Source: Mesorhizobium sp. B2-7-2
GTDB lineage: Bacteria; Pseudomonadota; Alphaproteobacteria; Rhizobiales; Rhizobiaceae
Direction of reading: 5' to 3'
Length of the DNA stretch: 64,000 bases
Assembly: GCF_006440775.1 (NCBI RefSeq)
Contig: NZ_VFTZ01000022.1
Coordinates: 1-64,000, forward strand
Positions 1 through 64,000 of the stretch are shown here, piece after piece. A model generated the notes under the pieces. The model searched no databases and was not told the origin of the DNA. It saw only the letters and a program-made list of their open reading frames with translations. Each line of letters starts with the position of its first letter. Position 1 is the stretch's first letter. A program made the translations under genes and the position numbers.

Positions 1-80
1 GGCGTTTTCGGCCAATCTCCAACGCGTGCCACCTGCCAACGCAAACAGAGCCGACCGGTCAAAATCTCAGTGCAGTGCCA

Positions 81-410
81 CTAATCGACACCGCGCTTGC
101 GTGCCTGCAGATCGCGCGCCGCTTGCTCGATCGCAGCGCGGTCGTTGCCCAGCCTGTCGAGCAGCTCTTGCGCCTCGTCGCCCGAAATGCCGGTGCGCAT
201 GGCAAGCGCCTCCACCGTCAGCACATCGGCGCTGTCGATCTCGCGCGTTTCTGGCAGCGCATCGCCTGCCGTCAGCGGCAGGGCGGCCTCGCGGTCGATC
301 TCCATCTCCGCCTGATGCCAGTGCCGTTCATGATTGCCCAGGATGCCGCCCTCGCGCTGAAAGATCTCATAGGCACGCTGCCTGATCTTTTCGGTCCGAT
401 CGTCGTCCAT
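81..410 (-). CDS. DUF2934 family protein
   Basis: A 109-residue protein of unknown function. The N-terminal segment (RQRAYEIFQREG, then about 20 residues with HWHQAEMEI) matches the short DUF2934 module that rhizobia carry in many copies. The C-terminal half (residues about 55-105) is a helical stretch with no recognised fold. An upstream TTG in frame at 491 is possible, but ATG at 410 has a strong AAGGAGG ribosome site just before it, so that start is used. A second DUF2934 protein is encoded at 25348-25647. Stands alone; downstream side is the window edge. Confidence 0.8.
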   Translation of the reverse strand: MDDDRTEKIRQRAYEIFQREGGILGNHERHWHQAEMEIDREAALPLTAGDALPETREIDSADVLTVEALAMRTGISGDEAQELLDRLGNDRAAIEQAARDLQARKRGVD

Positions 411-525
411 CGCCGTTCCTCCTTGCGTGTCACAAGAACGCAGGACAGGGCGGAACGATCCGCGTCGTTCACGAAGTGATCGCCGGCACAATTTCGGCCT
501 CCACCGCGCAGATTTGCGCCTAGTG

Positions 526-1635
526 TTACCGTCCGTATATCGCCACCGCTTTGCCGAACATGCCGGGCTCCGGCTTCACGCCCAGCCCCGGCCCCTGCGG
601 CACGGCGATGTGCCCTTGCTTGATGATCACCGGCTGCTTCTGGTCGAAATGCCCCTTGATGTATTCCTGGGCGATCCAGGCGCCCTCCATGCGGCGCGGC
701 TCGACGGTCGCGGCCAGATGCACACAGGCCGCCGCGATGATGTCGCCGCCCCAGGCGTCGTCGCAACTGTGCGGCAGCGAGCGGATGGCGCAAAGGTCGC
801 GCACGGTCGTCATCTTCGTCAGGCCACCCAGACGTGTCACTTTGAAGCCGAAGCCATCGGCGATGCCCAGCGAGATCGCCCGCAGCACAGCGTTCTGATC
901 CTCGGTGCTTTCGTCGAGATAAACCGGATGTGTCATGCGGCCTTTCAGCGTCGCGATCTCGTCCATCGTGTTGCAGGGCTGCTCGAAGACGAAGGGAATT
1001 TGCTGGCAGAGCCGGTCAAGATGGATCGCTGCGGCCACCGTCAGGCCCCGGTTGCCGTCGACCGCTAGCCGAGCCTTGTAGCCGACCGCTTCCCAGACCT
1101 TGTGGACGACGGCGACGTCTTCTTCGAGATTGCGCCCGCCGATCTTCACCTGCAGGCGCGGGTAACCGGCGCTCACCTTGTCGGCGGCGATCCTCGCCGT
1201 CTCCTCCGGCGGGCCGACGATCAGCGAATAATAGGCCGGCACGCGGTCGGTCAGCGCGCCGCCCAGCAGCGTCGAGACCGGCACGCCGAGTTTTTGGCCG
1301 AGCAGGTCGAGGAACGCTATGTCGAAAGCGGCCTTGGCATAACCGTGGCCGTTGAGCCGCTCGTCCATCTGCTTGGCCAGAAGTCTGATCGAGGCGATCT
1401 CCGAACCGATCAGCCCCGGGGCGATTTCGGCGATCGCGGCGCGGGCGCCCAGCGCATGATGCGGCTGGTAGACCGGGCCGATCGGACAGGTCTCGCCCCA
1501 TCCGGCAAAACCGTCATCGGTAACGATCTCGACCAGCGTCGAGTCCAGCGCCTCCACATCGGCGCTGGCCATGCGGTAGACGCCGCCTTTGACCGGCAAT
1601 TGCGCCGAATAGACGTTGATCCGATCGATACGCAT
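526..1635 (-). CDS. Enolase-superfamily betaine epimerase / hydroxyproline dehydratase (HpbD-like)
   Basis: Mandelate racemase/muconate-lactonizing enzyme of 369 residues, the usual family length. The catalytic set is complete: base K164 in LQVKIGG, metal ligands D193 (AVDGNRG), E218 (FEQPCN) and D241 (YLDEST), and second base K265 (GFKVTRLGG). From memory the sequence is close to 4-hydroxyproline betaine 2-epimerase HpbD, including the stretches WGETCPIGP, SCDDAWGGD and VPQGPGLG. The same subgroup contains cis-3-hydroxy-L-proline dehydratases, so the exact reaction is open. It lies 55 bp downstream of an FAD/folate demethylase in the same direction, which favours a role in proline or hydroxyproline betaine breakdown. 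A GGAGGG ribosome site precedes the ATG. Confidence 0.85.
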   Translation of the reverse strand: MRIDRINVYSAQLPVKGGVYRMASADVEALDSTLVEIVTDDGFAGWGETCPIGPVYQPHHALGARAAIAEIAPGLIGSEIASIRLLAKQMDERLNGHGYAKAAFDIAFLDLLGQKLGVPVSTLLGGALTDRVPAYYSLIVGPPEETARIAADKVSAGYPRLQVKIGGRNLEEDVAVVHKVWEAVGYKARLAVDGNRGLTVAAAIHLDRLCQQIPFVFEQPCNTMDEIATLKGRMTHPVYLDESTEDQNAVLRAISLGIADGFGFKVTRLGGLTKMTTVRDLCAIRSLPHSCDDAWGGDIIAAACVHLAATVEPRRMEGAWIAQEYIKGHFDQKQPVIIKQGHIAVPQGPGLGVKPEPGMFGKAVAIYGR

Positions 1636-1690
1636 ACGGGCTTCCCTCCGAAGGACACGTCGGCAACGGGGCCTTTGCAGGCCCTGCCTA

Positions 1691-4129
1691 TTACATCCGC
1701 GCCCTGGCCGAGGTCGGATCGTAAGGCGAATCCGCGATCACCTCGGCGACCTTCCAGTCGCCCAGGATCGCGACGTCGAGCTTGGTGCCGGGTTTCGAAA
1801 ACCGCTCGGGCAGCAGCGCCAGCGCCACGTCATGCCCGAGCGCGTAGCCGTAGCCGCCCGACGTGATGCGCCCGATCAGCGCGCCGTCGCTGTAGAGTCC
1901 TTCATTGGCAAGCGTGCTGGCGCCGTCGGTGTCGATCCTGAGCGTCACGGATCGGCGCTGGTCGTTGCGCTCCTTGTATTTCAGAACCGCGTCACGGCCG
2001 ACGAAGTCGCCCTTGTCGAGGCGGATGAAGCGCTCCAGCCCGCTCTCCAGCGCGTTGAGCTCCGGGTTCATGTCGCGATGCATGGCGCGATAGGATTTCT
2101 CGAGCCTGAGCGACTCCAGCGCGTGCAGCCCGACCAGCCGCATGCCGTGCTTCTCGCCTTCCTTGAGGATCGCGTCGAGCAATCGCCGCTGGTAGGGCAG
2201 GGGGTGATAGAGTTCCCAGCCGAGCTCGCCCTCATAGTTCACCCGCAGCAGCCGCACGTCGCTTGCCAAGGCGACGCTGCCGGTCTTGACGCCGAACCAC
2301 GGAAAATTTTCGTTGGAAAGGTCGATCTCGGTCAGCGGCTGCAGCACCTCGCGCGCCTTGGGTCCGACGACGGTAAAGCAGCCGCGGTCGTTGGTGACGT
2401 TCTTCAAGAATACGCTGCCGTCGGCGGGAAGCAGTTTGGAAAGATCGTCGAAGTTCCAGCGTTCGGCGCGCGGCGTCGAGATCAGGTAGAACAGGTCCTC
2501 GCCAAGCCGCGCCGCCATATATTCCGCCTGCACGCCGCCGGTTGCGGTCAGCTGATGCGCCAGCGTCACCTTGCCGACGGCCGGCAGGCGGTTGGCGATG
2601 ATCCGGTCCAGCCAGGCGGCCGCGCTGGGACCTGACACCTCGAACTTGGTCATCGGCGTCATCTCGACCAACCCGACGGCGTTGCGTACCGCCTGCACTT
2701 CCTCGCCGACGAGGTTTCCCTTGGGCGTCCAGCGCCAGCTATATTGGTCCTTGGCCTTGACTCCGTCGCGCGCGAACCAGTTGGGCATCTCCCAGCCATT
2801 GAGCACGCCCCAAACCGCTCCCAGTTCCGTCAGCCGGTCATAGGAGGGCGCGGTCTTCTGCGGCCGCGCGGCGGGCATGTCCTGTCCCGGGTATTTCTGC
2901 TCGGCATGCGTGCCCCACGCCTCTCGCACCTTCTCGCGCGTCCATTCCTTGTTGGCGTAGTCGCCGAAGCGGCGCGGGTCGAGGTCGGATGTGTCGATAC
3001 TGTTGCCGCCTTCGACGATCCGCTCCGACAAATAGTAGCCGATCGTGCCACCCCACAAGATGCCGCCCGGCACGCCTTCGGCCAGCCAGACGTTGGGCAG
3101 GCCCCAGGCCTGCCCCATCAAGGGCAGCTCGTCCGGCGTCATCTGGAACGGGCCACGCACATTGGCCTTGATGCCGACGCGCCCGAGCGCAGGCACCAGC
3201 TGCAGCGCCTGCTCCCAGTTCCACGACACCGCCTCGAAATCCTCTTCCAGCAGGTCGGCGCCGAACCAGTCGGGAACGCCGTCCTCGGCGAACAGCTTCA
3301 GGTTTTCGGTGCGCTCATAGGGACCGAACATCAGCCCGTCGCCTTCCTCGCGTAGATAGCCCTCGAAACCTTCGTCGCGCAGGATCGGCATTTCGGGCCG
3401 GCCAGCGCGCTTGCGCTCCACCACTTCCGGCACCGCTTCGGTGATCCAGTACTGGTGCAGGATGGGGATCGCCGGGATCTCCAAGCCAAGCAGCGCGCCG
3501 GTCTGGCGCGCGTAATTGCCGGTGGCGCAAATCACATGCTCGCAGGTGATGTCGCCCTGGTTGGTCTCGACCAGCCATTCGCCGGAAGCGGTCCGCTTGA
3601 AGCCTGTGACCTCGGTGTTGAGATAGACTTTTGCGCCGAGATCCCGCGCGCCCTTGGCCATGGCATGCGTCACGTCGGCCGGCGCGATATGGCCGTCATC
3701 GGGATGGTAGAGCGCGCCCAGCATGTCCTTGTTGTCGAGCAGCGGCCAGAGCTTGCGCGCCTCGTCGGGGGTAAGCAATTGCGCCCGCATACCCTGCACC
3801 TCGGCGACGCTCATATAGCTCTTGAACTCGTCGAGCCGGTCTCTCGAATTGGCGATGCGCAACTGTCCGCATTTGTGCCAGCCGACCGGCTGCCCGGTCT
3901 CCGCTTCGAGGCCCTCATAGATTTCGATCGTCTTTTTGATCATCCGCCCAACATTGATGTTGCGGGAATAGGACGGAATCAGCCCCGCCGCATGCCAGGT
4001 CGAGCCGGCTGTAAGCTGCGTGCGCTCGAGCAGCGCGACATCCGTCCAGCCGCGCTTGGCCAGGCCATAAAGAATACCCGCGCCGACGCATCCGCCGCCG
4101 ACGATCACCACCCGCGCATGTGCTTGCAT
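1691..4129 (-). CDS. Dimethylglycine/sarcosine dehydrogenase-type demethylase (FAD + folate domains)
   Basis: An 812-residue two-part enzyme of the dimethylglycine dehydrogenase family. Residues 7-20 form the FAD dinucleotide fold (VVIVGGGCVGAG). H46 in GSTWHAAG corresponds to the histidine that holds FAD covalently in dimethylglycine dehydrogenase. An amine-oxidising domain runs to about residue 380, a linker domain follows, and the last ~370 residues are the GcvT-type tetrahydrofolate domain that captures the methyl group. Expected reaction: oxidative N-demethylation of a methylated amine or betaine with transfer of the one-carbon unit to folate. First gene of a probable operon with the epimerase at 526-1635. 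Substrate cannot be read from sequence. Confidence 0.87.
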   Translation of the reverse strand: MQAHARVVIVGGGCVGAGILYGLAKRGWTDVALLERTQLTAGSTWHAAGLIPSYSRNINVGRMIKKTIEIYEGLEAETGQPVGWHKCGQLRIANSRDRLDEFKSYMSVAEVQGMRAQLLTPDEARKLWPLLDNKDMLGALYHPDDGHIAPADVTHAMAKGARDLGAKVYLNTEVTGFKRTASGEWLVETNQGDITCEHVICATGNYARQTGALLGLEIPAIPILHQYWITEAVPEVVERKRAGRPEMPILRDEGFEGYLREEGDGLMFGPYERTENLKLFAEDGVPDWFGADLLEEDFEAVSWNWEQALQLVPALGRVGIKANVRGPFQMTPDELPLMGQAWGLPNVWLAEGVPGGILWGGTIGYYLSERIVEGGNSIDTSDLDPRRFGDYANKEWTREKVREAWGTHAEQKYPGQDMPAARPQKTAPSYDRLTELGAVWGVLNGWEMPNWFARDGVKAKDQYSWRWTPKGNLVGEEVQAVRNAVGLVEMTPMTKFEVSGPSAAAWLDRIIANRLPAVGKVTLAHQLTATGGVQAEYMAARLGEDLFYLISTPRAERWNFDDLSKLLPADGSVFLKNVTNDRGCFTVVGPKAREVLQPLTEIDLSNENFPWFGVKTGSVALASDVRLLRVNYEGELGWELYHPLPYQRRLLDAILKEGEKHGMRLVGLHALESLRLEKSYRAMHRDMNPELNALESGLERFIRLDKGDFVGRDAVLKYKERNDQRRSVTLRIDTDGASTLANEGLYSDGALIGRITSGGYGYALGHDVALALLPERFSKPGTKLDVAILGDWKVAEVIADSPYDPTSARARM

Positions 4130-4276
4130 CGAACCACCAAATCCGGACCATTCTCCAAACCGCGCCGTCGAAGCTACAGGCGAGGCAAGGCGGTGTAACG
4201 TTCTGAAAAACTGAGGATGACGATAAATTGGGCTTATGCAGCGGTGCGGCTCGGCGGATCGCGACCTGCCGGCATC

Positions 4277-5275
4277 TCACTGCACTTGCCCGTCCTGCGC
4301 CGTCTCGTCCTTGAAGTCGACTTTGGTGCCCGGCTTGACCATGGCGGCGAGGTCCTCGGCGTCCCAGTTGGTCAGCCGGATGCAGCCATGCGAGAAGGTG
4401 GTGCCGATCTTGCCTGGGTCAGGCGTGCCGTGAATGCCGTAGCTCTCGATCGAGAGATCGATCCACACCGATCCGACCGGATTGTTCGGCCCCTTGGCGA
4501 TGGTGAAGGGCCGCTTGCTCTTGACGCCCTTGAAGCCGAATTTCGGATTGTAGCGATAGGTCGGATTGTGCACCACGCGCTTGACCTCGGCCATGCCGCT
4601 CGGCGCCGGCTTTTCCTCACTGCCGATCGAGGCAGGATAGACCGCGAGCGCTTTGCCCGAAGCATCGAGCGCGCGCACCTGGCGGGCGCCCTTGTCGACC
4701 TCGACGCTCGCGACGGCCGCGGGAGGATCGCCACGGCCGACATCGGGCACCACCAACGTGGTGTCGGCCTTCCTGAAACCGGCTTTGGGATTGAGCAGCC
4801 TCAGCAACTGTTCGCTGACATGGAAGCGCTCCGCCAGTTTTTCCCGCGCGCTGCGATAGCCGAGCCGCTTCAGATGCGCCATCCGCTCCATGCGGGCGGG
4901 GATGCGCCTGGTGAACGGCCCGCGCACATCCTTGGCCGTGACCTCGTAGTTTATCAGCACCGGCCCGGCGAAAGTCGCCGCGAGCTTGTCCCAGGTCTCG
5001 CGGGTGAGCTTGCCGTCGGAGGGCAGTCCGTTGGCCGCCTGGAAGGCCGCGACGGCCTTGGAGAAATTGTCGGAAAGGCGACCGTCGATCAGGCCGGGGG
5101 AGAAGCGGGCGCGATCGAGAAGGATCTGCGCTCTGAGCACCATCGGATCGACGCCCTTCGGCTCGCCCTCGCTGAATTGCGCCTGGTTGACAGCGGCGAG
5201 GTCGAGCTTGGCTGCCAGCGTCCCGCCGCACGCGAGCGCCAGCGCCAATCCAGCGATAACAAGCAGCCTGATCAT
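4277..5275 (-). CDS. L,D-transpeptidase (YkuD fold) with peptidoglycan-binding domain
   Basis: An exported 332-residue cell-wall enzyme that forms 3-3 cross-links or attaches proteins to peptidoglycan. It starts with a signal peptide (MIRLLVIAGLALALACGG). A peptidoglycan-binding domain covers about residues 45-100 (QILLDRARFSPGLIDG, FQAANGLPSDG). The catalytic domain ends in the YkuD signature: HGTPDPGKIGTTFSHGC with nucleophile C298, followed by IRLTNWDAEDLA. A GTG nine bases upstream is possible, but GGAG lies eight bases before the ATG at 5275, so that start is preferred. Monocistronic by appearance. Confidence 0.9.
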   Translation of the reverse strand: MIRLLVIAGLALALACGGTLAAKLDLAAVNQAQFSEGEPKGVDPMVLRAQILLDRARFSPGLIDGRLSDNFSKAVAAFQAANGLPSDGKLTRETWDKLAATFAGPVLINYEVTAKDVRGPFTRRIPARMERMAHLKRLGYRSAREKLAERFHVSEQLLRLLNPKAGFRKADTTLVVPDVGRGDPPAAVASVEVDKGARQVRALDASGKALAVYPASIGSEEKPAPSGMAEVKRVVHNPTYRYNPKFGFKGVKSKRPFTIAKGPNNPVGSVWIDLSIESYGIHGTPDPGKIGTTFSHGCIRLTNWDAEDLAAMVKPGTKVDFKDETAQDGQVQ

Positions 5276-5585
5276 CGACGTCACTCCAGGATCGCGGCAA
5301 GAGCCTGTCTCTATGACGCGGCACGGCCGATGTGGTTCCTGTCGCGAGGAGCCGCACGAAGATCATCACGAGGGTGCGCTTTCTCCCATATACGTTTGAA
5401 TTTTAAGCTGGAAACCAGTTCCCATGAACGCAGAGAACTGGCATTATGGTATCAGGGCCTGCGCATTTTCTTATTCCATGGCTCCTCGTCCTGGTAACCG
5501 GCGGCTCCCCAACACCCCCCGCCCATGCCGTCGGTTGCCCTGTTGGGCGCGTCTGAGCCCGAACGGCTGCGTCAGCAGCGGCTAA
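5276..5585. other. Intergenic region, one hairpin
   Basis: No gene seen. It holds the promoter region of the L,D-transpeptidase. An inverted repeat, CCAGTTC (5415-5421) and GAACTGG (5435-5441), could form a hairpin in an AT-richer stretch. Function unknown. Confidence 0.4.
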
Positions 5586-5813
5586 TTATCGGCTGGAATT
5601 AAGCTTCTGGATACGGCCCTTATCCAGCCGGAACACGCCGTCCGTGCCGCCCTGGAGCTCGAAATCGGTTTGAAGCTCATCCCATGAGCCGAGATATTTA
5701 CCGCACTCGGCGCAATGGATCGCCGTTTCGGGTTGAGCATCGGCCGGAATTTGCAAACGGATGGTGCCGCAAAACGGGCATTCCAATTTGTGGTCCAGAT
5801 ACTCGCCAGTCAT
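5586..5813 (-). CDS. Small zinc-ribbon protein
   Basis: A 75-residue protein with two CxxC knuckles: CPFC at residues 12-15 and CAEC at about 34-37. These are arranged as a zinc ribbon. Basic C-terminus (LDKGRIQKLNSSR). No signal peptide. Function unknown; it could bind nucleic acid or protein. ATG start. The downstream boundary is the intergenic region before the L,D-transpeptidase; upstream lies a LysR gene in the same direction 64 bp away, so co-transcription is possible. Confidence 0.75.
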   Translation of the reverse strand: MTGEYLDHKLECPFCGTIRLQIPADAQPETAIHCAECGKYLGSWDELQTDFELQGGTDGVFRLDKGRIQKLNSSR

Positions 5814-5877
5814 GGTTGCGCAGCATCGCGCAATCGGCGCGTCTTCGCAAGGCTGGGGATTTCGGCAAGCCTTTGCT

Positions 5878-6765
5878 TCAGCCCGGCTCGATCTCGGAAA
5901 ACAGCCAATCGCGAAACGCCTTCACCTTGCGCTGGCGGATCGCTTCCGGCGGGTAGACCAGATAGAAACTGGAGACCGCCTTCAGCGCATGGTCGAAGGG
6001 CCGGACCAACCTGCCGGTGGCGAGGTCGGCCGAGACGAGCATGGTCCGGCCGAGCACCACGCCTTCGCCCTGCACGGCCGATTCCACCGCGAAAGTGGCT
6101 GAATCGAAAGTGAGCCCGCTGTTCGGGTCGACGCCTTCGACGCCGGCGCTGGCCAGCCACGCGGCCCAGTCGATGCGGTATCCGTCGCGGATCAGCGTGT
6201 GGTGCTTGAGGTCCTGCGGGTGCTTGAGCGGATACGGCCCTTCCAGAAGCTTCGGGCTGCAGACCGGAAAGACTTCCTCGCCGGTGAGAAATTCCGACGT
6301 CAGCCCGTGATAGTGGCCGGCGCCGTAGCGGATGGCGACGTCGATGCCGTCGCCGCGGAAATTGGTCAGTCGCCCGGTGGTCGAGACGCGCACGTCGATA
6401 TCGCTATGCGCGCGATGAAAGCGGTAGAGCCTCGGCACCAGCCATTTTCCGGCGAAGCCGTCCGAGGTGCTGACGTTGAGCGTCGAGCCGGAATGACGCG
6501 AGGTCGCGGTTTGCGTCGCCAGCGCGAGCTGGTCGAGCGCCTCGCGCACGGCAACCGCATAGGGCTCCCCGACGGGGGTGAGCCGCACTGAGCGCGTTGC
6601 CCGCTCGAAGAGCTGCACACCAAGCTGGTCCTCGAGATGCTTCACCGCGCGGCTGATCGCGCCATGGGTGAGGTTGAGCTCGTCGGCGGCCCGCGAAAAA
6701 TTCAAATGCCGTGCAGCGGCCTCGAAGGCCGGCAAGGCGTTGAGCGGCGGCAGTCTGCGGGCCAT
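5878..6765 (-). CDS. LysR-family transcriptional regulator (GcvA-like)
   Basis: A 295-residue LysR regulator. The N-terminal winged helix-turn-helix is clear (FSRAADELNLTHGAISRAVKHL, residues about 23-44, then FERATRSVRLTPVG). The rest is the effector-binding domain, with the GcvA-type motif RYGAGHYHGL. Divergently transcribed from the VOC-protein/SDR pair at 6901-8146, with inverted repeats in the 135-bp gap, so it most likely controls that pair and itself. Effector unknown. Confidence 0.9.
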   Translation of the reverse strand: MARRLPPLNALPAFEAAARHLNFSRAADELNLTHGAISRAVKHLEDQLGVQLFERATRSVRLTPVGEPYAVAVREALDQLALATQTATSRHSGSTLNVSTSDGFAGKWLVPRLYRFHRAHSDIDVRVSTTGRLTNFRGDGIDVAIRYGAGHYHGLTSEFLTGEEVFPVCSPKLLEGPYPLKHPQDLKHHTLIRDGYRIDWAAWLASAGVEGVDPNSGLTFDSATFAVESAVQGEGVVLGRTMLVSADLATGRLVRPFDHALKAVSSFYLVYPPEAIRQRKVKAFRDWLFSEIEPG

Positions 6766-6785
6766 GACGACAAAGCCATTTGTGA

Positions 6786-6796
6786 GTTATGGTAAC
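6786..6796. promoter_or_regulatory. Inverted repeat near lysR start
   Basis: GTTA-TGG-TAAC, a perfect 4-bp inverted repeat just upstream of the LysR gene start at 6765. A possible autoregulatory site; short, so moderate evidence only. Confidence 0.35.
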
Positions 6797-6849
6797 AAAT
6801 ACTTGCCAAATTTTGGTTTGTCCGTCGAGCCTTTTCCAATCAAAAATCC

Positions 6850-6864
6850 TCACAGAATTTGTGA
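6850..6864. promoter_or_regulatory. Candidate LysR operator
   Basis: TCACA-GAATT-TGTGA, a perfect 5-bp inverted repeat in the gap between the divergent LysR gene and the VOC/SDR genes. Its position 36 bases before the VOC start is what a LysR target site would need. Binding is inferred from position and symmetry. Confidence 0.45.
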
Positions 6865-6900
6865 TCAATACTCACTCAAGATCAAACCTGCGAGGACATC

Positions 6901-7362
6901 ATGGCGACCGTTCATCCCTTCCTCTGGTTCAACCTCGATGCCGAAGCCGCGCGAGATTTCTATCTCTCGGTCTTCAGCAACAGCCGCGCGCTGCGGACCA
7001 TCGAGTTCACCGACAAGCCGCATGCGATCTTCGATTTCGAGCTCGAAGGCCAGCGCTTTACCGCGCTCAACGCCGGCGGAGTGCCGCCCTTCAATGAGCG
7101 GATTTCGCTCTACATCGAAACCAAGGACCAGGCCGAAACCGATTATTTTTGGAACGCGCTGACCGCCGGCGGCGGCTCGGAGCAGCCCTGCGGCTGGCTG
7201 AAGGACAAGTTTGGCGTCTATTGGCAGGTCATTCCCGAACCGGCGCTGCGCCTGATGGACGACCCCGACCGCGCCAAGGCCGACCGGGCGCGTCAGGCGA
7301 TGTATTCGATGAAGAAGATCATCCTCGCCGATATCGAAGCAGCCCACGCCGGCCGCGCCTGA
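6901..7362 (+). CDS. VOC family protein (PhnB-like)
   Basis: A 153-residue protein of the vicinal-oxygen-chelate fold, in the PhnB/'3-demethylubiquinone methyltransferase-like' group despite that family's misleading name. Typical family stretches are PFLWFNLDAEAARDFY, FELEGQRFTALN, PCGWLKDKFGVYWQV and the C-terminal helix QAMYSMKKIILADIEAA. No catalytic role can be assigned. GAGGA ribosome site before the ATG. It is followed 37 bp later by an SDR in the same direction and faces the LysR regulator. Confidence 0.87.
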   Translation: MATVHPFLWFNLDAEAARDFYLSVFSNSRALRTIEFTDKPHAIFDFELEGQRFTALNAGGVPPFNERISLYIETKDQAETDYFWNALTAGGGSEQPCGWLKDKFGVYWQVIPEPALRLMDDPDRAKADRARQAMYSMKKIILADIEAAHAGRA

Positions 7363-7399
7363 TTTTGAACCCATCATTGGAAGGACGGAGAAGACCCCC

Positions 7400-8146
7400 A
7401 TGACCAGTCTCCCCATGACATCGCTCAATGGAAAGAAGATCATTGTCGTCGGCGGCAGCTCCGGCATCGGTTTCGGCGTCGCGGCAGCGGCGCTTGAAAG
7501 CGGCGCGGAGGTGGTGATCGCCGGCCGTTCGGCCGAAAAGCTGAAGGCCGCCGAAAAGCGGCTCGGCGGGGCAGGGCGCGTGACGGGCATCGCCGCCGAC
7601 ATGGCCAATGAGGCCGAGGTGTCCGGCTTGTTCGAGCAGGCCGGCGCTTTCGATCATCTGGTGGCGACGGCCGGCACGCCGCCGCCCAATCATCCGATCG
7701 GCGAGACCGATATGGATTTCGTGCGCCGATTTGTCGACGGCAAGCTGATCGGCGCGGTGATGCTAGCCAAGCACGCCGTGCGCACGCTGAACAAGGCTGG
7801 CTCGATGATCTTCACCTCCGGCATCAACAAGGACCGCCCGCCGGTCCCCGGCGGCTCGGTCGTTTCGGCGGTCGCCGGCTCCTTCACCTATTTCGCCCGG
7901 GCGCTGGCGCTGGAACTTGCGCCAACCCGCGTCAACATCGTCTCGCCTGGTTGGGTGGACACCGAAATGTGGGACGAGATCGTCGGCACCGCCAAATCAG
8001 GCTATTTCGAGCAGATGGGCGCCCGACTGCCGGCTGGAAAGATCGCCAGGCCCGCCGATATCGCGCCGGCCTATCTCTATCTCATGCAGAACGAGTTCAT
8101 GACCGGCGAGACCATCCACATCGACGGCGGACAGCGGCTGGTGTGA
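7400..8146 (+). CDS. SDR-family protein lacking the YxxxK catalytic pair
   Basis: A 248-residue short-chain dehydrogenase/reductase-like protein. The Rossmann nucleotide motif is present (VVGGSSGIGFG, residues 16-26), with NADP-favouring AGRS at 41-44. S140 sits where the catalytic serine is expected and the C-terminus has the usual TGETIHIDGG. The strand that normally holds YxxxK reads VVSAVAGSFTYFARALALE, giving V155 and A159 in place of Tyr and Lys. It may therefore bind nucleotide without normal dehydrogenase chemistry, or use other residues. Second gene of the VOC-SDR pair. Confidence 0.85.
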   Translation: MTSLPMTSLNGKKIIVVGGSSGIGFGVAAAALESGAEVVIAGRSAEKLKAAEKRLGGAGRVTGIAADMANEAEVSGLFEQAGAFDHLVATAGTPPPNHPIGETDMDFVRRFVDGKLIGAVMLAKHAVRTLNKAGSMIFTSGINKDRPPVPGGSVVSAVAGSFTYFARALALELAPTRVNIVSPGWVDTEMWDEIVGTAKSGYFEQMGARLPAGKIARPADIAPAYLYLMQNEFMTGETIHIDGGQRLV

Positions 8147-8309
8147 GCGGTAGAGCCGGACCTTGATTGGAAGGTTCCGGCTTCACCTATTGCCACCCAA
8201 AAGGCCGGGCGCCGCCTTCCACACTTTCGCCGGCCAATGGCGTTTCCAGCGGAACGCTAATATAGATGATGCTCGAATGAGCAGCGCCTCCGCACCGTCG
8301 AGGAACGCC

Positions 8310-8642
8310 ATGCGAAGGGTCATCGTCACAGCCATGTGGATTGTCGCCGCGACAGGCGCCGATGCTCATGACTGGTACGAAAACAAGGTCGACCCGGTAA
8401 CCAACTTCAAATGTTGCGGCGGCACGGATTGCCGCCCCATCCCCGAGTCTGCCGTGCAATCCGGGGCCGACGGCGGCTATGTCTATCTTCCCGATGGCTT
8501 CAACATCCCGCGAGACCGCGTGCAGGAATCGCCGGACGGCCGATACCATATCTGCGAGAACCATTACGTCATAACCAACCAGCCCTATCTGCGCTGCTTC
8601 TTCGCGCCGCGGCTCAAGGTCTCCCGACTGCTCCCGCGCTAG
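8310..8642 (+). CDS. Exported Cys-containing hypothetical protein
   Basis: A 110-residue protein with a signal peptide (MRRVIVTAMWIVAATGADA), mature start near HDWYENKV. Cysteines occur in KCCGGTDC (residues about 33-40), near HICENHY and in LRCFFAP, so disulfides or a metal site are likely. I know this as a conserved hypothetical of rhizobia but cannot assign a function. In-frame codons reach back to 8163, but GAGGAA before the ATG at 8310 and the signal peptide fix the start. Confidence 0.75.
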   Translation: MRRVIVTAMWIVAATGADAHDWYENKVDPVTNFKCCGGTDCRPIPESAVQSGADGGYVYLPDGFNIPRDRVQESPDGRYHICENHYVITNQPYLRCFFAPRLKVSRLLPR

Positions 8643-8700
8643 TCACGGCCCGCGATATCTGCATGGCACCTGACACTGGTCATCGCCACCATTTGAGCTT

Positions 8701-9447
8701 TCACTTTCGTGCGAAGCTGAAGGTGAAATGGCTGCCGCGGTGATAGACGGCGGCATGGACGACCGGGGTTCCGGTCCCATCGAAACAGGTTTCCGTAATG
8801 AGCAGGGCTGGCCCGAAGTCGCGTAAGTCGTTGCGCTGCACGATTTCGTCGGGCAGCGTTACGGCTGCAACGGAGGCGGCCGACATACGCGGCTGATGGC
8901 GGTGCTTTTCCAGCAGGGCGAGCAGCGAGCCGCTCCATTCGATGTCGAAAAGGCGCCCCGGCAAAAGGCTGCGTGGTACGTAGTCGAGCGAATAAATGAG
9001 GGGCAGATCATTGTGCAGCCGCAGCCGTTCAAGCCGGATGACGCGCTCTCCGTCCGCTAACCGCAATTGCTGCTGGATCAATGGATCGGGCGTTTCCTCG
9101 TTGATGGAAAGAACCTTGTTGACGGTGTTGTAGCCATAGTGGCGCGACATGTCGGTCACGCTTTCGAACACCGTGATTGGACGGTCGACCTGGACGGCGG
9201 AGTTCGCGGTCACAAAGCGGCCGAGACCATGAGTGACGGAGATGATGCCGTCCTGTTCGAGAAGCTTCAGCGCTTCGCGCAGGGCAGGGCGCGAGATGCG
9301 GAAGCGCTGCGTCAGCTGGGATTCCGTTGGCAGCCGGTCGCCGGGCTTGAGCCCTTCGGTCCTGATGAGGTCGGCCATGCGGTCGCGCAGCTGAACCGCC
9401 AATGTGCGCGCGTCCCGAAGCGGCTCGTCCAAGTCCCTCTTCCCCAT
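8701..9447 (-). CDS. GntR-family regulator with UTRA effector domain (FrlR-like)
   Basis: A 248-residue regulator. The N-terminal winged helix (LPTESQLTQRFRISRPALRE and LEQDGIISVTHGLGRFV) is GntR-type; the remainder (about residues 90-248) is a UTRA small-molecule-binding domain of the HutC/FrlR class. Divergent from the SIS-domain deglycase and PfkB kinase genes, an arrangement also found in frl-type Amadori catabolism loci. AAGGAG before the ATG at 9447; a TTG ten codons upstream lacks support. Three copies of TGTCnnACAA in this locus are its likely operators, one directly upstream of its own start. Confidence 0.88.
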   Translation of the reverse strand: MGKRDLDEPLRDARTLAVQLRDRMADLIRTEGLKPGDRLPTESQLTQRFRISRPALREALKLLEQDGIISVTHGLGRFVTANSAVQVDRPITVFESVTDMSRHYGYNTVNKVLSINEETPDPLIQQQLRLADGERVIRLERLRLHNDLPLIYSLDYVPRSLLPGRLFDIEWSGSLLALLEKHRHQPRMSAASVAAVTLPDEIVQRNDLRDFGPALLITETCFDGTGTPVVHAAVYHRGSHFTFSFARK

Positions 9448-9466
9448 TGTGCCAACTCTCCTTTTG

Positions 9467-9477
9467 TTGTCGGACAA
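9467..9477. promoter_or_regulatory. Candidate GntR operator, site 1
   Basis: TTGTC-G-GACAA, a perfect inverted repeat 20 bp upstream of the GntR gene start. It shares TGTCnnACAA with the sites at 9588-9598 and 14663-14673, so autoregulation is likely. Confidence 0.55.
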
Positions 9478-9583
9478 TCGCGCTCAGGTCAAGCGGAGGC
9501 ATGCCGTGGCGATCGCATGTCGTATAGGCAACGTATGGGAACCTATCCGCAAAATTTCTCTTGAAATGCGCTCCCACAGATGT

Positions 9584-9600
9584 CAGTTGTCTTACAACTG
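9584..9600. promoter_or_regulatory. Candidate GntR operator, site 2
   Basis: CAGTTGT-CTT-ACAACTG, a perfect 7-bp inverted repeat ending 17 bp before the deglycase start. Its core TGTCTTACAAC differs at one base from TGTCTGACAAC upstream of the binding-protein gene. Confidence 0.6.
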
Positions 9601-9617
9601 AATTGATCGAGGGAACG

Positions 9618-10631
9618 ATGCTCAATTTCGATGAAGCCCGGTTTATGCGCATCCAATCGGGGGCGGTGGCCTTGCGCGAGCGCATTGAGGCCGTTGTGGC
9701 GCAGTGCCTCGCCGCCGAGGCGCAAAACATCTTCTTTCTCGGCACCGGCGGTGCAGCGATCCTGATGCATCCGGCGGCGCAATTGCTGCAGCGCCGATCT
9801 GGCTTTCCGGCCTTCGTCGACATCACCGCCGAGCTGCAGCTTGTCCAATCCGTGCACCTGACCGACAAATCGATCGTCGTGTTGCCCTCGCTCTCCGGCA
9901 CCACGAAGGAAAGCGTGGCACTGCTGTCCCGGATCAAGGACGTCGGGGCGACGGTGATCACGCTGGTCGGACATGAGGAGACGCCGCTCGGCAAGGGCGG
10001 GGACCATGTCTTCGTCAACTTCGCCGAGGACGACACGTCCTGCGAGTCCTTCTATCTCCAGTCGCTCTTCATCGCGCTTGCAGCGCTGAAGCATCGCGGC
10101 GAGCTCGCCGAATCCGAACGGATTTTCGCCGAACTGGAGCAGTTGCCGCGACTGTTGCTGGAGGTGAAGCAGAGCTATGAACAGGAAGCCGCCGGCTTCG
10201 CGCAAAAACTGGCCGCCACCGACTATCACATCATAACCGGCGCCGGGAATGTCTGGCCGCAGGCCTGGTATTACGGCATGTGCATCCTGGAGGAGATGCA
10301 GTGGATCCGGACCCGCCCCGTGCATGCTTCAGACTTTTTCCATGGCACCCTGGAGCTGGTAGACAAAGATGTCAGCGTGGTGCTCCTCAAGGGCGAGGAC
10401 AGCGCGCGGCCGCTGGCCGATCGCGTCGAGAAATTCACCCCTACCTATACGGACAAGTTGACGGTGCTCGACACCGCCGATTTTGAATTGCCCGGCATTT
10501 CGCCGGATGTGCGCGCGCTGGTTTCGCCGATAGTGCTCGCGACCGCCCTCGAACGGGTCAGCGCGCATCTCGAGGTGATCCGTAACCACCCGCTGACGAC
10601 GCGCCGCTACTATAAGCGCGTTGCCTATTGA
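9618..10631 (+). CDS. SIS-domain sugar-amine phosphate deglycase (FrlB-like)
   Basis: A 337-residue double-SIS isomerase/deglycase. It resembles FrlB/FraB, which split 6-phosphofructosyl-amino acids (or -aspartate) into glucose 6-phosphate and the amino acid. Alignable features: phosphosugar loop SLSGTTKES (91-99), E226 in ILEEMQW and H242 in FFHGTLELV, corresponding to the catalytic Glu and His of that group, and the C-terminal RRYYKRVAY. ATG at 9618 has GAGGGAACG just before it; earlier in-frame codons run through the operator and are not used. Followed by a PfkB kinase 40 bp downstream. Which glycated amine is used is not visible. Confidence 0.82.
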   Translation: MLNFDEARFMRIQSGAVALRERIEAVVAQCLAAEAQNIFFLGTGGAAILMHPAAQLLQRRSGFPAFVDITAELQLVQSVHLTDKSIVVLPSLSGTTKESVALLSRIKDVGATVITLVGHEETPLGKGGDHVFVNFAEDDTSCESFYLQSLFIALAALKHRGELAESERIFAELEQLPRLLLEVKQSYEQEAAGFAQKLAATDYHIITGAGNVWPQAWYYGMCILEEMQWIRTRPVHASDFFHGTLELVDKDVSVVLLKGEDSARPLADRVEKFTPTYTDKLTVLDTADFELPGISPDVRALVSPIVLATALERVSAHLEVIRNHPLTTRRYYKRVAY

Positions 10632-10671
10632 GCTTAGCTCTCGGCGTCAGCTTGATCGTGCAGCGCAGGAT

Positions 10672-11484
10672 ATGAGCAGCCTTCGATTTGCCGCCGTCGG
10701 TGACAACTGCATCGACCGCCTCGGAGCGCCGATCGGCCGCTCGCTGGTCGGCGGCAACGCGCTCAACGTTGCCGTCCAGCTCGCGTGGCTTGGCCATAAC
10801 AGCTTCTATTTCGGCGCGGTCGGCCGCGACGCCGAGGGCGAACGCACCCGCGCTGTGCTCGAAGCCAATCGGGTGGCGGTCAAGCACCTGCGCGTAGACC
10901 AGCGCAACACCGCCTGGACCGACATCAAAGTCTTGCCGTCGGGCGAGCGTTTGATTGCCGCCGAGGATTTCGGCGCCTGCGCCGGTTATGCGCCGAACCA
11001 GGCCGAACTGGCGATCCTGGGGACGATGGATCACGTCCATATGGGCTGGCTGGATGACGGCGGCGCTTTACGCAGGCGCCTGTCGCGGGCAGGCGTCAGC
11101 GTCTCGCAGGATATCTCGGTCAACGCCGATCCCGCCGATCTCGGTGTGGCGGGTCTGAGCATAGTTTTCTGCTCGACCGGCCAACATCGCGACGCGGCCG
11201 AAGCGATGGCCGCGGATCTCCTGTCGCGCGGCGCAGGCTGCGCCGTCGTCATGCGCGGTGCCGAGGGGTCGATGGCGCTGACGGCCCACGAGCGCGCCCA
11301 GACCGGCATCCGCCCGGTCCAAGTCGTCGACACGACCGGCGCCGGCGACAGTTTCATCGCCGGTTTCCTGCATGCGTGGCTGGCGAGAAAGCCGCTCTTG
11401 CGATGCCTCGAAAGCGGCCGCGATCATGCCGCTGTGGCCTGCTGCCATCTCGGCGGCTTTCCCCAGGAGGGGATGCCCCATTGA
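10672..11484 (+). CDS. PfkB-family sugar kinase (FrlD-like)
   Basis: A 270-residue ribokinase-fold kinase. It shows the substrate-end motif GGNALNVAVQLAWLG and the C-terminal ATP/anion-hole motif DTTGAGDSFIAGF with catalytic base D226. In frl-type systems the PfkB kinase phosphorylates the imported fructosyl-amine before the deglycase splits it; the position right after the SIS gene fits. A TTG start at 10621 would overlap the deglycase, but ATG at 10672 with AGGA is better placed. Its stop lies 3 bp from the stop of the convergent permease gene. Confidence 0.85.
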   Translation: MSSLRFAAVGDNCIDRLGAPIGRSLVGGNALNVAVQLAWLGHNSFYFGAVGRDAEGERTRAVLEANRVAVKHLRVDQRNTAWTDIKVLPSGERLIAAEDFGACAGYAPNQAELAILGTMDHVHMGWLDDGGALRRRLSRAGVSVSQDISVNADPADLGVAGLSIVFCSTGQHRDAAEAMAADLLSRGAGCAVVMRGAEGSMALTAHERAQTGIRPVQVVDTTGAGDSFIAGFLHAWLARKPLLRCLESGRDHAAVACCHLGGFPQEGMPH

Positions 11485-11487
11485 AGC

Positions 11488-12459
11488 TCAGCGTTTGAGC
11501 GAGCGGCCGAACCGTTCCTCGATACGGGACTGCAGGAATTCGAGCCCCATGGACAAAATCCAATAGATCATCGAGGCGGTGATCAGCATCTCGATATGCC
11601 GGAACTCGGTCTGGCCCTGCGTGCGCGCCAGATACATGATCTCCCAGACCCCGACCACCGAGACCAGGGAGGAATCCTTCAGCATCGCGATGAACTGATT
11701 GCCCGTCGGCGGCACGATGACGCGCATCGCCTGCGGCAGGATCACCAGGAACATCGTCTGGTTGGGGCTGAGCCCAAGTGCGGTAGCTCCCTCCGTCTGG
11801 CCGCGCGGAATGCTTTCGATGCCGGCCCGGAAAATCTCGGTCATATAGGCGCCGTAGCAAAGCGACAGCGCCATGATCCCGGCGGGCACGGCCCCGATCA
11901 CATAACCGACCTGCGGCAGGCCGAGATAGATGATGTAGATCTGCATCAGCAGCGGCAAACCGCGAAACAGCGAGGTGTAGAACGTGGCCAGGCCATAGAC
12001 GATGCCGTTCTTGGAGAGCTTGGCTATGGCGCCGATGAAGGCAATGACCGTCGCGATGGCGATCGAAATGGCGGAGATGTAGAGCGTGGTCACCACGCCC
12101 TGCGAGATCAGGAAACCGATCTTCCGGGCGATGAAAGAAAAGGACAGGTCAAAGGAATAGAAGAACAGCATCAGCAGCACGAACAGCTCGATCCATACCG
12201 CCACGATCTGCTGCTTGCGCCCGAGTTGCTGCAGCGCCTTCCAGTTGGCGGCCACGATCAGCGCGATCAGCACCGCCGAGACGGCTCGCGCCACCACGGG
12301 ATTGGCCGCAAGCCATTCGATCGAGCTCGGGATCAGCTTGCCGATCCAGTCTGCCTTGATGCCGAGACCGTAGAGGCCCGCGGCGAAAGCGGCGAGCGCC
12401 AGGCACACGCCGATGCGGCGCGTGGCGTCCGGATAGTTGAGCAGCAGTCTGCCGATCAC
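11488..12459 (-). CDS. Polar amino acid-type ABC transporter permease
   Basis: A 323-residue inner-membrane permease of the His/Glu/Gln/Arg/opine class. There are several hydrophobic helices. The EAA loop reads SIPRGQTEGATALGLSPNQT, followed by ILPQAMRVIVPPTGNQFI and LKDSSLVSVVG, all typical. The first two helices (about residues 15-90) form an N-terminal extension seen in longer members. GTG at 12459 with an upstream AAGGG is chosen; longer frames would overlap the oxidoreductase. Downstream of the FAD oxidase and binding protein in one run. No ATP-binding subunit is encoded nearby. Confidence 0.87.
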   Translation of the reverse strand: MIGRLLLNYPDATRRIGVCLALAAFAAGLYGLGIKADWIGKLIPSSIEWLAANPVVARAVSAVLIALIVAANWKALQQLGRKQQIVAVWIELFVLLMLFFYSFDLSFSFIARKIGFLISQGVVTTLYISAISIAIATVIAFIGAIAKLSKNGIVYGLATFYTSLFRGLPLLMQIYIIYLGLPQVGYVIGAVPAGIMALSLCYGAYMTEIFRAGIESIPRGQTEGATALGLSPNQTMFLVILPQAMRVIVPPTGNQFIAMLKDSSLVSVVGVWEIMYLARTQGQTEFRHIEMLITASMIYWILSMGLEFLQSRIEERFGRSLKR

Positions 12460-12478
12460 CTGTCGATATCCCTTCTGG

Positions 12479-13759
12479 TTAGCGGGGGCGTTCGCGCCAC
12501 CAATCTTGCGCCTGCAGCTTCCAATAGGTGAGTTGCGCCGCGGCAAGCCCCGCCGGTCCGCCTGCCCAGGCCAGTCCGAACGGCGTGAACAGAAGGTGGC
12601 GGTCCGATTGGCCGAGTACCGCCTCGGCGACCACCTTGCCGGCTATGGCCGTCGTGTTGATGCCGTGCCCGCCAAACGCGGTGAGATACCAGGCGCCTGG
12701 CTGCAACTGCCCGATCTGGGGCATCAGGTGGCGGGCGTAGGCCATCAGCCCCGACCAAGCGAGTTCGGTCTTGAGCGCAGCGAGCTGAGGGTAGGTTCCA
12801 ACCATCTCCCGGCGCAATTCCCTGGCCAGCGCCGTCGGTGAAGCGGCCCGCGTAGTGATGCGCCCGCCCCAGAGCAGCCGCTTTCCATCCTCCACGACGC
12901 GGTAGTAGTCGCCGGCCCGGCGGTTGTCGCCGACGGCATCCGTCGTCGCGATAGCGCCGGCGATGAGATCGGCGGCTTCCTCGCTCAGCATCACATAGGT
13001 CGCGATGGGCAACATGGCCTGCTTCAGCCGACCGACCAGCGGTCCTGTATAGCCGCCGGTGGCAAACACCGCTTGCCGCGCGCGTACTTCGCCGATTGCG
13101 GTGCGTAGGGTCTTGTGCGGGCCATCGAGTTTAGCCTCGATCGCGCTGGAGCCCTCGTGAATCCTGCCGCCCAGCCGCTCGATCTCCGCCCCGATGGCGC
13201 GCAGATAGTTCAGCGGATGCATGTGGAAGGCGTTGCCATCGCGTAGGCCTTGGTAGTAGCGCTCGGAACGCAGCACAGCGCGCACCTGGTCGCGCTCGAG
13301 ATATTCGAGCGGATAGTCAAAATCCCGCGCCAGTTTCTCTGCATGAGCCTTCAGTTCGGCGCCGCCGTCATGGCGTAGCACGCCCATGATTCCGGGGCGG
13401 GGCTTCGCTGCCGTGATGTCGAGATCCTTGATCGTCTGCCGCACGAAATCGACGCCTTCGATCGACAGCCGATGCAGCTCTCGTGCCGCCGCCGCGCCGG
13501 CCATCGCGGCGATCTTGTCGCTGCCGGTCGCGAAGCCGGGGCTGACGAAGCCGCCGTTGCGGCCCGAGGCGCCGAAGCCGATGCTCTCGGCTTCGAGCAG
13601 CACGACCTGCTGCCCGGCGCGCGCCAGCTGCAGCGCCGTCGTCAGACCGGCCAGTCCGCCGCCGACAATGACCGTGTCGCATTCGGCCGGACCCGCGAGC
13701 GGTGGTCTGACCTTCTCGTCGGCAAGTGTACGGCGATAATAGGTATCGGGATAAGTCAT
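12479..13759 (-). CDS. FAD-dependent amine oxidoreductase (DAO fold, PuuB/OrdL-like)
   Basis: A 426-residue flavoenzyme. The FAD-binding Rossmann motif is TVIVGGGLAGLTTALQLARAG (residues 29-49), followed by GFGASGRNGGFVSPG, where the DAO family contacts FAD. The C-terminus has the second FAD stretch (LTAFGGHGINTTAIAGKVVAE). Relatives oxidise N-alkylated amines such as gamma-glutamylputrescine. Beside a binding protein, permease, deglycase and kinase, it may act on a glycated amine or a breakdown product, which is inference. Starts 51 bp after the binding-protein stop; permease starts 19 bp after it. Confidence 0.85.
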   Translation of the reverse strand: MTYPDTYYRRTLADEKVRPPLAGPAECDTVIVGGGLAGLTTALQLARAGQQVVLLEAESIGFGASGRNGGFVSPGFATGSDKIAAMAGAAAARELHRLSIEGVDFVRQTIKDLDITAAKPRPGIMGVLRHDGGAELKAHAEKLARDFDYPLEYLERDQVRAVLRSERYYQGLRDGNAFHMHPLNYLRAIGAEIERLGGRIHEGSSAIEAKLDGPHKTLRTAIGEVRARQAVFATGGYTGPLVGRLKQAMLPIATYVMLSEEAADLIAGAIATTDAVGDNRRAGDYYRVVEDGKRLLWGGRITTRAASPTALARELRREMVGTYPQLAALKTELAWSGLMAYARHLMPQIGQLQPGAWYLTAFGGHGINTTAIAGKVVAEAVLGQSDRHLLFTPFGLAWAGGPAGLAAAQLTYWKLQAQDWWRERPR

Positions 13760-13810
13760 GATAGGTTCTGACGGAAGCAGGCGGCCTTGAGGGGCCGCCC
13801 GCGATGAGCG

Positions 13811-14638
13811 TCAATCGGCGCTGTAATTCTTGCCGTACCACTTGGTGGTCAGCGTGGCGAGGGTGCCGTCTTTCTTCAACTGGTCGATGATGCCGCCGAT
13901 CTTGGTGGTCCACTCGGCATCGCCCTTGTCGGCGATCACCACCAGCGGCTCGCGGAAGGCGTAGTCGCCCTCGACGATGCGCAGCGGATAACCGTTCTTG
14001 ATGGCGTTTTGAGCGGTCTGCTCGGGCGCGATGACCGCGTCGAGCCGCACGCCGTCCCCAAGTCTCAGATCGTCGAAGGGCAGCATGGAATCGGCGAAAG
14101 TCCGGATTTCGCCAGGCTGCAGCTTGTATTCGATTGGCGGAAGGCCGGGAGCGTCGATCTCCAATTGGCGGCGGATGAAATCTTCCGAAGTGGTGGCGGT
14201 CTCGACGCCGATCACCTTGCCGTTCAGATCATTCACCGATTTTGCCTTGCTGTCCTTGTGGACCACATAGACATAAGGGCTGTAATAATAGATGCCGGCG
14301 AAATCGATCACCCTGGCCCGGGCCTTGGTCGGCGTCACCGAGCCGACGCCAAGATCATAGCGGCCCTGCCAGTGGCCGCCGGTCATAGTCGCCCAATCGG
14401 GCGTCTCGAAGCTGACTTCGACGCCGAGGCGCTTGGCGATCTCTTTCGAGACGTCGATGTCGAAGCCGACCAACTGGTTGCTCTCGTCGAGAAAGCTCTG
14501 CGGTGGCCAGCCGCTGTTGGTCGCGACCACCATGGCCTTCTTGGTTGTGACGCGATCCAGGGTTTCTCCCGCCCACGCTGCCGACGCAAATGCGAGCGCG
14601 CCGGCAGCCAGCGCGAAACAAGCGATAAATCTCCTCAC
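13811..14638 (-). CDS. ABC transporter periplasmic substrate-binding protein (amino acid type)
   Basis: A 275-residue family-3 solute-binding protein. Signal peptide with basic start and cleavage near SAAWA/GETL. Family stretches: GFDIDVSKEIAKRLG, GRYDLGVGSVTPTKAR, FAGIYYYSPYVYVV and DLNGKVIGVETATTSEDF. The start is GTG at 14638, with GAGGGAGG directly upstream. First gene of the binding protein - oxidase - permease run, so this half of the locus probably imports and begins to process the substrate. A TGTCTGACAAC operator candidate lies 25 bp upstream. Confidence 0.9.
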   Translation of the reverse strand: MRRFIACFALAAGALAFASAAWAGETLDRVTTKKAMVVATNSGWPPQSFLDESNQLVGFDIDVSKEIAKRLGVEVSFETPDWATMTGGHWQGRYDLGVGSVTPTKARARVIDFAGIYYYSPYVYVVHKDSKAKSVNDLNGKVIGVETATTSEDFIRRQLEIDAPGLPPIEYKLQPGEIRTFADSMLPFDDLRLGDGVRLDAVIAPEQTAQNAIKNGYPLRIVEGDYAFREPLVVIADKGDAEWTTKIGGIIDQLKKDGTLATLTTKWYGKNYSAD

Positions 14639-14662
14639 GAAACCTCCCTCTCGTATGTAAGA

Positions 14663-14673
14663 TGTCTGACAAC
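14663..14673. promoter_or_regulatory. Candidate GntR operator, site 3
   Basis: TGTCTGACAAC upstream of the binding-protein gene, one mismatch from TGTCTTACAAC at 9588-9598. It links the transport arm to the same regulator as the deglycase arm. Confidence 0.55.
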
Positions 14674-15202
14674 GCAACTTGTCCGTAAGCGGGAGGGTGA
14701 GTCAAGCGTCTTTATCGGGCGATCGTCGAGTTTGGCCTGCGATGCGCGTTCCCGGCGTTGGCCGAATCGGCATTGGTCGAATTTCCTGGACTTCTATGCG
14801 ATCGGCCGCGGCAGCCGGCAGTTGCGAATTCGCGGATCAATCGGGCCCGCCACCAGTTCTCGGCGCTGGCTGCTGGTTACCGGCCCGTTGTGCGCGCCCA
14901 ATCCATGCTGAAGGTGTTGCTCATTTTATGGCAGGCGCGGGCGCTCGGATGCGCAGCCAGTATCCGGGCGAGCAAAGTTGACCCATATGCCCGCATCCGC
15001 AAATGAACATTGAAATCTTGGGCTTCGGAAGAAGCCGCACCACGCCTCTATTCACGATTTCGTTTCCCCCAGAGATTCTAATCAACCTTTTTTCTTCCGG
15101 GGATTGCAATAGAGAACGCTTATATGCGGTCAGTGACGAACAGCTAATTGCTGCCGGCGCTTTGATCTGGAGGCAGGGTGGCTGGGGTGAAAGGCTCCGT
15201 TG
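14674..15202. other. Intergenic region without recognised gene
   Basis: About 530 bases. Short open frames exist on both strands but none has a ribosome site plus recognisable protein. It may hold a decayed fragment, and the base composition between about 15000 and 15150 is AT-richer than the neighbours. Nothing more can be supported. Confidence 0.4.
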
Positions 15203-16018
15203 TCAGGCCGGCAGCCCGAGCTGCTTTCGCAGGCTCTTGTCGAATGCGGATGCGGGGACGAAACGGCGCAGGAAACTGACTTGGCGCGCTGTCTTTCCCG
15301 CCGCATAGCGCCGCTTCGGAGCGGGATCGGTCGCAGCCGCCAAAACGGTGTTGGCCACCACTTCGGGTGTATCGCCTTTTTCCATTGCCTTCCGCACGGC
15401 TGTGGTCATGCCGGCGCGCGCGGCGTCATAGACATCGAGCACCTGGTCCGGCCTGGCCAGATTGTCTTCGAACAAAGTCCGGGTATAGGCCGGCTCGACC
15501 AATGCGACGCGAATTCCGAACGGCCGCACTTCGTGATCAAGCGATTCGGAATAGCCCTCAACGGCATGTTTGGTCGACGAATAAAGCGCGAAATAGGGGG
15601 CGGGGATGAACCCCTGCACTGAGCTCAAGTTGACGATCCTGCCTTTTCCTTGACGTCGCATGATCGGCAGCACCGCGTTGATCATCCGGATGACACCGAA
15701 GACGTTCACGTCGAACAGAGCCTGGGCCTGTGCAGTCGAGGATTCCTCCGCGCCGCCGAGCAGGCCGATGCCGGCATTGTTGACCAGCACGTCAATGCGC
15801 CCGGCATCGGCCAGCACCTCATCGACCAGCTTCGCCACGGACGCGTCATCGGTCACGTCGCAGGTCAGCATGGTAATGCCGTCGGTTTTCTTGGAGACCG
15901 CGCGACGGCTCGTTCCGAACACGCGAAAGCCGGCGCTCTGCAGGGCCTTGGCCGTTGCGTGCCCGATGCCGCTGGATGCCCCTGTGACGATGGCGACGCC
16001 AGGATTGGTCCTATTCAT
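15203..16018 (-). CDS. Short-chain dehydrogenase/reductase
   Basis: A 271-residue classical SDR with all active-site elements: nucleotide motif TGASSGIG, DVTD, VNNAG, catalytic serine in NLSSVQG, and YSSTK holding the Tyr/Lys pair. The C-terminal segment (RRYAAGKTARQVSFLRRF) resembles NADP-dependent 'oxidoreductase' SDRs of about 270-280 residues. ATG at 16018 is chosen over a TTG 17 codons upstream that would run toward the ketoacyl synthase gene. Last gene of a TetR - ketoacyl synthase - SDR run, so it may reduce the beta-keto product of its neighbour. Confidence 0.88.
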   Translation of the reverse strand: MNRTNPGVAIVTGASSGIGHATAKALQSAGFRVFGTSRRAVSKKTDGITMLTCDVTDDASVAKLVDEVLADAGRIDVLVNNAGIGLLGGAEESSTAQAQALFDVNVFGVIRMINAVLPIMRRQGKGRIVNLSSVQGFIPAPYFALYSSTKHAVEGYSESLDHEVRPFGIRVALVEPAYTRTLFEDNLARPDQVLDVYDAARAGMTTAVRKAMEKGDTPEVVANTVLAAATDPAPKRRYAAGKTARQVSFLRRFVPASAFDKSLRKQLGLPA

Positions 16019-16079
16019 GGAGATCACTTTCTTTGGGTTGGACTGGAAAAGCAGGAAAGGCTGGAGCAAAGAGCGTCAA

Positions 16080-17375
16080 TCACGAGCGGCTCGACCCGTT
16101 CACGCCATGTCCGTCCCAGCGCCGGAACAGCGCGCTGGCGTTGACGCCGCCGAAGCCGAAGCCGTTGGCGATCGCGTAGTCCATCTCCATCGGCCGGGCC
16201 CGGTTTGCGACGAAGTCTATTCCGTCGCCGGCCGGATCGGGGGCGCTCAAATTGAGGGTCGGCGGCGCCATTTGGTCCCTCAGCGCCAGGATGGTGAAGA
16301 TGGCGCCAATTCCGCCGGCGGCTCCGAGCAGGTGTCCGGTCGCCGACTTCGTTCCGCTGACGGCTATGGAGAAATCCGTGCCGAAGACGGTTTTGATCGC
16401 TTCGATTTCTCCCAGATCGCCCACCGGCGTGGAGGTCGCGTGCGCATTGAGATGGCGGATCTCGCGCGCTGAAATGCAGGCCTGGGCGATCGCGATTTCC
16501 ATGGCGCGGCGCGCGCCATCCCCATCCTCGGGACCGGACGTGACGTGATGGGCATCCGCCGTCGTGCCGTAGCCGACGACCTCGGCGAGCGGTTTCGCGC
16601 CGCGCGCCAGCGCATGGCTCAATTCCTCGATGACCAGGATGCCGGCGCCTTCGCCCATGACGAAACCATCCCGCGTCATGTCGAACGGACGCGAGGCCTG
16701 ATCGGGACGGTGATTGAAGGAGGTTGAAAGCGAGCGCGCCGCCGCGAAGCCGCCCAGGCTGACGACGTTCATGCAGGCTTCCGTGCCGCCGCACACGGCG
16801 ATGTCGGCTTCATCGGCGCGGATGATGCGCGCCGCATCGCCGATCGCCTGGATACCGGCGGCGCACGCCGTTACCGGCGCGCCGATGTGGCCCTTGAAGC
16901 CGTAACGGATCGTGACGTGGCCGGCGGCGAGGTTCACCAGGAAAGACGGAACCGTGAACGGCGAAAGACGCCGAACGCCGCGCTGGTCGACGGTCCGCAC
17001 CGCCTCGGTTATGGCGGGGAACCCTCCGATACCTGAAGCAATGATCGTCGCGGTGCGAAGCCGATCCTTTTCCGAGGCCGGCTGCCACCCCGCCTGGGCA
17101 AGCGCCTCTTCCGCCGCCGCCAGCGCGAAAAGGATGAAGCGATCGATCTTGCGCTGATCCTTCGGCGCCAGGAAGGCATTCGCATCGAGGCCGGCTTCGG
17201 GATCCTCCTCCAGGGAAAGAACCGTTCCGCCGATCTTTGTCGGCAGGGCTTCCACCATGTCCTCAGGAAGCCTTCGGATGCCTGAGCGGCCGGCCAGGAG
17301 ACGCGACCACGACGTCTCGGTATTCGCGGCAAGGGGCGTGACCGCGCCCATGCCCGTGACAACAATCCGTCGCAT
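16080..17375 (-). CDS. Beta-ketoacyl-ACP synthase (FabF/KAS II type)
   Basis: A 431-residue condensing enzyme. The Cys-His-His triad is complete: C171 in VTACAAGIQAIG, H311 in NAHATSTPVGD and H347 in TKSATGHLLGAAGG, with K342. The length is near the usual 410-425 residues. TAGGAG five bases before the ATG. It lies directly downstream of a TetR regulator and upstream of a classical SDR rather than in a fab/acpP cluster, so it is more likely a specialised or inducible copy than the housekeeping fabF. Chain-length preference is not readable. Confidence 0.9.
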   Translation of the reverse strand: MRRIVVTGMGAVTPLAANTETSWSRLLAGRSGIRRLPEDMVEALPTKIGGTVLSLEEDPEAGLDANAFLAPKDQRKIDRFILFALAAAEEALAQAGWQPASEKDRLRTATIIASGIGGFPAITEAVRTVDQRGVRRLSPFTVPSFLVNLAAGHVTIRYGFKGHIGAPVTACAAGIQAIGDAARIIRADEADIAVCGGTEACMNVVSLGGFAAARSLSTSFNHRPDQASRPFDMTRDGFVMGEGAGILVIEELSHALARGAKPLAEVVGYGTTADAHHVTSGPEDGDGARRAMEIAIAQACISAREIRHLNAHATSTPVGDLGEIEAIKTVFGTDFSIAVSGTKSATGHLLGAAGGIGAIFTILALRDQMAPPTLNLSAPDPAGDGIDFVANRARPMEMDYAIANGFGFGGVNASALFRRWDGHGVNGSSRS

Positions 17376-17413
17376 CTATTCTCCTATCGATCTGAGTGGC
17401 CAGCCCGCGCCGG

Positions 17414-17992
17414 TCAGACGCTGACGGTGTCGCGAACCTGTTCGGCCGCTGCATCCAGAAAGGCCTGCGCGAGGTCGGGATCATTGACGATGCGCGAGAG
17501 AACCACCGCACCGACCATCGTCGAGAGGACGGCCATGGCTTTTTCACCGGTCTCCTCGATCTCAGTCCTGGCAATCATCCTACCGAGCACTTCAAGGTAT
17601 GCTTTGATGCCGACTTCGAACGACGCTTTCACCTCGGTCCCCTGTCGGGCCGCATCCGACCCGAGCGCCGCGACCGGGCAGCCGTCCATCCTTTCCTCGC
17701 GATGGCCCATGCTGAGGTAGAACTCGATCACCGCCCCAAGCGGATCGCCGGGATTCGCCGCAGTCGCCGCCGTCCATCTGTCGGCAGCGCTCTCCATCGC
17801 ACGCCTGGAAGCTTGCGCCGCAAGGTCCTCCTTTGATGCGAACTGCTTGTAGAAAGCGCCTTGCGTCAGCCCGGCGCCCTTCATCAGGTCCTTAAGGCCG
17901 ATACCGTCAAAGCCGTGCTCCCGAAAAAGCCGGCTTGCGACATCGATCACGGTTTGCCGGTTCTGCTCAGCCTGAATGCGGCTCACGCGCAT
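17414..17992 (-). CDS. TetR/AcrR-family regulator
   Basis: A 192-residue repressor-type protein. The N-terminal helix-turn-helix is typical (VIDVASRLFREHGFDGIGLKD, GLTQGAFYKQFASKEDL). The C-terminal ligand domain is divergent, containing MGHREERMDGCPVAALGSD as in TetR_C members. First gene of the run TetR - ketoacyl synthase - SDR (38-bp gap to the synthase), so it most likely controls that run. A partial palindrome upstream is a candidate operator. Confidence 0.9.
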   Translation of the reverse strand: MRVSRIQAEQNRQTVIDVASRLFREHGFDGIGLKDLMKGAGLTQGAFYKQFASKEDLAAQASRRAMESAADRWTAATAANPGDPLGAVIEFYLSMGHREERMDGCPVAALGSDAARQGTEVKASFEVGIKAYLEVLGRMIARTEIEETGEKAMAVLSTMVGAVVLSRIVNDPDLAQAFLDAAAEQVRDTVSV

Positions 17993-18008
17993 CGTCGATC
18001 TCCATTTA

Positions 18009-18024
18009 GATTACGTACGACATC
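18009..18024. promoter_or_regulatory. Candidate TetR operator
   Basis: GAT-TA-CGTACG-AC-ATC, an imperfect palindrome with a perfect 6-bp core, 16 bp upstream of the TetR start. Position and symmetry fit autoregulation; binding is inferred. Confidence 0.4.
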
Positions 18025-18118
18025 TATACTTCAGTTAGAAGCCGAACGCAATCTATCAATGGGTGGCGCCCCACGTGGCGGTTTGCTGCGGGCTGAATGT
18101 GGCTGCGGCAGGCTTAGA

Positions 18119-19021
18119 TCAGCCTCGATGCCGAAGCGCCGCGACGATCACCGCCATCGCCGGCGAGAGCTGGCGCCGGCTTGGGTAGTAGAGGTGGTAG
18201 CCCGGGAAGGGCAGGCTCCAATCGTCGAGCACGAGTCTCAGCCGGCCCTCGGCTACATGCTGGCTAACGAGGTCTTCCGGGACATAGGCTATGCCGTATC
18301 CGTTCAGCGCGGCATCGACCATGGGGATGGTCGTGTTGAAGGTAAGTTGGCCCTCCACCCGGACCCTGAGCTCGCGGCCCTTTTTCTCGAACTCCCAGGC
18401 ATAGAGCCCGCCGAACGTCGTCTGCCGCAGGCAGATGCAGTCATGCGTGACCAGGTCCTGCGGTGTCCTCGGGGTGGGGCGGCGCGAAAAATAATCCGGC
18501 GAAGCGACGGCTACCAGCCGCCAGTCGGGGCCGATGCGCACCGCGATCATGTCCTTGTCGACGCTCTCGCCGAGCCGCACGCCGGCGTCGAAGCGCTCCT
18601 CGACGATGTTGCGCATGCCGTTGTCGCTGTAGAGCTCGACGCGCATGTCGGGATAGTCGCGCAGCATCGGCTGCAGCCTCGGCCAGACGATCATCCGCAG
18701 CGCATGGTCGGACAGCGTGATGCGCACCGTGCCCGCGGGCCTGTCGCGGAAAGCCACCAGGCTCGAAAGATCGGCCTCGATGCCTTCGAACCGCGGGACG
18801 AGCGACTGGTAGAGCCGCTCGCCCGCTTCCGTCGGCGCCACGCTGCGGGTCGTGCGGGTGAGCAACCGAACGCCGAGCCGTGCCTCCAATTGCTTGATGG
18901 TATGGCTGAGCGTCGATTGCGACGTGCCTAGCTCGGCCGCCGCCCTGGTGAAGCTGCGCTCCCTGGCCACCGTCAGGAACCACAGCAAATCCTTCAGATC
19001 CTCGCGCTGCATGGGCACCAT
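18119..19021 (-). CDS. LysR-family transcriptional regulator
   Basis: A 300-residue LysR regulator. The helix-turn-helix (FTRAAAELGTSQSTLSHTIKQL) is followed by TRTTRSVAPTEAGERL. The effector domain includes RLGESVDKDMIAVRIGPDW, as in the group of LysR proteins beside short oxidoreductase and efflux genes. ATG at 19021 and a second ATG at 19012 are both possible starts. Divergent from an MFS efflux gene across about 170 bp, so that gene is the likely target. Confidence 0.88.
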   Translation of the reverse strand: MVPMQREDLKDLLWFLTVARERSFTRAAAELGTSQSTLSHTIKQLEARLGVRLLTRTTRSVAPTEAGERLYQSLVPRFEGIEADLSSLVAFRDRPAGTVRITLSDHALRMIVWPRLQPMLRDYPDMRVELYSDNGMRNIVEERFDAGVRLGESVDKDMIAVRIGPDWRLVAVASPDYFSRRPTPRTPQDLVTHDCICLRQTTFGGLYAWEFEKKGRELRVRVEGQLTFNTTIPMVDAALNGYGIAYVPEDLVSQHVAEGRLRLVLDDWSLPFPGYHLYYPSRRQLSPAMAVIVAALRHRG

Positions 19022-19189
19022 CCTGGCTCAGCCGCTCGCTCAAGCCGCGGCGGTTCAAGGCCACCATTCGTCAATTCATATCAACAATGGATAAGTCCAT
19101 GCAGATTGCAACGGCTAATCCGGATAGTGCCGGTGATTTATATAGCCGCCAGCGAAATGACTGGAGGGCTCGACGACGAGCCGCGGCAC

Positions 19190-20389
19190 ATGGATACGAC
19201 CTACGACAGCCAATTGGCGAAAGCCCAACTGGTGAAAGAGCCGAGCGCCTGGGGAGCGGTGGCGTGTCTGTCTCTGCTCACCTTCGTGCTGGTGGCCGCG
19301 GAGTTCATGCCGGTCAGCCTGCTCACCCCTATCGCCAATGAGCTCGCCATCTCCGCGGGGCAGGCCGGCCAGGCGATCTCCGTCTCCGGCTTCTTCGCGA
19401 TCCTCACCAGCCTGTTCGGCAATGCGCTGCTGTCGCGGCTGGACCGGCGGACCGTCATTATCCTCTACACGGCCGTCCTCGTGGTATCCGGCCTGGCGGT
19501 CACCTTTGCACCAAACTATCTCGTCCTCATGCTCGGCCGGGCTCTGATCGGCGTTTCGATCGGCGGCTTCTGGTCTCTATCGACCGCCATCCTGGCGCGC
19601 ATCGTGCCTGGCGCCGACCTGCCCAGGGCGATCGCCATGCTGCAGGGCGGAACGGCCTTCGCCTCGGTGATCGCTGCGCCGCTCGGAAGCTTTCTCGGCG
19701 GCCTGATCGGCTGGCGCGGCGCCTTCTTCGTCGTCGTCCCGATCGGCCTCGTCGCGATCGTCTGGCAGCTTGCCATCCTGCCCAGGTTGCCCGCCGATGA
19801 GCAGGCGTCGGTCGGCAAAATGTTTGGCCTGCTCGGCAATCGTGTGTTCGCCATAGGCATGGCCGCCACCACGCTCGCCTTCATGGGGCAGTTTGCGCTT
19901 GCTACCTATCTGCGCCCGTTCCTCGAAGGCGTCACCGGCCTCGACGTTAACACGTTGTCGATGGTCCTGCTCGGGCTGGGACTTGCGGGCCTGGTCGGCA
20001 CGTCGCTCGTCGGCTTCGTTCTTCGCACGCATCTCGGCGCGGTGCTGATCGGCCTGCCGACGGTCCTGGCGATCATTGCGCTTTCGTTGATCGCACTCGG
20101 CCCGTTCGCTATCGCGACCGCGTCCCTACTGGTCGTCTGGGGCCTGTTCACCACGCCGATCCCCGTCGCCTGGAATACCTGGATGGCCAAAATGATCCCC
20201 AACGATCTCGAAGCGGGCGGAGGGCTGCAGGTCGCGCTGATCCAGTTCGCCATCACCTTCGGCGCGTTCGCCGGCGGACTGCTGTTCGACAGCGCCGGTT
20301 GGTGGAGCCCCTTCGCGCTCGGCGCATTCCTTCTTCTCGGCTCGGCGCTGTTGGCCATCGCGGCGACGAAAAGCGGGGGTCACTATTGA
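19190..20389 (+). CDS. MFS transporter, NepI/AraJ-like efflux
   Basis: A 399-residue inner-membrane protein with about 12 hydrophobic segments. From memory it aligns with E. coli NepI (purine ribonucleoside exporter) through AEFMPVSLLTPIANEL, DRRTVIILYTAVLVV, IGVSIGGFWSLSTAI, AAPLGSFLGGLIGWR and PVAWNTWM. Whether it exports nucleosides is unknown. Start uncertain: ATG at 19190 gives a short N-terminus like NepI; ATG at 19160 and TTG at 19106 are in frame but none has a clear ribosome site. Divergent from the LysR gene, and its stop overlaps the TTG of the next reading frame. Confidence 0.87.
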   Translation: MDTTYDSQLAKAQLVKEPSAWGAVACLSLLTFVLVAAEFMPVSLLTPIANELAISAGQAGQAISVSGFFAILTSLFGNALLSRLDRRTVIILYTAVLVVSGLAVTFAPNYLVLMLGRALIGVSIGGFWSLSTAILARIVPGADLPRAIAMLQGGTAFASVIAAPLGSFLGGLIGWRGAFFVVVPIGLVAIVWQLAILPRLPADEQASVGKMFGLLGNRVFAIGMAATTLAFMGQFALATYLRPFLEGVTGLDVNTLSMVLLGLGLAGLVGTSLVGFVLRTHLGAVLIGLPTVLAIIALSLIALGPFAIATASLLVVWGLFTTPIPVAWNTWMAKMIPNDLEAGGGLQVALIQFAITFGAFAGGLLFDSAGWWSPFALGAFLLLGSALLAIAATKSGGHY

Positions 20390-20849
20390 CGAAGCGACGA
20401 CCGATCAGCCGACGAACGCTGCTTTATGCCGCGCTTGCAACCATTGTCCCGCCGGGAGCGGCCAACAGCCGACAGGGCAGGGACCCGGCCAACCAGCAGC
20501 CGACCGGTATGCGGATCAGGATGGCCTTCGACGGCCGCGCCATGTCGGCCACGCTCTACGACAACCCTTCGGCGCGGGATTTCTTTTCCATGCTGCCGCT
20601 CCATCTCATCGTCAGCGACTACGCCCACAACGAGAAGATCGCTTATCTGCCGCGCAAGCTGACCGAGGAGGGCAGCGGTCCGTTCGGCAACGAGCAGCCT
20701 TACGACCTCAGCTACTTCATGCCCTGGGGCAATCTGGCGATGTTTTACGCCGATTATCGCCATCCCGGGCTGATCAGGCTCGCTTCGACGAGGGCGAGCA
20801 GGCGCTGCATGTGCGCGGCGAGTTCCCGCTTCACATAGAACGCATCTGA
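20386..20849 (+). pseudogene. Cyclophilin-like fold protein, frameshifted near the 3' end
   Basis: TTG at 20386 overlaps the stop of the MFS gene and has GGGGG upstream. The product opens with a twin-arginine-like leader (RRPISRRTLLYAAL) and continues as a small cyclophilin-like domain (RIRMAFDGRAMSATLYDN, PLHLIVSDYAHNEKIAYLPRKL, YFMPWGNLAMFYADY). After GLIRL the frame turns to unrelated residues. From 20781 a second frame continues as [20 protein letters not shown] and ends in TGA at 20847-20849, exactly the ending the family predicts. A small deletion at about 20778-20782 has shifted the frame; it could be a true mutation or a sequencing error. Confidence 0.75.
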
Positions 20850-20868
20850 CGACGCAAAGGAGATCACC

Positions 20869-21264
20869 ATGAACATTCTTCGCGCAGGCTCTCGGCCTTC
20901 CGGCAAGGGCCCCTCCGACTGGTTCACCGGCGCGGTGCGGATCGATCCGCTCTTCAATCCCTTCGATGCCGCCCGGGTGCAGGGCGCGCAGGTGACTTTT
21001 GAGCCCGGCGCCCGCACCGCCTGGCACACGCATCCACTGGGGCAGACGCTGATCGTCGTCTCCGGCCTCGGCCGCGTGCAGCGCGAGGGCGGTCCGATCG
21101 AGGAGGTCCGACCGGGCGACGTCATCTGGTTCGCGCGCGGCGAGAAGCACTGGCACGGCGCATCCCCCGAAACCGCCATGACCCACATTGCCCTCCAGGA
21201 GGTCAAGGACGGCAAGGTCGTGGATTGGCTGGAACATGTCAGCGACGCCGATTACGGCGCCTGA
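20869..21264 (+). CDS. Cupin-domain protein
   Basis: A 131-residue single-domain cupin. The metal-binding motif is [16 protein letters not shown], giving H53, H55 and Q59, with the second motif near [10 protein letters not shown] (H94 or H96). Similar proteins include cupins annotated with mandelonitrile lyase or carboxymuconolactone-decarboxylase-like partners, but no reaction is certain. AAAGGAG before the ATG. Lies between the frameshifted cyclophilin-like gene and a zinc alcohol dehydrogenase, 27 bp upstream of the latter, so probably one transcript. Confidence 0.88.
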
Positions 21265-21291
21265 CCCGATCGACGAAAGGAAAGCAAGAAA

Positions 21292-22308
21292 ATGCTCGCA
21301 ACCATTCTTCACAAGCCCGGCGACATCCGCTGCGAGGACGTCGCCGACCCGAAAATCCTGCGCCCGACCGACGCCATCATCAAGCTGTCGGCGAGCTGCA
21401 TCTGCGGCTCGGATCTCTGGCCCTATCGGGGGCTGCAGCCGGTCGACGGGCCGCAGCACATGGGTCATGAGTATTGCGGCATAGTGGTTGAGGTGGGCAG
21501 CGAAGTCCGTACGGTTCGCCCAGGACAGTTCGTCGTCGGCTCCTTCTGCCTCTCCGACAACACCTGCCCGCATTGCCGCTTCGGCTTCCAGTCGTCCTGC
21601 GAGCAGCGTGAGTTCATGAGCGGCGCCCAGGCGCCTTACGCCCGCGTGCCGCTGGCCGATGGAACGCTGGTGGCGACGTCCGAGGTTCCGCCGGTCGAGC
21701 TTATTCCTGACCTTTTGGCCGTCTCGGACGTTCTCGGCACCGGATGGTACGCCGCCGATGCCGCCGAGGTTCGCGAAGGCTCGACGGTCGTGGTCGTCGG
21801 CGACGGCGCCGTCGGCCTGATGGGCGTGCTTGCGGCCAAGGAGATGGGCGCCGCGCGCATCATCGCCATGAGCCGCCACCCGAGCCGCCAGAAACTCGCG
21901 CACGAGTTCGGCGCGACCGACATTGTGGCCGAACGCGGCGAGGAAGGCGTTGCACGCATCAAGGAGCTCACCAAGGGGGTGGGTGCGGATTCGGTGCTGG
22001 AATGCGTCGGGACGGCGGAATCCTTCGAGCAGGCGCTGGCCTGCTCGCGGCCCGGCGGCACGATCGGCTATGTCGGCGTGCCGCATGGCGTAAGCTTCGA
22101 TGGCCAGAAACTCTTCTTCGGCCAGAAGCGCATGCTCGGCGGCCCCGCGCCGGTACGCCGCTTCTTGCCCGACCTCATGGAGCGCGTGCTGCAAGGCCGC
22201 ATCAAGCTAGGCAAGGTCTTCGACCTCAAGCTGCCGCTGGCCGAGGTGGCCGAAGGCTACCGCGCCATGGACGAGCGCCGCGCCATCAAGGTCATGCTCG
22301 AGGTCTAG
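21292..22308 (+). CDS. Zinc-dependent alcohol dehydrogenase (MDR family)
   Basis: A 338-residue medium-chain dehydrogenase. Catalytic zinc ligands are C38 (CICGSDLW) and H59-E60 (MGHEYCG). The structural zinc lobe has CLSDNTCPHCRFGFQSSC. The coenzyme fold is VVVGDGAVGLMGVLAAKEMG, followed by ARIIAMSRHPSRQ, which may favour NADP. Substrate unknown. AAAGGAAAG before the ATG. Third in the run MFS - cyclophilin-like - cupin - dehydrogenase. A repeated two-hairpin element follows the stop and may end transcription. Confidence 0.9.
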   Translation: MLATILHKPGDIRCEDVADPKILRPTDAIIKLSASCICGSDLWPYRGLQPVDGPQHMGHEYCGIVVEVGSEVRTVRPGQFVVGSFCLSDNTCPHCRFGFQSSCEQREFMSGAQAPYARVPLADGTLVATSEVPPVELIPDLLAVSDVLGTGWYAADAAEVREGSTVVVVGDGAVGLMGVLAAKEMGAARIIAMSRHPSRQKLAHEFGATDIVAERGEEGVARIKELTKGVGADSVLECVGTAESFEQALACSRPGGTIGYVGVPHGVSFDGQKLFFGQKRMLGGPAPVRRFLPDLMERVLQGRIKLGKVFDLKLPLAEVAEGYRAMDERRAIKVMLEV

Positions 22309-22421
22309 AGCATGATGCCGAAAAGTGTGGAGCGGTTTTCGGACGACATCATGCTCTATCTCTTTGATTTAGAGCCGGATTCAGATTTCAGGTCGACTCG
22401 ACCTGAAATCATCCGGCTCTA
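22306..22421. repeat. Rhizobial two-hairpin intergenic repeat
   Basis: Two stem-loops in a row. The first pairs TAGAGCATGATG (22306-22317) with CATCATGCTCTA (22347-22358). The second pairs TAGAGCCGGAT (from 22370) with ATCCGGCTCTA (ending 22421), with an inner GGTCGA-CTCGACC. I recognise this sequence type as a dispersed intergenic repeat of rhizobial genomes. It overlaps the dehydrogenase stop codon and could act as a terminator or mRNA-stabilising structure. Confidence 0.7.
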
Positions 22422-22446
22422 GGCGCCGATCGGGCGCTGAACCGTC

Positions 22447-22986
22447 TCAGCGCTCTGGAACCACCGCCCACAATTTTTCGGCGAAGCCGCGCTTGTCGAG
22501 CGCCCATGGCTGGCCGGTGATCACCGCTTTGCCACCCACGCATTTGTAGGCATAGACGGCGTCGTGTCCCGTCGCGAAGGCCGGCACGACGTCGTCATTC
22601 GGGTTGGTCCGGCAGAACTCGTCCGCGCCGGGATTGTCGCGCGCGGCGTTCATCTTCGCGCAGGGCAGGTTGGCGCCGACGAAGCAGGCCAGCAGCTTGC
22701 CGTTCATGCAGCGATAATTGGCTTGCGTCGTAAGCTCCGATTCCTGCGGCGCGCTCTTGGCCTGCGGAAACAGCTTGTTGAACGCCTTGACGGTGCCGGC
22801 GTGAAGCGCGTGCGAATAGGGGCGGACCGTGTCGTCGTTTTTCACCTGGCGGCAGAGCTTGCGGAGATCCTGCGCAGGCGCCGCGATTGCGGTCGCAGGC
22901 GCCGCCTTGGCGTTGTCGGCGGCGACGGCGGTGAAGGCAAATGCCGATGCAAGAAGGCCGATTGCCGAAAGACGAAATGCAGCCAT
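22447..22986 (-). CDS. Exported hypothetical protein
   Basis: A 179-residue protein with a signal peptide (MAAFRLSAIGLLASAFAFTAVA). An Ala/Pro-rich linker (residues 24-40) leads to a compact domain with six cysteines (KLCRQ, YRCMNGKLLACFVG, PCAKMN, FCRTNP, YKCVGGKA), suggesting a disulfide-bonded periplasmic protein. GAGGAGG before the ATG. Function unknown. Divergent from the cupin gene at 23049. Confidence 0.8.
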   Translation of the reverse strand: MAAFRLSAIGLLASAFAFTAVAADNAKAAPATAIAAPAQDLRKLCRQVKNDDTVRPYSHALHAGTVKAFNKLFPQAKSAPQESELTTQANYRCMNGKLLACFVGANLPCAKMNAARDNPGADEFCRTNPNDDVVPAFATGHDAVYAYKCVGGKAVITGQPWALDKRGFAEKLWAVVPER

Positions 22987-23048
22987 TGTGACCTCCTCAG
23001 ACTGGCCGGAGCAAAATCCGCGGGAAACCGTTAGGTCCGATTAAGACC

Positions 23049-23597
23049 ATGCAGGAAACCGCAAGGATGGCACAACCCGTCGACAAACAGGAACCGCTCG
23101 CCTTCCGCTTCGCCGATGACGGGCTGGTGCCCAACCATCCGCGCTGGCCCATGCTCGTCTATCCCGGTGCCGTGCAACTGCCGGACGAGGGCGATCCGGC
23201 TGCTGTCCTCGAGGATATTTTCGGCGCCAATGGGTGGGGCGACAGCTGGCGCAATGGCATCTACAGCTTCGTCCACTATCACTCGCGCATTCACGAGGTG
23301 CTGGGCATCGCGCGCGGCGTCGCCGAGGTCCGCTTCGGCGGCGACAAGGGCAAGGTGCTGGAGGTGAAGGCGGGCGACGTGGCGGTGCTGCCGGCCGGCA
23401 CCGGCCATCAGCGCCTGTCCGGCTCGGCCGATCTTCTGGTGGTCGGCGCCTATCCGCCCTTCGGCACCTATGATTTGTGCCGGAGCCCGGAGCAGCACGC
23501 CGAGGCGCTGCGCACCGTCCCGAAGGTCGGCCGGCCCGACAAGGATCCGCTCTTCGGCGGCGAAGGGCCGTTGCTCAAGGCATGGAGCGAAGGCTGA
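23049..23597 (+). CDS. Cupin-domain protein (YjlB-like)
   Basis: A 182-residue cupin. The metal motif is in YSFVHYHSRIHEVLGIARG, and the second motif in LPAGTGHQRLSGSADLLVVGAYP. The overall plan resembles YjlB-type cupins of about 160-180 residues. Function unknown. ATG at 23049 is used; ATG at 23067 is also possible with AGGAA upstream. Its stop is one base before the start of the RibD-like reductase gene, so the two are co-translated. Confidence 0.83.
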   Translation: MQETARMAQPVDKQEPLAFRFADDGLVPNHPRWPMLVYPGAVQLPDEGDPAAVLEDIFGANGWGDSWRNGIYSFVHYHSRIHEVLGIARGVAEVRFGGDKGKVLEVKAGDVAVLPAGTGHQRLSGSADLLVVGAYPPFGTYDLCRSPEQHAEALRTVPKVGRPDKDPLFGGEGPLLKAWSEG

Positions 23598-23598
23598 A

Positions 23599-24210
23599 AT
23601 GGCAAGCATCGTCGCCATCGAGCATGTGACGCTGGACGGCGTCTTCCAGGCGCCGGGGCGCGCCGACGAGGACACTCGCAATGGTTTTGCGCACGGCGGT
23701 TGGGGCAATCCAGGCAGCGACCCGAAGATGCAGGAAGTCATTGGCCGCGCCATGGCCGGCGGCTGGTCGTTGCTCGCCGGCCGCACGACCTATGAGGATC
23801 TTCACGAAGCCTGGGCTGTTCGTCAACCGGCCAGTCCGATGACCAGGGCGCTGACCGGCGCGCGGAAGTTCGTCGCCTCGCATGACGCCGGCTATGAGCC
23901 GCGCTGGGAGAATTCGGCGCTGCTTGCCGGCGATGCCGGGGAGACGGTGCGCGCGCTCAAGCAAGGTCACGACAAGGCGCTGATTGTGTTCGGCAGCGGC
24001 AAGCTGCTGCGCGCGCTGATGCGGCACGGGCTTGTCGATGAGATGGTGCTGATGGTCCACCCTCTGGTGCTGGGCGCAGGCTCGCGCCTTTTCGAGCCGG
24101 GGCAGGCGCCCTCGATGCTGAAGCTGTCCGGCCAGATCGCGACCGCGACGGGCGTGGCGATCCTCACTTACGCATTCGACGGCAAGGCTGCGGCGGAGCT
24201 GCCAGAGTAA
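23599..24210 (+). CDS. Dihydrofolate reductase-family protein (RibD C-terminal domain)
   Basis: A 203-residue reductase-fold protein. Family features: IEHVTLDGVFQAPG at the N-terminus, SLLAGRTTYEDLHE, KALIVFGSGKLLRALMRHGLVDEM (nucleotide-binding region) and HPLVLGAGSRLFEPG. These proteins resemble the reductase half of RibD and bacterial DHFR-like proteins; the substrate is unknown. GGAG before the ATG, which follows the cupin stop by one base. Confidence 0.9.
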   Translation: MASIVAIEHVTLDGVFQAPGRADEDTRNGFAHGGWGNPGSDPKMQEVIGRAMAGGWSLLAGRTTYEDLHEAWAVRQPASPMTRALTGARKFVASHDAGYEPRWENSALLAGDAGETVRALKQGHDKALIVFGSGKLLRALMRHGLVDEMVLMVHPLVLGAGSRLFEPGQAPSMLKLSGQIATATGVAILTYAFDGKAAAELPE

Positions 24211-24231
24211 CCGGAACCCGAGGTCCTTCCT

Positions 24232-24591
24232 CTATGGATAGTGCGTTTTCTTCGGCGCGTAGCTTGCCGGATCGAAATCGAGCTCCTTCGGCAGCGGCTG
24301 GCTCGAGCATTGCAGGTGCATCTGGCGGGCAAGAAGCCGTCGCTGCTGGTGCTCATGCTCCTTGACCGCCGCCACCATCCCCATGCTGTAAGGGCCAAGC
24401 AGCACACCGAACCCCCAGCCGGGATGGTCCTTCTCGCGCTGGGCGTAGTCCGATGCCGCGGCGCGGGCCTGCTGGCATTCCGGCGATGCCCATTTCGGAT
24501 CCTGCTGCAACAGCGAAGCGCCATTATCGGCGGCAGAGGACACGCATCCCGCCGCTGCCGCGCAGAGCGCAACAAGCACCGCAATTCTCAT
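24232..24591 (-). CDS. Putative small lipoprotein
   Basis: A 119-residue protein. The N-terminus MRIAVLVALCAAAAGC ends in a lipobox (AAAGC) with C16 as the likely lipidated residue. The mature part is helical and rich in Gln/Arg (EHEHQQRRLLARQMHLQC). Function unknown. AGGGA precedes the ATG at 24591; an 18-codon upstream extension has no support. Convergent with the RibD-like gene. Confidence 0.75.
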   Translation of the reverse strand: MRIAVLVALCAAAAGCVSSAADNGASLLQQDPKWASPECQQARAAASDYAQREKDHPGWGFGVLLGPYSMGMVAAVKEHEHQQRRLLARQMHLQCSSQPLPKELDFDPASYAPKKTHYP

Positions 24592-24790
24592 CGTTTGAGT
24601 CCCTGCTAATTTAAGGCGGAGAGAACACAGAACGCTCCTTCGCACAAGCGAGACAGCGGCGAAAAGAACGGGTAGGCGGGACAGCCGCCATTGTCGACCT
24701 TCGGCGCTCTCGAGATTTTTTCAACGTTCCGTTCCGTTTGCCCCCACCATTTCGTCCTTGGTTCCGTCCCAACGAAAAAGGAGAACCGCA

Positions 24791-25105
24791 ATGGCTGGAA
24801 TGGTCGTCATCTACAAGCAGCCGGCTGATGCCAAGGCGTTCGACAAGCATTATTTCGAGACGCACATACCGCTGGCCAAGAAGATCCCGGGTCTGAGGAA
24901 ATACGAGGTCAGCCAGGGGCCGATCACCGTGGTGGCCGGACCATCCGATGTCTACCTGATCGGGACGCTTTATTTTGACGATCTCGAAGCGATGAAAAAG
25001 GCGTTCGCAAGCCCGCAGGGAAAGGCGGCCGGGGCGGACCGCCGGCTTTACGCGCCCGATGAATCGGGCGTCCAGATGTTCCTCTTCGACAGCAGGGAAG
25101 TTTGA
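24791..25105 (+). CDS. EthD-family protein
   Basis: A 104-residue ferredoxin-like barrel protein. The EthD hallmark appears: FDKHYFETHIPLAKKIPGL, followed by EVSQGP and YLIGTLYFDDLEAMKKAFASPQG. Family members are associated with oxidation or degradation pathways, but the precise function is unsettled. AAAAGGAG six bases before the ATG fixes the start. Apparently monocistronic. Confidence 0.88.
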   Translation: MAGMVVIYKQPADAKAFDKHYFETHIPLAKKIPGLRKYEVSQGPITVVAGPSDVYLIGTLYFDDLEAMKKAFASPQGKAAGADRRLYAPDESGVQMFLFDSREV

Positions 25106-25160
25106 GCCCGCGGCCGAGATAGGATGATCGGCCCGCCGACAACCGCGGCCGCATTGCTGC

Positions 25161-25340
25161 TCATGTCGACTTTGCCCGCTCGATGTCGATGCGTTTTTGC
25201 TCGGCCGCGGCAATCGCGGTTTCCATCACGGCATCCAGATCGGCCATCGCCTCCAGATGGCCGTGATCGACGATCGACTTGCGCAGCATGCGCATGGCCA
25301 GCAACGCGTCGTCCAATGCCTGTTCGACATTTTTGACCAT
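25161..25340 (-). CDS. Short helical hypothetical protein
   Basis: A 59-residue, largely alpha-helical, charged protein (NVEQALDDALLAMRMLRK, ADLDAVMETAIAAAEQKR). It starts 7 bp after the stop of the DUF2934 gene in the same direction and is probably co-transcribed with it. No recognised family; coding status rests on the operon-like spacing and protein-like composition. Confidence 0.5.
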   Translation of the reverse strand: MVKNVEQALDDALLAMRMLRKSIVDHGHLEAMADLDAVMETAIAAAEQKRIDIERAKST

Positions 25341-25347
25341 GGCAAGG

Positions 25348-25647
25348 TCAGCCTTTGCGCCGGCTGCGCTTCTTCGGCGCCGGATCGTCGACGGCCGGCC
25401 TGTCCGGACGATTTGCCAGGGCCTTGCGCGCCAGCGCCTCAGCCGCCGACCGGTCCGGATGGCCGGCCGGTATCGTGACCGCGCCGGGCATCGCAGCACC
25501 CGGCTGTTCGCCCAAGCCGTTGTCCTCGCGCTCGATTTCCTCGCAAGCCTGACGCCAGTGCTCCTCGTCCTGGCCATTCGCTTCGCCGCTGCGTTGCCAG
25601 ATCTCATAGGCGCGGCGCTTGATGCGTTCGTATTTGTCGGTCGCCAT
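25348..25647 (-). CDS. DUF2934 family protein
   Basis: A 99-residue protein of unknown function. The DUF2934 module is at the N-terminus (RIKRRAYEIWQRSGEANGQDEEHW), parallel to the protein at 81-410. The C-terminus is a basic tail (APKKRSRRKG) that could contact nucleic acid. GGAGGA before the ATG at 25647. Confidence 0.83.
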   Translation of the reverse strand: MATDKYERIKRRAYEIWQRSGEANGQDEEHWRQACEEIEREDNGLGEQPGAAMPGAVTIPAGHPDRSAAEALARKALANRPDRPAVDDPAPKKRSRRKG

Positions 25648-25726
25648 TGTCCGATCCTCCGTCATCTGTCTTCAAACGCGCGCTGGCCGCGAATGATCCG
25701 TGACGGGGACGGGATAAGCTTGCGGC

Positions 25727-26284
25727 TCAGAACCTGCGGCTGAGATAGGCCGATCCGCCGAGGCCAAAGCGCCACTCGGCTTCAACGCCCTTGGTGAGGC
25801 CGATCCGGCGACCGGCGAGGATCGCGGCCGGGTCGGCCTCGGAACGGGCGAATTCGAAGGGTGGCGCGGTAAGCGAGAGCCGGTTATGCGAGCCGTCGAT
25901 GCCCAGCGCCTGGCAGAGCTTGCCGGGACCGGAGCAGAGCAGCCGGTCGTCATCCGTTCCGCGCCGCTCGCGCATCGCGGCGATGCCGGATTGCGGCTGG
26001 ATGGCGCGGATCAGCACGGCGCTGCCCGGCAGGCACACCGCGTTCAGGCACCAATGCAGCCCGTAGGAACGATAGACATAGACGTCGCCGGGCACGCCAT
26101 ACATCGGACCATTGCGCGGCGTGCGGCCGCGAAAGCTGTGCGATGCGGGGTCGTCGGGCCGGTAAGCCTCGGTCTCGACGATGATGCCGCCGACGCCGGC
26201 GAGCCCAAGCCTGGCGCCGATCAGCGCGCGCGCGACGATAACCGCGTCGCGGGCGAAGAAATCGGGCCCGACACTAAGCGGCAT
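25727..26284 (-). CDS. DNA-3-methyladenine glycosylase (AAG/MPG family)
   Basis: A 185-residue base-excision repair enzyme that removes alkylated purines. The N-terminal [19 protein letters not shown] and the catalytic-site block [18 protein letters not shown] are family signatures, with the active-site glutamate in ETEAY. Further stretches are [19 protein letters not shown] and [15 protein letters not shown]. Length is normal for the bacterial enzyme. Its stop-to-start neighbours are unrelated. Confidence 0.93.
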
Positions 26285-26325
26285 GGCGATCGGCGTCGTT
26301 CGGACAGGTCATCGTCGGCGTCCGC

Positions 26326-27474
26326 TCAGCCCAAAAGATTGCGCGCCGCGCGCATGAAGATCCGCGAGCCGATCGGGATAAGATCATCCGGGAAATCATA
26401 GTCGGGGTTGTGCAGGGAAGGGTGCCTTTCGCCGGCGCCGAGGAAGAACATCGCCGACCTCGCATTGTGGCCGAAAATACCGAAATCCTCCGAGGCACGC
26501 ATCGGCAGAGCCGCTTCGCTGCGCGCAACGCCTTCCGCGTCGAGCGCGCGGTTGAGATGCTCGACCGCGTCCGGCGCATTGACGCTGGCGAGGAAGATTT
26601 CGTGATAGTCGAAACGCACGGCAAGGCCGTGCCTGGCGGCGATTTTTGCCGCGAGCGCCTCGGCCGCGGCGACCTGCTCGGCCATGCGCTCGTCACGGCG
26701 GGTGCGCAGCGTCGCCCACACTTCCGCATAGCCGGGCGCGATGCCGAACACGGCTTCGCCCATCGCGCAATGGGTGACGGTCACCATGCCGAAATCCTCG
26801 TCGGTGAAGGTCCCGCGCCCAAGCGCCGGCAGCGCCGGCATCAGCTCGCTCACCGCCGGCATCGGCGAGACGCCGGTCTCCGGCATCGACGAATGCGCCG
26901 TCTTGCCCTCGAGCACGATGCGCATGCCGCGCGAGGCGCAGTTGACGGTGCCGGCCTTCAGCCGCACCTCGCCGAACGGCACGCCCGGCAGGTTGTGCAG
27001 CGAGAATGCAAAATCAGGCTGGATCTCGCCAAAGCGCGGGTCGGCAACGACCCCGGCCGCGCCATTGCCGGTTTCCTCGGCCGGCTGGAACATCAAGACG
27101 ACGCGGCCGCGCGCCGGCCTCTCGCGTCCGAACTGGCGGCCGAGCGCGGCCAGGATCGCGGTGTGCCCGTCATGGCCGCACATATGCGACTTGCCGGGCA
27201 CCTCGGAGGCATGGGCGACGCCCGAAAGCTCCTCGATCGGCAGCGCGTCGAGCTCCGAGCGGAACAGCACCGTCGGGCCGGCCTGCCCGCTGTCATAGAC
27301 CGCCGCCACGCCGTGGCCGCCGAGCCCGGTCAGCACCTTGTCCGGCCCTGTATCGGCGAGGAAATTCACCACCTCTTTCGCGGTCCTTTCCTCCTCGTTC
27401 GAAATTTCCGGCTGCCGGTGCAGCTTGCGCCGCCATTCGGTGAGCTCGACGATGTCTCGATTGGTCAGGGTCAT
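26326..27474 (-). CDS. M20 family metallo-amidohydrolase (hippurate hydrolase-like)
   Basis: A 382-residue amidohydrolase of the M20D group. Metal ligands are in HMCGHDGHT (C99, H101), with E133-E134 in QPAEETGNGAAG. The dimerisation domain follows (SRGMRIVLEGKTAHSSMPE). RRKLHRQPEISNEE is the classical N-terminal signature. Relatives hydrolyse N-acyl amino acids, hippurate or indole-amino acid conjugates; the substrate cannot be told. Divergent from the SbmA/BacA-like transporter gene. Confidence 0.92.
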   Translation of the reverse strand: MTLTNRDIVELTEWRRKLHRQPEISNEEERTAKEVVNFLADTGPDKVLTGLGGHGVAAVYDSGQAGPTVLFRSELDALPIEELSGVAHASEVPGKSHMCGHDGHTAILAALGRQFGRERPARGRVVLMFQPAEETGNGAAGVVADPRFGEIQPDFAFSLHNLPGVPFGEVRLKAGTVNCASRGMRIVLEGKTAHSSMPETGVSPMPAVSELMPALPALGRGTFTDEDFGMVTVTHCAMGEAVFGIAPGYAEVWATLRTRRDERMAEQVAAAEALAAKIAARHGLAVRFDYHEIFLASVNAPDAVEHLNRALDAEGVARSEAALPMRASEDFGIFGHNARSAMFFLGAGERHPSLHNPDYDFPDDLIPIGSRIFMRAARNLLG

Positions 27475-27625
27475 GGGTTGGGGCTCCGATCGACTTGCGG
27501 GTCACACAAACACGATAGGTTTTTTCTCGCGCCGTGCCATGCCGATCAATTCAAATGGTCCATCGACGAATTCCCGACCCTATGTTTCGGGCGCCGCCGG
27601 CAAGACCGCAGGTTTCCTTGCCCCC

Positions 27626-27661
27626 GAGAGGTGGTTCGGCGGGGCCGAGACAGAGAGGGGG
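27626..27661. repeat. Dispersed GC-rich palindromic repeat, copy A
   Basis: A 36-base unit beginning GAGAGGTGGTTCGGCGGGG and containing the inverted repeat TCGGC...GCCGA. Closely similar units occur at 30147-30182 and 30287-30322, flanking the ABC transporter gene. Confidence 0.6.
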
Positions 27662-27726
27662 CAGCGCCGCCTCAGCCGATTGCCGGGCAGCGTGAAACCT
27701 TTTGATTTTTGGGCCGTTGTGGCGCG

Positions 27727-29862
27727 ATGTCCCCGGCCAAGCACAAACCGAAACCGGCCGACAGCGCCACGCAGCGCGGTGCAAGCAAGCCGCGTTCGGC
27801 GCCGCCGCGCCAGGACAAGCCGCGCCAGTCGGAACCGCGCGGTGCCCCGAAGCCGCGCGCGGAGATGGCACGCGAAGACACACCGCAGGACGACCGGTTG
27901 AAGGACGACAAGGCACAGCAACGCAAGCCGCAGGCCGGCGAGGCCGAAGAAAAGGCATCCGCCGACGCCGCGCCGGAAGCCATCGGCCATGCCGGGTCGC
28001 CGCCGCCCGAGGCGATCGAGCCGGATCCCGAGCTTTCGCCCGAGGAGGCCGTGCGGGCGCGCAAGAAATATCTGCTGCGGCGCTTCTGGATCAGCGGGCG
28101 CGGCTATTGGGGTCTGCGCGGCGACAGGCTTGCCTGGCCGCTGACGATCGGGCTGCTCACGCTGATCTGCGTCAATGTCGGCTTCCAATACGGCATCAAC
28201 CGCTGGAACCGCGCGATCTTCGACGCCATCGAGCTGCGCGACGCGCGCACCGTCTACTGGTTGAGCGCCGTCTTCCTGCCGCTGGTCGCCGGCAGCATCA
28301 GCCTCGTGGTCGCGCAAGTGTACCTGCGCATGACCATGCAGCGCCGCTGGCGCTCCTGGCTGACCACGGCCGTCATCCAGCGCTGGCTGGCCAGCGGCCG
28401 CTATTACCAGCTCAACCTCGTCAAGGGCGACCATGCCAACCCGGAGGCCCGCCTGACCGAGGATCTGCGCATCGCCACCGAATCGCCGGTCGACTTCATC
28501 GCCGGCGTCCTCAACGCCTTCCTGTCGGCCTCGACCTTCATCGTCGTTCTGTGGACGATCGGCGGCGCGCTGAGCTTTTCGCTGGGCGGTTCAACCATCA
28601 CCGTGCCCGGCTTCCTCGTCGTAACCGCGGTCATCTACGCGGCGATCACCTCGACCTCGATGTTCGCCATCGGCCGCCGCTTCGTCCAGCTTTCCGAGGA
28701 CAAGAACCAGGCCGAGGCCGAGTTCCGCTACGTGCTGACGCGCGTGCGCGAGAATGGCGAAAGCATCGCACTGCTGGGCGGCGAGGAGGAGGAGAACGCC
28801 GGCATCGACCGCACCTTCGCCGGCGTGCTCGGCCGCTGGGCGCGGCTGACCGGCCAGCACATGCGCACGGCACTGGTCTCGCAAGGCTCCAGCCTGTTCG
28901 CGCCGGTGGTGCCGGTGCTTCTATGCGCGCCGAAATTCCTCGACGGCTCGATGACGCTGGGCCAGGTGATGCAGGCGGCCTCCGCCTTCGCCATCGTGCA
29001 GGGCGCCTTCGGCTGGCTGGTCGACAACTATCCGCGCCTGGCCGACTGGAACGCCTCGGCCCACCGCATCGCCTCGCTGATGATGTCGCTGGACGGGCTG
29101 GAGCGCGCCGAGGAGAACGACAAATTGGGCCGCATCCAGCGCGGCGAGACCGCGGACGGCGCGATGCTCAGCCTCAACAATGTTTCCGTGACGCTCGACG
29201 ACGGCACCGCCGTGGTCAAGGAAACCGAGGTGGAGATCGAGCCTGGCGAGCGCGTGCTGGTCTCGGGCGAATCCGGCTCGGGCAAGTCTACGCTGGTGCG
29301 CGCCATCGCCGGCCTTTGGCCCTGGGGCAGCGGCAGCGTCGATTTCCACCCGGGCAAGCGCCTCTTCATGCTGCCGCAGCGCCCCTACATCCCGTCCGGC
29401 ACGCTGCGCCGCGCCACCGCCTATCCCGCCGCCGCCGAGAACTGGAAGACGAAAGAGATCAATGCGGCCCTCGACAAGGTCGGCCTGAACTATCTGAAGA
29501 GCCGGCTGGAGGAAGAGGCGCCCTGGGACCAGACACTGTCGGGCGGCGAGAAGCAGCGTCTGGCCTTTGCCCGCCTGCTGCTGCACGCGCCGGACATCGT
29601 GGTGCTCGACGAGGCGACCTCGGCGCTGGACGAGAAGAGCCAGGACAAGATGATGCAGACGGTGATCAAGGTGCTGCCCCAGGTCACCATCATCAGCGTC
29701 GCCCACCGCGCCGAGCTGGAAGCCTTCCACACGCGAAAGATCACGCTGGAGAGGCGCGAGGGCGGGGCGCGGCTGGTGAGCGATGTCGAGCTCGCGCCGA
29801 AGAAGCGCGCGCCGGGCCTGCTGCAGCGCGCGCTGTGGGGCAGCGGCGGCGATAAGGGGTAG
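27727..29862 (+). CDS. SbmA/BacA-like ABC transporter (fused permease and ATPase)
   Basis: A 711-residue half-transporter of the ABC_membrane_2 / SbmA-BacA-like group that includes YddA and peroxisomal ABCD proteins. About 100 N-terminal residues are a hydrophilic Pro/Lys/Glu-rich extension. The membrane domain follows (FWISGRGYWGLRGDRLAWPL, INRWNRAIFDAIELRD). The C-terminal ATPase has Walker A GESGSGKST, signature LSGGEKQRLAFARLL, Walker B VVLDEATSALDE and H-loop SVAHR. BacA-type proteins of rhizobia affect very-long-chain fatty acids and peptide uptake, but BacA itself lacks an ATPase. ATG at 27727 is preferred to the in-frame TTG at 27709. Confidence 0.88.
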   Translation: MSPAKHKPKPADSATQRGASKPRSAPPRQDKPRQSEPRGAPKPRAEMAREDTPQDDRLKDDKAQQRKPQAGEAEEKASADAAPEAIGHAGSPPPEAIEPDPELSPEEAVRARKKYLLRRFWISGRGYWGLRGDRLAWPLTIGLLTLICVNVGFQYGINRWNRAIFDAIELRDARTVYWLSAVFLPLVAGSISLVVAQVYLRMTMQRRWRSWLTTAVIQRWLASGRYYQLNLVKGDHANPEARLTEDLRIATESPVDFIAGVLNAFLSASTFIVVLWTIGGALSFSLGGSTITVPGFLVVTAVIYAAITSTSMFAIGRRFVQLSEDKNQAEAEFRYVLTRVRENGESIALLGGEEEENAGIDRTFAGVLGRWARLTGQHMRTALVSQGSSLFAPVVPVLLCAPKFLDGSMTLGQVMQAASAFAIVQGAFGWLVDNYPRLADWNASAHRIASLMMSLDGLERAEENDKLGRIQRGETADGAMLSLNNVSVTLDDGTAVVKETEVEIEPGERVLVSGESGSGKSTLVRAIAGLWPWGSGSVDFHPGKRLFMLPQRPYIPSGTLRRATAYPAAAENWKTKEINAALDKVGLNYLKSRLEEEAPWDQTLSGGEKQRLAFARLLLHAPDIVVLDEATSALDEKSQDKMMQTVIKVLPQVTIISVAHRAELEAFHTRKITLERREGGARLVSDVELAPKKRAPGLLQRALWGSGGDKG

Positions 29863-30146
29863 GGGGCACTCTGACGTCGTGCGTAATCGCCGGCGGCGCT
29901 CCCCCAATCGCCAAGCGCGCGGCCCTTCGCAAGCCTGGGTTTCTCGCCCCACAAAGTGGCTACGCCGTGCACATCTTCTGTGACTGCGCGACTGATCGGC
30001 CTGAGGCTTGATTGCCAGGTGGTTCCCCCAATCCGTCGCTGCTTCGCAGCGCCACCTTTCCCCCTCCGGAGGAAAGGAAGGGAGCGTTGCTGGACGAGCA
30101 TTGACGGCAAAAAGCTTGGCGCCTTCCTCTACCCCGTCGATCGGGG

Positions 30147-30182
30147 GAGAGGTGGCTCGGCGAAGCCGAGACGGAGTGGGGG
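30147..30182. repeat. Dispersed GC-rich palindromic repeat, copy B
   Basis: Unit beginning GAGAGGTGGCTCGGCGAAG, with the inverted pair CTCGGC/GCCGAG. It differs from copy A at only a few positions. Confidence 0.6.
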
Positions 30183-30286
30183 TCGACCAGCGCTACATAA
30201 AACAGTGCATTCGCCAAGCTGCCATGAACGCTATTGCCAAAGACCAGCGGCTTGGAAATGTCTGCATGCCGTAGGCGAAGGCGGGG

Positions 30287-30322
30287 AGAGGTGTTACGGC
30301 GCAGCCGAGACGGAGCGGGGCG
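30287..30322. repeat. Dispersed GC-rich palindromic repeat, copy C
   Basis: Unit beginning GAGAGGTGTTACGGCGCAG and continuing GCCGAGACGGAGCGGGGC. More diverged than copies A and B in the loop, identical in GCCGAGAC. Confidence 0.55.
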
Positions 30323-30457
30323 GGCCCGCGCGGCTGCGCTTACGGCCAAACGCGCCCACACTGAACAGTCTGTAGAGCTGCTCGCCGTTTCCAGGAACCG
30401 AAGAACCGCCTAGAGTTCCGCACGACAGACTGGAACCACCGGGAGGGGAGCATCGCG

Positions 30458-30880
30458 ATGAACGCAGCCAGGCCGCACGATCCGAGACCGCTTTCGGAGA
30501 TCGCCAGCTACCACGCCCACATCTATTACGGCGATGAGGCGCAGCGCCGACACGCCGAATGGCTGCGCCAGCGCATCGGCGAACGTTTTCGCGTACGGCT
30601 CGGCAACTGGCGCGACGAGCCGGTCGGCCCGCACGAGCAGGCCATGTACCAAGTCTCCTTCGCCACCGAGCTCTTCGCCACGCTGGTCCCCTGGCTGATG
30701 CTGAACCACGGCGGCCTCAGCATCCTCATCCACCCCAACACCGCCAACCCCAAGCGCGACCACCTGGTCGACCCGATCTGGATCGGCCAGGCGCTGCCGG
30801 TGAAGGGCGAGGTGCTCGGCGAGGAGGACGAGGCGGAAGAGCCGCTGGAGGTGAATACCGAGCCGACGCTGGGGGTGTGA
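30458..30880 (+). CDS. DOPA 4,5-dioxygenase family protein
   Basis: A 140-residue protein of the small DOPA-dioxygenase family. Conserved histidines sit in SYHAHIYYGD, GPHEQAMYQVSF and LMLNHGGLSILIHPNT. The stretch HLVDPIWIGQALPV is typical. Related enzymes perform extradiol ring cleavage, but bacterial members mostly have unknown substrates. GGGAGGGGAG before the ATG. Its 3' end faces the accessory block; after it the base composition shifts toward AT. Confidence 0.87.
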   Translation: MNAARPHDPRPLSEIASYHAHIYYGDEAQRRHAEWLRQRIGERFRVRLGNWRDEPVGPHEQAMYQVSFATELFATLVPWLMLNHGGLSILIHPNTANPKRDHLVDPIWIGQALPVKGEVLGEEDEAEEPLEVNTEPTLGV

Positions 30881-30952
30881 GGGGGCGAGGCTTGGCTATA
30901 TTGGCCTGGCCCAAGAATCACGCTCCCCTTCAGCGGGAGACTACATGGCCTG

Positions 30953-31618
30953 TTAATCGAGCTTCAGATGCTCCCATTCACGGATTATTGAAATGTAATT
31001 TTCCCGGAACACCTTCCCTTCATCGCCTCTCAATGGAGTTATCCGCGGCGAGAAGAAGGTTCGACGAAGGATGTCGATAATGCGCATGTCATCTGGATCG
31101 TATTTGGTCAAAGCTTGCTGCATAGCCCACAAGCCCAACCTGCCGCCTTCTTCAGGTAACGAGGGTTCCTCGCTGAAGTAGGGGTAGACGATACGTGTGT
31201 ACTCACCTCTTACGCGGGCATGCACAGCATCATGTACGCGAACGATACTTCCCATATCTCCGAATTGTAGCTTTCCGTGCACACTTTTCGGCACTATTTC
31301 GACAGGTTCGTTTGACCACCGCAGTTTCGCGTTAAGTAGGTCGACTACCCCATCCTTCAGGAGAGGGTATAGTCGTTTGAAATTCCTATTTGACTTTATT
31401 CGGCTGTCGGTCATCTCTGAAAGGTCTGCGACACCAGCAATATGCCTTTTCACGTCGGACCAAAAAGGCACGTAAAAATCGCCACCTTGGCTTCTGCTGC
31501 CCCCTGCTTCTTTTTTGCGGTCAAGTTGAATATCTTTCTTTAAAATCGAGCGGCGCAGCCGATCCGGCGCATAGAACAATTGCAGAATTTTACGGAGTGG
31601 GATGTCTTGCACTGACAT
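30953..31618 (-). CDS. Unrecognised 221-aa protein of the accessory block
   Basis: A cytoplasmic protein without signal peptide or membrane segment. The N-terminus is basic (RKILQLFYAPDRLRRSILKKDIQLDRKKEAGG), the middle mixed, and the C-terminus has RIIDILRRTFFSPRITPLRGDE. No family recognised. GATGAGG lies before the ATG. Codon use is clearly AT-richer than in the flanking genes, as in the two genes it faces at 31948-33272, suggesting joint acquisition. Possibly a regulator or a third component of the neighbouring system; no direct evidence. Confidence 0.7.
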   Translation of the reverse strand: MSVQDIPLRKILQLFYAPDRLRRSILKKDIQLDRKKEAGGSRSQGGDFYVPFWSDVKRHIAGVADLSEMTDSRIKSNRNFKRLYPLLKDGVVDLLNAKLRWSNEPVEIVPKSVHGKLQFGDMGSIVRVHDAVHARVRGEYTRIVYPYFSEEPSLPEEGGRLGLWAMQQALTKYDPDDMRIIDILRRTFFSPRITPLRGDEGKVFRENYISIIREWEHLKLD

Positions 31619-31947
31619 GCGTACCTCATCACAATAGAAGCCAAAAGTGGCTTTCTTGCTAATTTCATGTCAATATAATTTGTCAGTTTCCCACTAATCA
31701 TTGGTTTTTGGATTAGCCTTTGCTCGACTTCGTCCGGCTATCCACAAGGGCAAGCCCACGAGCAACGTCTCCTTTGTTTCGCAGGAGGTCCGTGCGAATT
31801 TATCAAATTTGGACATGGAACAAAAAGGGAACATGTGCGATAATGCATCGTCATGTCCACCCTAGCCGCCACCCAGCGTGAGAATCAGACTCCACATTTT
31901 GCCGTCTCTCTGATCCTATGGGATGGGCAAAAAGGGGGGCTATTATC
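31619..31947. promoter_or_regulatory. AT-rich divergent promoter region
   Basis: About 330 bases between the unrecognised 221-aa gene and the coupled pair at 31948-33272. It contains the LexA-type box at 31818-31832, a GATAAT -10-like hexamer at 31839-31844 and AT-rich tracts around 31665-31685. No gene seen inside. Confidence 0.5.
31818..31832. promoter_or_regulatory. Alphaproteobacterial LexA-type (SOS) box
   Basis: GAACAAAAAGGGAAC fits GAAC-N7-GAAC exactly; the extended form GAACA-N6-GAACA is also met. It overlaps the presumed promoter: TGGAAC at 31816-31821 could serve as -35 with GATAAT at 31839-31844, spacing 17. This predicts repression by LexA and induction by DNA damage. A chance match in a 330-bp gap is unlikely but not excluded. 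Confidence 0.6.
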
Positions 31948-32790
31948 GTGGAAAAGACTTTCACGTTCCGTTTCTATAACGTGACACGCAATAACAATCA
32001 CACGCCGGCCATGGTTGATATCCTTCGTTTGGTTGCCGGTATCGCGGACAAAACCCAGCGAGAGAAACTTCTGGCCACGGACTACATCGTTCGGCTTGAA
32101 AACCTAGAAGATGACGGTCCAAATGCTGTAGTCGGGGAGTTAACCCGGTGCCAGAATACAAATCTCCCATCGGAAATAGATCACGGTGACAGGAGACCGC
32201 TTGAGGTAGAGCGGCTGGGACATAGCGTCGTCTTCCGGTTCAATCATCAAATGGGCGTATTGGGCATTCAATATGACCCTCGAATTATCTCGCCGGGTCG
32301 CGTTCTCGAATATCTGTCGGCTTTCAACGCAGCCGCGATCTACGAGATGCAGCCCAGAATCAACGAAGAGGCCTGGGCGAAATTCAATGCGGGCGAAACA
32401 AGGAAGCTCTCGATCAGAATAGCCAATCCTGACGATATGGGCGTGTTCGCTGGGCCAGCTCAGGCGGCCAGCGATAGCTTCAGAGCGATGGGAGACGCAT
32501 ACGGAGCACCACTCGTTACTGTCGAGATTTCCATGGGCCACCACAGAGGCTTCCTTTCCAATGCGGTGCGAGGGCTGGCTGCCCAACTTGCCAACATGAA
32601 CTTCCCCGGTGTGCGCCTGGATCGACTGACCGCAAAAACCGTTGTGAACGACGCCTCGGAAGAGATTGACCTGATTGAAGATCGTGTCGTCGCGCGAGAA
32701 ACGCTAGAAATCCACGACCGAGACCCGGACATAAACTGGCAGGTGAAAAGAAACTATTTAAACCAAACGATGCAGCAGATATTCGGATGA
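31948..32790 (+). CDS. RexA-like candidate: soluble 280-aa protein of a coupled two-gene unit
   Basis: No signal peptide or membrane segment. The N-terminal part is strand-rich (KTFTFRFYNVTRNN), the middle includes ISPGRVLEYLSAFNAAAIYE and RINEEAWAKFNAGETRKLSI, and the C-terminus is charged and helical. No family named with confidence. Length, order before a small four-helix membrane protein, and a loosely similar block order recall lambda RexA (279 aa). The start is GTG at 31948 because GGGGGG stands eight bases before it; the in-frame ATG at 31918 lacks a ribosome site. It overlaps the next gene by ATGA. A LexA-type box lies about 115 bp upstream. AT-richer than surroundings. Confidence 0.6.
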   Translation: MEKTFTFRFYNVTRNNNHTPAMVDILRLVAGIADKTQREKLLATDYIVRLENLEDDGPNAVVGELTRCQNTNLPSEIDHGDRRPLEVERLGHSVVFRFNHQMGVLGIQYDPRIISPGRVLEYLSAFNAAAIYEMQPRINEEAWAKFNAGETRKLSIRIANPDDMGVFAGPAQAASDSFRAMGDAYGAPLVTVEISMGHHRGFLSNAVRGLAAQLANMNFPGVRLDRLTAKTVVNDASEEIDLIEDRVVARETLEIHDRDPDINWQVKRNYLNQTMQQIFG

Positions 32791-33272
32791 AAAAATTTAG
32801 ATATCTTGCCGAAAGGTATGGGCCGTCAACTTTGGCTCTGGTTTTGGCTGCGCTTGTCTATTATTTTAGAGTTCCACTTAGCGATGGTGCGCAGGAAGAG
32901 AAAATAGATTTTTCGGGACTATATTCATCAGTGTTCGACTGGTCGTCAATCCAGACTGGATTCTTATTCGGAATTTATGGTTATGTCGCCGGTAAGTCAG
33001 ATGGTTTTATCGCAGCGGTAAAAAACACGCCGGCTATGATTTTGTTTATTGGGTATACCAAGGTGGCGACATATCTGGGATTCTTTGTTACGTTCTTTTC
33101 CATCCCATTGATAGTTGTCGATTTTTCGATAACGCCAGCGGCTTGGTGGCGCTATGTGATCTTCATTGGATGGTCGTTTTTCTCGATTTGGGCCTTTTTC
33201 GCCTTCTTGCGGGTAGCGTATGTCTTCGGTCACTTGATTCGACCGGCTGACCAGAACAGAATTACAGGATGA
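32787..33272 (+). CDS. RexB-like candidate: four-helix membrane protein
   Basis: A 161-residue integral membrane protein with hydrophobic segments at about residues 12-29, 55-70, 85-113 and 122-146. A basic N-terminus (MKKFRYLAERYG) and basic C-terminus (HLIRPADQNR) suggest both ends are inside. Lambda RexB (144 aa, four helices) and Kiwa KwaA are comparable in topology, but I see no clear residue-level homology. Its ATG overlaps the preceding stop (ATGA), so the two products are made together. Likely role if the Rex analogy holds: a membrane effector or channel gated by the soluble partner. Confidence 0.65.
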   Translation: MKKFRYLAERYGPSTLALVLAALVYYFRVPLSDGAQEEKIDFSGLYSSVFDWSSIQTGFLFGIYGYVAGKSDGFIAAVKNTPAMILFIGYTKVATYLGFFVTFFSIPLIVVDFSITPAAWWRYVIFIGWSFFSIWAFFAFLRVAYVFGHLIRPADQNRITG

Positions 33273-33429
33273 CAGCCAAAGGCGCGGGGTAGCGGTTCGA
33301 CCGCCCCTAAGAGCGATGGCTACTAAGCCACTCCCGGCGCTATGGTTTACAGCGCCGTGCAGATAACCAAGTTCTGACAGTTCGCGGAACGCGCTAGCCT
33401 CATTGGAAGCAAGCTACCAAAGCCCGCTC

Positions 33430-33665
33430 ACCCTCCGCCAACCTCTGCAACAGAACAACCTCCGGCCCCTCCGGCAATTCCTTCCCCCACGTATCCCGAT
33501 AAATCACCCCGTCGATCGCGCGACCGCAATCCCCCGATCAATCCACGGCTCGATCCCGGGATACGTCCGCATGCTTGCGGAACAGCTTCCTGATGTCCTT
33601 GGCCTCGATGTCGTGCCTGGCTTTGCCCCCGGGCGACGGCGCCAAGCGAGCCCCAGAGGATGACT
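33430..33665 (-). pseudogene. Decayed moaD-like copy
   Basis: About 235 bases clearly homologous to the intact MoaD-like gene at 35604-35849 in the same orientation, for example the shared stretches CACGTATCCCGATAAATC and CTTGCGGAACAGCT. One fragment still reads YPGIEPWIDRGIAVA. Frame changes and a lost start and end (no Gly-Gly terminus) show it is not functional. It marks a duplication about 2.2 kb apart. Confidence 0.8.
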
Positions 33666-33696
33666 TCCCCAGCTTGGACCGGGCCCTGTTACGCCC

Positions 33697-33885
33697 TCAA
33701 CCCTCCTCCTCCACCACAAACGAAAGCGCGATCAGGTCGTCGACGTCGATGCCGCCATGGCCATTGTCCAGCACGTTCGCGACCTTTTGAAAGGCCAGCA
33801 TGTCATCCATGCTGAGCTTGGCTTCCCTCAGCCTGTCTTGCAAGCCCGCCACCTTGGTTTCCAGGATCCTGGAAGTCTCGATCAT
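33697..33885 (-). CDS. Small coiled-coil protein
   Basis: A 62-residue, acidic helical protein (ETKVAGLQDRLREAKLSMDD, then HGGIDVDDLIALSF). ACGGAGG precedes the ATG at 33885, a strong ribosome site. Its 5' end overlaps the frame of the preceding membrane protein by 83 bp. Function unknown; third gene of a small minus-strand run. Confidence 0.65.
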   Translation of the reverse strand: MIETSRILETKVAGLQDRLREAKLSMDDMLAFQKVANVLDNGHGGIDVDDLIALSFVVEEEG

Positions 33886-34165
33886 GCTTGCCTCCGTTGC
33901 TGTCCAACGCCGCGTTCCACACGCTCAGCATTAGGCACGTGAACACGACCGGCCCGATGAAAAGGCTGATGACTATGCCCACGGCCGCCGCAATGCCCAT
34001 CCGCCCCGCTTTCGCGGCGACCTTTGCAAGACCGTCATCGGCCGGGACGAGGATGGAAAGATCGCGGAGCGCGCTGTTGTCGTTTACGGCCGTCGGGGGC
34101 ATCTCCCATCGCTCTCGGAAAGCAAGCTGCTGCTCGGCAAAAGGTTCGCGGGCAATCATCCGCAT
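33803..34165 (-). CDS. Small membrane protein, hypothetical
   Basis: A 120-residue frame with one long hydrophobic segment (GIAAAVGIVISLFIGPVVFT). The hydrophilic N-terminus includes AEQQLAFRERWEMPPTAVNDN. GGGGGG before the ATG; it starts 3 bp after the stop of the zinc-finger gene. The last ~28 residues overlap the following small gene in another frame and look less natural, so the true functional part may be residues 1-90. Confidence 0.55.
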   Translation of the reverse strand: MRMIAREPFAEQQLAFRERWEMPPTAVNDNSALRDLSILVPADDGLAKVAAKAGRMGIAAAVGIVISLFIGPVVFTCLMLSVWNAALDSNGGKHDRDFQDPGNQGGGLARQAEGSQAQHG

Positions 34166-34168
34166 AGG

Positions 34169-34375
34169 TCACACACCCCCCGAAAACGCCGCCTTGCCGT
34201 GGCGTTCGAAAAGCGCCAGCTTGGCCGAATAGCCAAGCCTGAGCTTGGTCTTGCAGGCATCGCATCGGAAGGTGCTCACCGACTTGAACCATGAACCATT
34301 CCTGATGATCGGCCGGCGGCAATTGGGGCATTCATAGCGAAGACTCACGTCCCGCAACTCCTCGGAAATCGACAT
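34169..34375 (-). CDS. Small zinc-finger protein
   Basis: A 68-residue protein with two CxxC pairs, CPNC and CDAC, about 20 residues apart, forming a zinc ribbon. The segments RRPIIRNGSWFKSVSTFRC and KTKLRLGYSAKLALFE surround them. AGAGGTGG lies before the ATG. First gene of three closely spaced minus-strand genes. Function unknown. Confidence 0.65.
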   Translation of the reverse strand: MSISEELRDVSLRYECPNCRRPIIRNGSWFKSVSTFRCDACKTKLRLGYSAKLALFERHGKAAFSGGV

Positions 34376-34608
34376 TGTCCACCTCTGTCCCCAGCCCCGT
34401 TCTTTCTCCGGATGCCCACCACCTGGGAGCAGGTGGCGGGCGATCCAGCCAGCTGACGATGAAGGGACTGATTGCTCGTCAGCGCAGCCCTAATGAGATC
34501 GCCGGACTTATGTTTCACGCGACGGACCAATGCGCTGGCGAATGGGACCTCAGTCGGATCGAGGGCCGTATCAGCGGAACCTAATGTTGGCCGCGTGCTT
34601 ATGGCCAC

Positions 34609-34980
34609 ATGAGCAGGCGAGGTCTCGATTTCTTCGACGGATGGATGGCGGAGCATCTGCCAAACGTGATGACGGATGACCCCGTCGCAGTTGCCGACCT
34701 GGCCGACGAAATGATCAAGGCGGCCGAGCGCGAAGGCATCGCGGCCAGCGAGATCAACGAGGAAATCGACAGCGTTTTCGAGGTGATCTTCGAGGCGTTG
34801 CAGCATCGCGAAGGCAGCTTGGGGGAGAGCGACCAAGCTGTCTTCGAACTGCTTGCAGGACGCCTGGCAAGGGAAACCGGCATCACCCAGGAGCAGGCCG
34901 GCGAGCTGATCGAGACAATCGGAACCGACTGGGGGTCGCTTCTTCGCGAAGCTCATTTTCTGAAAGAGCAGGGCAAATGA
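34609..34980 (+). CDS. DUF768-type protein, first of a tandem pair
   Basis: A 123-residue acidic helical protein. It opens SRRGLDFFDGWMAEHLPNV and continues VAVADLADEMIKAAEREGIAASEINEEID, the pattern of DUF768 proteins known to me chiefly from Mesorhizobium. The C-terminal third (QAVFELLAGRLARETGITQE) is not shared with its neighbour. No clear ribosome site before the ATG. Overlaps the next gene by ATGA. Function unknown. Confidence 0.75.
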   Translation: MSRRGLDFFDGWMAEHLPNVMTDDPVAVADLADEMIKAAEREGIAASEINEEIDSVFEVIFEALQHREGSLGESDQAVFELLAGRLARETGITQEQAGELIETIGTDWGSLLREAHFLKEQGK

Positions 34981-35201
34981 GCGAGCGTGGCGCGGAGTTC
35001 TTCGGCAGATGGATCACCGATAATGTGATGCGCGGCAAAGTGGGCGCGGATGTCGTCTCGGTTGCCGAGCTGACGACCAAGCTGTTCGCCGATGCCAGGG
35101 CGGCAGGTATCGCCGAGGAGGAGATTGAAGAAGAAGTCGGAAGCGCATACGAGGCGATCCTGGAGGCGATAGTCGGCTCCGAGCACAGCGGCAAACCGTA
35201 A
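34977..35201 (+). CDS. DUF768-type protein, second of a tandem pair
   Basis: A 74-residue paralogue of the preceding protein: SERGAEFFGRWITDNV, VAELTTKLFADARAAGIAEEEIEEEV and AILEAIVG align with it. Only the core DUF768 part is present. It starts within the stop of the first copy (ATGA), so the two are co-translated. Function unknown. Confidence 0.77.
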   Translation: MSERGAEFFGRWITDNVMRGKVGADVVSVAELTTKLFADARAAGIAEEEIEEEVGSAYEAILEAIVGSEHSGKP

Positions 35202-35279
35202 CGATCGGATGGCCGTCCATGGGAACATTAGCGTGCCCTAAAAGTTCTCTCAGCAAGGATCACACACCCAGGTGGAATC

Positions 35280-35411
35280 ATGGCCGAGTTGGCATTTGCT
35301 TTTGTGTATTATTCGGGCCTGACCGGCCACGACATGGTCGGCGCCATTGTGTCTTTGACTGCGGGGCTTCTTCTCTACAACGTTGTGCGCGAAGACCGGC
35401 CAAACCGATAG
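35280..35411 (+). CDS. 43-aa membrane peptide
   Basis: ATG at 35280 with AGGTGG four bases upstream; TAG at 35409-35411. The peptide is mostly one hydrophobic helix (VGAIVSLTAGLLLYNVV) with a polar tail REDRPNR. Single-helix small membrane proteins of this kind are common but hard to prove from sequence alone. It is about 80 bp beyond the DUF768 pair on the same strand. Confidence 0.5.
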   Translation: MAELAFAFVYYSGLTGHDMVGAIVSLTAGLLLYNVVREDRPNR

Positions 35412-35603
35412 CCGCCCGATAATCATGAGCGGCCCAGCTCGAAAGCGGGGGGTGCCCACGAGCCGGGCCTGACCGGCGGGGGGACGGACTAGACGCAGGG
35501 CGCCGGCTGACATTGTTATATCAGCTTACGCTAAATTATAGCCATCCGAACGGAGGACGCTTTGGTCTCCCGCGCGCAGGGCCTATGGGGCCGCGCGTCC
35601 CCA

Positions 35604-35849
35604 TCACCCCCCAGCCAGCCGCGGCAGCAGGAAAATCTCCGCCCCCTCCGGCAACTCCTTGCTCCACGTATCCCGATAAATCGTCCCATCGATCGCCACC
35701 GCGATGCCGCGATCGATCCAGGGCTCGATCCCGGGATATTGTTCCGCCAGCTTGCGGAACAGCTCCCTTATGTCCTTGGCCTCGATCTCGTGCTTGGCCT
35801 TGCCGCCGGCGACGGCGCTGAGCGAGCCCCAAAGGGTGACTGCGACCAT
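35604..35849 (-). CDS. MoaD/ThiS-family ubiquitin-like protein
   Basis: An 81-residue beta-grasp protein ending LPRLAGG; the terminal Gly-Gly is the sulfur-carrying end in MoaD and ThiS. It follows the molybdenum hydroxylase operon on the same strand (235 bp after the large subunit), so a part in molybdopterin synthesis or in maturing that enzyme is plausible. A decayed second copy lies at 33430-33665. Which of the MoaD-like subtypes it is cannot be told. Confidence 0.8.
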   Translation of the reverse strand: MVAVTLWGSLSAVAGGKAKHEIEAKDIRELFRKLAEQYPGIEPWIDRGIAVAIDGTIYRDTWSKELPEGAEIFLLPRLAGG

Positions 35850-35871
35850 TAGCGCTTCAAGGTGCGTCGAT

Positions 35872-36052
35872 ATTCAGGTGAGGCCGGCCTGCGAATGAAG
35901 GCTTCCTGCGCTTCCGGCCTTCGCCGGCTGAAGCACTCGTAAGACGCCGCGCAGCCAAGGCTACGGCCGGCGCAGGCCGGTGCTCACGTACTTCAAGTAC
36001 GCTCCGCTCCGGTTCTCGGAAGCCATCATTCTCGGCTCGGCCTGACCTGAAT
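35872..36052. repeat. Large inverted-repeat element
   Basis: Outer arms ATTCAGGTGAGGCCG (from 35872) and CGGCCTGACCTGAAT (ending 36052), with inner matching pieces GGCTTCC and GGAAGCC. It fills most of the gap between the MoaD-like gene and the molybdenum hydroxylase large subunit. Looks like a palindromic dispersed element; it may fold in RNA and act as an attenuator or terminator. Confidence 0.6.
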
Positions 36053-36084
36053 CTCAACACACCTTGCCCTAGCTTGGATACCTC

Positions 36085-38349
36085 TCAGCCTTCCCGTTCC
36101 GCCTCCAGCGCCGCCAGGATGCGCGGCGGCGACATCGGGATGTGGGTCATGCGCACGCCGACCGCGTTCGACACCGCGTTGGCGATCGCCGCCAGCGGCG
36201 GCACGATCGAGGTTTCGCCCACGCCGCGCACGCCATAAGGGTGGTTGGGATTGGGGATTTCCAGGATCTGCGTGTCGATCATTGGCAGGTCGGAGCATAC
36301 CGGGATGCGGTAGTCGAGGAAGCCGGCGTTCTGCAGCCGCCCGTCCTTGCCGTAGATATACTCCTCGTTGAGCGCCCAGCCGATGCCTTGCGCGGCACCG
36401 CCCTGGTACTGGCCCTCGACATAGGTCGGGTGCACCGCCTTGCCGGCGTCCTGCACCACCGTGTAGCGGATCACCCTGGTCGCGCCGGTCTCGGGGTCGA
36501 CCTCGATGTCGCAGATATGGGTGGCGAAGGAGACGCCGGCGCCGTCGGCGACGAGCTCGCTATGGCCGGCGATCGGCCCGCCGGTCGTGCCCGACTTGGC
36601 CGCGATGTCCTTCAGCGACAGCGGCGACAGGTTGCCGTATTTCTCGCCCTTGGCGATGGCGTGGCCCTTTTCCCAGGTCACGTCCTCCACCGGGATATCC
36701 CACATCTGCGCGGCGCGATCCTTGAGGATCTTGATCGCGTTGCGGGCGGCCGAGATCGTCGCCATTGAGGAGGAGAAAGTGCCGCGGCTGCCGTCGGTCA
36801 TATCGTTGTAGCCCAGCGAGGACGTGTCGGCGACGATCGCCTTGACGTTGGAGTAGTCGATGCCGAGCTCCTCCGCCGCCACCAGCGACAGCGAGGCGCG
36901 GGAGCCGCCGACATCGACAGTGCCGACGGCCAGCGACACCGTGCCGTCCATGCCGATGTTCAGATCCGTGCAGGTCTGGCCGCCGAAGTTGAACCAGAAG
37001 CCGCAGGCCATGCCGCGCCCCTGGTTGGCTTTCAGCGGCGCCTTCATGTGCGGATGGCTCTTCACCGCCTCCAGCGTCGGCCCGATGCCAATCGGTCCGT
37101 AGACCGGGCCGTAGGACGAGCGCGTGCCTTCCTGCGCGGCGTTCTTGATGCGGAAGTCCACCGCATCCATGCCGAGCTCCTTGGCGAGCTCGTCCACCGC
37201 GCTTTCCACGGCAAAGGCGGCCATCGGCGCGGAGGGCGCGCGATAGGCCGCGGTCTTGGGCCGGTTGACCAGCACTTCGTAGCCGACCGTCTTGACGTTC
37301 TCGAGCTTGTAGCAGGCGAAGGCCGTCATGGCGCCGATCTCGGCCCAGGAGCCGGCATAGGGGCCGCAACTATAGCGCAGCGTCGCTTCCGCCGCGGTGA
37401 TCGTGCCGTCCTTCCTGGCGCCGATCTTGACGTCGATCGAGGTGGCGCTGGTTGGGCCCGACGCGCGAAAAACCTCGTCGCGGGTCATCACCAGTTTTAC
37501 GGGACGGCCGGCCTTGCGCGACAGCGCCAGCGCCACCGGCTCGGCCCAGACATGGGTCTTGCCGCCGAAACCGCCGCCGATTTCCGACGAGGTAACGCGC
37601 AGCTTCGAGGCTTCGAGCCCCAGCAGCTGGGCGCAATGCTGGCGGTAGACGAAATGGCCCTGCGTGCACACCCAAAGCTCCGCCGTGCCGTCCGGGTTGA
37701 CGCTCGCCACGCAGGCATGCGGCTCGATATACCCCTGATGCGTCTGCTCGGTCTTGAAGGAGCGCTCGACGATGAAATCAGCCTCGGCGAAGCCCTTGTG
37801 GACATCGCCATGGCCGAACTGCGTGCGCTTGGTGACGTTGGAGGGTTTCGCCGGCTTTTCCTCGAGGCCCTCGGTGAAGACCTGGTCGTTGATCAACGGC
37901 GCGTGGTGGTGCGCGGCCTCGTCGACATCGGTGACATGCGGCAGCACCTCATAGTCGATCTCGATCAGCTTCAGCGCCTGGCGGGCGGTGCGGGCGTCGA
38001 TCGCCGCCACCGCGGCCACCGCATGGCCGTCATAGAGCGCCTTCTTGCGTGCCATCGAATTGTCGAGGATGTCGTACATGGCGGCGTCGCCGTCGGTGAG
38101 ATCAGGCAGGTCCTTGGCCGTGATCACCGCCTTCACGCCGGCGAGCTTTTCCGCCTTCGACGTGTCGATGCTTTTGATCACCGCATGCGCGTGCGGGCTG
38201 CGCAAAACGCGGCCGACCAGCTGGCCAGCCATGTTGAAGTCGGCGCCGTAGCGGGCGCGTCCCGTCACCTTGTCGACGCCGTCGGGGCGGATCGGCCGGG
38301 TGCCGACCGATGAGAAATTGCGTCCGGAGTAGCGCGGATCGAAGTTCAT
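36085..38349 (-). CDS. Xanthine dehydrogenase-family molybdopterin-binding large subunit
   Basis: A 754-residue catalytic subunit of a molybdenum hydroxylase, which oxidises a C-H bond using water. GGGFGGK (258-264) binds the cofactor dithiolene region, GQYQGGAAQGIGWALNEE is the second cofactor motif, and E712 in RGVGETSIVPP is the catalytic base. The loop reads AYRAPSAPMAAF (368-379). It lacks the cysteine motif AYRCSFR of true CO dehydrogenase, so a carbon-monoxide role is excluded and an organic substrate is expected. Third gene of the FAD - 2Fe-2S - Mo operon. Confidence 0.9.
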   Translation of the reverse strand: MNFDPRYSGRNFSSVGTRPIRPDGVDKVTGRARYGADFNMAGQLVGRVLRSPHAHAVIKSIDTSKAEKLAGVKAVITAKDLPDLTDGDAAMYDILDNSMARKKALYDGHAVAAVAAIDARTARQALKLIEIDYEVLPHVTDVDEAAHHHAPLINDQVFTEGLEEKPAKPSNVTKRTQFGHGDVHKGFAEADFIVERSFKTEQTHQGYIEPHACVASVNPDGTAELWVCTQGHFVYRQHCAQLLGLEASKLRVTSSEIGGGFGGKTHVWAEPVALALSRKAGRPVKLVMTRDEVFRASGPTSATSIDVKIGARKDGTITAAEATLRYSCGPYAGSWAEIGAMTAFACYKLENVKTVGYEVLVNRPKTAAYRAPSAPMAAFAVESAVDELAKELGMDAVDFRIKNAAQEGTRSSYGPVYGPIGIGPTLEAVKSHPHMKAPLKANQGRGMACGFWFNFGGQTCTDLNIGMDGTVSLAVGTVDVGGSRASLSLVAAEELGIDYSNVKAIVADTSSLGYNDMTDGSRGTFSSSMATISAARNAIKILKDRAAQMWDIPVEDVTWEKGHAIAKGEKYGNLSPLSLKDIAAKSGTTGGPIAGHSELVADGAGVSFATHICDIEVDPETGATRVIRYTVVQDAGKAVHPTYVEGQYQGGAAQGIGWALNEEYIYGKDGRLQNAGFLDYRIPVCSDLPMIDTQILEIPNPNHPYGVRGVGETSIVPPLAAIANAVSNAVGVRMTHIPMSPPRILAALEAEREG

Positions 38350-38352
38350 GGA

Positions 38353-38829
38353 TTACGCTCCCTTCATCACTTGGGCCGCATCCTGGACGGCGCGCACGAT
38401 CTTGTCATAGCCGGTGCAGCGGCAGAGATTGCCGGCGAGCCCGAAGCGGATTTCCTCCTCGGTGGGCGAGGGGTTCTTCTCCAGCAGGTCCTTGGCCGCG
38501 ATCAGGAAGCCCGGCGTGCAGATGCCGCATTGCAAGGCCGCATGCTCCAGAAACTTCTGCTGCAGCGGATGCAGCTGGTCGCCATGCGCCATGCCTTCGA
38601 TGGTCTCGACCTTGCGGCCCTCGGCTTCCGCGCCCAGCACCAGGCAGGAGCAGACCAGCCTGCCGTCGACGATGACGCTGCAGGCGCCGCAGTCGCCGGT
38701 GCCGCAGCCTTCCTTGGCGCCGGTCAGGCCGAGGCGATCGCGCAGCACGTCGAGCAGTGTCTCGTCGGGCTGGCACAGATACTCGACGGCGTCGCCGTTG
38801 ATCGTGGTTGATACAGCTATCCCGGCCAT
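38353..38829 (-). CDS. 2Fe-2S subunit of molybdenum hydroxylase (CoxS-like)
   Basis: A 158-residue electron-transfer subunit. The plant-type cluster is bound by C42, C47, C50 and C62 (EGCGTGDCGACSV, SCLVL); the second helical cluster by C101, C104, C136 and C138 (QCGICTPG, NLCRCTGY). It passes electrons from the molybdenum centre to the FAD subunit. The start overlaps the stop of the FAD subunit gene by one base, and the large subunit starts 3 bp after its stop. Confidence 0.93.
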   Translation of the reverse strand: MAGIAVSTTINGDAVEYLCQPDETLLDVLRDRLGLTGAKEGCGTGDCGACSVIVDGRLVCSCLVLGAEAEGRKVETIEGMAHGDQLHPLQQKFLEHAALQCGICTPGFLIAAKDLLEKNPSPTEEEIRFGLAGNLCRCTGYDKIVRAVQDAAQVMKGA

Positions 38830-39689
38830 TATTTGCCTCCCGCACGCTTGTAGGCGGTCGTTGCGGCTCTCTGTGCCAGCACGCCCGCGACTTTCCGTCT
38901 GAATTCGATGGTGCCGCGCTTGTCGTCGATCGGGCGGCAGGCGCCGGAGCAGATCTTCGCCAGCCGCTCCAGCGTCTCTTCGTCGAGCTTCGAGCCGATC
39001 AGCACTTGCCCGGCTTCCTCGACCAGCAGCACCGTGGGTGCGGCGGCGCCGAGCGCCACGCGGGCGGTCTTGATCGCGCCCTTCTCGTCCAGCGTCAGGT
39101 TGACGCCGGCGCTCACCACCGCGATGTCCATCTCGGTGCGCGGAATGAAGCGCAGATAGGCGTCGCCCGCATGCTCAGGCCGCTTGTCGAGCAGGATCGC
39201 CTCGATCATCTCGCCCTTGGCCAGAGACGTGCGGCCGGGTCCCGTCGGCACGGTTTCCACGGCAATCGTGCGCTTGCCCGAGGGCCCGGCGACGACTGCT
39301 TGTGCCGCGGCCGCGACCAGCGCCGGCACGCTGTCGGCGGCGGGCGAGGCGTTGCACAGATTGCCGGTGATGGTGCAACGGCCCTGCACCTGCTTGGAGC
39401 CGATCAGGTTGGCCGCCTCGACCACGCCCGGCCATGCCTGCTTGAGCGCCTTGTTCTCGCCCAGCACCGCGCAGGGCACCGCGGCACCGATCCGGAAACC
39501 GTCGGCCGTCTCGGCGATGTCGGCCAGGCCGCCGATTGCCTTGATGTCGACGATCAGCTCGGGCTCGATGAAGCCGCCCTTCATCCTCACCAAAAGGTCG
39601 CTGCCCCCGGCCAGGATAGCGGCCGGGCCTACTGCCTTGGCGAGCTCGCCAACGGCATCTTCGATTGAAAGCGGACGTATGTAACGCAT
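38829..39689 (-). CDS. FAD-binding subunit of molybdenum hydroxylase (CoxM-like)
   Basis: A 286-residue flavoprotein. FAD motifs: AILAGGSDLLVRMKGG near residue 25 and GRCTITGNLCNASPAAD (TIGGN-type loop, here TITGN) near 105. The C-terminal CO_deh_flav_C domain includes FRRKVAGVLAQRA. AGGGGAG directly before the ATG at 39689; the frame stays open 59 codons further but without support. First gene of the operon, so the promoter lies in 39690-39887, shared with the divergent TPR gene. Confidence 0.92.
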   Translation of the reverse strand: MRYIRPLSIEDAVGELAKAVGPAAILAGGSDLLVRMKGGFIEPELIVDIKAIGGLADIAETADGFRIGAAVPCAVLGENKALKQAWPGVVEAANLIGSKQVQGRCTITGNLCNASPAADSVPALVAAAAQAVVAGPSGKRTIAVETVPTGPGRTSLAKGEMIEAILLDKRPEHAGDAYLRFIPRTEMDIAVVSAGVNLTLDEKGAIKTARVALGAAAPTVLLVEEAGQVLIGSKLDEETLERLAKICSGACRPIDDKRGTIEFRRKVAGVLAQRAATTAYKRAGGK

Positions 39690-39887
39690 CGTCTCCCCTT
39701 GGTGGTCATAATCGGATCGCCCGTTATAAAGCGTCTGGTTATAATGGCCATCCCGTTCGTGCATTGCACCATCCAAGTCAGGCAGGTTGGCCCTAATTCC
39801 TGGCCCAATCTTCCAGACCTGGGCCCCGCAACCACGCGCCTGCATTGAGCCGGGCGTCCGCGCCAATACAGAGGAGCTTCAAATTCA

Positions 39888-40757
39888 GTGACCAGCACCG
39901 GTCAAGCCAACAGCGAGGATCTGGTCCGCCGCGCCGTGGCCGCCTTCAATTCCGGCGACCACGCCCGGGCGATGGACCTGTGCGAGCTTGGCCTGAAGCA
40001 GCACCCGGGCGATTCCGCGCTCTGCCACCTTCTGGCGGCCGTATTGTTCACCAGGGCGGACATGCCTGCAGCCCGGGCGCGCATCGAGGCGAGCCTCGCC
40101 ACGCGTCCGGACAACGTTCCCGCCCTGATCCTGGCAGGCAGGATCGCCCGGGCCGAGGGACGGTTCGATGCTGCGTTGCAGTTCCTGGATCGCGCCGCCA
40201 GGCGATCGTCCCAGGCGGAAATCCTTCTCGAGCGGGCACGCACCCTCGATCAGGCGGGCGATGCTTCCGCCGCGGGCGCGGCCTGGACAAAGGTCCTGCA
40301 AAGCGATCCGAAATCCGTTGAGGCGATGGCGCGCCTCGGACGCCTGGCCTGGCAACGTGGCGTGCCTGCCGAGGCGGAAGGTTTCCTCGAACGCGCCGTC
40401 GCCGGCGGCGGGCATCCGGCGCAATGGTTCGACCTAGGGCTGGTGCGCCAGGACATGCGCAAGTTCGACGCCGCCGCCGAGGCCTACCGGCATGTGCTGG
40501 AGATGAGCCCGGACGCCGCGGAAGCCGCGGTCAATCTCGGCGTCGTCCTGCAGGAGACGGGCGACCTCGAGGGGGCAATGGCGGCCTATTCGCGAGCCTA
40601 TCGTCTCGCCCCGTCCACCTTCGGCGTCATCGCCATGGCGCTTACCTCCGCGCCATGCGGCCGGCTCTGGCTCGACGAGGATGCGCTGCGTCTTTCACTC
40701 GCCGGTGGAGCGTCCGCGCCTGGCGCGGAACCGCTTGCGGTAGACGCCCGGCGTTGA
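39888..40757 (+). CDS. Tetratricopeptide-repeat protein
   Basis: A 289-residue protein built almost entirely of TPR helices (SGDHARAMDLCELGLKQHPG, AEGRFDAALQFLDRAA, QDMRKFDAAAEAYRHVLEM, ETGDLEGAMAAYSRAYRL). Likely a protein-interaction scaffold; partner unknown. GTG start with GAGGAG upstream. Its last 63 bases overlap the 3' end of the convergent gene at 40695-41411. Confidence 0.83.
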   Translation: MTSTGQANSEDLVRRAVAAFNSGDHARAMDLCELGLKQHPGDSALCHLLAAVLFTRADMPAARARIEASLATRPDNVPALILAGRIARAEGRFDAALQFLDRAARRSSQAEILLERARTLDQAGDASAAGAAWTKVLQSDPKSVEAMARLGRLAWQRGVPAEAEGFLERAVAGGGHPAQWFDLGLVRQDMRKFDAAAEAYRHVLEMSPDAAEAAVNLGVVLQETGDLEGAMAAYSRAYRLAPSTFGVIAMALTSAPCGRLWLDEDALRLSLAGGASAPGAEPLAVDARR

Positions 40758-41411
40758 CAGGACATCCGCGACCGTCCGCGCATAGGCGGCCTGACGTTTT
40801 TCGTCGAACACTTCGTATTCCAGCCGCGGCGCGGCGCGCGGAACCGCGAAGCATTGCGCGACCGGAGTTCCTTTGCTGAGCACGCCGGAGAATTCGGGCT
40901 CCTTCCAGATCGCCGGGAAATTGATGCCGCCATCACTGAACCGGTCCGAATCCACCAGGCCGGTCACCAGCCTGAAGGGAAGGTCCTCGCGATTGACCGG
41001 GTGCGTCGCATAGAGCGACCAGCCGTCCTCGACCTCGATGGTCCAGAAGCTGTTGAATTTGAGCGCGGCCTGGCCAGGCGCGGCGAACGGGCTGCCGGCG
41101 AGTTGCCCCGGCGTGTGGAAGCTCAGCGGCGCTCGCGGGTGGTTCCCGGTGGCGGGTTCCGGAACCTTCCAATCCCACGAAAACTTGCCCTGGTCGACCA
41201 TGACATCGCAGGGCAGCAGGATCATGAACCCGTAAGTCATCGCGTCGACCACCGGCGGGCATTGCTTGAGCGTGCGAATATCGCGGCCGTGGATCGCCGA
41301 ATAGGCGGTGGCGGGCATCATGCGCAGCCAGTCCGGCAACACGCCGCGCGCCGGCACCGGGCGCGGCAAATGCTCCGCCAGCATCGGATCACATCGGAAA
41401 ATCACACGCAT
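40695..41411 (-). CDS. Conserved hypothetical protein
   Basis: A 238-residue cytoplasmic protein I cannot place in a named family. It contains PRPVPARGVLPDWLRMMP, LKQCPPVVDAMTYGFMILLPCDV, FNSFWTIEVEDGWSLYATHPVNRED and VSFHTP-like turns, with a basic C-terminus (YRKRFRARRGR). GGGAGG lies just before the ATG at 41411. Overlaps the TPR gene tail-to-tail by 63 bp. Function unknown. Confidence 0.75.
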   Translation of the reverse strand: MRVIFRCDPMLAEHLPRPVPARGVLPDWLRMMPATAYSAIHGRDIRTLKQCPPVVDAMTYGFMILLPCDVMVDQGKFSWDWKVPEPATGNHPRAPLSFHTPGQLAGSPFAAPGQAALKFNSFWTIEVEDGWSLYATHPVNREDLPFRLVTGLVDSDRFSDGGINFPAIWKEPEFSGVLSKGTPVAQCFAVPRAAPRLEYEVFDEKRQAAYARTVADVLSTPGVYRKRFRARRGRSTGE

Positions 41412-41678
41412 CGCCACCTCCCGGCATTGCGATACCATGCCTGCCCGCCGCGCTCCAAGCGGCGCCCGGTCAGTCAGGTGTCAACCTGCCGTGACCGGCG
41501 ATGACGGCGCCGTGCCGGATTGCGACGCCTGCCGATCGCCGAAGGCGCGCACGAGGAATCATGCAACGGTTCAAAACGCTATTCAACGCCACGCTATCCA
41601 GTCCGCTCGCCGGTAGATAAACCTCACGGCCGGCGCTCCAGGGTGGCGCCTGGTTCGGAAAGGTCGGTTCGCGAAACA

Positions 41679-42656
41679 ATGGCCAAGAAGTTCGCATTTC
41701 TTTTGGTGCGCGATTTCACCTTGTCGCCGCTGTCGCTGTTCATCGACACGCTCAGGCTCGCCGGCGACGAGGGCGACCGCAGCCGCAGAATCGAGTTCGA
41801 CTGGGAGATCGTCGGCGAGCGCGGCCTGCCGATCCGCGCCAGCTGCGGCGTCGAATTGCTGCCGACCAGGGCGATGGGCAATCCCGAGGATTTCGACAAT
41901 GTCGTGGTGGTCGGCGGCCTGCTCGACACCAGCCGCAAGCTGAGCTCGGAAAAGGAGGCATTCCTGTTGCGCGCCGCGCAGAAGGGTGTGCCGCTCACCG
42001 CGCTCTGCACCGGCAGCTTCGTGCTGGCGCGCTACGGCCTGCTCGACGGCTACAGCGCCGCAGTCAGCTGGTTCCACATCAAGGATTTTCGCGCCGAGTT
42101 CCCCGATGTGAACGCCCATGCCGACAGCCTCTATTCCGTCGACCGCGGCCGCGCCACCTGCGCCGGCGGCACGGGAGCGGCCGACCTCGCCGGCTATTTC
42201 GTCTCGCAATTCATCGGCCGGAAGGCAGCGGAAAAGGCGGCCAAGATACTGGTGCTCGACCGCATCCGCTCCAGCCGCGACGTGCAGCCGGTCGGCGACC
42301 TTTTTCCAGCGGCCGCGAGCCGCGCGGTGAGGCGGGCGCTGCTCCTGATGGAAAGCAATCTTCAGGAGCCGATCCCGATCGCCGAGATCGCCGCCAGGCA
42401 GAACTGCTCGCGCCGCCAGCTCGAGCGCCTGTTCGGCGCCGAGCTCGGCATCGGCCCGATGGCCGCCTATCTGGCGCTCAGGGTTCACTATGCCAGATCG
42501 CTGCTGGAAGGCAGCGACCTCGCGATCGGCGAGATCGCCTATCGCTGCGGCTTTGCCAATGCCGGCCATTTCAGCCGCGTCTTCCGCCAGCAGGCCGGCA
42601 TCACGCCGACCCATCTGAGGCATCCGAACCGGGCAGCGAGTGACGTTGCCAGATAG
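41679..42656 (+). CDS. GlxA-type AraC-family regulator (DJ-1/PfpI + HTH)
   Basis: A 325-residue regulator. The N-terminal DJ-1/PfpI-like domain has the nucleophile-elbow region TALCTGSFVLA, followed by VSWFHIKDF. The C-terminal AraC domain carries two helix-turn-helix units (IPIAEIAARQNCSRRQLERLF and IGEIAYRCGFANAGHFSRVFRQQ). Relatives respond to betaines or quaternary amines (GbdR, CdhR) among others, so a link to the betaine genes at 0.5-4.1 kb is conceivable but not shown. ATG at 41679 follows AAAGG; an upstream in-frame extension is not protein-like. Confidence 0.9.
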   Translation: MAKKFAFLLVRDFTLSPLSLFIDTLRLAGDEGDRSRRIEFDWEIVGERGLPIRASCGVELLPTRAMGNPEDFDNVVVVGGLLDTSRKLSSEKEAFLLRAAQKGVPLTALCTGSFVLARYGLLDGYSAAVSWFHIKDFRAEFPDVNAHADSLYSVDRGRATCAGGTGAADLAGYFVSQFIGRKAAEKAAKILVLDRIRSSRDVQPVGDLFPAAASRAVRRALLLMESNLQEPIPIAEIAARQNCSRRQLERLFGAELGIGPMAAYLALRVHYARSLLEGSDLAIGEIAYRCGFANAGHFSRVFRQQAGITPTHLRHPNRAASDVAR

Positions 42657-42689
42657 CGGTCCCTGCGCACGACCTCGGCAAGCTGGCTT

Positions 42690-43460
42690 CTATGTCACCG
42701 CGATGACTTTCCCCGTCGCACCAAGGCGACACAGAACTTTCGCTTGTCGCACTTGGATGCCGCCTGGAAGCGCATAGTTTATTCTCACCTCGATCGGCGC
42801 CGCCAGACCGGCTCTGCGTTGGCGCATCGGACCGGCACTGACCGCGTATACGCGCACAGCACCAAGCGGCGTCGCGACTGACATGATCGCCGCGCGGCAA
42901 GCGCTCACGACTTTGGGCGGCGTGCCTGGCTTCGCTTTCAGCGATACAAGGGGTGCAAAAGGATAGCCCGCTCTAAACCGCCCGAACTCCCCACCACGTG
43001 CGCTGGAAGGTTTGAGGATGGATGGCAGGCTGATCGCGGTTGTTGCGCTTTTGGCGGAGAAAACGGTGGGATTGTCGGGGGGCGCGGTGTCCCTGGTGCC
43101 CGACGTTGCGGTGCCGGCACCCGTCGACACGCCCGCGCTTGTGCTGCCTGCAGCGTCACCCGTCGAAACGCTCGCGCCGATCGATCCGGTACCAGCATTC
43201 GCGGACGCGCCAAGGCTTGTCCCTCCTGCGCCTGCCGACGCGCCAACGCTGACGCCGCCTGAGCTCACCGACGCGCCAACGCTTGCGCCGCCCAAGCCGC
43301 CGACACTTGCCCCCAAGCCAGCGGAGACACCTTGTGATCCGGCGCTCACTCCAGCGCCGACGCCAATGCCGCCGACCTTGCCGCCACCGCCGACATCAAG
43401 GGCGGCCGCCGGTCCGGTAGCGGCTGCGATCATCAAGGCGACCGCCACGTATTTGCCCAT
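42690..43460 (-). CDS. Secreted Gly/Ser-rich repeat protein
   Basis: A 256-residue protein with a signal peptide (MGKYVAVALMIAAATGPAAA). Residues about 24-120 are low-complexity repeats of the type SxGASVSxGGVSVGAS, rich in Gly, Ser, Ala and Val, which may form an extended beta structure. The C-terminal ~100 residues are an ordinary domain (VVSACRAAIMSVATPLGAVRVY, two to three Cys). AGGAGGGG before the ATG. Function unknown; possibly surface-exposed. Confidence 0.75.
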   Translation of the reverse strand: MGKYVAVALMIAAATGPAAALDVGGGGKVGGIGVGAGVSAGSQGVSAGLGASVGGLGGASVGASVSSGGVSVGASAGAGGTSLGASANAGTGSIGASVSTGDAAGSTSAGVSTGAGTATSGTRDTAPPDNPTVFSAKSATTAISLPSILKPSSARGGEFGRFRAGYPFAPLVSLKAKPGTPPKVVSACRAAIMSVATPLGAVRVYAVSAGPMRQRRAGLAAPIEVRINYALPGGIQVRQAKVLCRLGATGKVIAVT

Positions 43461-43517
43461 TTCGGGACCCCTCCTGGGCATGCGTTCGTGCCAATCCAAA
43501 TGTACTCCCGACCATCA

Positions 43518-44513
43518 TCATCGAGGCGGGGTCGGAAGCAACGCGTCGGGGAGAGTGATCGTCGTCGCCGCCAGAACCCGTTTCGGCGATCTTGGGATCT
43601 TCGCTCTGTTCTTATCCTGCAAGCCCGTTTGGCGGACAGCTAGGCCATCCTGGCTGGCAAGTGGAACCGCGGCGGAACGCGTCCCGGGCGCGCGCTCCAT
43701 CTGCGCTGCGCGGCGCGCACTTTGCGCCTTGACGAGGTCGATCGCCTTTCGCGCAGCGGTAAGAGACACGGACATGTCGGTCAGCTTTTGGCGCTCCTGC
43801 TCCAGCGCCGCGCTCAAGTCGGCAGATGCCTGCTTCGCAGCGTCTCTTTCCCGACGGGCGTCATCGGCATCGCTTGCGGCCGAAACCGCGCGCGTGTGTT
43901 CCAGATCCAATGCCTCGTTGACATGCTTTGCGGCAGCAACCGCCAGTTGGAGGTCCTTTAGGGCGGTGGCCCGCTCGGCCGCAGCCAGATTTGCACGTTT
44001 CTGATCGGCCTCGCCGGCCTGGCGAGCCATGGCGAGTTCGTGCTCGAATTGTTCGACCTTATGGCGCTCTTCGGCAACCGATTGATTTGCCTCGGCCAGG
44101 GACACTTCCACGGCGTTGCGTGCTTCGTTTGCGGAAATCAATTGTGCCTTCAAGTCTTTGATGACGCGCTGCGCCGCTTCCAGATCGAGCTTGAGGGTTC
44201 CGTTGCTTTGGTTCGCTTCTCTCAGGGCCTTTGTCTGCTCTGCGGAAGTGCTGGCCAACAGCCTTGCCTGGGCGCTTGCTGTGCGCTCGGCATCCTGACT
44301 CAGGCCCAGTTGCGCTTTTGTCGAGGCCAGTTCGCCTCGCGCCGCCGCGATCTGTTGCTGCATTTCGGCGCCGTTGTCTGGCGGAGATACCGCCGCCAAG
44401 AGGAGGATGCATCCGGGAACGGCGCTCCACCTCCAGTGGCGCATGCTGAAGCGAACCCATGCCGGGCGCGGGTCGTCTTCGAACTCCTCGTAAGATCCAT
44501 GTATGGACGTCAC
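43518..44513 (-). CDS. Membrane-anchored coiled-coil protein
   Basis: A 331-residue protein. A short cytoplasmic start (YEEFEDDPRPAWVRF) precedes one membrane helix (WSAVPGCILLLAAVSP), followed by about 220 residues of continuous Ala/Glu/Lys-rich coiled coil (EMQQQIAAARGELASTKAQL and similar heptads). The tail is basic. GTG start with AGAGG upstream. Function unknown, perhaps envelope organisation; same direction as the Gly/Ser-rich protein 57 bp downstream. Confidence 0.72.
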   Translation of the reverse strand: MTSIHGSYEEFEDDPRPAWVRFSMRHWRWSAVPGCILLLAAVSPPDNGAEMQQQIAAARGELASTKAQLGLSQDAERTASAQARLLASTSAEQTKALREANQSNGTLKLDLEAAQRVIKDLKAQLISANEARNAVEVSLAEANQSVAEERHKVEQFEHELAMARQAGEADQKRANLAAAERATALKDLQLAVAAAKHVNEALDLEHTRAVSAASDADDARRERDAAKQASADLSAALEQERQKLTDMSVSLTAARKAIDLVKAQSARRAAQMERAPGTRSAAVPLASQDGLAVRQTGLQDKNRAKIPRSPKRVLAATTITLPDALLPTPPR

Positions 44514-45002
44514 TGGCCACGGTCCTCTGTCTACTGGGCATTCCTCGCGATGCTCAAGAACGTGTCATAGCGGCTCTGTGCATGAATTGCGGTTCTTGTT
44601 GTAACAGTTCGCTCCGTTTTGATTTATACCGCTGAATAATCTGTATTTTTCGAAATCGTTCCGGCCGCTTATACCAAATACGCTTTCAGGCGTAGGAAGC
44701 ATCATCCAAATGGACTAGACCTCATGTCGATCGTTTCGCGGCAGAACTTGTGGCGGCAGGGACCTGACGGCGCGCTGGCAAGATCATCGGCGGCGGCTTC
44801 CCGGCGGGTGCCGTCGGCGGGCGCGCCGATGTCACGGCGGTGTTCGATCCGACCGCAGGCAAGGACCACGCTGCCGCATGGCGGCACATTCACGGCCAAT
44901 CCGGTGACCGCGTCGTCACGAAGTTGTTTGCCTTCCCATTATATCAGGAGTCGCGTATATAAGGCTGCGTTACTATGCTCATTTTCAGAGGGGAATTAAA
45001 TC
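44514..45002. other. Intergenic region with an aminotransferase remnant
   Basis: The AT-rich first part (44580-44700) shows no gene. The middle holds the decayed aminotransferase piece listed separately. The last 60 bases form the promoter region of the Cys-rich protein gene. Confidence 0.5.
44777..44920 (+). pseudogene. Fragment of class III aminotransferase (HemL-like)
   Basis: From 44777 one frame reads GKIIGGGFPAGAVGGRADV, the PLP-lysine region of glutamate-1-semialdehyde aminomutase-type enzymes. From about 44868 another frame reads TTLPHGGTFTANPVTA, the next conserved block of the same family. Only about 50 codons remain and the frame is broken, so this is a relic. Confidence 0.75.
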
Positions 45003-45218
45003 ATGCGCAAACAGAAATCGCTTGGACTGGCACTTCTTGCTTCTATATCGCTTTTCCTCGCCGACGCCGTTTTAGCGAAAGACGCCTACAAAACACCATG
45101 CAGGGCGGATGCCCAACGACTGTGCAAGATGGTCGACAACGCAAAGGGGTTAAGCTGTCTTAAACAGCATATCAGTGAGCTCACTCCTGCCTGCAAGGCG
45201 TTTCTCTCCAAGAAATGA
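45003..45218 (+). CDS. Small secreted cysteine-rich-repeat protein
   Basis: A 71-residue protein. Signal peptide MRKQKSLGLALLASISLFLADAVLA, then a mature part of about 46 residues with four cysteines (PCRADAQRLCKMV, LSCLKQHI, PACKAFL). The spacing resembles a single Golgi-apparatus-protein-1 type Cys-rich repeat found in many rhizobial periplasmic proteins. GAGGGG before the ATG. Function unknown. Confidence 0.8.
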   Translation: MRKQKSLGLALLASISLFLADAVLAKDAYKTPCRADAQRLCKMVDNAKGLSCLKQHISELTPACKAFLSKK

Positions 45219-45448
45219 GCTGTAATAGCCGCCAAGGATCGTACTGATTACTCGGCAGACCTACGGACCGCCAAGGTGGTTCTCCGTCCGGAATTGCGTC
45301 AAAGCAAGGACATGGACCCGCTCGCTGTTTCGGTGAAACGGTGAACCGCTCCAGGCACCGCGACCGACGAAAGGCCGCCGCCGTGGTGCATCGATCAGAA
45401 CGGGACGCGTGGCAACCGCCCATGCCTGGGGGAACGCGGTCGCTGGCT

Positions 45449-46606
45449 TCAGGAAATTCGCAGCCCGGCCTCGTCCAGCAAGACGCAGTCGTCGGCGTCA
45501 AAGCCGAGTTCGACCGCTTCGCCTTCGCGCAGCACGCGGCCGTCGATCGGGGCGTTGGCGCGGATGTTCGCCTTGCCGCCCATGTCGACCTCGTAGATGG
45601 CGCTGCCGCCGAGATAGGAGGCCGACACGACCCGGCCGGACAACCGGTTGGCGCTCGTTCCACCGACCGACAGTTTCTGCGGCCGCACCACGACGGTGAC
45701 GGCGCTTCCCTGCGGCAGCGGCCTGGGTGACAGGACATTAATCGTCTGGCCGCCGGCGAGCGTGACAATGGTCGGCCCGTCGGTTCTGCTCACCGTGCCC
45801 GAAAGCATGTTGGCCTTGCCGAGGAAGTCGGCGACGAAGGCGGTGGCCGGCCGCTCATAGACCTCTTCCGGCGTGCCGACCTGCTCGGCCGAGCCGGCAT
45901 TCATCACCACGATGCGGTCCGACATCGACAGCGCTTCTTCCTGGTCGTGCGTGACGAAGATGGCGGTGATGCCGGTTTCCTTCTGGATCTTCTTGATCTC
46001 GACGCGCATCTCCTCGCGCATGTTGGCGTCGAGCGCTGAGAGCGGCTCGTCGAGCAGAAGCACCTGCGGCTCGAAGACGATGGCGCGCGCCAGCGCAATG
46101 CGCTGCTGCTGGCCGCCCGACAATTGCGAGGGCAGTTTCTTCTCGCTGCCCGGCAGCCGCACCATGTCGAGCGCCTGGCCGACCTTGCGCTTGATCTCGG
46201 GCTTGGCGACGTTGCGATATTTCAGCCCGAAGGCGACATTGTCGAACACGCTCTTGTGCGGAAACAGCGCATAGCTCTGGAACACCAGTCCGATGTTGCG
46301 CTTGTAGATCGGCACGTCGTCGACGCGCCGGCCGCCGATCATGATCTGGCCGGCCGAAATGTCGACCAGCCCGGCGATGGAGCGCAGGATCGTCGTCTTG
46401 CCGCAGCCCGAAGGGCCGAGCAGCGTGACGAAGCTGCCCTTGCCGATCGACAGGGAGAAATCGCGCACCGCGACGAACTTGCCGTAGGCGATATCGATGT
46501 TGCGGAACTCGACCGCGGGGCTGTTCGCCCCGGCGGCCGTGCCCGCGCCTTCCGCCCCGGCCGAGGCCGGCCGGGGATGGATTTTCGTGTCCTGGCTGTC
46601 AGGCAC
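45449..46606 (-). CDS. Polyamine-type ABC transporter ATP-binding protein (PotA-like)
   Basis: A 385-residue ATPase. Walker A GPSGCGKTT, Q-loop FQSYALFPH, signature LSGGQQQRIALARAI, Walker B LLLDEPLSALD and H-loop FVTHDQEEA are intact. A C-terminal TOBE domain (VVRPQKLSVGG, VVSASYLGGSAIYEVDMGG) completes the PotA plan. GTG at 46606 overlaps the end of the binding-protein gene by 8 bp. Last gene of the operon permease - permease - binding protein - ATPase. Confidence 0.92.
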   Translation of the reverse strand: MPDSQDTKIHPRPASAGAEGAGTAAGANSPAVEFRNIDIAYGKFVAVRDFSLSIGKGSFVTLLGPSGCGKTTILRSIAGLVDISAGQIMIGGRRVDDVPIYKRNIGLVFQSYALFPHKSVFDNVAFGLKYRNVAKPEIKRKVGQALDMVRLPGSEKKLPSQLSGGQQQRIALARAIVFEPQVLLLDEPLSALDANMREEMRVEIKKIQKETGITAIFVTHDQEEALSMSDRIVVMNAGSAEQVGTPEEVYERPATAFVADFLGKANMLSGTVSRTDGPTIVTLAGGQTINVLSPRPLPQGSAVTVVVRPQKLSVGGTSANRLSGRVVSASYLGGSAIYEVDMGGKANIRANAPIDGRVLREGEAVELGFDADDCVLLDEAGLRIS

Positions 46607-47741
46607 CTTTCGAGATCCTGTTCCACTGCTTGGTCCAGGCGTCCTCGTTGGTCGCCCAGTAGGTCGGATCGGCGAAGGTCAACGCCTTCATCGTGCCGGT
46701 CGGATCGAATGCCGGCAGCTTTGCGATCTTGTCGGTCAGCTTGACCCTGTTCGGGTCGAGCGACGGCGGATAGCTCTGGCCCTCGGCCACCGCGATCGAG
46801 GTCGCCGGATCGAGCATGAAGTTGATCAGCTCCTCGCACTCAGCCATCGGCGAGCCTTTCAGGATCAGCATGTCCTCCATCCAGGCATAGGAGCCGGCCG
46901 GATCGAGATAGCCGATCGGGTGGCCCTGATCCTGCAAAGCGGCGACCCGGCCCGACCAGGCATCGGTCACCACGATCTCGCCCTTGGACAGCAGGTCCAT
47001 CAGCTCGGCGCCGGAGCTCCAGAACTTCTTGGCGAGGTCGCGCGTCTCGCGCACCTTGGCCCAGATCGTGTCCATGTCCTTGAGGTTGTTGGGGTCCTGT
47101 CCGGTGGCGAGAGCCGCGTACCAGACGCGCGTCGTCATGTCGGAATAGCCGCCGACCTTGCCCGCATATTTCTTGTCGAGCAGAAGTGCGGCGCCCTTTT
47201 CCTTGGCTTCCTCCGGCGAGATCACCTTGGTGTTGTAGGCAATGCCGGTGGTGCCGTAGTCGTAAGGCACGGCCGAAAGCTTCGGCGTCAGCTTACGGAA
47301 CGGCTCGATCATCGGCTGCAGCACATTCACCATGTTGGGAATGTTGGCCTCGTTGATTTCCGAGGTCAGGCCGCCATTGACGTATTTGATGTAGTAGTTG
47401 ACGCCCGAGGAATGGATGACCTGGTAGTCGCCGGGCTTCGCCGTCTTGATCTTGGTGATGATCTCGTCCTCGTCGCCGAACGTGCCCTGGACCACCTTGA
47501 TCTTGGTCTTGGCCGTGTAGGGCTGGAAGGCGAACTTGTCGATCGCGTCCTGCACGGTCCCGCCCCAGCCGTCGAAGCGCACCTGCTCGACCGCGGCAAG
47601 CGCCCGGCTCATCCATGGCATGGAGAGGCCGGCCGAGGCCGCGGCAGCCGCGGTCAGGCTCAGGAACGTCCGTCGGCTGAGATCGCCGTTGACATAGCGG
47701 TCGTGCAGCCGCTCCAGCCGCTTGGTGGTGGTCAGTTTCAT
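46599..47741 (-). CDS. Polyamine-type ABC transporter substrate-binding protein (PotD-like)
   Basis: A 380-residue exported binding protein. The N-terminus has a twin-arginine signal (DLSRRTFLSLTAAAAASAGL), so it may fold before export. The mature protein has family stretches VRFDGWGGTVQDAI, YDYGTTGIAYNTKVI and VVTDAWSGRVAALQDQGHPIGY. Ligand could be a polyamine or similar cation; not decidable here. AAGGAGGAAG before the ATG. Overlaps the upstream permease gene by 4 bp. Confidence 0.9.
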   Translation of the reverse strand: MKLTTTKRLERLHDRYVNGDLSRRTFLSLTAAAAASAGLSMPWMSRALAAVEQVRFDGWGGTVQDAIDKFAFQPYTAKTKIKVVQGTFGDEDEIITKIKTAKPGDYQVIHSSGVNYYIKYVNGGLTSEINEANIPNMVNVLQPMIEPFRKLTPKLSAVPYDYGTTGIAYNTKVISPEEAKEKGAALLLDKKYAGKVGGYSDMTTRVWYAALATGQDPNNLKDMDTIWAKVRETRDLAKKFWSSGAELMDLLSKGEIVVTDAWSGRVAALQDQGHPIGYLDPAGSYAWMEDMLILKGSPMAECEELINFMLDPATSIAVAEGQSYPPSLDPNRVKLTDKIAKLPAFDPTGTMKALTFADPTYWATNEDAWTKQWNRISKGA

Positions 47742-48577
47742 CGTGCTTCCTCCTTGGGTTCGCTACGTCTTCTCAGTTTTGTCAGGCTTTGCATCAGCAG
47801 GCCGCCGATCAGCGGGATGCCGACCGTCACCACAATCATCACGGTGCCGAGCGCGTTGATCTCCGGGCTGATCGAGATTTTCAGCATCGAGAGGATTTGC
47901 GTCGGCATGGTCTCGACGCCTGCCGGCCGCCAGAACAGGCTGGCCGACGTGTTGTCGAACGAGATGGTGAAGGCGAGCAGCGCGCCGCCGACGACCGCCG
48001 GGATGAGCAGCGGCAGCGTGATCTCGCGGAAGGACGAAAAGCGCGAGGCGCCCAGCGAAAGCGCCGCCTCCTCATAGACGCGCCGGATTCCGACCATGCG
48101 CGCCTGCGCGATCAGCACCACATAGGGCACGGCTAAAAGGATATGGCCGAGCACCAGAAGCAGCATCGTGCGCGGCTGGTCGATCGCCTTGATCAGCACC
48201 AGAAGGCCGACGCCGAGGATGGTTTCCGGCACCAGCGCCGGCAGGATCACCAGCGTGCTCAGCGCCTGCTTGCCGGGAAACTCGAAACGCACCAGCGCGA
48301 ACGCCGTGACGACGCCGATGGCTGTGGTGACGGCGGCAGTGACCAGCGCGATCCACAGCGAGGTGCGGAAGGCGGCCAGCACGGCTTCATTGCCCATCAG
48401 CTTAGCGTACCATTGCAGCGAAAAGCCCGTCATCGGGAAGCCGCCGAACATCGAGGCGTTGAACGATAGGATGACGGTCGCGACGATCGGCGCGAACATG
48501 AAGATGTAGACGCAGAGCGTGACGAAGCCGGTCAGCCGCCAGGCCCATCTGCCTTCCTCCTTGCGCCGCGCCTTCAT
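47738..48577 (-). CDS. ABC transporter permease (PotC-like)
   Basis: A 279-residue inner-membrane protein with six hydrophobic segments, beginning WAWRLTGFVTLCVYIFMFAPIVA. The EAA loop is YEEAALSLGASRFSSFREITLPLLIPAVVGG. The start is ATG at 48577, which overlaps the stop of the first permease (4 bp); AGGGG lies upstream. The longer open frame beyond this ATG belongs to the other permease's region and is not used. Confidence 0.92.
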   Translation of the reverse strand: MKARRKEEGRWAWRLTGFVTLCVYIFMFAPIVATVILSFNASMFGGFPMTGFSLQWYAKLMGNEAVLAAFRTSLWIALVTAAVTTAIGVVTAFALVRFEFPGKQALSTLVILPALVPETILGVGLLVLIKAIDQPRTMLLLVLGHILLAVPYVVLIAQARMVGIRRVYEEAALSLGASRFSSFREITLPLLIPAVVGGALLAFTISFDNTSASLFWRPAGVETMPTQILSMLKISISPEINALGTVMIVVTVGIPLIGGLLMQSLTKLRRRSEPKEEAR

Positions 48578-49452
48578 CCGCCCAACCCCTTCACGATCTG
48601 CGACATGCCCATGTAGCGGGTGTAGATGGCGGCGAAGAAGCCGAGCAAGAGGAACAGCACGATCGACAGCGTTGCGCCCATCGGCCAGTTCAATTCGCTC
48701 ATGATGGTGTCGTAGATCAGATTGCCGAACAGCGCGTCGCGGCCCGAACCCAAGAGCTGCGGCGTCACATAGCTGCCGGCCGCCAGCACGAAGCACAGCA
48801 GCAGCCCCGCCGCCAGGCCCGGCAGCGACAGCGGCAGGGTCACCTCGCGGAACGCCTGTGCGCTGGTGCAGCCCATCGAGCGCGCCGCCGAGATCAGCGT
48901 TCGGTCGATGCCCTCGAGGCTGACATAGACGTTGAGGATCATGTAGGGCAGTAGAAAGTGCAGCAGTCCCAGGATCACCGCGCCTTCGTTGTAGAGCATC
49001 GGCAGCGGCGCATTGATGATGCCCATTTTGAGCAGCGCGACATTGATGACGCCCTGTTCGCCAAGGATGTTGATCCAGGAAAAGGTGCGGATGGTGAAGC
49101 TGATCCAGAACGGCACGATGAGCAGGAGCAAGAGCAGCCATTTGTGCCTGAAGCTCGTCGCCCAGATGAAATAGGCCGGGAAATAGCCGAGCACGCCGCA
49201 CAGCAGCGCGGTGATCGCGCCGACTCTCAGCGTCTTCAGAAGGAAGCCGGAATAATAGCTGTCCGTGAAGAATTCCTGCCAGTTGGCGGTGGTCAGCGCG
49301 CTGGTTTCGACGCCTGCGGTGACGAAGGTGAAGAACGTATAGGCCGCCATCACCGCGATCGGCAGCACCAGGAAGAAGATCAGCAGCAAGAGCACCGGTG
49401 CAACCAGCATCCAGGCCAGGCGCGGATCGTACAAGGTCCAGCGATTGTTCAT
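48574..49452 (-). CDS. ABC transporter permease (PotB-like)
   Basis: A 292-residue inner-membrane permease, partner of the PotC-like protein. It opens NNRWTLYDPRLAWMLVAPVLLL and its EAA loop is SAARSMGCTSAQAFREVTLPLSLPGLAAG. ATG at 49452 overlaps the TGA of a 22-codon upstream frame (ATGA), hinting at translational coupling; a GTG at 49458 is also in frame. No strong independent ribosome site precedes it. Confidence 0.9.
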   Translation of the reverse strand: MNNRWTLYDPRLAWMLVAPVLLLLIFFLVLPIAVMAAYTFFTFVTAGVETSALTTANWQEFFTDSYYSGFLLKTLRVGAITALLCGVLGYFPAYFIWATSFRHKWLLLLLLIVPFWISFTIRTFSWINILGEQGVINVALLKMGIINAPLPMLYNEGAVILGLLHFLLPYMILNVYVSLEGIDRTLISAARSMGCTSAQAFREVTLPLSLPGLAAGLLLCFVLAAGSYVTPQLLGSGRDALFGNLIYDTIMSELNWPMGATLSIVLFLLLGFFAAIYTRYMGMSQIVKGLGG

Positions 49453-49517
49453 GCGCACCCGGAGCTAGGCGCCTTCTTCGAGGCGCGCTTATGTTCCCGC
49501 AGTGAAGATTGTTTCAT
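49449..49517 (-). CDS. 22-aa leader peptide coupled to the ABC operon
   Basis: ATG at 49517 with AGAGGCGG upstream encodes a basic peptide (MKQSSLREHKRASKKAPSSG plus two residues) ending in TGA that overlaps the permease ATG. Seven of 22 residues are Lys or Arg. It could be a translation-regulating leader or only the means of starting the permease. The frame is open further upstream to an ATG at 49715, but that ATG lacks a proper ribosome site. Confidence 0.4.
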   Translation of the reverse strand: MKQSSLREHKRASKKAPSSGCA

Positions 49518-49907
49518 TGCCGCCTCTATGTCTACAGGCGGTGATTGAGCCAGAGAGATGGAAGCGAGGAGGGTAACCCCTTTTGGTATGTCGCCGGGTA
49601 CATTGTGGCGTTGTCTGAGCAGTTCTCCAGCAGCCTCGAAGAGCTTGATGCATCCGCATTGGTTAGAGCCTGCCGCTTCGTCAAAAGAGGCAGAATAGCG
49701 GCATAGATGTGTCATTTCCTGGAACGAACAGTCACGTTTTCATTCAGCCTGATAACTATTCTGTGTTGCACCGCACCATTTTGTGCCGCAGTCCTTTAGC
49801 GTAGGCGAATATACGGTTTAGGAGTCGGCACGCTTGCGTTTTCCGTTGACCGGCACGGATGTTGCGGCCGGCGGCCCGGGCCATGTCGTCAGCACCAGCG
49901 GCTGCGA
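49518..49907. other. Intergenic/promoter region of divergent operons
   Basis: About 390 bases between the ABC importer operon (minus) and the glycan operon (plus). The stretch around 49725-49800 is AT-richer and presumably holds promoters. No RNA gene or recognised site. Confidence 0.4.
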
Positions 49908-51065
49908 ATGATGCCCGGCGGTCGCGACCTCCAGCTTGACGCGCTCCGGGCTGCTGCCGTCACGCTTGTGCTTTATTCGCATTTCTTCGCGCCCGGCGGC
50001 ACGTCCTTCCTTGGTCATCTCGGAGTGCGGCTGTTCTTCGTGCTTTCCGGCTTCCTGATCACCAGGCTTTTGCTGGAGGCGCGCGACGCCGACCAATTCG
50101 CGGCTGGATCGGCGCTGCGCTCCTTCTATGCCAGGCGCGCGATCCGAATATTCCCGCCCTATTTCGCGGTACTGGCCTTCGTCTGGTTCACCGATCTTGA
50201 ACAGGCTGGATCGTCGCTCGTCTGGCACGCGCTCTATCTGTCGAACTTCTGGTACGCGCATCGCAACGACTGGACGCCTTGGCTGCTTTGCCATTTCTGG
50301 AGCCTCAGCATCGAGGAGCAGTTCTACATCGCCTGGCCGCTGATCGTGCTCCTGGCGCCGCGCAGGCGCATCGAGGCGATCACCATTGGCCTCATCTGCT
50401 TCTCGCTCGCCTACCGCTTCTACTGGCCGATCGCCGCCAACCCGGCGCTGGCCCGAGACCTGTTGCCGCCGGCCTCGATGGATGCGCTTGCCTGCGGCGC
50501 GCTGCTTGCCGTACGTCGCGCCAGGGGCGCCGGCGTGCCGCGTTGGATGCGGTTCGGCTGGCCGGCCTTCGTGGCGCTCTTCCTACTCGTCGTCTTGTCC
50601 GACCCGGGGCCGGCGAACTCGACATGGGAATGGCCGCGCTGGCTCCTGGTGCAGGTGCTGCCGCTGGTGCCGTTGGTGGCGATCGTCTCGATGTGCTCGA
50701 ACGGCCTTCCCGGCACGCTCGGCTGGCTGGCCGAACTGCCTCCGCTGCTTTTCCTCGGCCGCATCAGCTACGGCGTCTATCTCTATCACGCGATCCTCCT
50801 CGCCTATACCGTAAAGGCGCAGCCGTGGATCCCGCTCAACGTCTCGGAGGAGGGGCCGGGCCGCTTCCTGGTCGCGGGCGCCGCCACGCTGATTGTCGCC
50901 TCGCTGTCCTGGGTGCTGTTCGAAAAGCCGCTCAACAGCTTCAAGCGCTATTTCCCCTATATCGCGCGGCCACGCGCTCGTGCGCCGAGCGAGGCCCGGC
51001 GGTTCGGCGCCACATATCCCGGCGCAAAAGCGGCGCTCGATCTGCAGCCGACGGACCGGAGCTGA
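49908..51065 (+). CDS. Acyltransferase family 3 membrane protein
   Basis: A 385-residue protein with about ten hydrophobic segments. It starts with the family motif LQLDALRAAAVTLVLYSHFF, whose histidine is the likely catalytic residue, then GVRLFFVLSGFLITRLLL and FWSLSIEEQFYIAWPL. Members O-acylate surface polysaccharides or lipids. First of four plus-strand genes with glycosyltransferases and an ABC exporter, so it probably decorates the same glycan. The start lacks a clear ribosome site; a second ATG follows immediately. Confidence 0.88.
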   Translation: MMPGGRDLQLDALRAAAVTLVLYSHFFAPGGTSFLGHLGVRLFFVLSGFLITRLLLEARDADQFAAGSALRSFYARRAIRIFPPYFAVLAFVWFTDLEQAGSSLVWHALYLSNFWYAHRNDWTPWLLCHFWSLSIEEQFYIAWPLIVLLAPRRRIEAITIGLICFSLAYRFYWPIAANPALARDLLPPASMDALACGALLAVRRARGAGVPRWMRFGWPAFVALFLLVVLSDPGPANSTWEWPRWLLVQVLPLVPLVAIVSMCSNGLPGTLGWLAELPPLLFLGRISYGVYLYHAILLAYTVKAQPWIPLNVSEEGPGRFLVAGAATLIVASLSWVLFEKPLNSFKRYFPYIARPRARAPSEARRFGATYPGAKAALDLQPTDRS

Positions 51066-51067
51066 CA

Positions 51068-52177
51068 ATGATACGCCCGCTCATCTCCGTCGTGCTGCCG
51101 ATCTACAATGCCGAGCTCTATGTCGGCGCTGCAATCCAATCGATACTGCGGCAGGACTACGAGCGGCTCGAAGTCATCGCCATCAATGACGGATCGACCG
51201 ACAGGTCGCTGGAAATCCTGGAGCGCTTCCGCAAGGCGGACGGCCGCGTATCCATAATCTCGCGCGAGAATCGCGGCCTCGTCGCCAGCCTCAACGAGGG
51301 GCTGTCAATAGCCCGGGGCGAGTTGGTGGCGCGGATGGATGCCGACGACTTTGCCTATCCTTGGCGCCTGTCGCGCCAGGCGGCGCTGTTTGCCGCGCGG
51401 CCCGAACTCGGCTTCTGCGGCTCGCTTGTCGACACGCTGCTGCACGGCCGCGTCGCGCGAGGCAGGCTGGATCCGGTGTTCGGCCTCGGTCTCCTCCCCG
51501 TGCTGTCGAAGTTCTTCACGATCTTCATGCATCCGACGGTGGTCTACAACCGCCGGGTCATCGGCGAGGCAGACCTGCATTACGATGGCCGCTACCGGCA
51601 CGCCGAGGATTTCGATCTCTTCCGGCGGCTTGCCGACCGCTATCCGGCGGCGCTGATGCCGGATAGCCTGCTCGTCTATCGCCTGCATCCCGGCAGCGTG
51701 ACCAGCTTGCATGCAAGCGAGATGCGGCGCACGCACCTCCGGATTGTCGGCGAAAATCTCGAGCGCGAGGGGCTGGCGGACGAAACGCAGGATCTGCGCG
51801 CCATTGGCGACAGTGTTTCGTTCGATACCGTGCGCCGCGCGGCCGCGTTCATCCGCAGCCTGGAGGAGCGGATCGCCGAGTTGCCGGCCGCATCGCGGCC
51901 GAGCTTCGAGGCCGGCGCGCTGAACCTGTTCTATTTCCTCTACCAGCTCGTCAACGACCAGCAGCGGCCGGCGTTGGCGCATGAGTTGCTGACGCTGACG
52001 GCGAAGTGGGACGTCATCCGCCGCCGCGAGAAATACGCGCTGCGCGCCGGCGCCTGGGCGCCCTGGCTGAGCCAGGCTTCGATATGGGCTGGCAAACGCG
52101 CGGACAGGGTCGCCTATCGCTTCAAATCCGCGCCGGCGGCGTCCGTGCTTGCGCCTTATCGGATGGGGGCGGCATGA
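51068..52177 (+). CDS. Glycosyltransferase family 2
   Basis: A 369-residue GT-A glycosyltransferase. SVVLPIYNAELYVGAAIQSI is the nucleotide-sugar region, INDGSTDRSLEILE carries the first Asp, and ARMDADDFAYPWRL is the DxD metal motif. HAEDFDLFRRLADRYP is the conserved ED region of the acceptor site. The C-terminal ~100 residues are helical. It starts 2 bp after the acyltransferase stop and overlaps the next gene by ATGA. Sugar specificity unknown. Confidence 0.92.
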   Translation: MIRPLISVVLPIYNAELYVGAAIQSILRQDYERLEVIAINDGSTDRSLEILERFRKADGRVSIISRENRGLVASLNEGLSIARGELVARMDADDFAYPWRLSRQAALFAARPELGFCGSLVDTLLHGRVARGRLDPVFGLGLLPVLSKFFTIFMHPTVVYNRRVIGEADLHYDGRYRHAEDFDLFRRLADRYPAALMPDSLLVYRLHPGSVTSLHASEMRRTHLRIVGENLEREGLADETQDLRAIGDSVSFDTVRRAAAFIRSLEERIAELPAASRPSFEAGALNLFYFLYQLVNDQQRPALAHELLTLTAKWDVIRRREKYALRAGAWAPWLSQASIWAGKRADRVAYRFKSAPAASVLAPYRMGAA

Positions 52178-53193
52178 ACGCCGATCGCCATCCGCTGCTG
52201 CAGCATCTACGCTCGCCTCCCGGCCCGAACCCGCGGCCTGAGGTCTCCTTCATCGTCTGCACGCGTGATCGCGCGGCGGTGCTGAAGTCCTGCATCGATT
52301 CGATCCGCGCCGCCTGCCGGACGCATCCTGCCTTCGCCGCCGAGCTGGTGGTGGTCGACAATGGCTCGCGCGACGGTACGGCCGACTATCTCTCGCGGAT
52401 CGCCACGACGTCCGACATGGCGCTGACGGCTATCTGTGAGCCACGGCCCGGACTGGCGGCGGCGCGCAATGCCGGGATGGCGCGGGCGCGCGGGCGCGTG
52501 CTGGTCTTCGTCGACGACGATTGCCGGCTCGACCGCGACTATCTCGTCGACCTCGAGCGGCATTATGCGAGCGGCGAGAAATGGCTAATCCGCGGCGGCC
52601 GCGTCGAGATCGGCGACGCCGGGGACCTGCCCTTCACCATCAAGCGCTGCGAACAGCGCAAGCGGCTGACGCGCGCCGTCCATCCGGGCGGCTTCGTGCT
52701 CGGCTGCAACATGACCATGCATCGCGATGTTGCCGCCTTGATCGGTCCCTTCGACGAACGCTTCGGCGCCGGCGGAGCGCTGCGCTCGGCCGAGGATACG
52801 GATTACCTGGTGCGCGCCATGCTGGCCGGCATGGCGGTGGAGTATGTGCCGGATATGACGATCTTCCACCATCATGGAAGGCGCGACCGCAGGGCGATCG
52901 AACGGCTGCACCGCGACTATCACTTCGGCAACGGTGCGCTCTGCCTGAAACACATGCGCCGCGCCCCGTGGCTGCTTCGTCACTTTTACTGGGCAACGCG
53001 GGCGGCCACGCGCGAGCTCTTCGGCGGTCCGCGCTTCGACCAGGAGCTCAGCCTGTCGCACTGGCCGATCGTGCTGATGAACCTGGCGGGCGCGGCGAAG
53101 TTCATGGCCTTGGTGCTTGCCGGGCGGCCTGACCGGCAGGAGCGGCCCGCCCAGGAAACCACCGAGGCCAGGGCCGAGGCCGGCGCGCGATGA
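52174..53193 (+). CDS. Glycosyltransferase family 2
   Basis: A 339-residue GT-A glycosyltransferase. VSFIVCTRDRAAVLKSCIDS opens the fold, VVVDNGSRDGTADYL and VFVDDDCRLDRDYLVDLE hold the acidic motifs, and GGALRSAEDTDYLVRAMLAG the acceptor-site ED. Several His near TIFHHHGRRDRRAIERLHRDYHFG resemble rhamnosyl- or similar surface-glycan transferases, but specificity is not certain. Overlaps both neighbours by 4 bp, so it is translationally coupled. Confidence 0.92.
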   Translation: MNADRHPLLQHLRSPPGPNPRPEVSFIVCTRDRAAVLKSCIDSIRAACRTHPAFAAELVVVDNGSRDGTADYLSRIATTSDMALTAICEPRPGLAAARNAGMARARGRVLVFVDDDCRLDRDYLVDLERHYASGEKWLIRGGRVEIGDAGDLPFTIKRCEQRKRLTRAVHPGGFVLGCNMTMHRDVAALIGPFDERFGAGGALRSAEDTDYLVRAMLAGMAVEYVPDMTIFHHHGRRDRRAIERLHRDYHFGNGALCLKHMRRAPWLLRHFYWATRAATRELFGGPRFDQELSLSHWPIVLMNLAGAAKFMALVLAGRPDRQERPAQETTEARAEAGAR

Positions 53194-54968
53194 TCGAACC
53201 CAAAGCCCCTATCTTGTCGATATTGCAGCGCGCGCTCGGACGGCGTCAGCTCGGCCTGATGCCCGTCGTCGTCGTGCTCGGGCTTGCAAGTGCCGCGCTC
53301 GAAGGGCTCGGCATCGGGCTGATCATCCCGCTGCTTGGCATCATCATGGGCCATGGCGCGACGACGGGCATGGCCGGCCTCTCCGCCCTCCTGCAGAAGG
53401 TCGGCGCCGGGCTAGGCGAGCGTGAGCGGCTGATTGCGATTTCGGCCGCTATCCTCGGCTCGATCCTGCTCAAGAACCTCCTCGCCTTCGCCAATTCGGT
53501 GCTGACCGCTCATATCTACGGCAAGGCGAGCCAAGCGATACGCGGCGCCTTGGCCGAGCGGCTGCTCAATGTCGGCTATCCCTTCTTTCTCAGGCAAAGC
53601 CCGGGCCGCTTGCTCAACATCATCTCCAGCGAATCCTGGCGGGCGTCGGACGCCATCCAGGGTATGCTCAGCGCGATCGTCAGCGCCTCGGCGGCGCTCA
53701 TCCTGCTCGCCTTTCTGTTGCTGCTCTCGTGGCCGATGACGCTCCTGGTGATGCTGGGGCTGGCGCTGGTGCAAGCGGCGCATATGGCGCTGTCGGCGCA
53801 TCTCAGGGCGCCCAGCCGCAATGTTTCGGCGCGCAACAGCGCCCTGGCCTCGCAAATGCTGCATCTCGTCCATGCCGGCCGGCTGATCCGCATCTTCGGC
53901 CAGGAGGCGCGCGAGAAGGCGGCGTTCGAAAAGGCATCCGACGGCGTGCGGCGCGCGGCCTTCCTGCTCTCAAACCGCCAGGGCGCGCTGGGGCCGCTGA
54001 CCGAAGTTCTGCACGCCATGCTGTTCCTGGCGGTGGTGATCGGCGCCTGGCTTGCGGGCTTGAGTTTCCCGCTGGTCGCCGCCTTCCTCATCCTGCTCTA
54101 CCGCCTGCAGCCGCATGTCAGAGCCTTGCAGATGACCTGGAGCCAGTTGCAGGGTCTTTCCGGCTCGCTGGAAGAGGTGACCTGGCTGCTCGATCCCGAT
54201 GGCAAGCCCGCTCCGCCCGAGGGCAGCCGGCAGTTCGCCACTTTAAGCAAAAAAATCGCCTTCGAGGGCGTGAGCTTCAGCTATGCCAATGAGGAGCAGC
54301 GCGCGGCGGTGCTGCATGCGGCGAGCTTCGACATCGTGAGCGGGCACTCGACGGCGCTGATCGGCCGCTCCGGCGCCGGCAAAACGACGATCGTCAACCT
54401 GCTCTGTCGCTTCGTCGAGCCGGATGCAGGCAAGATCCTCGTCGACGGCGCGCCACTCGGCGAGATCGACCCGGCCGACTGGCGCCGCCACATCGCTCTC
54501 GCCAGTCAGGAGCTGGAGCTGGTCGACGGTACGATCCTCGACAACATCACCTATGGCAAGGACGCGGCGACGTTCGAGGAGGCCCGCCGCGCCGCCGAGC
54601 TTGCCGAGGCGCACGGCTTTATCGAAACGCTACCCCAAGGCTACCAGACGGTGGTCGGCTATCGCGGGGTGAACCTTTCGGCCGGGCAAAGGCAGCGCAT
54701 CGCGCTCGCGCGCGCTCTTGTACGCGACCCCGACATATTGATCCTCGACGAGGCCACCAACGCAGTGGACGGGCTTTCGGAAGCGGCGATCGTCGAGACG
54801 CTGAAGTCGCGCGCCGGCCGCCGCACCACGATCGTCATCAGCCACCACCGCAGCACGATCTCGTTCTGCGACGACCTGGTGATCCTGGAGCATGGTAGAG
54901 TGAAGAAACAGGCGCCGTTCACTGAGATGGCGAAGCTCACCATGGATGAGTTGTATCGGCCGGAGTGA
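53190..54968 (+). CDS. ABC exporter (fused membrane and ATPase domains)
   Basis: A 592-residue exporter half-transporter of the MsbA/PglK-like type. Six membrane helices occupy about residues 25-310. The ATPase has Walker A GRSGAGKTT, signature NLSAGQRQRIALARAL, Walker B ILILDEATNAVD and H-loop VISHHRST. Last gene of the acyltransferase - GT2 - GT2 - exporter operon, so it likely flips or exports the lipid-linked or free glycan made by them. It is convergent with the type I secretion genes. Confidence 0.92.
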   Translation: MIEPKAPILSILQRALGRRQLGLMPVVVVLGLASAALEGLGIGLIIPLLGIIMGHGATTGMAGLSALLQKVGAGLGERERLIAISAAILGSILLKNLLAFANSVLTAHIYGKASQAIRGALAERLLNVGYPFFLRQSPGRLLNIISSESWRASDAIQGMLSAIVSASAALILLAFLLLLSWPMTLLVMLGLALVQAAHMALSAHLRAPSRNVSARNSALASQMLHLVHAGRLIRIFGQEAREKAAFEKASDGVRRAAFLLSNRQGALGPLTEVLHAMLFLAVVIGAWLAGLSFPLVAAFLILLYRLQPHVRALQMTWSQLQGLSGSLEEVTWLLDPDGKPAPPEGSRQFATLSKKIAFEGVSFSYANEEQRAAVLHAASFDIVSGHSTALIGRSGAGKTTIVNLLCRFVEPDAGKILVDGAPLGEIDPADWRRHIALASQELELVDGTILDNITYGKDAATFEEARRAAELAEAHGFIETLPQGYQTVVGYRGVNLSAGQRQRIALARALVRDPDILILDEATNAVDGLSEAAIVETLKSRAGRRTTIVISHHRSTISFCDDLVILEHGRVKKQAPFTEMAKLTMDELYRPE

Positions 54969-55085
54969 GGAGCACGAGCAGGGGCTCGCCCGCATCGTCT
55001 TCGTCATCACTTCCTCCTCCGATGTGCCGAAGCGAGGACGGTTCTGGCGCAAAACGGTCGTTCCGAGGCGGCCGGAAGGGCTGCC

Positions 55086-56402
55086 CTACCTTTCCCTGAA
55101 CGCCCGTGCGAACGAGTCCATCATCGGGCGTACCAGATACTCGAAGAAGGTCCGGTTGCCGGTGCTGATGAAGGTGTCGACCGGGGTGCCGGGATAGAGC
55201 TGGTCCGCCTTCACGCCGGGGGGCAGGGCATCAGCGATCTTCAGCCTGGCGCGGAAATAGGGTTCGTGGGTGGCCTCGTCGATCAACCGGTCGGCAGAGA
55301 TCTCGCTCACCGTGGCCGGGACTTCCGGCGTCAGGCGCGTGTTGAGCGCCGACAGCCGGAGCTTTGCCTGCTGGCCGACATGCACCTGGTCGATGTCCTT
55401 CGGCCGCAGCCTGGCGTCGACCACCAGGCCCGAGGTCGTGGGCAGGATCTCCATGATCTTTTCGCCGGGCGCGACCACGCTGCCTTGCGAATTGTAGGTC
55501 GAGGAGACGACGATGCCCGCGGCCGGCGCGGTGATCGTCGTGCGCTTCAGCACCGCTTGCGCGGCGCGCATCCGCTCCTCGATGTCTGCGAGGTTGGTGC
55601 GCACATCGTCGAGCTTCGTCAGCGCCTCCTCGACGCGCTGCGTGGTCGCGCGTTCGGTCTGCGCCTCCGCTTCCACGATCTGCGTGCTGGCCGAGGCGAG
55701 GTCCGCCTCCAGCGCGCCGGCTTGGCCGACGAGGTCGGCCTCCGAGCGCAAAAGCTGCGAATATTCCCTGCGGTCGGTAAGGCCTCGGTTCAGAAGGTCG
55801 GTCTTGATGCCGAGCTCCTTCTTCACCACCTCGGCCTGCTGCTCGATTGCCGTCTTCTGCGCGTTCAGCCCTTTGACCGACTCGCGATGCATGGCGACGC
55901 GCTGCGCCAGGATCGACCGCTCCGACCGGAACCGCGCAAGCCTGGCGTCGAATTCCTTCTGCTGCTCGCGGATGAGGTTTTCGAATTCCTGCTGGAACGG
56001 CGCCGGCGCGGGCTCGGCGATCGGCGCCAGCGTGGCGAGGCCGTCGCGCTCGGCCTCCAGCCGCGCCGCGCTGGCCTTGAGCGCGATCCATTGTCTCGTC
56101 AGCCGGTTGAGATCGGCTTCCGCGGCGGTCCGGTCGAGCAGGATGAGGTCCTGGCCTTCCCGCACGCGGTCGCCTTCATGCGCCAGCAACTGCCTGATGA
56201 TGCCGCCCTCGCGATGCTGGATCAGGATGTTGCCGCCGGTCGCCGCGATTGTGCCCTGCGTGATCACTGCGCCTGCCAGCGGCGCACTCGCCGCCCAAAA
56301 GCCGAAGCCGCCGACCATCAGCGCGATCGCCGCGTAGCCGGCGACGGCCGTGCGCCGGAAGTCAATGCGCGGGCGGCTTTCGAGGATGAGGCTCTGCGTC
56401 AT
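55086..56402 (-). CDS. Type I secretion periplasmic adaptor (PrsE/HlyD family)
   Basis: A 438-residue membrane-fusion protein. A short cytoplasmic start, one membrane helix (AAIALMVGGFGFWAASAPLA), a lipoyl half (GGNILIQHREGGIIRQLLAHEGDRV), a long coiled coil (about residues 95-290) and the second lipoyl/beta part (ITAPAAGIVVSSTYNSQGSVV) follow in the usual order. The C-terminal TPVDTFISTGNRTFFEYLVRP is characteristic of PrtE/PrsE. It bridges the inner-membrane ATPase and an outer-membrane TolC not found here. ATG overlaps the ATPase gene stop by 4 bp. Confidence 0.93.
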   Translation of the reverse strand: MTQSLILESRPRIDFRRTAVAGYAAIALMVGGFGFWAASAPLAGAVITQGTIAATGGNILIQHREGGIIRQLLAHEGDRVREGQDLILLDRTAAEADLNRLTRQWIALKASAARLEAERDGLATLAPIAEPAPAPFQQEFENLIREQQKEFDARLARFRSERSILAQRVAMHRESVKGLNAQKTAIEQQAEVVKKELGIKTDLLNRGLTDRREYSQLLRSEADLVGQAGALEADLASASTQIVEAEAQTERATTQRVEEALTKLDDVRTNLADIEERMRAAQAVLKRTTITAPAAGIVVSSTYNSQGSVVAPGEKIMEILPTTSGLVVDARLRPKDIDQVHVGQQAKLRLSALNTRLTPEVPATVSEISADRLIDEATHEPYFRARLKIADALPPGVKADQLYPGTPVDTFISTGNRTFFEYLVRPMMDSFARAFRER

Positions 56403-58144
56403 CGTCCAGGACCCGTGGCGATGCTGTGCGAGGCGCGGATGGTCGGCGCGAACGATCCTGTGACCACCGTGTTCCGCTGCTTGCCCGGCTGGCGCAGCAC
56501 CTCGGCGCTCGGTCCGAACGCCTCGATCGCGCCGCCGCGCAAGACCATCACACGGTCGCAAGCCGTGGCGATCGAGGGGCGATGCGTGATCACGATCGTG
56601 GTAACGCCCGCAGCGCGGGCCGCCGCGAGCACCGCTTCCAGTGCCGTCTCTCCGGCGCCGTCGAGATGCGTGCTCGGCTCATCCAGCACCAGGATACGCG
56701 GATTGCCGTAGAAAGCGCGTGCCAGTCCGATCCGCTGCCGTTCGCCGCCCGACAGCGTCCCGGCGATCATTGTCTGGTAGCCGTCACGCAGCGAAAGGAT
56801 CAGCTCATGCGCCTCGGCGCGCTTTGCCGCTTCCACGATCGCGGCGTCGTCCGCCTGCGCGTCGAAGCGGGCGATGTTGTGGGCGATCGAGCCGGGGAAA
56901 AGCTCGACCTCCTGCGCCAGATAGCCGATATGCCGGCCGAGCTGGTTTTCGTCCCATGTCCTGAGCTCCGCGCCGTCGATCCTGATCGTACCGCCGCTCG
57001 GCCGGGCGGCCCCGACGACCAGCCGCGCCAGCGTCGACTTTCCGGCACCGCTTGGGCCGACGATCGCCACCGCCTCGCCGGCCTGAATCGCGAAATTCAA
57101 CCGCTTGAGAATGGGTTCGGCGCCAAAGGCGGCATTTGGCGCGATGAAGAAAAGATCCTGTGCCGAAATCGCGCCGGTCGGGTCGGGCAAGACGAGCTTG
57201 CGCGTCTCTGCCGGCTGCGCCGCGAGCGCGGTCCCCAGGCGCGTCCAGGCACGCCTGGCCTCACCGAGCTGCCGCCAGGAACCAATCAATTGGTCGAGCG
57301 GCTGCAGCGCGCGCGACGACACCAGGGAGGAAGCGAAGATCATGCCGGCCGTCATCTGGCCCTTGAGCACCAGCCAGGCGCCGGTGCCGAGGATCGCCAG
57401 CTGCAGCATCATGCGCAGTGCCCTGGAAGCGCCGCTGAAGATCGCGTTGGCGCCGGCCGAGCGGTCATGCAGGGCAAGCGCCTCCGACACATGCCGGCCC
57501 CATGCGCGCGCGGCGTTCTCCACCATACCCATGGCGCGCAGCGTCTCGGCGTTGCGGGCGAAGGCCTGCTCGGCCCGGCTGGCCAAGGCCGAACGCTCCG
57601 CCGAGAGCGCATCGTTCCTGCCGATAGCAAGCTGGTTGGCCACGACCAGGATGACCAGCAGCGTGGCGCCGCCGAGCGTGACCCAGAACAGCAGCGGATG
57701 GATAAGATAGAGCAGGCCAAGAAAGACCGGCGCGAAGGGCAGGTCGAACAGCACCGAAACACCGCGCGAGCGGATGAAGGCGCAGACCGAGGCAAGGTCG
57801 GTGAGCGGCGACGGCGCATTGCCGGAACCGAGCGAAGCGGCGAACGCTCTGGCGCCAAGCCTGTCATTGACCGTCGCCGCGACGCGCTGCGTGTAGACGG
57901 CTCGGACGGCGTCGAGAAAGCCGAGGAAACCGAGCGCCGCGACTGCGATGACCGACAGATAGACGAGCGTCTCGACGCTGGAGGAGGGCAGCACCCGGTC
58001 ATAGACCTGGAGCAGGTAGAGCGGGATGACCAGGAGCAGAAGGTTGATGAGCAGCGAGAACAGGCCAACATCGGTCACGGCGCGCAGGAACATCGGCCGC
58101 AGGCCGGCCTGCCTGATCGCACCCGGAGCGCTCTCCTGTGACAT
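56399..58144 (-). CDS. Type I secretion ATPase/permease (PrsD/PrtD family)
   Basis: A 581-residue ABC protein that powers export of RTX-type substrates. The membrane part (LFSLLINLLLLVIPLYLLQVYDRVLPSSS) is typical of PrtD/PrsD; there is no N-terminal peptidase domain. The ATPase shows GPSGAGKST, LSGGERQRIGLARAF, ILVLDEPSTHLD and VITHR. Directly downstream of the GH16 glycanase gene (12-bp gap), its presumed substrate, and upstream of the adaptor gene. Confidence 0.93.
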   Translation of the reverse strand: MSQESAPGAIRQAGLRPMFLRAVTDVGLFSLLINLLLLVIPLYLLQVYDRVLPSSSVETLVYLSVIAVAALGFLGFLDAVRAVYTQRVAATVNDRLGARAFAASLGSGNAPSPLTDLASVCAFIRSRGVSVLFDLPFAPVFLGLLYLIHPLLFWVTLGGATLLVILVVANQLAIGRNDALSAERSALASRAEQAFARNAETLRAMGMVENAARAWGRHVSEALALHDRSAGANAIFSGASRALRMMLQLAILGTGAWLVLKGQMTAGMIFASSLVSSRALQPLDQLIGSWRQLGEARRAWTRLGTALAAQPAETRKLVLPDPTGAISAQDLFFIAPNAAFGAEPILKRLNFAIQAGEAVAIVGPSGAGKSTLARLVVGAARPSGGTIRIDGAELRTWDENQLGRHIGYLAQEVELFPGSIAHNIARFDAQADDAAIVEAAKRAEAHELILSLRDGYQTMIAGTLSGGERQRIGLARAFYGNPRILVLDEPSTHLDGAGETALEAVLAAARAAGVTTIVITHRPSIATACDRVMVLRGGAIEAFGPSAEVLRQPGKQRNTVVTGSFAPTIRASHSIATGPGR

Positions 58145-58156
58145 TGGCTCGGCCGC

Positions 58157-59581
58157 CTAGGCTGTGTGTTCGCCCGTGACGTTCAAATGGCTCTGCTGCA
58201 GCTCATCCAGCGTGTAGGCGTGGATATAGTCGATCTTCATCTGGGCCGGCGTGGCGAGATGGTCGGGCGGCGCGCCGGCTTGGCCGCCGATCGCGAGATC
58301 CACCAGCATGTACATCGGCTTGTTCATGTCGGACGGCGTCGCCGCTTCGGCGACCTGCATGCCGTCATAGGTCCAGACCAGCTTGTCCGGGGTCCAAAGG
58401 AGGCCATAGGTATGGAAGCCGGCGGTGTCCATGACGTTCACGGTGGATCCGACCATCGTGTGCTGGCCCGTCTGGTTGGTGTGCGCGGTCATCAGCAGCG
58501 AATTCGGTTTCTGTCCGTACATCTCCATCACGTCCAGCTCCGGCGGCCAGGAGCCGTCTTCCGGCAGCAGCCAGAAGGCCGGCCAGGCGCCGGCGTGTTC
58601 CGGCAAGTCGGCCTTCATTTCGAAATAGCCATAGGTCTGCGAGAAGGAGTCATGCGTGGTCAGGATGCCGGAGGTGTATTCGTAATTGTTGATCAGCGGC
58701 TTGATGTCGGCCGGTGCCTGCGCCGCGGTGATGGTGAGGACCCCGTCCTGCACGCTGAACGGATGCACCGAGCTGGTCGGGGCGTAATTGGCGTCGATAT
58801 ACCACTGCAGCTCGCCATTTCGGGTGAGCGTGCTGCCGTTCGGCGCCCCCCACCAGAAATTGGTGTCCCAGGTGCCGCCTTGGGCGTTGTGAAGATTGAG
58901 CGTGTTGAACTCGTCGCTGAAGGACAGCGTCATGCCGGACTTGTCGATCGGCAGCTCGAACTGGTTGGGCTGCAGCTTGTCGATGGTCATGTTCTTGAAT
59001 TCGAGGATCTCGCCCGATCCGAGGTTCAGCACCACATTGGGTCCCGCTTGGATCATGTTCTGGTGGATGGCCGCGAACGATGTGAACCCGTAGCCATCGA
59101 GACGCACGGTGTCGTTCGAGGCGAAATTGACGATCGAGTCGCTCCCATTGCCCTTCGCGATGATGAAAGTGTCGGCGCCGCCGCCGCCGTCGATCAGGAC
59201 ATCGTTGCCTGCGCCGCCGTCGATCGTCTGGCCGCCCGCCGTGGCCGTGATGATGTTGTCCAGCGCATTGCCGAAGGCGTAGTTGTGAGCGTTGGTGACG
59301 ACGAGGTTTTCGACATTGTCCGGCAGCGTGTAGCTCATCCATGTGTTGATCGTGTCGACGCCCTGCCCAGGGTTCTCGACCACTTTGTTGCCCGCCGAAT
59401 AGAGGTAATAGATGTCGTCGCCGGCGCCTCCATACATGGTGACGTTGACGCCGCTGGTGGCCCAGATGGAGTCGTTGCCGCTGCTGCCGTTGAATGTCGG
59501 TCCGGACGTTGCCGAAAACCAATGATTGGAAGCCCCGCTATAATAAAGAGGAACGCCTACCGCGTTGACAACGAAACTCAT
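58157..59581 (-). CDS. RTX-containing GH16 endoglycanase (ExsH-like)
   Basis: A 474-residue secreted glycan hydrolase. The N-terminal ~200 residues contain calcium-binding RTX-like repeats (MYGGAGDDIYYLYS, IDGGAGNDVLIDGGGGADTF). The C-terminal half is a GH16 beta-jelly-roll whose catalytic motif ELDVME gives E348, D350 and E353. It has no Sec signal, as expected for a type I substrate, and sits in front of PrsD/PrsE-like genes. In Sinorhizobium, ExsH secreted by PrsDE shortens succinoglycan; a similar exopolysaccharide-trimming role is likely. GGAAGGAG before the ATG at 59581. Confidence 0.92.
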   Translation of the reverse strand: MSFVVNAVGVPLYYSGASNHWFSATSGPTFNGSSGNDSIWATSGVNVTMYGGAGDDIYYLYSAGNKVVENPGQGVDTINTWMSYTLPDNVENLVVTNAHNYAFGNALDNIITATAGGQTIDGGAGNDVLIDGGGGADTFIIAKGNGSDSIVNFASNDTVRLDGYGFTSFAAIHQNMIQAGPNVVLNLGSGEILEFKNMTIDKLQPNQFELPIDKSGMTLSFSDEFNTLNLHNAQGGTWDTNFWWGAPNGSTLTRNGELQWYIDANYAPTSSVHPFSVQDGVLTITAAQAPADIKPLINNYEYTSGILTTHDSFSQTYGYFEMKADLPEHAGAWPAFWLLPEDGSWPPELDVMEMYGQKPNSLLMTAHTNQTGQHTMVGSTVNVMDTAGFHTYGLLWTPDKLVWTYDGMQVAEAATPSDMNKPMYMLVDLAIGGQAGAPPDHLATPAQMKIDYIHAYTLDELQQSHLNVTGEHTA

Positions 59582-60036
59582 CGGACACTCCTTCCGCGCT
59601 GCCCCGCCCGGATGGCTCGTTGCAAGTTCAAGTGCCTGATCCGAACCAACTTGCAGCACGGGCTATCGTTCCCGAAAACAAGCATTTAGTACAGTGAAAA
59701 TTACCGGTTTTTTTATCGATATTTTATGCAGATAGAATAAGTGAGGCCTAATACAATTATGAGGCGAGCCGTTTTCAATTTTACTTAATTTTTGCAAGGT
59801 TTTGGTCCGCTCATGCTGCGCGAGAACGACGCCCGCCTGAAGCGGCGCTTGAGATAGCTCCGCCCGGCCAGCCCGCGCCGCGGACGCCCAGCCTGATCCT
59901 AGCTTAATATCCGCTCCTGCATTGGAAGGCGCACGGTAGGTGCGGGCAGAAAAAATTTGACAGCCTCTGTCGGATAGGCCGGAGTCCAACCGTCCTTGGG
60001 CCATCGATCAGCCAAACCGAAAAGGGATATCGAGAC
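59582..60036. other. Intergenic/promoter region
   Basis: About 455 bases between the divergent GH16 gene and the SRPBCC gene. It contains an AT-rich stretch at about 59690-59800 (runs of T, TATTTTATG), probably the glycanase promoter. No gene or RNA recognised. Confidence 0.4.
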
Positions 60037-60480
60037 ATGCCGAGCACCATTCAACTGCACCGCGTCCTGGCGACCAAGCCGGAGAAGGTTTACCGCGCGT
60101 TCGTCGAGGCCGATGCGCTGGCGAAATGGCTGCCGCCAAACGGTTTTACTTGCACGGTCCACGAGTTCGAGGGCAAGGTCGGCGGCGCCTACAAGATGTC
60201 CTTCCGCAATTTCACCACCGGCGACAGCCATTCCTTCGGCGGCGAATTTGTCGAATTGGTTCCGAGCGAGCGCCTGCGCTACACCGACCGCTTCGACGAT
60301 CCCAACCTGCCGGGCCAGATCGAGGTGACCGTGATCCTGACGAAGGTTTCGGTAGGCACCGAGGTCAACATCACCCAGGCCGGCATCCCGGACGCCATCC
60401 CCGCCGAGGCCTGCTATCTCGGCTGGCAGGAATCGCTGCGCAACCTGGCCAAGCTCGTCGAGCCCGAGATCAACCAGTAA
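60037..60480 (+). CDS. SRPBCC/AHSA1-domain protein
   Basis: A 147-residue START-like (Bet v 1 fold) protein. Typical AHSA1-type stretches: HRVLATKPEKVYRAFVEADALAKWLPP, GGEFVELVPSERLRYTDRFD and CYLGWQESLRNLAKLVEP. These proteins bind hydrophobic ligands or assist chaperones; the specific role is unknown. AAAAGGGA before the ATG. A long hairpin follows the gene. Confidence 0.9.
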   Translation: MPSTIQLHRVLATKPEKVYRAFVEADALAKWLPPNGFTCTVHEFEGKVGGAYKMSFRNFTTGDSHSFGGEFVELVPSERLRYTDRFDDPNLPGQIEVTVILTKVSVGTEVNITQAGIPDAIPAEACYLGWQESLRNLAKLVEPEINQ

Positions 60481-60487
60481 GGTCGGA

Positions 60488-60545
60488 GCAATTCCAGGAA
60501 AAGTGCGTAGGTTCCGGCGCCTTCGCCGTAACCTACTGGAATTGC
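60488..60545. repeat. Rhizobial hairpin repeat / possible terminator
   Basis: GCAATTCCAG (60488-60497) pairs with CTGGAATTGC (60536-60545), with an inner GTAGGTT/AACCTAC stem. It starts 8 bp after the SRPBCC stop. The outer arms resemble a hairpin repeat common in rhizobial intergenic regions. It could serve as a terminator. Confidence 0.6.
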
Positions 60546-60637
60546 GTCAAGATGAGAGCGGGCGGCGGTCGGTCTTCCGGCCGCCGCCTTACCCAAGGTA
60601 AGCAAAATTTCACCAAGTGCTGTTAAAAGCTGCTTCC

Positions 60638-60868
60638 ATGGATCGCAACAAGAACAATGACCTGTTTGTGCTGATGGCGGCGCTCGCCGCCATCGCGATC
60701 TACAACATTGCCTGCGGCATCAAGACAGGCGAAGTCCGCGGCAAGTTGCATTGGGTCGCTTTGGCGGATGATCCGACACGTTTTTGGAACATCGTGGTCG
60801 GCAATTCGATCGTCCTGGTGGCTTCGATAGCCTTTCTGTGGGTGCTCAATTCCCGCAGACCCGGATAA
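60638..60868 (+). CDS. Small two-helix membrane protein, tandem copy 1
   Basis: A 76-residue protein with two hydrophobic segments (VLMAALAAIAIYNIACG and VVGNSIVLVASIAFLWVL) joined by a polar loop (KTGEVRGKLHWVALADDPTRFW). It starts MDRNKN like copy 2. No ribosome site is visible before either copy, though both share AGCAAAATTTCA about 40 bases upstream. Function unknown. Confidence 0.75.
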   Translation: MDRNKNNDLFVLMAALAAIAIYNIACGIKTGEVRGKLHWVALADDPTRFWNIVVGNSIVLVASIAFLWVLNSRRPG

Positions 60869-60937
60869 CTTGCAGCGCCGCCCGCGTCGTCCGCACGCGA
60901 TAAGCAAAATTTCATCGGACGCAGCTAGACGTGCTCC

Positions 60938-61168
60938 ATGGATCGCAACAAAAACGACGCCGTCTTTGTCGTGATGGCGGCACTCGCCGCCTTCGCGATC
61001 TATAACCTTGCTCGCGGCCTGAAGACCGGAGAGATCCGGGGAAGGCTCAGCTGGATTTCGTGTGCGGACGACCCAGCGCGTTTTTGGAACAACGTTGTGG
61101 GCAACGTGGTCGCCGTCGTTGCGTTGCTGGGTGTTCTTTTGCTGCTGCATCGTCGCCGCAGCAAATGA
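60938..61168 (+). CDS. Small two-helix membrane protein, tandem copy 2
   Basis: A 76-residue paralogue of the preceding gene with the same layout: MDRNKN, VVMAALAAFAIYNLARG, KTGEIRGRLSWISCADDP, then NNVVGNVVAVVALLGVLLLL and a basic end (HRRRSK). Identical length and conserved upstream sequence indicate a direct tandem duplication. Function unknown. Confidence 0.77.
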   Translation: MDRNKNDAVFVVMAALAAFAIYNLARGLKTGEIRGRLSWISCADDPARFWNNVVGNVVAVVALLGVLLLLHRRRSK

Positions 61169-61212
61169 CGTGTCGCCCGGCTATGCCGGGCGCCGTCCCT
61201 CGGCCATGCGGC

Positions 61213-61929
61213 TTATACTGCCCTTGTGATGCCGCCATCGACGCGGATGTTCTGCCCGGTGATGTAGGCGGCCCCGTCCGAAGCGAGGAACGAGATCGTC
61301 GCGGCGATCTCATCCGACGTGCCATAACGCTTCATCGGCACGCTTTCGCGGCGCTCGGTCGTCGCCGGCAGGCTGTCGATCCAGCCGGGCAGCACATTGT
61401 TCATGCGGATGTTGTCGCCGGCATAAGTGTCGGCGAAGATCTTGGTGTAGGCGGCAAGGCCGGCGCGCGCCACCGCCGACGTCGGGAACATCGCGCTCGG
61501 CTCGAACGCCCAGGCGGTCGAGATGTTGATGATGACGCCACCCTTCTGCTTCTGCATCACCGGCGTCACCAGCCGGGTCGGGCGCACGGCGTTGAGGAAA
61601 TAGGTGTCGATGCCCTTGTGCCAATCCTCGTCGCTGATCTCGATGATCTGCGCGCGCGGCCCGTGGCCGGCGCTGTTGACCAGCACGTCGATGCGGCCCC
61701 AGCGCTCCATCGCCCCGTCGGTAAGGCGCTTCAGATCCTCATTCGACTGGTTGGAGCCGGTGACGCCGAAGCCGCCGAGCTCCTTGCCCAGCGCCTCGCC
61801 CTTGCCGGAGGAGGACAGCACGCCGACCTTGAATCCGTCCGCCGCCAGGCGCTTGGCCGCCGCTGCGCCCATGCCGCTGCCGCCCGCCGTCACCAAAGCT
61901 ACCTTTTCTGTCGCCATGTCGCTATCCAT
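61213..61929 (-). CDS. SDR-family protein with altered active site
   Basis: A 238-residue SDR. Nucleotide motif TAGGSGMG, VLVNSAGHG and the terminal ITGQNIRVDGG are typical. The catalytic region reads FPTSAVARAGLAAYTK; aligned with YxxxK this gives S151 and R155, while the serine strand is NISTAW. As in the SDR at 7400-8146, the classical Tyr/Lys pair is missing, so activity is doubtful or differs. Starts at ATG 61929; ATG at 61917 is also possible. Confidence 0.85.
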   Translation of the reverse strand: MDSDMATEKVALVTAGGSGMGAAAAKRLAADGFKVGVLSSSGKGEALGKELGGFGVTGSNQSNEDLKRLTDGAMERWGRIDVLVNSAGHGPRAQIIEISDEDWHKGIDTYFLNAVRPTRLVTPVMQKQKGGVIINISTAWAFEPSAMFPTSAVARAGLAAYTKIFADTYAGDNIRMNNVLPGWIDSLPATTERRESVPMKRYGTSDEIAATISFLASDGAAYITGQNIRVDGGITRAV

Positions 61930-62031
61930 CCCGGGTGTTTAGGTTGAAAGCGATCCTGTTAGCATGCGCAGGGCAGGGGATGAACCGGATTGGATTGCGC
62001 CAAGGCGATTGATAATTGGCGAAGGCGGCAG

Positions 62032-62211
62032 AACTGCCAATCTCCCCCCAAGTGGGGGAGATGCCCGGCAGGGCAGAGGGGGGCGCTGTCCCGCCGACGC
62101 CGCCGTGCCTTTTGATTTGGCGAGCGATCCAAGCTCGAACAACGCCTCATTCCTTCGCGCCCCCCTCTGTCCTGCCGGACATCTCCCCCACAAGTGGGGA
62201 GATTGGCAGTT
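62032..62211. repeat. Palindromic element with ~55-bp inverted arms
   Basis: Left arm 62032-62086 starts AACTGCCAATCTCCCC and ends GGGGGGCGC; the right arm 62157-62211 is its near-perfect reverse complement, ending GGGGAGATTGGCAGTT. Each arm itself holds a small hairpin (CTCCCCC/GGGGGAG). About 70 bases separate the arms. It ends 9 bp from the patatin stop. It resembles a MITE or large REP element; no transposase inside. Confidence 0.7.
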
Positions 62212-62220
62212 CGAGCACCC

Positions 62221-63459
62221 TCAAACCTTGAAGCCACTCATCACCATCCTCGACATTCGCGCGCAGCGGCCGGGCTTCACGTCGCCCGCTTTCAGCGGCA
62301 CGCCCTTGCCGGCAGCCACCGCCGGCTCGTACCAGCCGCGCAGCGCCTGGTCGGCGGCGCAATAGCCCCAGTTCACCAGATCGACCGTCTCTTCGCTGCC
62401 CAGGAAATGCAGCGAGGTGCCGATATCGGCAGGCGCGGTGGCGGCGGTCTGCACGAAGGTCGGCTCGGTCGTGTCGGGCTTGCTGGCGATCGACCAGAAG
62501 ACGCCGCGCGTCGCCGCATAGCCGGGCCGGGTCGCGTCGTTGGCCAGGCCACGGTCGTCGGCGTCCTTGGCCGCCTGGAAGCGCGCCACCAGATCCCGAC
62601 GCCTGAGCGAGCGCACCTGATTGTCGGTGGTGTCGAGCACGCGCTTCAATTGCGAGAACCAGTTCCGATAGCCGGCGCTCGAAGCATGCCAGGGCGCGCC
62701 GGCGTCGCTGACCAGAAGCCAGCGGCAGCGTCTCAGCGCCGGCTCGATGCCGTGATTGTCGTAGACGCCGCCATCGGTGAGCACGGCGCGCCGCGGCGGC
62801 ACCGGCGGGCCGACAGAGGGGTCGAGCTTGTCGTTCTTCCACGCGAAGGGCGTGAGGTCGAGCCGCAGCGGCGACAGGAAAGGCGGGAAGGCCGAGGAGG
62901 CGGCAATTGCGAGAGCCAACGACAGGTCGGCCTGGTAGGCGACGCCGATGCGGTAGTCGGCGATGTAGCGCCGCGACAGCCGGAACAGCGAGCCGGTGCC
63001 GAGATTGCTGGAGCAGAACACGAACCAGGGTTTTTCCGGCAGGCTCTTCAACATCGGCCTCGAGCCGGCAAACAGATGTTTCTCGTAGCAGGCGGCGACT
63101 TCGCGCGCCGCGCTCGAAAACGGGTTGAGCAGACCTTTGAGGATCGCCGGCGCGTCGAGGAAGACTTTCGAGAACTCCAGGATCCTGTCCAGATAGATAT
63201 TGAAATTGGCGGCGACACCGTCGACGAAGGCGAAACGTGGCCAAAGCACCGCCAGCAGCCCGGCGGCGATCGAGCCGCCCGAGACCGAGCTTACCATGTC
63301 GAGTTTCTGGAGCAGCCCGGCCTCGTTGAGGCGGCATAGCGCGCCGGCATGAAACAGCATGGCGCGGTAGCCACCGCCCGACAGGCAGAGGCCGAGATCG
63401 TAGCGCTCGGGCGCGCTGCCATCCGCGTCCGGTGGTGATCCCGCCGCAATCGGCTCCAT
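62221..63459 (-). CDS. Patatin-like phospholipase
   Basis: A 412-residue lipolytic enzyme with a Ser-Asp dyad. The oxyanion motif is LCLSGGGYRAMLFHAGAL, the nucleophile serine is in VSSVSGGSIAAG (GxSxG with Ser in the first glycine place), and the aspartate in VLTDGGVYDNHG. Longer than minimal patatins, with an unplaced C-terminal ~130 residues (ending about GRCARMSRMVMSGFKV). No signal peptide. AAAGGGGG before the ATG at 63459. Confidence 0.9.
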   Translation of the reverse strand: MEPIAAGSPPDADGSAPERYDLGLCLSGGGYRAMLFHAGALCRLNEAGLLQKLDMVSSVSGGSIAAGLLAVLWPRFAFVDGVAANFNIYLDRILEFSKVFLDAPAILKGLLNPFSSAAREVAACYEKHLFAGSRPMLKSLPEKPWFVFCSSNLGTGSLFRLSRRYIADYRIGVAYQADLSLALAIAASSAFPPFLSPLRLDLTPFAWKNDKLDPSVGPPVPPRRAVLTDGGVYDNHGIEPALRRCRWLLVSDAGAPWHASSAGYRNWFSQLKRVLDTTDNQVRSLRRRDLVARFQAAKDADDRGLANDATRPGYAATRGVFWSIASKPDTTEPTFVQTAATAPADIGTSLHFLGSEETVDLVNWGYCAADQALRGWYEPAVAAGKGVPLKAGDVKPGRCARMSRMVMSGFKV

Positions 63460-63679
63460 CGCGGCCCCCTTTGCCTCTCCGGCGTCCTTAAGCCTGGCTT
63501 TGGGCAATCGAGCCCAGCACCGATGTTCTTGCAAGTGGGGGAACGCGTAACTTCACAAATCGGAAACCGGCCCGCGCCGACGGATGGGGAGGTTACCCGA
63601 AGCGGTCGGTACGTAGCGCACGGACGGCGCCTAGGCTTTCGCCAATCTCCAATGCCGCCAGAGGAGATGCCTTAGCCAC

Positions 63680-64000
63680 TCACAACTCCTTCTCGGCCAA
63701 TTCCCTAAACCCGTCCGGCACCGAGCGCGGGCCTTCCAGCGCCACCGTGCCGTAGCCGACCGCCTCGTTGCCGAAGCGCTGGCGGATCTTGTCCATCGCC
63801 CGGTCGGCGCCGAAGCGTGCGAGACCTTTGCGGCTGCCGGGCCTCAGCTTCTCGTCCGCCAGCCCGAGCGGCAGTTCGAGCTGCAGCTCGGCATGCTCCT
63901 CCAGATGCGAGACGGAGATGGCGAGCAGCGAGATGTCCCTCTCGTCCGGATGGGCGGCAAGCACGCCGCGCACCAGTTCCTCGGCGATCTCCGCCAGCAT
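63680..64000 (-). CDS. dinB: DNA polymerase IV-like protein, C-terminal part (cut by window edge)
   Basis: The last ~106 residues of a Y-family polymerase, continuing beyond the window. It covers the little-finger domain: RDISLLAISVSHLEEHAELQ and the final helix DRAMDKIRQRFGNEAVGYGTVAL. This matches the end of DinB, which performs error-prone bypass synthesis. The Met at the window edge is not taken as the true start. The polymerase core is outside, so the call rests on the C-terminal part only. Confidence 0.7.
   Translation of the reverse strand: MLAEIAEELVRGVLAAHPDERDISLLAISVSHLEEHAELQLELPLGLADEKLRPGSRKGLARFGADRAMDKIRQRFGNEAVGYGTVALEGPRSVPDGFRELAEKEL

Follow-up and report, generated by a model that had tools for sequence, protein, structure and literature searches.

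What is the two-gene unit that lies in a low-GC island of the window, by which we mean the whole 64-kb stretch of Mesorhizobium DNA analysed here, and does it answer to phage, to DNA damage, or to both? An earlier note, made from the sequence alone, had proposed a RexAB-like pair as a candidate defence or damage-response unit, an interpretation that our analysis supports. No abortive-infection system has been known for longer than RexAB. The sections of a 2026 paper used here count only five described examples and give the trigger of lambda's RexAB as still unknown (PMC12894663). We consider it probable, at roughly 60%, that the locus is an abortive-infection cassette of RexAB type, from the DUF6731 branch, that has been put under host LexA. 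By fold, gene order and surroundings it is RexAB-type, while falling outside the lambda RexA and RexB sequence families, and it is a new chromosomal variant with an apparent SOS link and a putative role in defence.

Gene layout and family of gene A

An ORF and sequence check of the 64-kb window found the pair to be real and placed it, with its surroundings, as follows.

30953..31618, minus strand: 221-aa gene in the same low-GC island, divergent from the pair and outside the conserved pair
31818..31832, plus strand: LexA (SOS) box candidate GAACAAAAAGGGAAC, an exact GAAC-N7-GAAC, 115 nt before the GTG of gene A
31948..32790, plus strand: gene A, predicted soluble protein of the DUF6731 family with a modelled RexA fold; GTG start, 280 aa
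32787..33272, plus strand: gene B, predicted membrane protein of four helices whose position and topology resemble those of RexB; 161 aa
32787..32790, plus strand: ATGA overlap of the A stop and the B start, read from the sequence

Most of the earlier description of these genes stands. The two share an ATGA, A ending at 32790 and B starting at 32787; the 280-aa first protein has no hydrophobic segment by averaged hydropathy; and the pair is AT-richer than its flanks, its GC content being 0.44-0.57 across roughly 30750-33500 and mostly 0.60-0.70 on either side. The frame of gene A is open from either ATG 31918 or GTG 31948 to 32790, and GTG 31948 appears the better start because a purine-rich AGGGGGG lies just upstream and because M[DE]K or a close variant stands here in nearly all of the 33 relatives aligned. 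A promoter search ahead of gene A returned no consensus sigma-70 promoter, so that of the claim that an exact GAAC-N7-GAAC box overlaps a presumed promoter, the box holds and the overlap is unproven.

The first protein had been taken to belong to no recognised family, a view that has to be revised. The Pfam model DUF6731 (PF20505) scores 18.9 bits against A, below its 27-bit cut-off, and the label is carried by 21 of the 64 listed relatives of A (at least 64 proteins in all, the window's own included). Comparison by hhalign of an A-branch profile of 33 members with five DUF6731 genes above the Pfam cut-off gave a probability of 98.6% (E 9.5e-16, 251 columns), with a score of 95.4 against a maximum of 21.6 among 60 block-shuffled controls. 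On the strength of this profile-profile match and the far lower controls, we assign A as a divergent DUF6731 member: it shares the profile over most of its length and sits in a divergent branch whose partner genes form a sequence family of their own. A text search of the paper collection used here found no mention of DUF6731 or PF20505. The listed relatives of A number at least 64, to which 25 more DUF6731 proteins are added. A sub-threshold DUF6731 match in the archaeon Methanocaldococcus jannaschii, a control genome, indicates that the family may reach beyond bacteria.

The 221-aa neighbour matched no family at curated cut-offs and was rejected as a third component, being absent from every other A locus fetched. 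Among the fetched loci its homologue occurs in one other genome, without A and B (L113, 8337-9023). That homologue, 83% identical and from another Mesorhizobium genome, adjoins a 1015-aa gene with weak PADLOC matches to SIR2-type Argonaute-associated models.

Distribution, viral carriage and a variable insertion site

Among near relatives, 3 of 121 genomes carry gene A; a sample of the order gave 6 of 397 and one of the class 1 of 289 (the window's own genome being counted in all three samples). Samples from two other families, both of which overlap the order sample, gave 2 of 199 and 2 of 20. No match to A was found in phage and plasmid record collections at E 1e-5. The survey of homologue neighbourhoods that the earlier note had suggested led to predicted viral contigs and to a hotspot that holds defence genes in relatives. 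On IMG/VR predicted viral contigs, A is carried as cargo close to genes for the virion, for packaging or for lysis, and phage-type neighbours also occur in cellular genomes.

L014, viral contig: A between a phrog_55 connector gene and the tail gene preceding the tape measure
L093, viral contig: pair between head-tail adaptor and major head gene
L010 and L012, viral contigs: pair upstream of terminase small subunits
L011, viral contig: pair upstream of terminase and portal
L013, viral contig: pair near endolysin
L083, cellular genome: beside endolysin
L084, cellular genome: beside an antitermination-Q-like gene and an HNH gene
L021, cellular genome: beside a terminase-like gene

The window's copy occupies a site whose contents vary.

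30883..33690, no strand: variable insertion site (hotspot) between a DOPA 4,5-dioxygenase-like gene and a DUF768 region, with different cargo in relatives

We read seven Mesorhizobium sites (L106-L112), chosen for adjacent flanks among the matches listed (61 genomes). In all seven the left flank match reaches window positions 30870-30887; on the right the match takes up again at 33422-33695 in six sites and at 35598 in L111. A profile search found neither A nor B in any of the seven. When nine proteins from six of the sites (all but L109), together with one from L113, which is another place, were scanned with PADLOC, known defence genes appeared in three of the six sites, the other three having no PADLOC match.

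L108: Upx (PADLOC 8.3e-214)
L110: type IIG restriction enzyme (3.3e-76)
L111: type II methyltransferase (2.1e-45), adjoining an AAA gene with weak LmuB/PbeC matches

A small gene, named MoaD-like by eye, stands at the hotspot border in two copies (window 33422-33667 and 35605-35848) that are about 79-81% identical, judged from cross-matches in relatives. These copies may be the recombination borders of the hotspot.

A candidate LexA box

Taken by itself, the exact motif carries little information. The window holds three copies of GAAC-N7-GAAC against 1.39 expected, a number reached by 12 of 100 shuffles, and the genome holds 141 (of which the first 100 places were listed) against 174 for the reversed control; with no genome-wide enrichment, the exact motif was rejected as stand-alone evidence. 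A refined AT-rich form, GAACRWAARRRGAAC, occurs 10 times in the genome and never in the reversed control, a count that is descriptive because the form was written after viewing the site list, the window site included. The same genome encodes a LexA above the NCBIfam cut-off, and the sites fall as follows.

GAACACAACTGGAAC: ends 62 nt before the lexA ORF start
GAACRWAARRRGAAC site before ssb (target assigned by eye, as for all GAACRWAARRRGAAC sites below)
Two GAACRWAARRRGAAC sites at the start of two IMS-family (DinB-type) polymerase genes (by eye)
GAACRWAARRRGAAC site before an AAA/UvrD-like helicase gene (by eye)
GAACRWAARRRGAAC site at G000:C12:175001 (L044), before a DUF2130 gene; 15-mer identical to gene A's box
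Two GAACRWAARRRGAAC sites before similar 114- and 105-aa genes (L040:1409-1753, minus strand; L048:1785-2102, plus strand)
GAACRWAARRRGAAC site before gene A
Two of the ten GAACRWAARRRGAAC sites: no clear target gene

In form, the candidate operator of A agrees with the sites ahead of lexA and other SOS genes of this genome. The list also suggests that the DUF2130 gene belongs to the damage regulon, and the two small genes look paralogous.

An exact box also precedes A in Methylobacterium (L006), Rhodopseudomonas (L007) and Bradyrhizobium (L009), the last having the same 15-mer as L007 and so perhaps not being independent. Over 24 upstream regions of 250 nt, the window included, the exact box is present in four against 0.12 expected from shuffles, and is absent from the other 20, all six viral loci among them. 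Owing to these absences, SOS control appears to belong to certain chromosomal copies and not to the family as a whole. Boxes with one mismatch upstream of relatives were rejected, the chance of one per region being 8-24%.

The box raises the possibility that the pair is an SOS-controlled growth-arrest device serving mainly damage tolerance, through dormancy during DNA repair, with phage defence secondary. A box form common to lexA, ssb and DinB-type genes would suit such a role, as would the growth arrest, rather than death, that P. putida RexB produces according to the sections cited of PMC12894663. However, relatives of the pair are carried on viral contigs, the site holds defence genes in relatives and most family loci have no box, and we regard this explanation as improbable, if the best of the alternatives.

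Conservation of the two genes as a pair

Had the two genes not occurred together elsewhere, the earlier note would have counted its proposal refuted; they do occur together. Searching with A gave 17 distinct loci with a contig running past the gene, and in all 17 a B homologue directly follows A on the same strand (the window, L002-L008, L010-L014, L017, L018, L019 and L028); L009, where the contig ends inside A, was left out of the count. L093, found through B, also has the full pair, and the ATGA junction recurs in L003, L005, L010-L013 and L082. A phylum sample of 398 genomes, in which the window's own A is too divergent for detection, holds five DUF6731 genes above the cut-off: four (L081-L084) precede an ORF of 138-166 aa with three or four segments, and the fifth (L085) has no membrane neighbour. 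In genome G130 (L023, 7109-8185 and 9156-10566) a pair is divergent from, and about 1 kb away from, a gene that looks recA-like by eye.

Searching with B recovered ten viral loci, eight of them distinct, with a full A upstream in six. One viral contig (L089) has an intact B and no detected A; three others (L090-L092), identical over the pair, combine an intact B with a short C-terminal remnant of A. If B were a constitutive killer, loci with B and no full A should not persist.

These loci bear on a second alternative, in which the roles are reversed as in mycobacteriophage Butters, A being a soluble effector and B a membrane partner that restrains it. The tight coupling of the two genes would accommodate this arrangement, and one described Rex-like system is so built, but in the same source, as far as cited here, the lambda, CarolAnn, Sbash and P. 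putida systems run the opposite way (PMC12894663). The two viral loci that keep B without a full A would likewise be odd for a pure antitoxin, and we think reversed roles unlikely, somewhat more so than damage tolerance.

Comparison with RexAB and other known systems

A structure-based search, as the earlier note had advised, returned lambda RexA as the best PDB match of the A model (Foldseek/VIA), with a Z of 12.8 against 5.3-5.8 to RdgC. The TM-score to RexA is 0.35 and the rmsd 15.7-17.5 Å, values that would fit moved domains and are not proof of them. Foldseek E-values barely separate RdgC from RexA, and RdgC was rejected as the nearest fold on its weaker Z. As modelled, A is a soluble protein with the RexA fold.

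The sequence comparisons place the pair outside the lambda families. The profile search that had been proposed against RexA and RexB led A to DUF6731 and gave no direct match to either: the Pfam models RexA (PF15969) and RexB (PF15968) match neither A nor B at E up to 1, while matching lambda's own proteins at 1.4e-96 and 8.2e-92. Alignments by hhalign of the A branch and wider DUF6731 sets with up to ten RexA relatives did not rise above controls (set A1, 22 of 60 shuffles equal it and the reversed control is better; set A8, 20 of 60 as good; set A6, 1 of 60). With profile comparisons at noise, sequence proof of A-RexA homology was abandoned, and the proposed relationship to RexA is therefore one of fold. 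Searched by sequence against solved structures, A gave one chance row (E 0.09) and B nothing.

For B, strict single-sequence hydropathy gives two segments. The four hydrophobic helices described for this 161-aa protein emerge from hydropathy averaged over 37 homologues (11-27, 53-69, 94-110, 125-141) and from the AlphaFold model, which has four long helices at 2-26, 42-69, 82-110 and 120-151 (pLDDT 88.8, pTM 0.81). Averaged segments lie at 8-24, 49-65, 89-105 and 116-132 in RexB and at 10-26, 48-64, 90-106 and 115-131 in the partners of other DUF6731 genes. Family searches assigned B to no family, and its direct profile comparison with RexB was null, 50 of 60 shuffles scoring as well. The four partner sequences of other DUF6731 genes match RexB weakly (E 0.0015), and the same set (A9) matches B weakly (E 5.8e-4; 0.003 in the control script's trimmed alignment), both legs outscoring the reversed control and every one of the 60 block shuffles. 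We take this transitive link as a lead, not proof. By gene order, averaged hydropathy and model, B is predicted to be a small four-segment membrane protein, adjacent to A and in the same operon.

The likeness to lambda is one of architecture. The order, sizes and topology noted earlier agree, at 279 and 144 aa in lambda against 280 and 161 aa here, with four segments in each membrane protein; a predicted soluble RexA-fold protein is followed at similar spacing by the membrane protein, and relatives of the pair lie on viral contigs. Setting and regulation differ: in lambda the rex genes follow cI within the immunity region and are expressed with cI in lysogens, whereas the A/B pair is chromosomal, in a variable defence site, with a LexA-type box. 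The lambda record J02459 (L027) gives three successive genes, which by position are rexB, rexA and cI, the one label "rexb (exclusion;144)". RexABpp of Pseudomonas putida (PP_5643-5644) is placed, in the sections used of PMC12894663, in the operon of a positively autoregulated prophage repressor gene.

Two further systems combine related elements. KwaA of Kiwa has four helices, and the kwaAB gene order differs from that of A and B. Neither A nor B had any PADLOC match at E up to 1, in a search of a library which we take to include Kwa models, run without a positive control; the best 50 fold matches listed for A contain no Kiwa row, which is not a test of absence. In a Kiwa-like division of labour the four-helix protein would detect injection at the membrane, and its soluble partner would bind phage DNA and block it. 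Such a pairing, of a membrane protein with a dimeric DNA-binding protein, is described for Kiwa in the part cited of PMC12904381, but we consider this alternative quite unlikely given the PADLOC result, the unlike gene order and RexA as the top fold match.

RdgC, finally, is of the same fold family as RexA and to our knowledge has no membrane partner. That A is an RdgC-like modulator of RecA or recombination in SOS or prophage switching, with B a membrane anchor and no abortive effect, we likewise hold to be quite unlikely, since the Z to RdgC is well below that to RexA, despite the near tie in E-value and the bias that lambda RexA exerts on the lytic switch in the passages cited of PMC11077077.

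A proposed model for a damage-armed RexAB-type pair

We propose the following model for an abortive-infection cassette under host LexA. LexA bound at 31818-31832 would keep the operon low. Once RecA is activated, whether by a replicating phage, an induced prophage or DNA damage of another kind, LexA would be cleaved, and A and B would then be co-translated through their ATGA overlap. Like RexA and RdgC, A would dimerise and bind DNA irrespective of its sequence; arginine or lysine at 11 of 51 invariant or nearly invariant A positions is in keeping with such contact. On phage replication or recombination intermediates A would activate B, a putative four-helix inner-membrane oligomer that would open a channel, leaving the cell depolarised, its growth stopped and the infection aborted. 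The model draws on RexAB as presented in the sections used of PMC12894663, where RexB is regarded as an ion-channel former that RexA activates. The DNA binding of P. putida RexA is non-specific there, and overexpressing this protein triggers an arrest that depends on RexB, with membrane damage in part of the cells; two-hybrid assays did not show RexA-RexB contact.

More broadly, the chances seem to us evenly poised that DUF6731 proteins with a four-segment partner form an unrecognised RexAB branch, common to temperate phages and Proteobacteria chromosomes, whose chromosomal copy is LexA-wired in three alphaproteobacterial lineages and armed by damage. If true, lambda's logic would be turned round: the abort pair would be armed by phage replication itself, or by the induction of a prophage. 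It would give a function to the DUF6731 domain, on which the literature searched is silent. Lying on chromosomes and predicted viral contigs, in places with a LexA-type box, the branch would also provide tractable soil-bacterial systems and make DNA damage directly testable as the arming signal.
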